A stretch of DNA of 32,679 bases from Caulobacteraceae bacterium (GTDB lineage Bacteria; Pseudomonadota; Alphaproteobacteria; Caulobacterales; Caulobacteraceae), in contig PLSW01000222.1 of assembly GCA_003165275.1 (NCBI GenBank), forward strand, positions 1 through 32,679, read 5' to 3'. This document shows, in pieces, positions 1-32,679 of the stretch. The notes below the pieces were generated by a model, which ran no database searches, was not told the DNA's origin, and worked only from the letters and a program-made list of their open reading frames with translations. The translations under genes and the position numbers were made by a program. How positions within the stretch are numbered: position 1 is the stretch's first letter; each line of letters opens with the position of its first letter.

Positions 1-11
1 GCGTTTGTTGT

Positions 12-72
12 CCTCCACCGCGTAGTGGGGGAGGTGGCGCGGCGCGAAGCGACGTGACGGAGGGGGCGTCGG
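12..72 (+). repeat. REP-like palindromic element, copy A
   Basis: Begins with a short inverted repeat (CTCCACC...GGGGGAGGTG) followed by a GC-rich segment with GCGCGAAGCG and ending in GACGGAGGGGGCGTCGG. The same arrangement recurs at 20051-20182 (an inverted pair), 31454-31514 and 32205-32267. It is a dispersed non-coding family, probably of the REP/palindromic-element kind. The family name is not known to me. Confidence 0.75.
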
Positions 73-130
73 GCCGCTGCACTATTGCCCCACGAGCGAG
101 CCCACCCCGTCGATCGCATGCCAAGCCTAC

Positions 131-228
131 TTTCGAGGCCGGGGCCAACTCAAGGACGGCCCCGAAGGCGCCGCCGCGGAGCGGCGCGGCCAAGAGGCCG
201 CGTCCTTGACTTGGCCCCGGCCTCGAAA
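131..228. repeat. Large imperfect inverted repeat (28-bp arms)
   Basis: The arm at 131-158 is the reverse complement of 201-228 with a single mismatch, around a 42-bp centre that contains its own smaller palindrome (CGCCGC...GCGGCG near 169-186). It lies just downstream of the small minus-strand membrane-protein gene. There is no T-tract after either arm, so it is not a standard intrinsic terminator. A dispersed palindromic element or a cruciform-forming site is more likely. Confidence 0.8.
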
Positions 229-255
229 AATCATTCCATCATGCGTTCGACGCCA
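214..255. repeat. 42-bp direct repeat, copy 1
   Basis: Positions 214-255 are identical to 2684-2725. The copy covers most of the right arm of the 131-228 inverted repeat and the last codons of the minus-strand small ORF (GVERMME and its stop). Identity over 42 bp in two places about 2.5 kb apart is well beyond chance. Confidence 0.9.
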
Positions 256-518
256 AGGACTGACGGTGGCGCCGGAGCACCCTTCGGGGGCAAGCGGTGC
301 TGATCGTCGTCGTCTTCGTCGTCATCGCTCGCAAGCGCCACCCCGACGAAGCCCGTGAACGCGACATACGGGACGCCGATCACCCATTTGAGCCAAGCTG
401 GCGCGTGATGGTCATCGAGAAATTGAGCGCCCACGGCCGTAAGCGCGAGCATTCCAATGACGACGACCGGCGCCACTATGGGCTGATGCTTTAGGACGAA
501 CGCTCGCAATCCCGTCAT
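231..518 (-). CDS. Small two-pass membrane protein, function unknown
   Basis: A 95-aa protein that I do not recognise. Two hydrophobic stretches are visible, at about residues 14-33 (PIVAPVVVIGMLALTAVGA) and 43-63, followed by a very acidic run SDDDEDDDD at about 64-72 and a proline-rich tail ending GVERMME. The ATG at 518 is preceded by an A/G-rich stretch, rc of 519-535, containing AGGAAAAAGG. It starts 26 bp after the sppA stop on the same strand, so cotranscription with sppA is possible. Its last codons fall in a 42-bp repeat also found at 2684-2725, which suggests the 3' end was supplied or overwritten by a repeat. The membrane topology is inferred from hydrophobicity only. Confidence 0.55.
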   Translation of the reverse strand: MTGLRAFVLKHQPIVAPVVVIGMLALTAVGAQFLDDHHAPAWLKWVIGVPYVAFTGFVGVALASDDDEDDDDQHRLPPKGAPAPPSVLGVERMME

Positions 519-544
519 TTCGGGTTCGCCTTTTTCCTCGTGCC

Positions 545-2302
545 CTACAGCCGCGGCACGTCCGCCAGCACCGTCGCACCATGCGCCCGCATCTGCAGGG
601 TGTTCAGCTGGTCGACCATGCCGCTGGTCTTCGGGTCGGCCAGCAGGCGCTCGATCCCCACCAGGGTCTTCATCGAGGCTGCGTTGGCGCCGACGGCGTG
701 GAAGAGGGCGGCGAAGGGGGACTTGGGGGCGCCGATGGTGCGCAGATGCACCTCGCCGGCGATCCCGGCCAGGGTCTTGGCCTTGTCCACCGCCTCGTAG
801 AAGCCGCCCACCTCGTCCACCAGGCCCAGGGCCTTGGCCTGGGCGCCGGTCCAGACCCGGCCTTTGGCGATCTCGCGCACGTGGTCCGGGGTCATGTGGC
901 GGCCGGTGGCCACCCGGTCGATGAAGCCGTCGTAGACCTTGTCGATGGCGGCGGCGAAGGCGGCCTGCTGGCGGGGGGTGAAGGCCTCCCCCGAGCCGCC
1001 GGAGCCGGCGTAGTCGCCGCCGACGCTGACCTGCCGCAGGTCGACCCCGAACTTGGCCAGGGCCGGCCCGACCACGATCTTGCCGCCGAAGACGCCGATG
1101 GAGCCGGTGAGGGTGCTGGGCTCGGCGACGATGGCCGAGGCCTCCGATGAGATCCAGTAGCCCCCCGAGGCGCCGTAGGTTCCCATGGACACCACCACCG
1201 GCTTTTCCACCTTGGCCGCGCGTACGGCGGCGAGGATCTGCTCGGAGGCGGTGTCCGATCCGCCCGGCGACGAGAGGCGCAGGACGATGGCCTTCACCGA
1301 TGGGTCGCGGGCGGCGGTGTAGAGGGCGCTGGAGACCGCGTCGGAATTGATGTTGTCGGAGCCGAAGCCGTCGCTGACCCCGGTGGTGATGTCGCCCTCG
1401 GCGTTGATCACCGCCACCGTGGGCGTGCCCAGGCCGCCGTCGACCCCGTCGCTGGCCGCGTAGCTGTCGATGTCCATCAGCCTGGCGCCGTCGCCGCCCA
1501 GGGCCACGGCGGCCAGCTGGGCGTCGCGCACCTGGCCGAGCTTGTCGACCAGGCCCTTGGCCAGGGCGTCCCCGGCGTCATACGGGCCGGCCTCCAGGAT
1601 CGCGCGCAGGGCGGCGGGGTCCTTCTTGCGGTCGGCGGCGGCGGCGGCCAGGGCGGTCTCGTAGACCGAGCCCATCCACGACAGCTGCGCCTCCCGGTGG
1701 GCCGGGGTGTAGTCGTCGTAAAGGTAGCCGTTGACCGCGTTCTTGTACTGGTAGCGCTGCTGGAAATCGGCCTTCACGCCGTACTTGTCGAAGAAGCGCT
1801 TGAAGAAGACGTCCTCGGTGGACAGCCCCACGGCCTGAAAGGGCGCGCCGGGCTGCATCCAGAATTCGTTGGCCGCCGTGCCCAGCATATAGGTCGAGGT
1901 GATCACCCCCGAGGGATAGAGGCCCTGGCTGTGGGCGATGATCGGCTTGCCGGCGGCGCGGAATTTCTTGAAGGCCAGCCGCAGCTCGTCGGCCTCGCCG
2001 GGGGAGATCCCGGTTTCCGGCAGGCGCACGAACAGGGCCTTCACATGGCCGTCGGTCTCGGCCCGGTGCAGGGTCTGCACCACCGACATCACCGACAGGG
2101 TCGAGCCCTTGAAGAGGTTGATCGCGCCGGAGTCCTGATCGGTCAGGCCGCGGCGCAGATCCAGCGACAGCACCGCCGCCCTCGGCGGCGGGGCGGGGCG
2201 GGCCGATCCCGCGACCATGCTGATGAACAGCAACGGCACGCCGATGAAGAACAGCACGAGGCCGGCGAACACCCCGGCCATCGTCAACAAGAACTGCTTC
2301 AT
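545..2302 (-). CDS. sppA: Signal peptide peptidase SppA, 67K type
   Basis: Membrane-anchored serine protease of family S49 that degrades signal peptides left in the inner membrane. The protein is 585 aa from the ATG at 2302. This start is preferred over an upstream ATG at 2359 because it begins directly with [10 protein letters not shown] and the single N-terminal membrane anchor (about residues 3-28). The two-domain 67K layout is present: the general-base lysine lies in the N-terminal half (QYKNAVN, K187) and the nucleophile in the C-terminal half (YGASGGYW, S379). Spacing matches the E. coli Lys/Ser dyad arrangement. Length is normal for the long SppA class. The gene stands between tRNA-Pro and a small membrane-protein gene, all on the minus strand. 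No disruption is seen. Confidence 0.95.
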
Positions 2303-2419
2303 CGCCGGTCCGCCCGTGAGGATTACAAGCCAACCTAGCGGGCGGACGGGCCCGGTCAAATGGAGTCGCGCCCTAAGGGCTGCGGATTCCGGACCTGTGT
2401 GGCTTCTGGGCGGGAAAGT

Positions 2420-2496
2420 TGGTCGGAGTAGGAGGATTCGAACCTCCGACCCCCGCCTCCCGAAGACGGTGCTCTACCAGACTGAGCTATACTCCG
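2420..2496 (-). tRNA. tRNA-Pro (anticodon CGG)
   Basis: On the minus strand the acceptor stem CGGAGTA pairs with TACTCCG, followed by discriminator A and an encoded CCA (rc of 2420-2422). The anticodon stem CCGTC/GGCGG encloses the loop TTCGGGA, giving CGG. The T arm contains the TTCGAAT loop. Total length is 77 nt including CCA. Confidence 0.95.
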
Positions 2497-2600
2497 ACGC
2501 GAGCCGGGGCTTATAGACGAGGCCCCCCGGCGCCGCAAGCGGCCCTGGCCCTTGTATTTCGGCCGCCCGCCGGCGAAGGGCCACGGAGGGACGGCGGCGG

Positions 2601-2616
2601 TGTTTCACGTGAAACA
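2601..2616. promoter_or_regulatory. parS centromere-like site (ParB binding)
   Basis: The sequence TGTTTCACGTGAAACA is a perfect 16-bp palindrome and matches the widely conserved bacterial parS consensus. It lies between the divergent tRNA-Pro and tRNA-Gln genes, outside any coding sequence. In Caulobacter-type chromosomes parS sites nucleate ParB and sit close to the origin, so this may mark an origin-proximal position. An isolated ectopic site is the alternative. I saw no second copy in the window. Confidence 0.85.
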
Positions 2617-2683
2617 AAAGTGGAACGCGAAGATGGCCCCTGGGAACACCTCTCCCCATGGGAGAATGTGAGTCGACGCCGCC

Positions 2684-2725
2684 GCCCCGGCCTCGAAAAA
2701 TCATTCCATCATGCGTTCGACGCCA
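2684..2725. repeat. 42-bp direct repeat, copy 2
   Basis: Identical to 214-255. Here only one arm of the large inverted repeat is present, plus the GVERMME-coding part in reverse orientation, with no gene around it. The rest of the 2540-2890 interval holds the parS site, a half palindrome TCTCCCCATGGGAGA near 2651, and nothing else that I recognise. Confidence 0.85.
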
Positions 2726-2891
2726 TAGTCCGACGACGCAGCCGGCCAAGCCGCGCTTGAGGGTCCGCACCCGGTTGCAATGCCCGGATCGGTGCGATAT
2801 GCCCCTCCCCCTCGCGCCCAGCCGCTCAGCGGACGGATCGCGCCGACGACGACCCCCGCAGGCGCTGCCTGCGTCACAGGGGCCGGCCCGT

Positions 2892-2965
2892 TGGGGGATG
2901 GTGTAATGGTAACACTGCGGTTTTTGGTACCGTCATTCTAGGTTCGAGTCCTAGTCCCCCAGCCA
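2892..2965 (+). tRNA. tRNA-Gln (anticodon TTG), integration target
   Basis: Acceptor stem TGGGGGA pairs with TCCCCCA, then discriminator G and encoded CCA. The anticodon stem GCGGT/ACCGT encloses TTTTGGT, giving TTG. The T arm is CTAGG-TTCGAGT-CCTAG. The last 21 bp (2945-2965) are duplicated at 8519-8539, so the gene is the attachment site of an integrated element and has stayed complete after integration. Confidence 0.95.
2945..2965 (+). repeat. attL (21-bp att repeat, left)
   Basis: The 3' end of tRNA-Gln from the T loop to CCA, identical over 21 bp to 8519-8539 and in direct orientation. The bases on both outer sides differ. Confidence 0.92.
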
Positions 2966-3027
2966 AGGCTTCCCAAAGCCTATAAAGATCAAAAAGTTCA
3001 GCGCCCGTAAGCCTTTTGCATCCAGAC

Positions 3028-3050
3028 TGCTGCAAAAAGGTGCTGCAAAA
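3028..3050 (+). repeat. Candidate integrase arm sites, left
   Basis: Two direct copies of TGCTGCAAAA, at 3028-3037 and 3041-3050, 13 bp apart and about 65-85 bp inside the left att site. The same motif recurs three times near the right end. This placement fits arm-type binding sites of a tyrosine recombinase. The function is inferred. Confidence 0.6.
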
Positions 3051-3059
3051 GTGGGCCTG

Positions 3060-4613
3060 ATGAAAAACGTCGAAAAGCGCGGTGACACCTACTTTGTCCG
3101 GGTCGTGATTCCCCAGGACGTGCGGCATGCGTTCGGACAATCCACCTTCACCGAGAGCCTGCGAACAAAAGACCAGGTTGAGGCGATTGAGCGCGCCGCA
3201 CCGATCATTGCCGCGATCAAGCGGCGCATCGCCGCCGCGCGCCGAAAGCAGTCCCCTCTTCCGAGGACGGCGCCGACCGAGGCGCGGCTGATGGTGGTCT
3301 CTCCGGATGACGTCTTCGAGGCGGTTGGGCGCTGGCGCCGCGACCACATCCAGCAGGCCTATATCGATCACGCCAACGCGCTTGTGGCGCCGGTCAACCC
3401 GTTCAGCGACGAGGGCCGGCAGCTTTCAGACAGGCTCTACGCGCTCCAGCGGTCGGCCTGGACCGAGCTGTCAGATTTCGACACCCGCTACGTGGAGGCG
3501 CTGAACGTCCAGGGCCTCGCCCTGGCGGTCGAGCACCCGATCATCGCCAAGACGCGGCACTGGTTCGGGCAGGCCTGGCTCGAGGCTGAACGGCGCATTG
3601 GCGAATTCAGGCAGGGCGATTTCAGCAACTGGCCTGAACTGGGCGAAACGCCCGCCCCACCACCGGCGACGAACGACACGCCTGTGGCGGCGAACCCCAG
3701 GGCTTCCGAGCCGGAACTGCTGCGCCTTGGCCAGTTGCTCGACCGATATATCCAGCGCGAACGGCCCAATGAGGACCGCCGGCTCAAAACCTACATCCGG
3801 CGGCTGTCAGAGTTCCTGGGCGATCCGCTGATCCGCGATATCACCACCTCCGACATGGATCGCTTCCTGGTTCAGCTGCGGCGGTTTCCGCGCACCAAGC
3901 GCCCCGAAGTCGAAAAGATGTCGTTCTCCAAGGTCGTCGCCGCCTACGCGACCGACGAAAAGACGCCCCGCCTCACGGACAAGACGATCTGGGCGAACTG
4001 GTTCGTATTCTACAAGCGGCTGTTCCGCTTCGCGCAAGACCGCGATTGGATCGCGCACAATCCCGTTTCGGCCGCCATGCCGAGGAAGCCGCGCAAGCGC
4101 GCCCTTGAGCGCAAGCCCTACGGCCCTGAGCAGATCGCCGAACTGTTCAGCCGCCCCATGTTCACCGGCTGCACCTTATCAATGACCAAGGCCGGCAAAC
4201 CCTATGGCCTGCGGGAAAAGCCCGGCCCGACGATCCGCAAGGACGCCTACTATTGGCTCCCCATCCTGGGCCTCTGGACTGGGTGCAGGGTCGAGGAGAT
4301 GGGGGGCGCCATGGCGGCGGACATCAAACAGGAGGACGGGATCTGGTTTCTCGACCTGCGGGACCGAAACGACCTGAAGACGGATGACTCCTCGCCGCGT
4401 CCCATCCCCCTACACCAGGGCCTCCTGAACACTGGCTTTCTCGACTACGTGCAGACGCTTGATCCCGGCGGGCGCCTGTTTCCGGATTTGCCGCATGATC
4501 CGAATGACGTGGAGGCTTCCACGGCGGGTTTCACCAAATGGTGGGGACGATGGTCGGACGCGAACGGCTTTCCTGACCCGACGCTGGCGTCCGGCTGCTG
4601 GTCCAACCGGTAG
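3060..4613 (+). pseudogene. Tyrosine recombinase/integrase, C-terminus lost
   Basis: Site-specific recombinase of the phage-integrase family, which would insert the element into tRNA-Gln. The start is the ATG at 3060 (MKNVEKRGDTYFVR); a GTG at 3051 is possible. The N-terminal 40 residues resemble the DUF6538-type domain common in proteobacterial island integrases. A SAM-like core-binding region follows at about 230-330, then the catalytic domain with the first arginine in WTGCRVEE and the strand lysine in DLKTDDSSPRP. After SDANGFPDPTL (about 4585) the frame runs for eight unrelated codons to a stop. The HxxR motif and the nucleophilic tyrosine are missing. The join coincides with the end of an ATPase gene facing it, indicating a deletion. 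The protein should be inactive. Confidence 0.9.
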
Positions 4614-5519
4614 AAGATCGGCGAATGGGTGGTCACGAACAGCTGGAAGTGGTTGGAATTGGCCACACGGCTCACCAGATCGGCGGCCATCTTAAAGGCG
4701 GCCGACATTTCGACGTTGTTTTCCGGCTCCTCGAAGCCCCAGAGGTGAGTGTAGCGGACTCCGCCGCGCGTTAGCAGTTCGTCGCGCTTTTCTGCGATGA
4801 AGCCTAGGATCATTGGGATATGCCGGATCTTGATGCCGTCGCCGCGCCGAGACAGCGGCACGTCACCGGAATTGATCTCCAGGCTCTCGAAAATCTGGCG
4901 CAGATTGTCAGGCAGACGCATAGTCGCATCGCCACTGAACGCCGCCCGAATGGTGTCGAGTAGCGCCTTGAGTTGCGCGCCCAACTGGTTCTGGAACGCA
5001 CCAGCCGACTCTTTGAGCGGCCGCTCGGCCACTGAGGATAGCACGTCGTAAAGTTGACCTTGCAGATCTGCGAAGAAGGCCTGGTCCTTGATCGCAGGGA
5101 TGTAGGTAAACTGGATGCGGTCGAGCAATGACGGAATCTTACTTCGGGGCGGGAATGGAACGTCACCGACGAAGCTGCGCTTCTCAAGATCGCGGACTTC
5201 ACCCTCCTCGCGCCAAACCTTGCGCCATTCGACCAGTTTGGGGAACTCCTCCTTCTGGTAGGAATCGGGCAGTTCGAAGCGAATACGGATTTCGATCTGG
5301 CGCGCAGTTTTTTTCCGGACCGGTGCAAACTGATTGTAGTCGCGGCTGAAGTCGAAGGCTTCATTGGAGCCCGGTCTGCCCCTTGAAGAACAAGTTCAAC
5401 GCACGCAGGACATTGGACTTTCCCGCGTCGTTCGCGCCCACAAAGGTTGTGATCCAATCGCCGTCGATGTCAGCGGAGGCTATGGATCGGAAATTCCGAA
5501 TGGCTATGTGACGGATCAA
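4585..5519 (-). pseudogene. OLD-like AAA ATPase, frameshifted and truncated
   Basis: Remnant of an SMC/OLD-type ATPase gene (AAA_15/DUF2813 group). The frame opens at a TTG at 5519, which is the only plausible start because an in-frame stop lies just upstream. It encodes LIRHIAIRNFRSI and a Walker A GANDAGKSN. Near 5365-5380 the frame shifts: the first frame hits a TGA, and the continuation NEAFDFSRDYNQFAPV is in another frame. The second part (to 4585) contains the Walker B-like WGFEEPENNVE and the H-loop TTHSPIFYRL. Homology ends at about DQQPDAS, where it joins the truncated integrase, so any C-terminal TOPRIM nuclease domain is lost. Such ATPases occur in anti-phage systems, but no partner gene remains here. 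Confidence 0.85.
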
Positions 5520-5894
5520 GAGCTCTGCCTCTGGCTAAGCTTCACCATCAACCTGTTCGCGGCTGGATTGCAACACGACCCAATCATGAGCTTCAACACG
5601 GCCCCCGCGTGGCCCTTTGAGCCTATAGGCCAGTAACCATCGTTCACAAACCATCGCCGAATTCCAATCCTGCGGGACTCGGAACGTCAGATCACGGATC
5701 ATCGCGCCGCCCTGAAAAGACTGTCGCTACCGCCTGCCAGCCCGTCGAGCATAGGGAACGGAGCACCCACCCGCGCACGTGGCTCCGTTAAGCGAACACC
5801 CAACGGTTAGCCTGTTCACCCTTCCCTGGCGCTGAGCCACTGTCGGCCCACCCACGTGTCGGCCGCGATCCAAACTGGTCGCGCGCAGGTCGTG
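5520..5894. other. Non-coding interval between ATPase remnant and hipA
   Basis: No gene with a credible start, homology or coding bias was seen on either strand. A 23-codon minus-strand ORF ends at the TTG start of the ATPase remnant and could only matter as a leader. The stretch has a lower GC content than the chromosomal genes, in keeping with island DNA. Confidence 0.4.
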
Positions 5895-7175
5895 TCAGAT
5901 CGGACCCGCTGCGGACCCGAAACCCGGATAAGCGAAAGCGCCTCCAATGAGGTCGCAATCGCGCTGGGAGACGCCCTGTGCGCGGGCGACCTCATACCAG
6001 GACGCGATCACCTGTTGCTCCATACCCCTGACGATAGCCTCGGCCTCATCGGCATTGAGTAAGAACCGGGGGCTCTGCGAGACGAGGTTCGCGGCTGTCG
6101 CCGCGCGGCCGAAATCGCCGACTGTCAGCGCCAGGTCCCGGCGCTCGAGGCTCACCGGCGAAGTCGGCGTGAGGTCGTACGCAGGTGATAAGCGCCAGTC
6201 TCGATCCCTTGCGATCACCGCATGATTTCGCGGATGATCGTCTGAATTCGAGATAAGGGCGTTGAAACACATTCGCCGGAATAGCTCGTGCGCATCCCGC
6301 TTCGGGTCGGCCGATGCGCGCCGCAATTCCTCGACCAGAAGAACATAGGACCAGCGGTCTCGGGAACGGTGGCTGTCTTCGGTGCGTAGCAATGTCAGCG
6401 CGCTCACCATGCGCGCGCGGGTGTAACCCGCAGCCACCTTCTCGCGATCGAATCGGCGGACCATGAGCACGTCACGCCCTCCAGCGACGACCACCTTGCT
6501 CTGGGCGGCGTTCAAACCACAGGCACGTGCGAGTGTGAGCATGGCATGCTCCACCCTTGCGCTGTTCCAGCGATCGTCTTGCCGATTGAACTTGGCGATC
6601 CACAGCGCTCCGTCGTCTTCGACCACAGCCTTTGGCCGCGCGCCGCCCATCGACGTGCCGACCAGCAGCAGCTCCTGGATCTGCTCGTTGGCTGCGTCCA
6701 GCGGCAGTTCTTCCTCGGCGACGATGGCGTCGGCGATGCGCTGAAGCTTCTCCAGTGCGACGGTCTGGTTGAAAATGCGCATGGGCGCCGGGGGCTGCTG
6801 GTTTAGGCCAAATCCAAGCGCGCCGGCGCGGTCGTCGGCTGAATGCAGCAGATAGTCCAGTTCGCTCAGCTCACTCTTGCCGGCGTGCCTCTCGATGACG
6901 CGCCGGCCCCAATAGTCCGGCCCGGCGTCTCGGAGGGCGCCGAATACGCCGCGCAGCGCCGCCGTCTCGTAGGTTCGCGAGGCAAGCTTCAATTCCACGG
7001 GATCGAGCTCGACGGCGTCTGCGCGCGCCAGATAGGAACGGCCATAGACGAACCTGCCGATCGAGGCGCCGGTGCGGTCCGTCTGAAGCTGGAAGCGGCC
7101 AGCTGTCACCGGCTCCGTGGCCCCGGGCAGGGTGGTGTAGACGTAGCATTCGCCGTCCTGGGACTCAGAAGTCAT
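5895..7175 (-). CDS. hipA: HipA-like serine/threonine kinase toxin
   Basis: Toxin of a type II HipBA module. HipA proteins are protein kinases; the E. coli member phosphorylates glutamyl-tRNA synthetase and induces dormancy. The protein is 426 aa, close to the family size. The N-terminal 100 residues form the HipA-N1 couple domain (FVYGRSYLARADAVELDPVE). The kinase part has LLVGTSMGGARPKAVV (regulatory loop plus ATP-binding lysine region), the catalytic motif ISNSDDHPRNHAVI and the metal-binding LSPAYDLTP. All key residues appear present, so it is probably functional. The start ATG at 7175 overlaps the upstream antitoxin gene by 11 bp, which implies translational coupling. The kinase target in this host is unknown. 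It is the best-preserved cargo of the tRNA-Gln island. Confidence 0.92.
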   Translation of the reverse strand: MTSESQDGECYVYTTLPGATEPVTAGRFQLQTDRTGASIGRFVYGRSYLARADAVELDPVELKLASRTYETAALRGVFGALRDAGPDYWGRRVIERHAGKSELSELDYLLHSADDRAGALGFGLNQQPPAPMRIFNQTVALEKLQRIADAIVAEEELPLDAANEQIQELLLVGTSMGGARPKAVVEDDGALWIAKFNRQDDRWNSARVEHAMLTLARACGLNAAQSKVVVAGGRDVLMVRRFDREKVAAGYTRARMVSALTLLRTEDSHRSRDRWSYVLLVEELRRASADPKRDAHELFRRMCFNALISNSDDHPRNHAVIARDRDWRLSPAYDLTPTSPVSLERRDLALTVGDFGRAATAANLVSQSPRFLLNADEAEAIVRGMEQQVIASWYEVARAQGVSQRDCDLIGGAFAYPGFGSAAGPI

Positions 7176-7506
7176 TGTCGAGGCCTTCGCTACGACGCGC
7201 CCGCGTGCGCTCCTTTGCCCTCGCGAGCGTCAATCCCTCCTCGTCACGAGTCGGATCAGCCAGATTCTCGACACCCCCGAGCAGATCGTAGGCCCAGAGG
7301 AGGCCGACGTAGACGGCGACAGCGGTGGTCGCCTTGCCGCGTTCCGCATCAGCGACCGCTCGACGGCCGGCACCGATCTTTGCGGCGGCTTCGTCGATCG
7401 TGAGATTGCGACGCAACCTGGCTATCCGCAGGTCCGCCCCGAGACGGCTCAGCGCGAGCTCAACCGCGTGCGGCGGGGCGATGGATAGGGCGTTACGTGC
7501 AGCCAT
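7165..7506 (-). CDS. hipB: HipB-like Xre-family antitoxin
   Basis: A 113-aa DNA-binding antitoxin expected to neutralise the overlapping HipA kinase and autorepress the operon. The helix-turn-helix covers about residues 22-75: LRIARLRRNLTIDEAAAKIG, then AGRRAVADAERGKATTAVAV. It is followed by a basic tail with the sequence ARAKERTRARRSE. The ATG at 7506 is the first start; the gene ends inside hipA. The upstream 120 bp hold four copies of a CTTCAAG-type motif that are good operator candidates. The recognition helix is unusual for the family (no clear Q at its start), so the HTH call rests on overall pattern and position. Confidence 0.85.
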   Translation of the reverse strand: MAARNALSIAPPHAVELALSRLGADLRIARLRRNLTIDEAAAKIGAGRRAVADAERGKATTAVAVYVGLLWAYDLLGGVENLADPTRDEEGLTLARAKERTRARRSEGLDNDF

Positions 7507-7507
7507 G

Positions 7508-7629
7508 CGCTTTCAAGAGCTCCTTAGCGCAGGTAGCGCTTCCTTGAAGGCTAGCTTATTTCAGCGACAAACTCAAGATCGCCGGCCTTCAAGGGCGCAA
7601 AAGGAGCGTTAGTGTGCCTTCAAGAGCGC
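7508..7629. promoter_or_regulatory. Candidate operator array upstream of hipBA
   Basis: Related motifs occur at 7508-7520 (GCTTTCAAGAGC), 7536-7550 on the minus strand (CCTTCAAGGAAGCGC), 7586-7598 (CCTTCAAGGGCGC) and 7617-7629 (CCTTCAAGAGCGC). The last two are direct repeats 31 bp apart. They crowd directly in front of the hipB start, where an autorepressor would bind. Binding by HipB is inferred. Confidence 0.5.
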
Positions 7630-7790
7630 GAGGTGTGAGCGACATATCTCAATTTCCGAGGGACCGGCTCACGGATCCGATTGAGCGGATCTACCGACAG
7701 CACATAGGTCGGATTTACCATGCGCCGCCGATCATGTTCGGATTTCGCATTTTTTTCATGATGACGCGGTCATGTTAAGCGCGACACGAG

Positions 7791-7910
7791 TCACCTGCCC
7801 ACTCTCAGGGCCTTCAGCGCCACAACATTATCCGCGTCATCAAGCACGACCAAAGTCGCTGTCTTGCCCAGATGTTCATCCACACGCGCCTGGCGGGCGC
7901 GTCGCGCCAT
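7791..7910 (-). pseudogene. 39-codon ORF, likely remnant of a hipA-type partner
   Basis: The ORF starts with the ATG at 7910, whose A is the last base of the upstream HTH gene's stop (TGATG), so it is translationally coupled. It encodes MARRARQARVDEHLGK and ends after VVALKALRVGR. HipA proteins often begin with MARR plus a basic stretch, and a different frame just downstream reads VWMN, a common HipA beginning, so a small deletion may have shifted the frame. It is too short to be a full toxin. The interval 7630-7790 downstream shows nothing further. It could also be a genuine small protein. Confidence 0.4.
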
Positions 7911-8161
7911 CAGAATATTGCCTCAAGGTCGGCCACACTGCTGCTCGAACGGGCACGGACGACGAGCTCAAGGTCGAGCACAGCCAGTGCGTCCATCAGC
8001 GTTGTGAGTTTGGTATCGACTTCGCCGCCTTCCAGACCGGAAACCGTCGCCTGGCGACGGTTGATGCGTTGACCAAGTTCGGCCTGGGAAAGACCGAGGC
8101 TCTTGCGCCGCCTCCGCAGCGCTGCGCCGAGTTGGGTGGGCGTGCGGGCGAGTTGGTCCAC
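7910..8161 (-). CDS. HipB/HigA-like HTH transcriptional regulator
   Basis: Xre-family helix-turn-helix protein of 83 aa. The start is taken as GTG at 8161 (VDQLARTPTQLG) because GGAG lies about 9 nt upstream, and because the longer frame to 8284 would encode through palindromes that look like operators. The HTH is clear: LGAALRRRRKSLGLSQAELG, then RRQATVSGLEGGEVDTKL, with the classic SQAELG and ATVS helices. The C-terminal end SVADLEAIF resembles the tail of stand-alone HipB antitoxins that precede hipA. Its coupled downstream gene is only a 39-codon remnant, so this is probably an orphaned antitoxin that may still repress its own promoter. Confidence 0.85.
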   Translation of the reverse strand: MDQLARTPTQLGAALRRRRKSLGLSQAELGQRINRRQATVSGLEGGEVDTKLTTLMDALAVLDLELVVRARSSSSVADLEAIF

Positions 8162-8178
8162 AGGTATGCGCTCCAGCG

Positions 8179-8262
8179 TATGGAGTCTCCATATAAGCTC
8201 GGGTGGATAAGAGATCGATATACGCCTTGGCGTATTTCTTGGAAAAATACGCTTGGGCGTAT
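8179..8262. promoter_or_regulatory. Operator region of the orphan HTH gene
   Basis: Three palindromes lie upstream of the GTG at 8161: TATGGAGTCTCCATA at 8179-8193, ATACGCCTTGGCGTAT at 8220-8235 and ATACGCTTGGGCGTAT at 8247-8262. The last two share the pattern ATACGC-N4-GCGTAT and are 27 bp apart. This is the expected pattern for cooperative binding of a dimeric Xre repressor. Binding is inferred. Confidence 0.65.
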
Positions 8263-8427
8263 GATTCTGGTCGGGCATCACCACGCACGTGGACTGGCCA
8301 TGAGAGGCCGAACGAAATGGTTCAGTCGAGCGTCCGAAGGCGGCACTTGATCGGCGACGGAGCCCACCATGGCCAGAAAATATCCACGCAAGCCGCCGCC
8401 CGGAGCAGTTGCCATAGCAGCCATGAA

Positions 8428-8461
8428 TGCTACAAAACGTGCTGCAAAACCATGCTGCAAA
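8428..8461 (+). repeat. Candidate integrase arm sites, right
   Basis: Three direct copies of the left-end motif: TGCTACAAAA at 8428-8437, TGCTGCAAAA at 8440-8449 and TGCTGCAAA at 8453-8461, with 12- and 13-bp periods, about 58-91 bp inside the right att site. Distance and period match the left pair at 3028-3050. Confidence 0.6.
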
Positions 8462-8518
8462 TCGGAATCGACGCGCTCCATAACTTATTGTTTTTAAATG
8501 ACTTTTTCGCCAAAATGG

Positions 8519-8539
8519 CGAGTCCTAGTCCCCCAGCCA
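8519..8539 (+). repeat. attR (21-bp att repeat, right)
   Basis: Exact 21-bp copy of the tRNA-Gln 3' end including CCA. There is no tRNA body before it, so it marks the right border of the integrated element. Confidence 0.92.
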
Positions 8540-8830
8540 TCGGTGGCAAGCGATTGAAATCGCTGGAAATCCTGAAATACTAGCGGTCTATCTTGGCGGT
8601 GCTGCCAAACGGCGCCACCAAATCGGCCTCGTGCGGAACCTGGCTAGTCGGAACGGTGTGTGGACGGCGCCTCCAGACGCGGGCCTGACAGCAGCCATGC
8701 GGCCTCCGCCTCAACTTCGCCGAGGCGGAGGCCGTGGGGGAAGGCGGCGGCTTCGTCGCCATGCTGGCCTGCCCGCGGCGGGCGGGCGAGCATCACGTCG
8801 GCGCCCCACGGTGAGCGTTGACCGTCTTGG
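8540..8830. other. Non-coding interval with a 13-bp-stem hairpin
   Basis: No gene is supported here. An inverted repeat with a 13-bp perfect stem lies at 8700-8712 and 8722-8734 (CGGCCTCCGCCTC and its complement) with a 9-nt loop. There is no T-tract on either side, so it is not a clear terminator. Confidence 0.45.
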
Positions 8831-9739
8831 TTGATCACGCCAGTACCTGAATTGCCGTGTTGGGAGAATCGGGTTTTTCCGCCGGTCGACAGTGTTCCGC
8901 CCGAGTTGTTGGCCGAAATACGCGCGCATCCGGATTTCCGAGCGGCCGTGGAGTCGCTCTGCGCCCGCCGCGTGAAGGCGCAGGCCGAAATGGATGCGAT
9001 CGCCCGCTGGATGACCCGCGATCTCGGGTGATACGGCTTGGCGAACGCCGTGCTAATTCTCGACAGCCTGCCCGGCGGCGTCACCGCCGCGGCGCTCTTC
9101 CAGGCGGCGCAGGCCAACGGCACGTCCAGCTGCGGTCGGGTCACCAAGTTCATCGACCAGGCGCAGCGCCTGGGCGGTCTGTCGATCCCGCCGGGCTCCG
9201 AGCATTGGGCCCGCCGGCGCCTGATCGTTCGCCCCGAGTTCTCAGATCCGATCATAGAGCATAACCGGGCCTGGATCGTCGGCGCCGCCCGGGTCATCCC
9301 GGAATTGCGCGTGCATGTCGATCGATTCAACGATCGCACCTGGTTGGTTCGCTGCACAATGATGACGATGACGTTGACGGTCTCGTTTCAGCACCTGTTC
9401 TCCGCACCAGAACTTCCGATGGCGCTGTTCGCTACGCGTGATGGCGGCATTTCGATCTTCTGCGACCTGTTTAGCCGCCAAGCGGCGGATCGGCCCCGAT
9501 TGCTGGAGTCGACGCCGCTGTCCCGCAACGGATTGGCTCAGCGCAACAACGTATCCCGCACCCAGATCCAGCGCCTCCTCGCCGACGGCGAGGCCGCGGG
9601 ATTGTTGACCTGCACGCGAGACCGGCTGGACTTCACGCCGCGCATGTCAGAGGACGCCGAAAGACATTTCGCCCTCGGGTTTCATATCAACCAGCTGGCG
9701 ATGACCATCGTCGCGGAACACGACCAGGCGCGGACCTGA
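8831..9739 (+). pseudogene. Winged-helix-like protein interrupted by in-frame TGA
   Basis: One reading frame runs from about 8831 (TTG; MITPVPELPCWENRVFPP) to 9739 but is cut by a single TGA at 9029-9031, after ARWMTRDLG. The frame resumes with YGLANAVLILDSLPGG without any shift. About 300 codons in total. The second part contains a likely helix-turn-helix, GLAQRNNVSRTQIQRLLADG, followed by a wing-like stretch. I do not recognise the family; a regulator is suggested only by the HTH. A TTG at 9038 could restart translation, so the 233-codon second part might still be made. Both halves show the GC-rich codon use of the host, so inactivation looks recent. Confidence 0.6.
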
Positions 9740-9867
9740 GACGCGTGCAACCCGGCTGAAATTGGGGATGTGATCGCCGCGCCGTCTTGAACAATATTGC
9801 CATCGTCGCCCAGACCCGGAGGTTGATGCGATATGGCTGACGGGAGATCGAGGGAGGAACGGCGACA

Positions 9868-10330
9868 ATGGACAATGGCGTCCACTTCATTTCGGGGTTG
9901 CCGCGCGCCGGCTCGACCCTGCTCTCGGCGATCCTGGCGCAAAATCCGCGCTTCCACGCCAGCATTATCAGCCTGGTGGCCGGGTTCTTCAAAGTGCTGT
10001 CGCACGAGATGAGCCAGGGCAGTGAAACCTCGGTCTTTATCGACGACGAGAAGCGCAAAGCCGTGCTTTCAGGCGCGTTCGACAGCTAATATTTCCGCGA
10101 ACATCCGCAAAAGGTCGTGTTCGACACCCATCGGTTCTGGTCCACCAAGGTTTCGGCGCTGGGGACGCTGTTTCCCCGCTCCAAGGTGATCTGTTGCGTC
10201 CGCCACGTGCCGTGGATCGTCGACAGCCTGGAGCGTCAGCATCAACGCAACGCTCTCGAGCCATCGCGAATCTATAATTTCGATCCGGCCGGGACCATCT
10301 ATTCCCGCTTCGAAGCCCTCCGGTCGGGCG
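9868..10330 (+). pseudogene. Sulfotransferase-family protein, stop codon and truncation
   Basis: The ATG at 9868 follows a good ribosome-binding site (GGGAGGAAC). The N-terminus FISGLPRAGSTLLSAILAQ is the 5'-phosphosulfate-binding loop of PAPS-dependent sulfotransferases (Sulfotransfer_3 group). The frame is broken by TAA at 10087-10089 after SGAFDS and continues in frame as YFREHPQKVVFDTHRFW. It also contains VICCVRHVPWIVDSLER, the second cofactor-binding region. Around 10320-10330 the homology ends (YSRFEALRSG) and the DNA passes directly into an adhesin-like frame. Two independent lesions make it non-functional. Confidence 0.8.
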
Positions 10331-11482
10331 CTGGCCCTGAACGCCGCGGTCACCGCCACCGGCAATGAGACCCTGACCGCCCAGACCGGGGCGATCAGCG
10401 AGGGGACCTCCGGCGTGGCCTGGGCCCTGGACCTGACCACGAGTTCGGCCGGGGCCACCGCCCTGGGCGGCGCCAATCACGTCAGCCATATCCTGGGGGC
10501 CGCTGCGGACGGCTTCAGCCTCAACGACACTGTCGCCCTTGAGGTGGACGGCGCGATCAACGCCGGCGCGGGGAGCCTGGCGTTCAGCGGAACCACCACC
10601 GGCGGGTTCAATTTCACGGCGCCGATGACCGCGGCCGGGACCGGAACCTTCAGCTCGCCGGGCTGGATCACCTTCAACAACAGCCTGACCCTGGGCGGCG
10701 CCATGAGCGTCATCTCCACGGCCAACGGTGTCTCGGAGGGCGGCGGCGGAACGATCAGCGCGCCATCGCTGACCGGAAGCACGATCAGCGGGCTCAACCT
10801 GCCCGGCGCCAACCAGATCGGGGCCCTCGCCGGCTTCACCAACACCACCGGCGGCGTCACCGTGATCGACGCCCAGCCTCTGGCCGTCACCGGGGCGATC
10901 AACGGCGGCGCGGGAACCGTCAACATCGGGACCACGGTCGGCGGCCTCAGCGTCAACGCCCCTGTCAGCGGCGGCCCTTACGTCTATCTGTGGGGCCAGG
11001 GCGGGGTGGCGATCAACGCGGCGGTGAACACCGCCGGCGTCATCTATCTGAACAGCCAGACCGGCGACCTCACAGAGGGCGGCGGCGGATCCCTCACCGG
11101 CTCGACCCTGGTCATCTCGACCAACGCGAACACCGTCCTGAACGGACCGAACAGCTTCGGCGCGCTGGGCGGCGTGTATGGGTTTGGCGCGGTCACCATC
11201 AATGACCAGGCCGCCATGACCGTGACCGGCGAGGTTGACAGCAACAGCGGCGCCGTAACCTTGACCTCGGCCGGCAACCTGACCCTGTCGGCTCCGGTGA
11301 CCAGCCCGACCACCGTCACCCTCAACAGCGGGGGGGCGGCCACCGAAACCGCCGGCGGTCAGGTCAAGACGAACACGATCAACGTCACCGCGCACTCCGG
11401 CGTCAATCTGGGCGGCGCCAACACCATCGCCAACGTCGGCGTCGACTCCACGATCGCCGGCCCGAACGTGATCAACCCCTAG
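10325..11482 (+). pseudogene. 3' fragment of a filamentous-adhesin-like repeat protein
   Basis: An open frame with no start of its own, beginning at the junction with the sulfotransferase remnant (RALALNAAVTATGNETLTAQ). About 385 codons of low-complexity beta-strand repeats rich in G, T, N and A, with recurring units such as GAINAGAGSL, GAINGGAGTV and LGGANHVSH/LGGANTIANV. This composition is typical of passenger domains of two-partner-secretion or autotransporter adhesins. No signal peptide, secretion (TPS) domain or beta-barrel is present. The end NVINP may be the natural end or another break. An internal ATG at 10415 exists but would give a headless repeat protein. Confidence 0.7.
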
Positions 11483-11783
11483 GCCGCCTGAGGGTCACAG
11501 GCCCGAACGCCCAGGGTTGGCGCGACGGTGATTGACGGGGCGCTTTCGCCGGATTGAAACCCGGCGCCCAGCCGGCCGTCAAATCTCGCCGCCGGACGGC
11601 GTTGATCAGAAGGCGGTGGCTGACCGCCGTGGCTTTAGCGAAGGCGGACTGTTGACGCCCCCGCGCGCGCTTCGGCTGGCTTACGCCGCACCCTGAATTT
11701 CCCGTTCCCCAAGGGCGCCCGCCTCAGCTAGAGCTAGCCCGACCCCGCTCGTGCGCGGGCGGTCAGGCCAGGGGGACTTCAGG
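11483..11783. other. Intergenic region before the M61 peptidase
   Basis: About 300 bp without a supported gene. A short hairpin is present at 11612-11628 (GGCGGT-GGCTG-ACCGCC) with no T-tract. The promoter of the downstream peptidase should lie here, but no confident -35/-10 pair was found. Confidence 0.4.
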
Positions 11784-13739
11784 ATGGAATCGAGTTTTGG
11801 CGTCGCCGTGGCGACAGCGGCGGCGCTGGCCGCCATCCTCGCCTCGACACCGGCCCTGGCGCAGGTCGTCCAACCCCAGCCGGCCCCCGCCGCGCCGCTG
11901 ATCCCGGCGCCAGAGGACCGGCCCTATCCGGGGGTGATCCGGCTGGCGGTGGACGCTACGGACCTGCCGCACGCCATCTTCAGCGTCCATGAATCCCTGC
12001 CGGTGAGCGGGCCGGGTCCGGTGACCCTGTTGTTTCCGCAATGGCTGCCGGGGAACCATGCGCCGAGCGGTCCCATCGACAAGCTGGCGGGACTGATGAT
12101 CGCCGCGAACGGCAGGCCCGTGGAATGGACCCGCGATCCGGTGAGCGTCTACGCCTTCCATGTGGATGCGCCGGCGGGCGCCAAGACCCTGGAGCTGGAC
12201 TTCCAGTTCCTCTCCCCCGTCTCCACACGCGAGGGCCGGGTGATGATGACCCCGCAGATGCTGAGCCTGCAGTGGGACGCCCTGGTGCTCTATCCCGCCG
12301 GCTATTTTTCCCGGGACATCCCGGTGTCGGCGACGGTCAAGCTCCCCGAGGGCTTCACGGCGGCGACAGCCCTGGAGACCGACGGGCCAAATCCAGGCTT
12401 GGGCACGGGGACGGTGGCCTACAAGACCACCACCCTCAACATCCTGATCGACTCCCCGATGATCGCCGGGCGCTATTTTCAGCGCTTCGACCTCGATCCG
12501 GGCGGCCCGGCGCGGGTGAGCCTGGACGTGATCGCCGACCGGCCGGACGAGCTGGAGACCAAGCCCGAGCAGATCGCCGCCCACAGGGCCCTTGTCGCCC
12601 AGGCCTACAAGCTGTTCGGCGCCCATCACTACGACCACTACGACTTCCTGTTCTCCCTCAGCGACAAGATGGGGGGCAATGGCCTGGAGCATCACCAGTC
12701 CAGCGAGGATGGGACCATCCCCAAGTATTTCACCAACTGGGACAAGACCGAGGCCGGCCGCGACCTGCTGGCCCACGAATTCACCCATTCGTGGAACGGC
12801 AAGTTCCGCCGGCCGGCGGACCTGTGGACCCCCACCTTCAACGTGCCGATGCGCGGCAGCCTGCTCTGGGTCTACGAGGGCCAGACGCAGTACTGGGGCT
12901 ATGTGCTGGCGGCGCGGGCGGGGCTTTGGACCAAGCAGCAGGCCCTGGACGCCATCGCCCTGACCGCGGCGACCTACGACATCCGCGTGGGTCGCAGCTG
13001 GCGGCCCATGGAGGACACCACCAACGATCCGATCATCGCCCAGCGCCGGCCCCTGTCCTGGCTGAGCTGGCAGCGCAGCGAGGACTATTACAGCGAAGGC
13101 CAGCTGATCTGGCTGGACGCCGACACCCTCATTCGCGAGCGCACCCAGGGCAAGAAGTCCCTGGACGACTTCGCCCGCGCCTTCTTCGGGGTGGAGAACG
13201 GCAGCTTCGTCACCATGACCTACACCTTCGACGACATCGTCGCCGCCCTGAACGGGGTTGTCCCCTATGACTGGGCGGGTTTCCTGCATCAGCGGCTCGA
13301 CGGCCACGGCCCGGGCGCGCCCCTCGACGGGGTGGCGCGGGGCGGCTACCGGCTGGTCTACACCGACACGCCGACGGACTATTTCAAGAGCGCCGAGACC
13401 GGCCGCAAGGTCACCAACCTGATGTTCTCCATCGGGTTTACGGTGAACAAGGAGGCGGTGCTCACCGACGTGCAATGGGACGGCCCGGCGTTCAAGGCCG
13501 GCCTCACCGAGGGGGCGACCCTGGTGGCGATCAACGGCCAGGCCTTCGATCCGGACGATCTGAAGGACGCGATCAAACAGGCCAAGATCACGGGCGCGCC
13601 CATCGCCCTCTTGGTCAAGGAGAAGAACGCCTATCGCACGGTGACCATCGATTACCGCGGCGGCCTGCGTTACCCCCGCTTCGAACGGATCGCCGGAACG
13701 CCGGCGCGTCTGGACGATATCCTGGAGCCGCGTCGGTAG
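11784..13739 (+). CDS. M61-family metallopeptidase with PDZ domain
   Basis: Exported zinc aminopeptidase of the glycyl aminopeptidase (M61) family. The ATG at 11784 is chosen because it opens a signal peptide (GVAVATAAALAAILAST, then PALAQ). The protein is 651 aa. The N-terminal beta domain (about 45-215) is followed by the catalytic domain with the zinc motif HEFTH at residues 331-335, then SWNGKFRRP, and the third zinc ligand in VYEGQTQYWG (E365). A PDZ-like domain is near the C-terminus (about 550-635: GFTVNKEAVLTDVQWDGPAF and GATLVAINGQAF). Everything needed for activity is visible. It is expected in the periplasm. The gene appears monocistronic; the next gene starts 90 bp downstream. Confidence 0.93.
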   Translation: MESSFGVAVATAAALAAILASTPALAQVVQPQPAPAAPLIPAPEDRPYPGVIRLAVDATDLPHAIFSVHESLPVSGPGPVTLLFPQWLPGNHAPSGPIDKLAGLMIAANGRPVEWTRDPVSVYAFHVDAPAGAKTLELDFQFLSPVSTREGRVMMTPQMLSLQWDALVLYPAGYFSRDIPVSATVKLPEGFTAATALETDGPNPGLGTGTVAYKTTTLNILIDSPMIAGRYFQRFDLDPGGPARVSLDVIADRPDELETKPEQIAAHRALVAQAYKLFGAHHYDHYDFLFSLSDKMGGNGLEHHQSSEDGTIPKYFTNWDKTEAGRDLLAHEFTHSWNGKFRRPADLWTPTFNVPMRGSLLWVYEGQTQYWGYVLAARAGLWTKQQALDAIALTAATYDIRVGRSWRPMEDTTNDPIIAQRRPLSWLSWQRSEDYYSEGQLIWLDADTLIRERTQGKKSLDDFARAFFGVENGSFVTMTYTFDDIVAALNGVVPYDWAGFLHQRLDGHGPGAPLDGVARGGYRLVYTDTPTDYFKSAETGRKVTNLMFSIGFTVNKEAVLTDVQWDGPAFKAGLTEGATLVAINGQAFDPDDLKDAIKQAKITGAPIALLVKEKNAYRTVTIDYRGGLRYPRFERIAGTPARLDDILEPRR

Positions 13740-13828
13740 CGTCTGTCGAAGGCGCGCCGGTTTGCGCTGAATCAACCCCAAGTCCGCGTTGCGGGCGCAG
13801 CCTCGCGTCAAACAGACGAGGTGAGGCC

Positions 13829-14080
13829 ATGTTCACGCGGAAACGCCTGGGTGCGCTGTCGATGGCGGGGGGCGTCGTCCTGCTGATCGTGCTCTTTGTC
13901 GGCCTGTTCCAGCCTCACCCCCTGGCGGTCGCCTTCGCGGCCTTCATCGGCATACCGGGGCTGCTGCTGGCCGCCCTTGGCGCGGTGCTGCTGATCGTCG
14001 AAGGCGAGACCCTGGCGCTGGAACCACCCCCGTCGGCGGACGCGGACTCCGGTCCGTCTGGCGCGGCGCGGCACGGATAG
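13829..14080 (+). CDS. Small two-pass membrane protein
   Basis: An 83-aa protein. The ATG at 13829 is preceded by GAGGTGAGG. Two hydrophobic helices are evident, at about residues 11-27 (SMAGGVVLLIVLFVGLF) and 32-57 (LAVAFAAFIGIPGLLLAALG), separated by a short loop and followed by a soluble acidic/proline tail. I recognise no family. The frame extends upstream without a stop into the end of the peptidase gene, but only this ATG has a ribosome-binding site. No functional partner is suggested by the neighbours. Confidence 0.65.
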   Translation: MFTRKRLGALSMAGGVVLLIVLFVGLFQPHPLAVAFAAFIGIPGLLLAALGAVLLIVEGETLALEPPPSADADSGPSGAARHG

Positions 14081-14211
14081 CCGGGGACCGCGCGACCCGG
14101 GGGGCGATTGTCCCGCCGACGGGCTGTTCCCCTTCGCGCCCGGCCTCGGCTATGGATCGGCGCGTCGCCACGACTCACACGCGAGCCTGTCGGCGAGGGG
14201 AGGAAAACCGT

Positions 14212-14640
14212 ATGCCCGCAGCGCCGTCCTACTGGCTGGTGAAGTCCGAGCCGGCGAAATACGCCTTCGCCGACCTGGTGCGCGACGGCGAGACCGTCTG
14301 GGACGGGGTGCGCAACCATCAGGCGGCGATCTACCTGCGCGCCATGCGCCTCGGCGACACCCTCTTCTACTACCATTCCCAGCAGGACCTGGCGGTGGTC
14401 GGGCTGGCGACGGTGTCGAAGGAAGCCTTCATCGACCCCTCCGATCCGGCGGGCCGCTTCGTCGCCGTGGGGGTCGCGCCCGTGCGGGCCTTCGCCCATC
14501 CGGTGACCTTGGCGGCGATGAAGGCCGAGCCGGCGCTGGCGGGGATGAAGATGTTCCGCCAGTTCCGCCTGTCGGTGATTCCGGTCGAGCCGGAAGAGGC
14601 CAAGGTCATCCTCGGGCTGGGCGGAGAGGCCGCGGCCTGA
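14212..14640 (+). CDS. EVE-domain protein
   Basis: A 142-aa single-domain protein of the EVE (PUA-like) family, related to human thymocyte nuclear protein 1. EVE domains bind modified bases in nucleic acids. The start at 14212 is chosen for the strong GGGGAGG 12 nt upstream and because the protein then opens with the diagnostic YWLVKSEPAKYAFADL. Other family features are WDGVRNHQAAIYLRAM and GDTLFYYHSQQDLAVVG. The protein is full length for the stand-alone class. The gene is alone on its transcript as far as visible; function in this host is unknown. Confidence 0.93.
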   Translation: MPAAPSYWLVKSEPAKYAFADLVRDGETVWDGVRNHQAAIYLRAMRLGDTLFYYHSQQDLAVVGLATVSKEAFIDPSDPAGRFVAVGVAPVRAFAHPVTLAAMKAEPALAGMKMFRQFRLSVIPVEPEEAKVILGLGGEAAA

Positions 14641-14694
14641 GCCGGCCCTGCGGCCAAGCTGGCGTTCGCCGCTTCGCTCCGCTAGCCTGACCCC

Positions 14695-14781
14695 ATGAAC
14701 GCCGCGTCCCGTCTCGCCCCCGCGGGCCAAGCGCGCCATGGCCCGACCCAGAACGCTGCAGAGACCCTAGCCTTCGGATGA
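14695..14781 (+). CDS. Possible 28-aa leader ORF coupled to the histidine kinase
   Basis: An ATG at 14695 opens a 28-codon frame (MNAASRLAPAGQARHG...) whose TGA overlaps the kinase start as ATGA at 14778-14781. The kinase itself has no clear ribosome-binding site, so coupling through this leader would explain its translation. There is no good ribosome-binding site before the leader either, so the call is weak. Confidence 0.3.
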   Translation: MNAASRLAPAGQARHGPTQNAAETLAFG

Positions 14782-17357
14782 CGACGCCCTCGACATCGGC
14801 GCAAAGCCCGTCGCCGCCCGCGCAGCGCGGCGTCTGGCGCGACCTGGCCGCCCCCGGCGTCCTGATCGCGGTGCTGGTGGCGATGTCCGCCTTCCTGGCG
14901 GTTCACCACCTGGTGACGGTGCGGGATTCCCGGCTGTGGGTGCGGCATTCGCGCGACGTGATCGAGACCACCCAATCCCTCTTTTCCCGCGTGCAGGACG
15001 TGGAGTCCGGCCAGCGCGCCTACATGCTGTCCGGCAATGCGGGGATGCTGGACGCCTATGTGGCCGGCGCGGCGGCCGCGCCGGCCGACATGCGGCGGCT
15101 GGCCGATCTTGTCCGGGACAATCCCGAGCAGGCCGCGCGGGTGGCGAGGATCAACGACTTCGCGAGCCAGCGACTGGCGATCTCCGCCCTTCGCGTGAAC
15201 CTGGAGCGCAGGGGCGGTGCGGCGGCGGCGCAGGCCTTTCGGCCGGGGGCCGGGGAGACCGCGATGGTCGGCCTGCGCGCCGCCATCGCCGAACTGATGC
15301 AGTCGGAAGACAAGCTGCTCGCCGAGCGCACCGCACGATCGGACGCCGCCGAGTTCACCAGCTTCGCCGTCGCCCTTACCGTCAGCGGTCTGGCCTTGCT
15401 GGGTCTGGGCGGGCTGATCCTGGCGATGACCCAGGCCAACCGTCGGCTGGCCCACGAGATCGCCGAGCGTGAGGCCGCCGAGCAGGCCCAGCGCCAGGGC
15501 GAGGCCCTCTATCGCGCCATCTTCGCCAACGCCGCCGACTACCTCTATGTGATCGACGTCTCGCCGGAGCTGGGCTTCAGCATCGCCGAGCTCAACCCTT
15601 CCTTCGAGCGGGCCACCGGCATCACCACCGCCGCCACCCGCGGCCGCGACCTGGCGATCCTGGCTCCGGGGCCCTCGGGCCGGGCGGTGGTCGAGCAGTA
15701 TATGGCGGTCGTGCGGGCCGGCAAGCCGGTGTTCACCCGCAACGAGGCGCCGTTGCCGACAGGGACCCGTATCTGGGAAAGCGTGCTCACCCCGGTGCGC
15801 AATCTCGACGGCCGCATCGACCGCATCGTCGGCGCCACCCGGGACGTCACCGAGCGCGACGCGGCCGAACGCCAGCTACGCCGCGCCCAGCGGATGGAGG
15901 CGGTCGGCCACCTCACCGGCGGCGTCGCCCACGATTTCAACAACCTGCTGCAGGTGATCCGCGGCAACCTCGAGCTGCTGGCCGCCAAGCTGGCCGACGA
16001 CCCGATCGCCAGCCAGAGGGTGAAGAACGCCCTGCACGGCGCGGAGCGGGCCGCCCAGCTCACCCGCCAGCTGCTGGCCTTCGCCCGGCGTCAGCCCCTG
16101 GAGCCCAAGGTGGTCAACCTGGGCCGCCTCGTCAGCGACATGGCCGACATGCTGCGCAGCTCCCTCGGCGAATCGATCCAGGTGGAGACGGTAGTGTCCA
16201 GCGCCCTGTGGAACACCCTCGCCGACCCGGCCCAGGTGGAGAACGCCATCCTGAACCTGGCCATCAACGCCCGCGACGCGATGTCCGGCGCCGGGCGGCT
16301 GACCATCGAGATCACCAATGCGGTGCTCGACGCCGCCTACGGCCGGGAGGCCGAGATCGAGGCCGGCCAATATGTGCTGCTGGCGATCTCCGACACCGGC
16401 CACGGCATGGACGAAGCGACCCGGGCGCGGGTGTTCGAGCCGTTCTTCACCACCAAGGGGGTGGACAAGGGCACGGGCCTCGGCCTGTCGATGGTCTACG
16501 GCTTCGTCAAACAGTCCAACGGCCATGTGCAGGTCTACAGCGAGGTCGGCCAGGGCACGACGATCAAGATCTACCTGCCGCGCTCCGGCCAGCCGGAGAC
16601 GGTGACTACGGCGGCCGCCTTCGGGTCCCCGCGTGGCCAGAGCGAGGTGATCCTTGTTGTCGAGGACGACGACCTGGTCCGCGCCTCCGTCGTCGGCATG
16701 CTGCGCGACCTGGGCTACACCTGCGTCCACGCCTCCGACGGCGCCGCCGCCCTCGAGATCCTCAAGAGCGGGACCAAGGTCGATCTGTTGTTCACCGACG
16801 TCATCATGCCCGGCCCGGTGAAGAGCCGTGATCTGGCGGCGGAGGCGCTGCGGCTGCGTCCCGGCCTGCCGGTGCTCTACACCTCCGGCTATACGGAGAA
16901 CGCCATCGTCCACCACGGACGGCTGGACGAGGGGGTGAAGCTGCTGTCCAAGCCCTATACCCAGGAGGATCTGGCCCGGAAGATGCGCGCCCTGCTGCGG
17001 GACGGCCGCCGGGTGGTGCTGCTGGTGGAGGACGACGCCCTGGTGCGCATGGCGGCCCAGGACATGATCGAGTCCCTCGGCTTCAGCGTGGTGGCCGCCG
17101 CCGACGCCCCCGCCGCCCTGTCGGTGCTGCGGCGGGACGATCGGGTCGACGTCCTATTCACCGACGTGGGACTGCCCGGGATGCGTGGCCCGGCCCTGGC
17201 GCTGGAGGCAACGGATCTGCGGCCGGGCCTGAAGGTGATCTTCGCAAGCGGTTATGGCGAAAGCAAGGAAACCCAGGCGGTGGCGGGGGCGATCCGCCTC
17301 GGCAAGCCCTATGACCACCAGCAGTTGGCCCAGGCCCTGGGGGAGGCGACGGGGTAG
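14778..17357 (+). CDS. Hybrid sensor histidine kinase (CHASE3-PAS-HK-REC-REC)
   Basis: Membrane-bound two-component sensor of 859 aa. A first membrane helix at about 28-46 (GVLIAVLVAMSAFLAVHHLV) is followed by a CHASE3-like extracytoplasmic domain (about 50-190, with VESGQRAYMLSG). The second membrane helix lies at about 194-214. A PAS domain (about 240-365) ends in VGATRDVTERD. The HisKA motif GGVAHDFNNLLQVI carries the phospho-acceptor H385, followed by an HATPase with NLAINARDAM, DTGHGMD and KGTGLGLSMVYGF. Two receiver domains follow: VVEDDDLVR with D674 and LVEDDALVR with D796. The second ends in a lysine of the GKPYD motif. There is no DNA-binding output and no adjacent regulator, so the two receivers probably pass or drain phosphate to an unlinked partner. 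The signal is unknown. Confidence 0.93.
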   Translation: MTTPSTSAQSPSPPAQRGVWRDLAAPGVLIAVLVAMSAFLAVHHLVTVRDSRLWVRHSRDVIETTQSLFSRVQDVESGQRAYMLSGNAGMLDAYVAGAAAAPADMRRLADLVRDNPEQAARVARINDFASQRLAISALRVNLERRGGAAAAQAFRPGAGETAMVGLRAAIAELMQSEDKLLAERTARSDAAEFTSFAVALTVSGLALLGLGGLILAMTQANRRLAHEIAEREAAEQAQRQGEALYRAIFANAADYLYVIDVSPELGFSIAELNPSFERATGITTAATRGRDLAILAPGPSGRAVVEQYMAVVRAGKPVFTRNEAPLPTGTRIWESVLTPVRNLDGRIDRIVGATRDVTERDAAERQLRRAQRMEAVGHLTGGVAHDFNNLLQVIRGNLELLAAKLADDPIASQRVKNALHGAERAAQLTRQLLAFARRQPLEPKVVNLGRLVSDMADMLRSSLGESIQVETVVSSALWNTLADPAQVENAILNLAINARDAMSGAGRLTIEITNAVLDAAYGREAEIEAGQYVLLAISDTGHGMDEATRARVFEPFFTTKGVDKGTGLGLSMVYGFVKQSNGHVQVYSEVGQGTTIKIYLPRSGQPETVTTAAAFGSPRGQSEVILVVEDDDLVRASVVGMLRDLGYTCVHASDGAAALEILKSGTKVDLLFTDVIMPGPVKSRDLAAEALRLRPGLPVLYTSGYTENAIVHHGRLDEGVKLLSKPYTQEDLARKMRALLRDGRRVVLLVEDDALVRMAAQDMIESLGFSVVAAADAPAALSVLRRDDRVDVLFTDVGLPGMRGPALALEATDLRPGLKVIFASGYGESKETQAVAGAIRLGKPYDHQQLAQALGEATG

Positions 17358-17365
17358 CCGGCCGC

Positions 17366-17914
17366 TCAGCCGCCTGACAGATCCAGTCCCGGCCCCTGCG
17401 GCGCCCCGTCGACCGTCCCGCCGAGGTCGCGCTCCATCACCACCACGTCCAGCCAGCGCCCGGCCTTGAAGCCGACCTTCTCCAGCACCCCGGCGTGGCG
17501 AAAGCCGCAGGACCGATGCACGCCGATGGAGCCGGCGTTGCCGCTGTCGCCGATGAAGGCGAGCATCCGGCGAAGGCCCATGGCCTCGCAGGTCTCGATG
17601 ACCACGCCCAGCAGAGCCTTGCCGACCCCCTGGCCCTGGAAGGCGGGCGCCACATAGACGCTGTCCTCGACGGTGTATCGATAGGCCGATCGTGGCCGGT
17701 AGGGGCCGGCGTAGGCGAGGCCGGCCACCGCCCCGTCGATCTCGGCGACCAGATAGGGCAGGCCGCGCCGCGTGATCGCCGCCCACCGGTCGGCCATGGT
17801 TTCCACGGAGGGGGCGGTCTCCTCGAAGGAGCCGAAGCCGTGCGCCACATGGTGGGCGTAGATCGCCCGCAGCGCCTCCGTATCATCGAGGGTGGCGGGC
17901 CGGATCCGCGTCAT
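17366..17914 (-). CDS. GNAT N-acetyltransferase, phosphinothricin acetyltransferase type
   Basis: A 182-aa acetyl-CoA-dependent N-acetyltransferase. It opens with MTRIRPATLDDTEALRAIY and contains FEETAPSVETMADRW, typical of the Pat/Bar/MnaT subgroup that acetylates phosphinothricin, methionine sulfoximine or similar amino acids. The acetyl-CoA loop is VAPAFQGQGVGKALL (Q-x-x-G-x-G). The substrate-site sequence GNAGSIGVHRSCGFRHAGVL also fits. The start overlaps the end of the upstream peptidase gene by 4 bp (17911-17914), so the two are cotranscribed and coupled. The substrate cannot be decided from sequence. The C-terminus is slightly extended with a glycine/proline-rich tail. Confidence 0.9.
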   Translation of the reverse strand: MTRIRPATLDDTEALRAIYAHHVAHGFGSFEETAPSVETMADRWAAITRRGLPYLVAEIDGAVAGLAYAGPYRPRSAYRYTVEDSVYVAPAFQGQGVGKALLGVVIETCEAMGLRRMLAFIGDSGNAGSIGVHRSCGFRHAGVLEKVGFKAGRWLDVVVMERDLGGTVDGAPQGPGLDLSGG

Positions 17915-20019
17915 GGCGCCTCGAAGTCCCCTTCCCAGCCCCGGTCGATGGCCCAGACCGCGAAAGCGTAGTCCAGGGCGATCTCCTTGAGGAAGTCGAA
18001 ACGGCCCGAGGCGCCGCCGTGCCCGGCGTCCATGTTGATCTTGAGCAGGATCGGCGCGTCCCCTGTGGTCATTTCACGCAGCCGCGCCACCCACTTGGCC
18101 GGCTCCCAATAGGTCACCCGCGGGTCCGAAAGGCCGCCGGTGGCCAGCACCGCCGGATAGGCCTTGGCGGCGACGTTGTCATAAGGGCTGTAGGCGGCGA
18201 TGCGGTCGTAGGCGTCGGCGTCTTCCAGCGGATTGCCCCATTCGGGCCACTCCGGCGGGGTCAGCGGCAGGGTCGCGTCGCTCATGGTGTTGAGCACATC
18301 GACGAAGGGCACGGCGCCGATGATCCCCGCCCAGAGGTCCGGGCGCAGATTGGCGATGGCCCCCATCAGCATCCCCCCCGCCGAGCCGCCGTAGGCGACG
18401 ATCCGTCCCTTGGCGCCGTAGCCGAGGCCGGTCAGGTGCTCGGCGACGGCGATGAAGTCGGTGAAGGTGTTGGGCTTCTTCTCGCCGCGCCCGTCCAGGA
18501 ACCAGCCCCAGCCCTTTTCCGAGCCGCCGCGCACATGGGCCGTAGCCCAGATCCAGCCCCGGTCGACCAGGGAGAGGTTGCGGATGGAGAAGTTGGGCTC
18601 CATGGGCAGGCCGTAGGCGCCGTAGCCGTAGAGCAGCAGCGGCGCCGAGCCGTCCAGGGGCGTATCCGCCCGCATCAACACCGTGATCGGGACTTGCGCC
18701 CCGTCGGCCGCCTTGGCGAACAGGCGGCGGGTGACATAGCGGGCCGGATCGTGGCCGGACGGGATCTCCTGGGTCTTGCGCAGCACCCGGGCGCGGGTGG
18801 CCATGTCGTAGTCGAACCACTGTTTGGGGGTGGTCGGCGATTCATAGACGAAGCGCAGGGTGGTGGTGTCGAACTCGTAGCCGCCCGCGAGGCTGAGGGC
18901 GAAGGCCTCCTCGTCGAAGGCGATGGCGTGCTCGGCGCCCGTGCCGCGCTCGGTGAGCAGCAGGCTGTTGGCGGCGTTTTCCCGCACCAGCCGCACGAAC
19001 CAGTCCTTGAAGGCGCCGATCCCCACTACGTAGCGGCCGGGCTGGTGCGCTGCCCAGTCAGTCCAGTGGGCCCGTCCAGGGCTCGTCTCGGGGGCGCTGA
19101 CCACTTTGAAGTCGATGGCCCCATCGGCGTTGGTGCGGATCAGGAAGCGGCCGTCCCAGTGCTCCAGGTCGTAGCGCAGACCCTCGGTGCGCGGCTCGAC
19201 CACCGTTGCCGCGGCTGTGGGGTCCGAGGCGGAGATGAGCCGGACTTCCGAGGTCTCGTGGTCCCCGGCGCCGATGACGATGTAGGCGTCCGACGAGGTC
19301 GTGCCGATGGACAGGAAGAAGCCGTCGTCCGGCTCGTCATAGACCAGCACGTCGTCGGCCCGGCCGCCCCGGGCCGGGCGGCGGTAGATCTTGGCCGGGC
19401 GGCCGTTGTCGTCGCGCAGGATCCAGAACAGCCAGGCCGCGTCCGGCGAGAAGGTGAAATCCCCGGTGGCGCTCTCGGCGGGTTCCGGCAGGATCTCGCC
19501 GGTGGCCAGGTCCTTGACCAGGATGCGGTAGACCTCCGAGCCCTGCTCGTCGACGGCGTAGGCGTAGAGGGCGTGGTCGGGGCTGTGGCTGGCGGCGCCC
19601 ACATGGAAATAGGCGTGGCCCTTGGACTCGGCCTCCTCGTCCAGCAGCACCACCTCGCCGTCCGCCTGGCCGCGGGGGCGGCGGGCGTGGACCGGGTGCT
19701 GGGCGCCGATCACATAGCGGCCATAGTAGTCCCAGGGCCCGTCCGGGGTCGGCACCGAGGAGTCGTCCTCCTTGATGCGCCCCTTCATCTCCTCGAACAT
19801 CGCCGCCTGCAGCGGCCCGGTGGAGGCCAGCATGGCCGCCGTATAGGCGTTCTCGGCGGTCAGGTGCGCCTTGACGTCGGCCCGGATCAGCGAGGGGTCG
19901 CGCAGCACCGCCTGCCAGTTGTCGTCCTTCATCCACGCGTAGTCATCGGTGCGGACCCGGCCCAGCTGTTCGATGCGCTGGGGGTGTTTGGGGGCGACGG
20001 GGGGGATGGGTCTGGACAT
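17911..20019 (-). CDS. ptrB: Prolyl oligopeptidase family protein (oligopeptidase B type)
   Basis: Serine peptidase of family S9A, 702 aa from the ATG at 20019 (MSRPIPPVAPKHPQRI). A longer frame from 20112 adds 31 unlikely residues encoded by the repeat at 20051-20182. The N-terminal part begins with RVRTDDYAWMKDDNW and forms the beta-propeller. The catalytic C-terminal alpha/beta-hydrolase has the nucleophile in AYGGSAGGMLMG (S546), the aspartate region in LSDPRVTYWEPAKW and the histidine in DAGHGGASGRF (H667). Arrangement and length match protease II, which cleaves after basic residues in small peptides. No signal peptide, so cytoplasmic. It forms an overlapping pair with the GNAT gene downstream. 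Confidence 0.92.
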   Translation of the reverse strand: MSRPIPPVAPKHPQRIEQLGRVRTDDYAWMKDDNWQAVLRDPSLIRADVKAHLTAENAYTAAMLASTGPLQAAMFEEMKGRIKEDDSSVPTPDGPWDYYGRYVIGAQHPVHARRPRGQADGEVVLLDEEAESKGHAYFHVGAASHSPDHALYAYAVDEQGSEVYRILVKDLATGEILPEPAESATGDFTFSPDAAWLFWILRDDNGRPAKIYRRPARGGRADDVLVYDEPDDGFFLSIGTTSSDAYIVIGAGDHETSEVRLISASDPTAAATVVEPRTEGLRYDLEHWDGRFLIRTNADGAIDFKVVSAPETSPGRAHWTDWAAHQPGRYVVGIGAFKDWFVRLVRENAANSLLLTERGTGAEHAIAFDEEAFALSLAGGYEFDTTTLRFVYESPTTPKQWFDYDMATRARVLRKTQEIPSGHDPARYVTRRLFAKAADGAQVPITVLMRADTPLDGSAPLLLYGYGAYGLPMEPNFSIRNLSLVDRGWIWATAHVRGGSEKGWGWFLDGRGEKKPNTFTDFIAVAEHLTGLGYGAKGRIVAYGGSAGGMLMGAIANLRPDLWAGIIGAVPFVDVLNTMSDATLPLTPPEWPEWGNPLEDADAYDRIAAYSPYDNVAAKAYPAVLATGGLSDPRVTYWEPAKWVARLREMTTGDAPILLKINMDAGHGGASGRFDFLKEIALDYAFAVWAIDRGWEGDFEAP

Positions 20020-20050
20020 GGGGGTAGTGGTAGCGCCGACGATTGATTTG

Positions 20051-20182
20051 CTCCACCGTGAAACGGGGGAGCTGTCCGCGAAGCGGACTGAGGGGGCGTC
20101 GGTCAGCGGCACGTACGTCGGACCGACGCCCCCTCCGTCAGTTCGCTACGCTCACTGCCACCTCCCCCGCTACGCGGTGGAG
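20051..20182. repeat. REP-like palindromic element, inverted pair (copy B)
   Basis: Two copies of the family face each other: a left copy from CTCCACCGTG to GAGGGGGCGTCGGTC and a right copy, reverse complemented, ending CGGTGGAG at 20182. Together they form a long imperfect palindrome. It sits in the region upstream of ptrB and immediately downstream of the yebC stop, so it may act as a transcription or mRNA-stability barrier between them. Confidence 0.8.
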
Positions 20183-20199
20183 GACAGCGGCAAGGCCGG

Positions 20200-20946
20200 C
20201 TACCCCGCCAACCGCGCCATGTCCTCGTCGCTCAGTTCGACGTTCGTAAAGACGTTCTGCACGTCGTCGTCGTCGTCCAGGGCGTCGAGGAGCTTCATCA
20301 GGGTGTTCACGTCGTCGCCGGTCACCGGGGCGGTCATTTTCGGCTTCCAGGTGACGCTGGTGGACTTGGCGGGGCCGAGGGCCACTTCCAGGGCCTCGAT
20401 CACCGCGCCCAGGTCCTCGAAGGCGGTGTAGATGGTGTGGCCGTCGGCGTCGGACTCCACGTCCTGGGCGCCGGCCTCGATGGCCGCCTCCATGACCGTA
20501 TCCTCGCTGCCGACGCTGGCCGGATAGACGATCTCGCCCAGACGGTCGAACATGAAGGCCACCGATCCGCTCTCGCCCATGGCCCCGCCGTTCTTGGAGA
20601 ACAGCATGCGCACGGTGGAGGCGGCCCGATTTCGGTTATCGGTGAGCACCTCGACGATCACCCCGACCCCGCCGGGGCCGCGGCCCTCGTAGCGGATGTC
20701 CTCGAAGTTGTCGGTCTCGCCGCCCTGGGCCTTCTTGATGGCCCGGTCGATGTTGTCCTTGGGCATCGACTCGGCGCGGGCGTTGGTTATGGCCAGGCGC
20801 AGCCGAGCGTTGGCCGACGGATCCGGCAGTCCATGCTTGGCGGCCAGGGTGATGTCGCGCGAGAGCTTGGAGAAGATCTTCGAGCGCTTCTTGTCCTGGG
20901 CGCCCTTGCGGAACTGGATGTTCTTGAATTTTGAGTGTCCGGCCAT
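20200..20946 (-). CDS. yebC: YebC/PmpR-family (TACO1-like) protein
   Basis: A 248-aa protein of the YebC family, described as a transcriptional regulator and, for related members, as a ribosome-associated factor that helps translation of proline stretches. The start [15 protein letters not shown] is the family signature and the ATG at 20946 is unambiguous. Other hallmarks are [43 protein letters not shown] and the [18 protein letters not shown] segment. It ends with an acidic stretch [16 protein letters not shown]. Length is normal. It is separated from purT by about 75 bp. Confidence 0.95.
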
Positions 20947-21020
20947 GGTCTCTTGGCTGCGGTTTGAAGGTGGGCGCTTCTAACGCCCCGCGCCGGCAAA
21001 CGCCAGAGCATGCGCGAAAC

Positions 21021-21615
21021 CTAGGCGACCGGCCGCACCCGCCCCGCCGCTTCCCGCGCCCTTTCCCGGGCCTCATCGACATCGGCGCCTCGGGCCAGGG
21101 CGACTCCCATGCGGCGGCGGGCGAAGGATTCCGGTTTTCCGAACAGGCGCAGCTCCGCCGTGGGAACGGCCAGGGCCGCCTCGACGCCTTCGAAGGCGAT
21201 CCCCCGCCCGTCGAGGCCGCCATAGATCACCGCGCTGGCGCCGGGCTCGCGCAGGGCGGTGTCCACCGGCAGGCCGAGGATGGCGCGGGCGTGGAGGGCG
21301 AATTCGCTCAGGGCCTGGGTGACCAGGGTCACGAGGCCGGTGTCGTGCGGCCGGGGGCTGACCTCGGAAAACCAGACCTCGCCGCCCTTCACGAACAACT
21401 CCACCCCGAAGACGCCCAGCCCGCCGAGGTCGTCGGTGACCGCCTGGGCGATCTGCCGGGCGCGGGCGCGGGCGGCGGCGGACATAGGCTGGGGTTGCCA
21501 GCTTTCTACATAGTCGCCCTTCACCTGCCTGTGGCCGATGGGCGCGCAAAAGCGGGTCTCGATCTCGCCATCGGCGCCGCGGGCGCGGACAGTGAGCAGG
21601 GTGATCTCGAAATCG
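21021..21615 (-). pseudogene. purT: PurT, C-terminal part (split by IS)
   Basis: The 3' half of formate-dependent phosphoribosylglycinamide formyltransferase 2. It begins at the insertion point with [17 protein letters not shown], the continuation of the ATP-grasp domain. It includes [20 protein letters not shown] and [14 protein letters not shown], which carry metal- and ATP-binding residues. It ends with a normal C-terminus near 21021. The other half is at 23914-24520. An ATG created by the IS junction (MPDFEITLL, 21620) could express only an ATP-grasp fragment. The codons are intact, so inactivation is due solely to the insertion. Confidence 0.95.
21608..21615. repeat. 8-bp target-site duplication, left
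   Basis: CGAAATCG directly abuts the left terminal inverted repeat and is identical to 23914-23921. It occurs once in the reconstructed purT gene. Confidence 0.93.
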
Positions 21616-21640
21616 GGCACTGCGTCAGTTCGAAATTGAA
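21616..21640 (+). repeat. Terminal inverted repeat, left
   Basis: Begins GGCACTGCGTCAGTTCGAAA and matches the reverse complement of 23889-23913 at 23 of 25 positions. Confidence 0.93.
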
Positions 21641-21736
21641 GGGCGTTTGACAGGATCGAAGAATGTCAGCCGATCTAAGGTCACCCAGAAACACGAACGC
21701 GCCAGCGCATCCATATGAGCGTCCGCGCAACCTTGA

Positions 21737-21766
21737 TTGCTTTTTGACGCTATTTTGGTGTATAAC
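21737..21766 (+). promoter_or_regulatory. Candidate promoter of the passenger operon
   Basis: TTGCTT at 21737-21742 and TATAAC at 21761-21766 are separated by 18 bp in an AT-rich stretch unlike the surrounding genes. A 12-bp palindrome GCTGCCGGCAGC (21805-21816) lies between this promoter and the first passenger start and could be an operator. Confidence 0.45.
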
Positions 21767-21836
21767 AAAGTTCGCGAGGCACCCCTGGAGTGGGGTTAAT
21801 CGCGGCTGCCGGCAGCAGCCACCCGAGGAGAGACGC

Positions 21837-22049
21837 ATGATCAAAGGACCCAAGGGGGAACGTCGGCTCGCCGACGTGACCAGCAATGCCGTCCTGGTGA
21901 TGCAGATCGCCACGGGCGAAGTAGATGAATCCCCCGTGTCGGGCAAGGCGCGCAGCGGCCACGCTGGCGCAGCGGCGCGCGTGCGGAACACCACCCCCGA
22001 ACAGCGAAGCGAGACTGCCCGAAAAGCAGCCGCTGCGCGTTGGGCGTAG
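21837..22049 (+). CDS. 70-aa passenger protein, function unknown
   Basis: The ATG at 21837 follows GAGGAGAG. The N-terminal half (KGERRLADVTSNAVLVMQIA, then TGEVDES) resembles small alphaproteobacterial proteins with the motif ADVIGNAVxVMxIATGE. The C-terminal half ends TTPEQRSETARKAAAARWA, a basic histone-H1-like tail seen in many small putative nucleic-acid-binding proteins. No defined function is known to me. It is the first gene of the element's passenger operon, 21 bp before the antitoxin-like gene, so it may act as a DNA-binding or accessory part of the toxin-antitoxin unit. That role is inference. Confidence 0.7.
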   Translation: MIKGPKGERRLADVTSNAVLVMQIATGEVDESPVSGKARSGHAGAAARVRNTTPEQRSETARKAAAARWA

Positions 22050-22070
22050 AGAGACGGAAAGGAGGTTGAG

Positions 22071-22232
22071 ATGGCCGCGTTACCGAAACCAGATAGAGCG
22101 TTTACCGGCGCTCACCTGATTGGCCGGGGCTCGTTCAACCGGTTGGTTGAAACCTGCGAGAACCCGCCGAAGGCTAACGACGCCCTGAAGCAGTTTGTCA
22201 TTCAGGGTAAGAAGCTCCTTCAGCGGAGCTGA
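22071..22232 (+). CDS. 53-aa antitoxin-like protein (DUF1778 tail only)
   Basis: The ATG at 22071 follows the strongest ribosome-binding site in the window (AAAGGAGGTTGAG). The protein is 53 aa. Its middle, FNRLVETCENPPKANDALKQ, resembles the C-terminal toxin-neutralising tail of TacA/DUF1778 antitoxins, which read like F-x-x-L-L-D-x-P-P-x-P-N-x-A-L. The usual N-terminal ribbon-helix-helix DNA-binding domain is absent; only about 20 residues precede the tail. The stop TGA shares one base with the start of the GNAT toxin gene, so they are translationally coupled. The call rests on this tail motif and on the gene order. Confidence 0.65.
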   Translation: MAALPKPDRAFTGAHLIGRGSFNRLVETCENPPKANDALKQFVIQGKKLLQRS

Positions 22233-22741
22233 TGGAGTCTTCTGCCGCCGCAATCAGAATCGAGCCCCTTGGTCCCCAACATGACCGAGGGGCTTTTTGC
22301 TGTGGAAACCCCATAATTGACGACTGGTGCCACAAGCAAGCACACAAAGACCACGACAAGTATAGAGCCCGCGTATTTGTGGCTTGCGACGCGGAAAGCA
22401 ATACTGTTCAAGGGTTCTATAGTCTAACAATTAGAAGTCTCGCCCCAAGAACGTTTCTAAACATTGGCTTCGGAAGCCGAGAAATACCCGCAATATATTT
22501 TGCAATGCTAGGCGTAGATAAATCGCGAGCGGGTGCTGGAATAGGCAGCGCGCTTATGATCGACTCATTTGAGCGCGTGCTCCGTGTCGCTGAAGACGTT
22601 GGCGCGTACTGCTTGTGGCTCACCTCGGTAAGCGAGGTGCGCGTAAAGTTCTATTCCGACCGAAAATTTATGCGGATCGAGGATGGCAAATTGGACATGT
22701 ATTTGCCCCTGGAAACAATCAGAGACGCTTTTAAAAACTGA
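22232..22741 (+). CDS. GNAT acetyltransferase toxin (TacT/AtaT-like)
   Basis: A 169-aa GNAT protein of the type that pairs with DUF1778 antitoxins and acetylates the amino group of aminoacyl-tRNAs to block translation. Signature features are the start RIEPLGPQHDRGAFCCGNPI, then DDWCHKQAHKDHDKYRARVF. The acetyl-CoA loop is VDKSRAGAGIGSALM (R-x-G-x-G-x-G-like), and the C-terminal SEVRVKFYSDRKFM carries the tyrosine commonly needed for catalysis. The gene is clearly lower in GC than the chromosomal genes, a sign of transfer. It overlaps the 53-aa antitoxin-like gene by one base. A terminator-like hairpin lies within its first codons (22263-22298). Confidence 0.85.
   Translation: MESSAAAIRIEPLGPQHDRGAFCCGNPIIDDWCHKQAHKDHDKYRARVFVACDAESNTVQGFYSLTIRSLAPRTFLNIGFGSREIPAIYFAMLGVDKSRAGAGIGSALMIDSFERVLRVAEDVGAYCLWLTSVSEVRVKFYSDRKFMRIEDGKLDMYLPLETIRDAFKN
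22263..22298 (+). terminator. Terminator-like hairpin inside the toxin gene
   Basis: AGCCCCTTGGTC (22263-22274) and GACCGAGGGGCT (22283-22294) form a 12-bp stem with one G-U pair and an 8-nt loop, followed by TTTT from the run at 22294-22298. This is a textbook intrinsic terminator shape in the plus direction, 31 bp into the GNAT toxin ORF. It could limit toxin relative to antitoxin transcripts, or be a coincidence of the coding sequence. Confidence 0.6.
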
Positions 22742-22748
22742 CGTTTTT

Positions 22749-22772
22749 GCTTGCTAACCAACCGTAGCAAGC
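22749..22772. repeat. Short hairpin before the transposase start
   Basis: GCTTGCTA and TAGCAAGC form a perfect 8-bp stem around an 8-nt loop. It lies between the toxin stop and the transposase ATG at 22787 and could restrict read-through or fold over the transposase start region. Confidence 0.45.
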
Positions 22773-22786
22773 ATATTGTTCAGTTC

Positions 22787-23662
22787 ATGAACAAGCTGCC
22801 CCTCGCCAAGCGCGCCAAAATCCTCACCCTCCTGTGTGAGGGCATGTCCATGCGAGCCGTCGCCCGCACCGAGGACGTGAGCTTCAACACCGTGGCGAAG
22901 GCCCTGGTCGATGCGGGAGCGGTCTGCGCTCAGATGCACGACGAGCTGGTCCAGGGCGTGACCGCCTCGAAAGTCCAGTGCGACGAAATCTGGTCGTTCA
23001 ACTATTGCAAGCAACGGACTGTCGCGGGCGCTAAGGCCGCACCGGCGGACGCGGGCGACATCTGGACTTGGACCGCCATCGACGCCGACTCCAAGCTGAT
23101 CGTCAGCTATCTGGTCGGGGACCGTTCGGGCCAAACCGCGATTGAGCTGATGGACGATCTGCGTGGGCGCCTCGCCAACCGGGTCCAACTGACCACGGAT
23201 GGACACCGCGCCTATCTGGAGGCCGTTGAAGGGGCCTTCGGGGGCGACATCGACTATGCGCAGGTGATCAAGCAGTACGGCCCCACGCCGTCGCCTGCGG
23301 GCCGCTACAGCCCCGCCGAATGCACCGGCATCAAGAAGGTGTCGGTCGAGGGCAACCCCGACATGAAGCAGGCCAACACGTCGTTTGTGGAAGCCCACAA
23401 CAAGACGATGCGGATGCATATGCGCCGCTTCACCCGCCTGACGAACGGCCACTCCAAGAAGGTCGCGAACCACGTTCACATGGTCGCGCTCTACACCCTG
23501 TTCTATAACTTCATCCGCACGCATTCGAAGCTGCGCATGACCCCGGCCATGCAAGCGGGGATCGCGACCACCTTCATGTCCTTCGAGGACGTGATCGCCC
23601 GCATCGACGCCGCTCAGACCCCGAAGGTTCGCGGGCCTTACAAAAAGCGGGCAACGGCGTGA
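22787..23662 (+). CDS. IS1-family-like DDE transposase
   Basis: A 291-aa transposase in a single uninterrupted frame. The start is taken as ATG 22787 (MNKLPLAKRAKILTLLCEG); a TTG at 22751 is possible. The N-terminus has an HTH (MSMRAVARTEDVSFNTVAKA). The DDE residues are visible in QCDEIWSF, QLTTDGHRAYLEAVEG and NTSFVEAHNKTMRMHMRRF. The DEIW motif and the HMRRFTRLTN segment fit the DDE_Tnp_IS1 domain rather than IS1595, whose motif is usually DETYIGG. Unlike classic IS1 there is no programmed frameshift between two ORFs. The 8-bp duplication agrees with IS1-type chemistry. It appears intact. Confidence 0.88.
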   Translation: MNKLPLAKRAKILTLLCEGMSMRAVARTEDVSFNTVAKALVDAGAVCAQMHDELVQGVTASKVQCDEIWSFNYCKQRTVAGAKAAPADAGDIWTWTAIDADSKLIVSYLVGDRSGQTAIELMDDLRGRLANRVQLTTDGHRAYLEAVEGAFGGDIDYAQVIKQYGPTPSPAGRYSPAECTGIKKVSVEGNPDMKQANTSFVEAHNKTMRMHMRRFTRLTNGHSKKVANHVHMVALYTLFYNFIRTHSKLRMTPAMQAGIATTFMSFEDVIARIDAAQTPKVRGPYKKRATA

Positions 23663-23904
23663 GCCTTGTCTTCGCGCTCGCTCTCGGCGCGGCATTTGTC
23701 GCAGTTCCCGCTTGGGTTCTTTGGAGCCTATGGAGAGACTGGCCGCAGCGCCGCTTCAATGTGTATGGCCAAGTCGTTTCACGAGAGCGATATCCCGTGA
23801 GCTATTGGATCGGCCTTGCACTCGGGTCTCTCACTGCGATGCCCGTCGCCTATCAGGGCGTCCGCATGCTCGCCTTCACAATTACGCATTCAATTTCAAA
23901 CTGA
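23659..23904 (+). CDS. Small membrane passenger protein of the IS element
   Basis: An 81-aa ORF starting with GTG at 23659 that overlaps the transposase stop by 4 bp (GTGA). It has two hydrophobic segments, at about residues 3-24 ([20 protein letters not shown]) and 50-73 ([20 protein letters not shown]), and a central basic/aromatic stretch [12 protein letters not shown]. The last codons run into the right terminal repeat. No family is recognised. Coupling to the transposase suggests it is part of the element's own gene set. Confidence 0.55.
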
Positions 23905-23913
23905 TGCAGTGCC
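23889..23913 (-). repeat. Terminal inverted repeat, right
   Basis: Read on the minus strand it begins GGCACTGCATCAGTTTGAAA and matches the left repeat at 23 of 25 positions. Confidence 0.93.
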
Positions 23914-23921
23914 CGAAATCG
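23914..23921. repeat. 8-bp target-site duplication, right
   Basis: CGAAATCG directly following the right terminal repeat, identical to 21608-21615. Confidence 0.93.
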
Positions 23922-24520
23922 AAGTCGATCTTGCCCTCGACGATCACCCGGGTCTGCTCGACCCGCGCGGCCGCGAGGGCGTAGTCCCAGGCGGCGTCCA
24001 CCTCGGCGGCGGTTTCCACATAGCTCTGGCCCTTGCCGGAGGACGACATCACCGGCTTGACGAAGCAGGGAAAGCCGACCCGTGCCGCCCCCATCGCCAG
24101 GTCTTCCCGGCTGCCGGCGAAGGCGTAGGGCGAGGTGGGCAGGCCGAGGGTCTCGGCGGCGAGGCGGCGGATGCCTTCGCGGTTCATGGTCAGCTGAGTG
24201 GCGCGGGCCGTGGGGATGACGATCGCCAGACCCTCGGCCTCGATTTTCGCCAGCTCGTCGGTGGCGATGGCCTCGATCTCCGGCACGATGATGTGCGGGC
24301 GTTCGCGCTCGATCACCGCGCGCAGGGCGGCCGGGTCGGTCATGGCCAGGGTGTGGGCGCGGTGCGCCACCTGCTGGGCCGGGGCGTTGTCGTAACGGTC
24401 GACGGCGATCACCTCGACCCCCAACCGTTGCAGCTCGATCGCCACCTCCTTGCCGAGCTCGCCGGCGCCCAGGAGCATGACCTTGGTGGCGGAGGGGGAA
24501 AGGGGCGTGCCGAGGCGCAT
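23914..24520 (-). pseudogene. purT: PurT, N-terminal part (split by IS)
   Basis: The 5' half of the formate-dependent GAR transformylase. The ATG at 24520 ([20 protein letters not shown]) lies 4 nt after the tkt stop. The ATP-grasp features are [46 protein letters not shown]-type [10 protein letters not shown] and [13 protein letters not shown]. It stops matching at EGKIDFDF, where the IS begins; the frame then adds a short IS-derived tail. Joined to 21607-21021 it gives a continuous 397-aa protein, close to the 392 aa of E. coli PurT. Purine synthesis would now depend on PurN or salvage. Confidence 0.95.
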
Positions 24521-24524
24521 GGAT

Positions 24525-26501
24525 CTAGGCCCGCAGCTTGGCCTTGGCCTCGGCGGCCACCGCCTCGGCGGTGATGCCGAATTCGCGGTAGAGCCGCTCA
24601 TAGGGGGCGCTGGCGCCGAAGCTGGTCATGCCGATGAAGCCGCCGTCCTCGCCGATGAACCGCTCCCAGCCCTGGCGCACCCCGGCCTCCACGGCGATGC
24701 GCACCGGCGAGCCGCCGATCACCTCGGTGCGGTAGTCGGCGCCCTGGGTCTCGAACAGCTCCCAGCAGGGGGTGGAGACCACCCGGCAGCCGATCCCCGC
24801 CGCCTGCAGCATGTCGCGAGCGCCGAGGGCGATGGCGACCTCGGTCCCCGAGGCGAACAGGCTCACCTGGGCGTCCCCCGTGGCCGCGGCGAGTTCGTAG
24901 GCGCCGTGGGCGCTGAGGTTGCGGTCGGCGGGCGCCAGGCGCACGGCGGGGGTCTTCTGCCGCGACAGGGCCATGATCGACGGGGTCTGGCGGTGCTCCA
25001 GGGCAGCGCGCCAGCATTCGGCGGTCTCGATCCCGTCGGCGGGGCGGAAGACCAGCAGGTTCGGGATCGCGCGCAGGGCGGCCAGATGCTCCACCGGCTG
25101 GTGGGTGGGCCCGTCCTCGCCCAGGCCGATGGAATCGTGGGTCATCACGTGGATCACCCGCGCGCCCATCAGGGCGCCGAGGCGGATCGCCGGCCGCGAA
25201 TAGTCGGCGAAGGCCAGGAAGGTGCCGGAGAACGGGATCACCCCCCCGTGCACGGCCATGCCGTTCATGGCCGCGGCCATGCCGTGCTCGCGCACCCCAT
25301 AGTGCACATAGCCGCCGGCGTAGTCAGGATGGTCGAAGGCCTTGGCGCCCTTGACCTGGGTGTTGTTGGAGCCGGTGAGGTCGGCGGAGCCGCCGATCAT
25401 CTCCGGGATCGCCGGAACCAGCCGCTCCAGGGCCTCGCCGGACCAGACCCGGGTGGCGTTGGCCGAAGGCGATGAGGCGAGGGCGGCGATATGGGCCTCC
25501 AGGCCGTCGAAGGCGTCCTCGGTGAATTCGCCGCGCAGGGCCCGGTGCAAGGCCTCGCGCTGGGGCGAGGCCTTGGCGCGCAGCTCCCAGGCCCGCCGCG
25601 CCCGGCCGCCCTTGCGCCCCGCCGCTCGCCAGGCCTTGACCACGTCGTCGGGCATTTCGAAGGGCGGCAGGGTCCAGCCCATGGCCGCGCGGGCGTCCAC
25701 GGCCTCCTTGTCGAACAGGGTGTAGCCGTGGCTGTGCGGATCGGCTTCCTTCGCCCCCGCGCCCTTGCTGATCTTGGTCCTGCAGGCGATCAGGCTGGGC
25801 TTGTCCTGCTTGATCGCCCAGGCCATGGCCCGGCGGATCGCGCCCTGATCATGCCCGTCCACCGCCTTGACCGCCCAGCCGGCGGCCTTGAAGCGGGCCA
25901 TCTGGTCGCCGGTCTCGGAGATGGTGGCGGCGCCGTCGATGGTGACGTTGTTGTCGTCGAACAGCACCGTCAGCTTGGCCAGCTTCAGCCGGCCGGCCAG
26001 GGAGATGGCCTCATGGCTGACCCCCTCCATCAGGCAGCCGTCGCCGGCGACAACCCAGGTGCGATGGTCGACGAGGTCGGCGCCGTAGCGGGCCGCCAGG
26101 CTGCGCTCGGCCATGGCCATGCCCACCGCCGTCGCCAGGCCCTGGCCCAGGGGGCCGGTGGTGGTCTCGACGCCCGGGGTGTGGCCGTATTCGGGGTGGC
26201 CGGGGGTCTTGGAGCCCCATTGGCGGAAATTCTCGATCTCCTTCATCGTCATGGCCTTGAAGCCGGTCAGGTGAAGCAGGCTGTAGAGCAACATCGAGCC
26301 GTGGCCCGCCGACAGCACAAAGCGGTCGCGATCGGCCCAATCCGGCCGCGCGGCGTCGTACTTCAGAAACTTGGTCCAGAGCACCGTCGCCACATCCGCC
26401 ATGCCCATGGGCATGCCCTGGTGGCCGGACTTGGCGTTGTGCACGGCGTCCATGGACAGGACCCGGATGGCGTCGGCCATGACTTGCGGAGAGGCGGGCA
26501 T
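24525..26501 (-). CDS. tkt: Transketolase
   Basis: Thiamine-diphosphate-dependent transketolase of the pentose-phosphate pathway, which moves two-carbon units between sugar phosphates. 658 aa from the ATG at 26501 ([20 protein letters not shown]); an upstream ATG at 26531 would add ten residues. Motifs include [27 protein letters not shown], the ThDP-binding [13 protein letters not shown] then DDNNVTIDG, and in the pyrimidine domain [33 protein letters not shown] and the C-terminal [12 protein letters not shown]. It is complete. It is followed by purT with a 4-bp gap, so the two form an operon, joined by the shared theme of supplying ribose phosphate and formyl groups for purines. The promoter should lie in 26502-26659, divergent from zauP. 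Confidence 0.96.
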
Positions 26502-26659
26502 AGGGGGCTGACTTCTGTTCTGGCGGGGCATGAGGGACTTGCGGCGCGGCTTCGCACGCGAGTCGCGGGGGGGTCAAGCAAGCCGCGCCTTTCGGCGGCC
26601 TCCCTGGCTGGTCTATAAGATCGTCAGCAGGTGGACGATCGGACGGGAGCCCAGGCGGC

Positions 26660-27061
26660 ATGATGCGAGAGCAAGGCGAGGGCGGCGCCCTGGAGGCGGC
26701 GATCCAGCGACTGGATCGCGCCCTGGCGCAGCTCGAGGTCCGGGTTGGCGCGCTGCGGTCGCAGGCCGGCGACGGCGGCGGCCTGGTCGACCAGGACCGC
26801 GCCAAGCTGGCCGCCGAACTCGACGCCGCCAAGGGCCGCGAGCGCGACCTGGAGCTGGCCGGCGCCGAGGCCTCCCTGGCCCTCGGCCGCGCCATCGCCG
26901 ACATCCAGCGCGCCCTGGGCGAGGACGAAGGGGCCGATGACGATGCGGGCGAGGCGGTGGCGGACGACGATATCTTCGAAGAGCCGGTCGACGTCGAGGG
27001 CTCGGACGCCGACGAGCTGGACGCCGAGGACCTGTTCGATCCCGCCGAAGAGGAGGCCTGA
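26660..27061 (+). CDS. zauP: ZauP-like coiled-coil protein (DUF4164)
   Basis: A 133-aa protein encoded 3 bp upstream of zapA. In Caulobacter crescentus the ZapA-upstream protein ZauP forms a pair with ZapA and helps focus the Z-ring. Residues about 8-90 are strongly helical and heptad-like (ALEAAIQRLDRALAQLEVRV, KLAAELDAAKGRERDLELAG). The C-terminal third is very acidic (GEDEGADDDAGEAVADDDIF). The start is the first of two adjacent ATGs at 26660. The name rests on synteny plus the coiled coil rather than on a sharp motif. Confidence 0.82.
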   Translation: MMREQGEGGALEAAIQRLDRALAQLEVRVGALRSQAGDGGGLVDQDRAKLAAELDAAKGRERDLELAGAEASLALGRAIADIQRALGEDEGADDDAGEAVADDDIFEEPVDVEGSDADELDAEDLFDPAEEEA

Positions 27062-27064
27062 CCC

Positions 27065-27400
27065 ATGGCCCAGTTGACCATCGAGGTGAACGGCCGGCCC
27101 TACACCGTGGGCTGCGAGGACGGGCAGGAGCGGCATCTGGAGGACTTGGCCCGGCATTTCGACCGCCAGGTGCGCCAGGTCAGCCAGGAGGTCGGCCAGC
27201 TGGGTGAGACCCGGCTGCTGCTCATGGGCGCCTTGCTGCTGGCCGACGAGCTGTCCGACACCCGCCAGCGCCTGGCCCACGCCCAGTCCGACCTCGCCCG
27301 CCTGCAATCCGACGCCGCCCGTCTTGAGGCCCGCGCCTCCCTGGCGGTGGACGGGGCCGCCCGCAAGGTGGAGGCCCTTGTCGCGCGGATTAGCGGCTGA
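27065..27400 (+). CDS. zapA: Cell division protein ZapA
   Basis: A 111-aa FtsZ-ring-associated protein that crosslinks FtsZ filaments. The N-terminal globular domain is MAQLTIEVNGRPYTVGCEDG, followed by ERHLEDLARHFDRQVRQVSQ, then LLLMGALLLADELSDTRQRL and a C-terminal coiled coil. It lies 3 bp after zauP and is clearly cotranscribed. The usual alphaproteobacterial downstream neighbours, 6S RNA and the folate cyclo-ligase, are found 2.4 kb further on, displaced by a HIT remnant and a peptidase gene. Confidence 0.94.
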   Translation: MAQLTIEVNGRPYTVGCEDGQERHLEDLARHFDRQVRQVSQEVGQLGETRLLLMGALLLADELSDTRQRLAHAQSDLARLQSDAARLEARASLAVDGAARKVEALVARISG

Positions 27401-27402
27401 CG

Positions 27403-27585
27403 CGGCGGGCCAACACCGCGGATTGGCGCGCCGACCGGATCGGGTCGGCCGAGCGCGGCGAGAATTCGATGGTGACCCGGCGGATGCGGTCCGGCTTCGC
27501 GGTCATCGGCGACACCCAGTTCCTGCCGGGTTCTGTGGCGCTTAGGGCGAAGATCGCCGAGGCGCTGGCGAGGTCAGCCGCCTAA
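27403..27585 (+). pseudogene. Remnant of a HIT-like protein gene
   Basis: A 60-codon frame without a start, immediately after zapA. It reads NTADWRADRIGSAERGENSM, then MRSGFAVIGDTQFLPG, which resembles the N-terminal region of a small HIT-superfamily/histidine-triad-like protein. After LPG it jumps to ALRAKIAEALARSAA and a stop, which would be the C-terminal end. The central part with the histidine triad appears deleted. The family assignment is from memory of the GFAVIGDTQFLPG motif and is tentative; that it is a broken gene is more certain. Confidence 0.6.
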
Positions 27586-27658
27586 CATTGCGGCGACCAT
27601 TGACGAACTGCCTTGGCCGTAACAAGGCTACGCCTCGGGGTTGTCGGGGGTGCGTACG

Positions 27659-29709
27659 ATGCGTTGGTTAGGCTTGGCCGTGATTACGGCTGTCTTGGGG
27701 TGCGCCACAGCTCAGGCGCAGCCGGCCGGCGCCCCCGATGTGACCAAGGTCCCCTCACCGCCGCTGGCGGCCTTCTTCCAGCCCCCCACTTTCGACGACG
27801 CCGTCCTGTCCCCCGACGGGGCCTACATGGCCTACACACAGGTGACGCCCACCGCCCCGACACCTACGCGTCGGTCGTCATCGTCGACAGCCTGGCGGAC
27901 GGCAAGCGCACCCCGGTCCTGAAGCTCGACAAGAAAGGCGCCGGGGTCGGCTGGCTGATCTGGAAGGATAACAACCGGCTGCTCATCGATGTGGCCCTGT
28001 TCGACGTGCAGCGGGTCGGCGACCGGCCCGACGGCGACCTGGTGGGCGTCCACTTCGGCAATTTCGTCATGGCGACCGACCGGGATGGCAAGAACCAGAC
28101 TCAGTTGCTGAAGACCCCGTCCTGGGACAGCGACCGGGTCGCGGTCGTCAGCCTGGTCGACCGTCTGCGGGCCGATCCCGACCACATCCTGTTGCAGGCC
28201 CCGAACCACGGCTATTCCCCCGCCCTCTGGAAGGTGGACGTTCACACCGGCGCGGCGGTGGACATCGAGGATGGTTCCGACGATGTCACCGGCTGGCTCA
28301 CGGACGACACCGGCCGCCCCTCCGTCCGCTACCGCGACAGCAACACGGCGCTGATCATCGAGGTCCGCGGCAAGGACGAGGCGAAATGGACGGTCATCGC
28401 CACCATTCGCCGGAAGGACGCTAAGGCGTTCGCCGATTTTGAGTTCCTCGGGGCGACCGACAAGCCGGGCCAGTTCTTCGTCACCACCAAGCCGAAGGAC
28501 AAGTCCGACGGCGAGTTCCGGCGCCTGCGGACCTACGATGTGGCGACCAAGACCTTGAGCGATCCGGTCTGGGCGCCGCTCAACTACGACGTTGAATCCG
28601 TGGTTTACGATGAAGGCAGCCATAAGCTGGATGGCGTCTGCTACACAGTCGATGTCCAGGTTTGCGACTTCGCCGACAAGACATCAAACGCCTATTACAA
28701 GGCCCTCATCAAGTTCTTCCAGGGTGACCGGAGCCTGGATCCGGTCTCTTTCTCCGAGAACGGCCACTTCTGGCTGCTCAATGTCTCCGGCCCCGATCAG
28801 CCCGGCGGCTACTATCTGTTCGACCGCAACGCCAAGCACATCGACGCCCTCGGCGATCGCTACGCACCGCTGCCAACCGACTCCCTGGCGACCATGGAGC
28901 GATTCCACTTCAAGGCCCGCGACGGCGCCGACGTGCCTGGCTATGTGACCCGGCCCAAGACCGCCGCGGCCGGCCCCCTGCCGTTGATCGTCATGCCCCA
29001 CGGCGGGCCGGAAATGCGCGACTCGTTCGCCTACGACGCCTGGGGCCAGTTCCTGGCCACCCGCGGCTACATGGTGTTCCAGCCCAACTATCGCGGCTCG
29101 CAGGGCTACGGCGTCAGCTACGCCAAGGCCGGTTACAAACAGTGGTCGGGGGTGATGGCCAACGACATTACCGACGGGGTCAAGGCCCTGATCGCGGCGG
29201 GCAAGGTCGATCCGAACCGGATCTGCATCTTCGGCGCAAGCTTTGGCGGCTACGCCGCGCTTTACGCCGGCGCCACCCATCCGGACCTCTACAAGTGCGT
29301 CGTCAGTCGGGCGGGCGACGCCGACCTGATCGCCTCCATGCGATTTGAGCGCAAGACCTACAAGGCCGACAGCGAGACCTACAAGTACTGGCTCGGGTCC
29401 ATGGGCGATCCGGACAAGGACACGGCGATGATGACCGCCGCCTCGCCGACCACCTATGCGGCCAGCTATGGTCCGCCGGTGCTGCTCATTCATGGGGGCG
29501 ACGACGAGATTGTCGATCCTGAGCAGTCGAAGATCATGTACCGGGCGCTGAAGCGGGCGGGCAAGGACGTGACGCTCCTCACCTACCGGCACGAGGGCCA
29601 CAGCGACTGGCAGCCCGACGACGAGATCGCCTCCATGGGCGAGATCATCAAGTTCATCGAGGCCCACATCGCTCCCGCGCCGCTGGCCGCGCCGGCGGCG
29701 GCGCACTGA
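27659..29709 (+). pseudogene. S9-family dipeptidyl/acylaminoacyl peptidase with a frameshift
   Basis: An exported serine peptidase. The ATG at 27659 opens a signal sequence (MRWLGLAVITAVLGCATAQA), possibly a lipoprotein signal at LGC. The N-terminal frame runs through LSPDGAYMAYTQVTP and then, at about 27847-27862 in a C-rich stretch, must shift by one base to continue as RPDTYASVVIVDSLADGKRT. The rest is intact: a beta-propeller of about 370 residues, then the hydrolase domain with IFGASFGGYAALY (nucleophile, codon at 29239), HGGDDEIVDPEQS and HEGHSDW. A single missing base explains the break, so it is either a recent mutation or a sequencing error. Without the shift the protein would be about 683 aa, normal for the family. 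Confidence 0.85.
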
Positions 29710-29771
29710 GCGAAGGACGATCGGATGACGCCCGCTTGAGACGCGGGCCCGCAGGGCCTATCTAGGGGGCG

Positions 29772-29925
29772 GCGGGTCTTGCTGTGGTCCGCGTCGAAGG
29801 CAACACATCCCGGGGACCTTAATCTCTCTCTAAGGGAGCTGTCCCTGTCCGCGGCCGTGGCTTCGGACATATGGCGCCCACCTGTTAACACAGGTCCGAG
29901 GGGATAAAACGCCTTCACGGTTCTT
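29772..29925 (+). ncRNA. ssrS: 6S RNA (candidate)
   Basis: Located just upstream of the folate cyclo-ligase gene, the conserved position of 6S RNA in proteobacteria, with zapA on the far side. A rod-like fold is visible: GAAGGC (29796-29801) pairs with GCCTTC (29911-29916). Further in, ATCCC-GG-GGACCT pairs with AGGTCC-GA-GGGGAT. The end hairpin is GTCCG...CGGAC at about 29847-29868. The interior CTTAATCTCTCTCTAAGGGA could be the open bubble that mimics a promoter for RNA polymerase. Exact ends are estimates. Confidence 0.68.
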
Positions 29926-29991
29926 CATGGCGCCGCCACCCCGCCCCTGAGCGCCCCTCGCGCTCGGGGCCGATCCGCCGTTTACTAAGGC

Positions 29992-30579
29992 ATGGTCATT
30001 TCCTCACCCGCCGCCGCCAAGGCCCTGCTCCGCGTGCAGCTGCGCGCGGCCCGGCGCGAGGCGGCGACCCGCGCCCCAGACGCAGCCGAGATCGCGGCGG
30101 CCGCCTTCCCCGCCGAGCGTCTGGCGGACGTCAAGATCGTGGCCGGTTACAGGGCGCATGGAAGCGAGATCGACCCCTGGCCGCTGATGCGGCGCTTCGC
30201 CGAGGCCGGCGCGCGGCTCGCCCTGCCCGCCGCCGTCGCCCCGGACGCGCCCCTGATCTTTCGCGCCTATCTGCCCGGGGACGACCTCGCGCCCGACGTC
30301 GCCGGCATGGCCGCGCCCCTGGAGGCCGCGCCGGCGCTCACCCCCGACCTGGTGATCGTCCCCCTGCTGGGTTTCGACGCCCGCGGCGGGCGGATGGGGC
30401 AGGGCGGCGGCCACTATGACCGGACACTGGCGGCCTTGCGCGCCCAGGGGCCGGTTTTCGCCCTGGGCCTGGCCTACCAGGCCCAGCAGATCGCCCGCAT
30501 CGCCGCCGAACCCCACGATCAACGCCTGGACGCTATTCTGACTGAAACCGGCTATAGGCTGGCGCAAGAGGATTTTTGA
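29992..30579 (+). CDS. fthC: 5-formyltetrahydrofolate cyclo-ligase
   Basis: Converts 5-formyl-THF to 5,10-methenyl-THF with ATP. 195 aa, the usual size. The N-terminal region AAKALLRVQLRAARREAATR is the typical R-rich start. The middle has DLVIVPLLGFDARGGRMGQG, then GGHYDRTLA, the phosphate/folate-binding signature. The ATG at 29992 is the first in frame. The 6S RNA candidate ends about 65 bp upstream, which matches the ssrS-ygfA arrangement, where both can share a transcript. The next gene starts one base after its stop. Confidence 0.94.
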   Translation: MVISSPAAAKALLRVQLRAARREAATRAPDAAEIAAAAFPAERLADVKIVAGYRAHGSEIDPWPLMRRFAEAGARLALPAAVAPDAPLIFRAYLPGDDLAPDVAGMAAPLEAAPALTPDLVIVPLLGFDARGGRMGQGGGHYDRTLAALRAQGPVFALGLAYQAQQIARIAAEPHDQRLDAILTETGYRLAQEDF

Positions 30580-30580
30580 C

Positions 30581-31417
30581 ATGCGCTTTGCCTTCTTCGG
30601 CGATGTCGTCGGCCGTTCCGGCCGCGACGGCCTCGCCGACCACCTGCCCGACCTTCGCCGCCGCCTCGGCCTGGAGTTCGTCATCGTCAACGCCGAGAAC
30701 GCCGCCGCCGGCTTCGGCATCACCGAGAACACCGCCCGCGAGCTGTTCGCGGCCGGCGCCGACTGCCTGACCCTGGGCAACCACTCCTGGGACCAGAAGG
30801 AAGCGCTGACCTACATCGTCCGCGAACCGCGGCTGATCCGGCCGGTGAACTATCCGATCCTGTCCGACGCTCCGGGCCGCGGCTCGCAGCTGTTCGAGAC
30901 CGAGCGCGGCCTGCGCATCCTGGTGATCAACGTGCTCGGCCGCGTGCACATGGACGCCCTCGACGATCCCTTCGCGGCGGTGGAGCGGGAGCTGAACGCC
31001 TGCCCCCTGGGCCTCGCCGCCGACGCCGCCGTCGTCGACATCCACGCCGAGGCCACCTCGGAGAAGATGGCCATGGGCCATTTCTGCGACGGCCGGGCGA
31101 GCCTGGTGGTGGGCACCCACACCCATGTCCCCACCGCCGACTGCCAGATCCTCAACAACGGCACCGCCTACCAGACCGACGCCGGCGCCTGCGCCGACTA
31201 CGACAGCGTCATCGGCAACCAGAAGGAAGAACCCCTGCGCCGGTTCACCACCCGCATCGCGGGGGGGCGCTACAAGCCCGCCGAAGGGCCAGCGACGGTG
31301 TGCGGCGTCTATGTGGAGACCCACCCCAAGACCGGCCTCGCCCTCCGGGTCGAGCCGATCCGCATCGGCGGGCGGCTGAGCGAGACGGTGCCGGTGGTGG
31401 CGCTGGAACGGGCGTAG
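30581..31417 (+). CDS. YmdB-type metallophosphoesterase (TIGR00282)
   Basis: A 278-aa phosphoesterase of the family whose Bacillus member YmdB is a 2',3'-cyclic nucleotide phosphodiesterase. The metal-binding motifs are complete: MRFAFFGDVVGRSGRDGL, FVIVNAENAAAGFGIT, TLGNHSWDQ, VVDIHAEATSEKMAMG and VVGTHTHVPTADCQIL. Length is typical. It begins one base after the fthC stop, a tight operon with likely coupling. No signal peptide, so cytoplasmic. The physiological substrate in this group is not known; regulation of RNA turnover is the hypothesis from Bacillus. Confidence 0.94.
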   Translation: MRFAFFGDVVGRSGRDGLADHLPDLRRRLGLEFVIVNAENAAAGFGITENTARELFAAGADCLTLGNHSWDQKEALTYIVREPRLIRPVNYPILSDAPGRGSQLFETERGLRILVINVLGRVHMDALDDPFAAVERELNACPLGLAADAAVVDIHAEATSEKMAMGHFCDGRASLVVGTHTHVPTADCQILNNGTAYQTDAGACADYDSVIGNQKEEPLRRFTTRIAGGRYKPAEGPATVCGVYVETHPKTGLALRVEPIRIGGRLSETVPVVALERA

Positions 31418-31453
31418 GGAGGGGACCCTTTCCTGGCCGGGGCCGGCGTTTTT

Positions 31454-31514
31454 CTCCTCTCCCATTCATGGGAGAGGTGGCGCGAGCGCAGCGAAGCGAC
31501 GGAGAGGGCAAGTG
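31454..31514 (+). repeat. REP-like palindromic element, copy C
   Basis: CTCCTCTCCCATTCATGGGA begins a short hairpin, followed by the GCGCGAGCGCAGCGAAGCG segment and GACGGAGAGGGCAAGTGG. It lies downstream of the phosphoesterase stop and may serve as its transcript end. The stretch 31418-31602 holds no gene. Confidence 0.75.
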
Positions 31515-31602
31515 GCGGCGCGCGCGCACCTGCCCGCCGCCTCATCCTGAAATTCGCGATGCTGACGCCTTGGGGCGAGGATGATGAAGGCCGCCAGGGC
31601 CC

Positions 31603-32532
31603 CTACCCGCTGGACAGCGGGTCCGGCGGATCCCCCTCGGCCCCCCACATCGCCGGATCGTCCGGATGCAATATCGCCACCCCGCCCCGCCAGCCCCGCG
31701 GCTCCACCCGGGGATCCCCGAACGGCGAGCCCTCGGCCATTTCCTCGGCCTCCTCCACCGCCCAGTCCCGATCCTTGAACTTCGACCAGTCCGGGGGGAT
31801 CACCCCCAGCCGCCGGCAGACCCGCAGCACCATCCGGCCGATGGGATATTCCACCGTGTCCGACGGCTCCCAGTCCAGCAGCCGCTCGCCAAGCACCCGG
31901 CCCACGTCCTCGCGGGTCTCGTCGTCGTGCCCGGCGTCCGCCAGCACCTCCTGCACCACGCCCACGATGATCAGCTTGCGCTGCACCAGCCGCATCAGCC
32001 GCAAATTCAGCCGCGCCCGATGCTCCGGATTCAGCTTCCGCTCCGTGGCCGCGTCCTGGGCGCCCGCCGCCGCCCGATCCCCCACCGCCCCGGCCGGCGC
32101 CCCCGCCGCCAAAGCCCGCCGCTCCCCCCGAAGCCGCGTCTCCAACATGGCCGTCAACCGCGCCATGCGCGCGTAACGCCCGAAAAGGGTGTCAGCTTTC
32201 TTAGCTCCTCCCCCGCAAGCGGGGGAGGTGTCGCGGCGCGAAGCGCTCGCGACGGAGGGGGCAAGTGTCTCATCGGCGCCCTCGCCACCAGGGGCCGCAG
32301 CCCCCTCCAACCCCGCCGTCTCCACCGCCGCCGCCGCCCGAGCCAGCCCCATCGCCAGCCCCCGCAACTCCTCCATGTCGACGATCTGCGCCGACAACGC
32401 CGCCGCATCCTCCGCCGCCCACCGCTCCGCCGCCTCGGCCAGCCAGCCGCCATCGCCCGCGCGGCCCCTCTCGGGACCGTCGCCGCGCTCCGCCGCCATC
32501 CGGCGCGGATCCAGGAGTTGGCTCAGCTTCAT
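31603..32532 (-). CDS. Conserved-looking protein of unknown function, probable SOS gene
   Basis: A 309-aa soluble protein that I do not recognise. The start is taken as ATG 32532 (MKLSQLLDPRRMAAERGDG), directly downstream of a LexA box; a frame extension to 32670 would read through the promoter. The first 90 residues are alanine-rich helical (ALSAQIVDMEELRGLAMGLA). An insert at about 90-113 (LAPSVASASRRDTSPACGGG) is encoded by a palindromic repeat. The second helical part (FGRYARMARLTAMLETRLRG) follows. Then NPEHRARLNLRLMRLVQRKL leads to a charged C-terminal half with ETREDVGRVLGERLLDWEPS and VCRRLGVIPPDWSKFKDRDW. No catalytic motif is evident. It is transcribed away from the window edge. Confidence 0.75.
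   Translation of the reverse strand: MKLSQLLDPRRMAAERGDGPERGRAGDGGWLAEAAERWAAEDAAALSAQIVDMEELRGLAMGLARAAAAVETAGLEGAAAPGGEGADETLAPSVASASRRDTSPACGGGAKKADTLFGRYARMARLTAMLETRLRGERRALAAGAPAGAVGDRAAAGAQDAATERKLNPEHRARLNLRLMRLVQRKLIIVGVVQEVLADAGHDDETREDVGRVLGERLLDWEPSDTVEYPIGRMVLRVCRRLGVIPPDWSKFKDRDWAVEEAEEMAEGSPFGDPRVEPRGWRGGVAILHPDDPAMWGAEGDPPDPLSSG
32205..32267 (-). repeat. REP-like palindromic element inside a coding sequence, copy D
   Basis: CTCCTCCCCCGCAAGCGGGG, then the GCGGCGCGAAGCG core and GACGGAGGGGGCAAGTG. It has the same layout as copies A, B and C but lies within the minus-strand gene at 31603-32532 and keeps its frame open, adding about 21 codons. GACAC occurs on both flanks (minus strand, near 32188-32192 and 32268-32272), a possible short target duplication. 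Confidence 0.8.
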
Positions 32533-32533
32533 A

Positions 32534-32548
32534 GAACAAAGCAAGAAC
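32534..32548 (-). promoter_or_regulatory. LexA (SOS) box, alphaproteobacterial type
   Basis: On the minus strand GTTC-TTGCTTT-GTTC fits the alphaproteobacterial LexA consensus GTTC-N7-GTTC exactly. It ends one base before the ATG at 32532, so LexA would cover the -10 region and start site. Confidence 0.75.
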
Positions 32549-32571
32549 AGCATATTCGGGTGGGTTGTCAA
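32549..32571 (-). promoter_or_regulatory. Promoter -35 and spacer for the SOS-type gene
   Basis: A perfect TTGACA lies at 32566-32571 on the minus strand. Seventeen bases further is GTTCTT, which overlaps the LexA box and would serve as a weak -10. Transcription would begin within a few bases of the ATG, implying a leaderless or nearly leaderless mRNA. No ribosome-binding site is visible, in agreement. Confidence 0.5.
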
Positions 32572-32679
32572 GATCGGGGCGCATCCGATCGCCCTCGCCA
32601 CTTGCGCGTGGCGCGCCGCCTCACCCCGCCTGCGTGGTTCGAGACGCTCCCTGCGGTCGCTCCTCACCATGACTAATAC

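Follow-up and report, generated by a model that had tools for sequence, protein, structure and literature searches.

Can a piece of non-coding palindromic repeat become ordinary protein sequence, and by what route? The question is posed by a stretch of 32,679 nucleotides from a Caulobacteraceae bacterium (contig PLSW01000222.1 of assembly GCA_003165275.1; the whole stretch analysed is called the window here), in which a preliminary description had proposed that a palindromic element, a copy of a genomic repeat, lies in frame within a protein gene between two GACAC flanks and recalls the palindromic elements of Rickettsia. The gene, P0001, is one of a close group of five dispersed genes in its own genome: C250 (the window gene, L001), C91 (L002, 76% identity), C5 (L003, 68%), C330 (L006, 77% across the C-terminal part, a partial comparison) and C339 (L014, 65%, the gene being cut by the contig end). 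In the window gene the element is read in frame, and C91, C330 and C339 have element sequence at the corresponding position; what began as non-coding repeat has probably become part of a protein, in a flexible linker.

A REP-like half unit inside a reading frame

The features on which the argument draws, all on the minus strand, are these.

31603..32532, minus: P0001, protein gene of 309 aa (open frame and translation)
32534..32548, minus: LexA-like box GTTC-N7-GTTC, directly 5' of the start codon (sequence)
32566..32571, minus: TTGACA, a -35-like hexamer (upstream sequence; also 5' of L002, L003, L006 and L014)
32207..32266, minus: REP-like element, type 2 half unit of 60 nt, corresponding to P0001 residues 90-109 (matches to intergenic copies and two hairpins)
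32207..32228, minus: 3' hairpin CCTCCCCCGCTTGCGGGGGAGG, with a rare GC-type loop (folding and sequence)
32230..32253, minus: inner hairpin GTCGCGAGCGCTTCGCGCCGCGAC, its first 23 nt identical in paralog L014 (folding and comparison)
32189..32193, minus: 3' GACAC, lying in the codons for a conserved Asp-Thr (sequence; conserved in L002, L003 and L006)
32265..32269, minus: GACAC on the 5' side, in part the element's own CAC end (sequence)
31456..31514, minus: second element copy, intergenic, with the softer stem CCTCTCCC, 3' of the P0001 gene (sequence and repeat match)

The frame of P0001 begins with an ATG directly 3' of the GTTC-N7-GTTC box and runs uninterrupted from 32532 to 31603 with the element inside it, as the preliminary description had it. 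Read on the minus strand, the element is ACTTGCCCCCTCCGTCGCGAGCGCTTCGCGCCGCGACACCTCCCCCGCTTGCGGGGGAGG, beginning ACTTGCC and ending GGGGGAGG, and it encodes residues 90-109, LAPSVASASRRDTSPACGGG, in agreement with the inserted peptide first put forward. Alignment to intergenic copies gives a score of 82 against a shuffle maximum of 34 (n=200), which upholds the further claim that the segment is a copy of a genomic repeat. The window copy folds into two hairpins over 59 nt (-37 kcal/mol, z -4.98), a stability equalled by 0 of 200 shuffles, and is open in all six frames; the mean across 49 distinct trimmed copies is 4.6 of six.

The flanking GACAC pair is present on both sides, as reported, but it is no insertion footprint, because its copies lie 76 nt apart (no multiple of three), the left copy overlaps the end of the element and 17 of 54 other distinct copies are alike. 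That left, 5' copy consists of a GA from the gene and the CAC with which the element usually ends: of the 54 other distinct element copies, 52 have an A immediately before CTTGCC, and 39 have a C at the next position outward. A 5-mer common to both flanks, when the same freedom is allowed, is what the 17 copies share. We accordingly rejected the pair as a target-site duplication.

P0001 has no match in Pfam (E up to 1), four proteins, P0001 included, have none in NCBIfam (E up to 1), and P0001-P0003 have none in PHROGs, where P0005 drew two weak rows (best E 0.12). A search of 31300-32679 for known RNAs returned one sub-threshold snoRNA match, away from the REP-like element. Modelled alone with AlphaFold2, P0001 shows a coil at residues 77-111 flanked by helices at 53-76 and 116-142, in a model that is poor overall (mean pLDDT 46); the family alignment has a linker of differing length between the helical parts. 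The coding score of the N-terminal arm is weak (0.07-0.08), against a reference of 0.30-0.59 from the seven window genes used for training.

The box at the start of the gene recurs through the family. Of 16 family loci, 10 have GTTC-N7-GTTC, which we take to be the alphaproteobacterial LexA consensus, at the start codon or just 5' of it; in a second locus set, 14 of 15 (12 of 13 in other genomes) have the box with a start codon shortly after it. The loci concerned are L001-L006, L014, L016-L019 and L097-L111. Over 137,075 bases of background the box occurs four times, probably counting the one in the window. Among members with a full frame in a second genome of the genus (G001), the box is present in one of nine. 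Judged by these motifs, the genes look like a dispersed SOS-controlled protein family. At a further locus (L005, contig C364), the frame opened by the ATG behind the LexA-like box soon meets a stop (ATGAAGATGAGCTAA), and the gene is open again from further on.

A dispersed repeat and a dispersed gene family

A 15-nt seed from the element end finds 72 matches in the 4.97 Mb of the own genome (at most one mismatch), and the reversed pattern finds none. These matches fall at 46 places, 26 of which hold head-to-head pairs. Chance seed matches do exist: two of the 46 places lack any hairpin, and at L093 and L094 the element is likewise absent by inspection. In the other four genomes of the genus the seed has 2, 1, 2 and 0 matches, against 0, 1, 2 and 1 for a control pattern; in exact form it occurs in 39 of 390 family genomes, the own genome included, with 36 there and at most six in any other. 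A test for reading frames spanning a copy with both arms coding (at least 30 codons per side), run over the 46 type-2 places and 25 of the places of the related type-1 repeat, gave two positives only, L094 and, weakly (0.08 and 0.22), the window copy; in a stricter version with a threshold of 0.1 the window copy failed (0.07, 0.22). L094, within a gene that is presumably atpD, was rejected as a second mid-gene copy, being a chance seed match with no element present. By this test the window copy is the only mid-gene copy among the 46 seed places.

A RAYT was considered as mobiliser of the element and rejected, the Y1 transposase (PF01797) having no match in the own genome (G000), where a miss is possible because the assembly is 91% complete; the same domain is found in one of five genomes of the genus and five of 14 control genomes. 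Other repeats in the material include a second stretch, palindromic by inspection and starting GTCGAGAGC, GCTCAGAGC or GTTCAGAGT, that interrupts the element at roughly one internal point in L006 (C330), L066 (C119), L069 (C140) and L080 (C362). The window itself holds an inverted pair of 68 nt, 87% complementary, at 9-76 and 20119-20186, the former, at the contig end, being a copy of the related type-1 repeat. Near the left contig end lie an inverted pair of 28 nt (131-158 and 201-228, 96%) and a direct repeat of 62 nt (214-275 and 2684-2745, 87%).

The gene family is spread through the genome as well, with 15 matches to P0001 at E 1e-3. DNA similarity to the window copy within the close group begins 40-50 nt 5' of the gene, and the members therefore look like dispersed gene copies carrying their own promoter; C5 and C330 have somewhat more than 100 nt of upstream sequence in common. 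At E 1e-20 the close group was found in one of 299 family genomes, the own genome (seven candidates scored per genome), and two scans of genome_contigs and one of viral_contigs contained no member. A profile search at E 1e-6 found the family in eight of 390 family genomes, seven of them with distant members only (five candidates scored per genome). Since the close group was found in no other searched genome, an alignment of relatives was feasible on paralogs only. Counted over the whole protein family, the genomes of the genus have 15 matches (G001), 14 (G000), and 5 and 4 in two others; G004 has none at E 1e-5.

The element is a REP-like repeat inside a gene, and in-frame palindromic repeats are already known from Rickettsia and other bacteria. 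It is a short palindrome in many copies, mostly extragenic and often in head-to-head pairs, as REP-like repeats in general are; we do not assign it to the RPE, the GTAG/CGTC REPs or the CIR, because the defining features tested differ. In the accessible parts of the sources, the Rickettsia RPE (Ogata et al. 2000, via PMC2229807 and PMC3733652) is described as palindromic, also intergenic, and fused in frame in protein genes; its units measure 105-146 bp, lie in 19 reading frames and are tolerated rather than clearly useful, with gmk as the example (PMC2229807). The likeness to Rickettsia that had been suggested thus holds for the outcome, a dispersed palindromic repeat read in frame in a protein gene, but not for the extent, with one gene here carrying the element mid-gene against 19 there, as far as that text goes; by the published descriptions, a unit of 60 nt and a single gene family, as opposed to several unrelated genes, set the present case apart.

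GTAG/CGTC REPs lie inside ORFs in several genomes and commonly form head-to-head dimers, like those at the 26 places here; many intragenic copies are in DNA synthesis or repair genes, and in Xanthomonas recB roughly one and the same site is occupied by different REPs (PMC3733652). The part of that source available to us defines them by an unpaired tag at one stem end, with CGTC stems of 8-9 bp starting AT. Compared by description, the stem here starts CC, the GTC within CCGTCGC pairs as part of the inner hairpin, the window gene holds a single half unit with no dimer, and G000 has yielded no Y1 transposase. The Caulobacter CIR is likewise a small alphaproteobacterial repeat with two stem arms, and is described in the portion of PMC2229807 at hand as about 110 bp long, containing GANTC, not inside genes and with stops in six frames; 32207-32266 has no GANTC on either strand. 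Enterobacterial RU elements (103-168 bp; PMC2759123) and Coxiella QMITEs (PMC5896051) are, in what is accessible of these reports, small, non-autonomous and found in frame inside genes, several of them for hypothetical proteins. They resemble the present element in this but are longer and belong to other lineages, and the same accessible text mentions no decay series among paralogs. A literature search by titles and abstract openings, with most subscription journals outside its scope, found nothing on this element or the P0001 family.

The insertion site in the paralogs

We compared the linker of each gene with the intergenic copies against 200 shuffles per linker. No shuffle reached the score of C250 (82), C91 (81 over 63 ungapped nt), C330 (48) or C339 (47), and eight distant family members, serving as controls, stayed at shuffle level throughout (86-184 of 200) and hold no element sequence. 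The null for C330 is the stricter one because, its left linker anchor missing, it was scored on a 1922-nt stretch, with the match at L006:1792, which is gene nucleotide 292.

Each copy is in a different state. The genes in C250 and C91 align without a gap over 81 nt (63 of 81 identical), equal in length and with the frame kept, and the hairpin in C91 is weak (-25.8 kcal/mol, z -1.62), the strong hairpins having gone: in C91 the palindrome is lost and the frame retained. The 3' loop, GCTTGC in C250 and ATCAAT in C91, is wholly different amid similar sequence. In C330 a nested stretch, judged palindromic by eye, comes after the element sequence, and the N- and C-terminal halves of the gene lie in different frames. 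C339 has the start of the element, including 23 nt of inner stem that match the window copy exactly, before the contig ends inside the element. C5 is 12 residues shorter at the site and probably holds a shortened remnant, as the sequence of its linker suggests; one of three comparisons backs this, the first 21 nt after the site matching the C250 element in register at a level reached by 18 of 5000 shuffles. It might instead be an element-free linker, because significance is reached neither in a free search (27 of 200 shuffles) nor when the comparison in register uses the element as it stands in C91 (2665 of 5000).

Neither the close paralogs, all of which carry element sequence, what is probably a remnant, or a break at this position, nor the other genomes searched yielded a clean empty site. 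The expectation that relatives would lack exactly this segment was thus not borne out, the close paralogs carrying it in several states. The situation named beforehand as speaking against insertion, a conserved peptide with no palindrome, does occur, in C91; since a 63-nt match to the genomic element remains there, we read it as a decayed copy and not as a refutation.

Divergence bears on the age of the insertion. For the pair C250 and C91, dS is 0.51 and dN 0.21 in the insert (rough values, from 21 codons only), 0.31 and 0.20 in the N-terminal part, and 0.36 and 0.14 in the C-terminal part; the insert has diverged about as far as the rest of the gene, and would therefore have been present before the duplication and be about as old. 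Replacement change is at least at the level of the insert in 96 of 285 sliding windows of 24 codons, and dN/dS is 0.41 in the insert against 0.40 in the C-terminal part. Nothing marks the insert as selected; it evolves much like its surroundings. For the N-terminal part dN/dS is 0.65 between C250 and C91 and 0.40 between C250 and C5, and its aligned gaps in the five close paralogs (15, 9, 15, 15 and 27 nt) are multiples of three.

Proposed history and its rivals

The reading we favour, and consider fairly probable as a whole, is that one REP-like half unit entered the linker of the ancestor of the paralog group, where it was tolerated, copied and then left to diverge as a near-neutral extension. 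A half unit of the repeat would have entered once, in the ancestor of a small paralog group within a LexA-boxed family, at a low-complexity linker between two helical parts. It was presumably tolerated because it is G+C-rich, about 60 nt long and free of stops in most frames, and because its site lay in a flexible coil; most likely the insertion is older than the duplications. The gene would then have been copied around the genome with its promoter and the copies would have diverged separately, C250 keeping its hairpins, C91 decaying to ordinary coding sequence, C5 probably shortening, C330 acquiring a nested palindrome with its halves out of frame, and C339 being met by a contig break. The 20 encoded residues are most likely a near-neutral linker extension.

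The loops bear on whether the copies have been left to themselves since. The contrast of GCTTGC and ATCAAT is poorly explained by point-by-point decay because the surrounding sequence is similar; the GC-type loop of C250 is otherwise found at two places among the matches listed (C57, GCATGC; C72, GCTCGC/GCGAGC), the AT-type loop of C91 is close to the common ATAAAT and ATGAAT, and this difference and rarity may reflect exchange with intergenic copies. Renewal or replacement of the in-gene copies by gene conversion with intergenic elements, or several insertions at one site, would also suit the near-consensus palindrome retained in C250 and the nested stretch of C330, at about the same internal point as the interruptions in intergenic C119, C140 and C362. 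We nevertheless think it unlikely, since C250 and C91 align ungapped with an insert divergence resembling the gene's, a distinctive inner stem is common to C339 and C250, and repeated insertion at one site in the same orientation would be improbable unless the element preferred that site. A bolder form, based on the loop swap and the nested palindrome, makes the element a repeatedly refreshed cassette, paralogs of a DNA-damage-controlled family renewing their in-gene repeat from the intergenic pool; this is a distinctly speculative idea, and if true it would mean that the linker of a lineage-expanded protein set is continually rewritten from the REP pool.

Translation might start downstream, or the gene be a decaying pseudogene, so that the element sits in a dead or untranslated stretch: the halves of C330 in different frames, the early stop after the boxed start codon in C364, the higher N-terminal dN/dS between C250 and C91 and the weak coding score all fit, but the lower value between C250 and C5, N-terminal gaps that are all multiples of three, a window frame open throughout, and the LexA-like box and -35-like hexamer preceding the ATG of residue 1 make this improbable. 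Selection of the 20 residues or of the mRNA hairpins for a new function, be it protein innovation or mRNA control, draws on the intact and strong hairpins of C250; with the hairpin weak in C91, the linker shorter in C5 and the dN/dS of the insert no lower than that of the C-terminal part, we give it very little credence. It is harder still to believe that the resemblance is convergence or that the dispersed element originated from the gene. Of the five genomes of the genus, it is true, only this bacterium's own has the element and the close gene group in abundance; against this, the dispersed copies form head-to-head pairs at 26 of 46 places, exact seeds occur in 38 other family genomes and the close group was found in none of them (five candidates scored per genome), and eight distant gene-family members are without element sequence.

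On the history of a single tolerated insertion, what is unusual is that several stages of decay coexist within a single genome, the family concerned having a LexA-like box at its start. The locus adds one genome to the list of in-frame palindromic insertions, here in a gene with such a box, and a LexA-boxed host gene agrees with a remark in the accessible text of PMC3733652 that DNA repair genes hold many of the intragenic REPs. Within this one genome the series runs from an intact palindrome through decayed in-frame coding sequence and a probable partial deletion to disruption, a path by which a non-coding repeat can turn into ordinary protein sequence.
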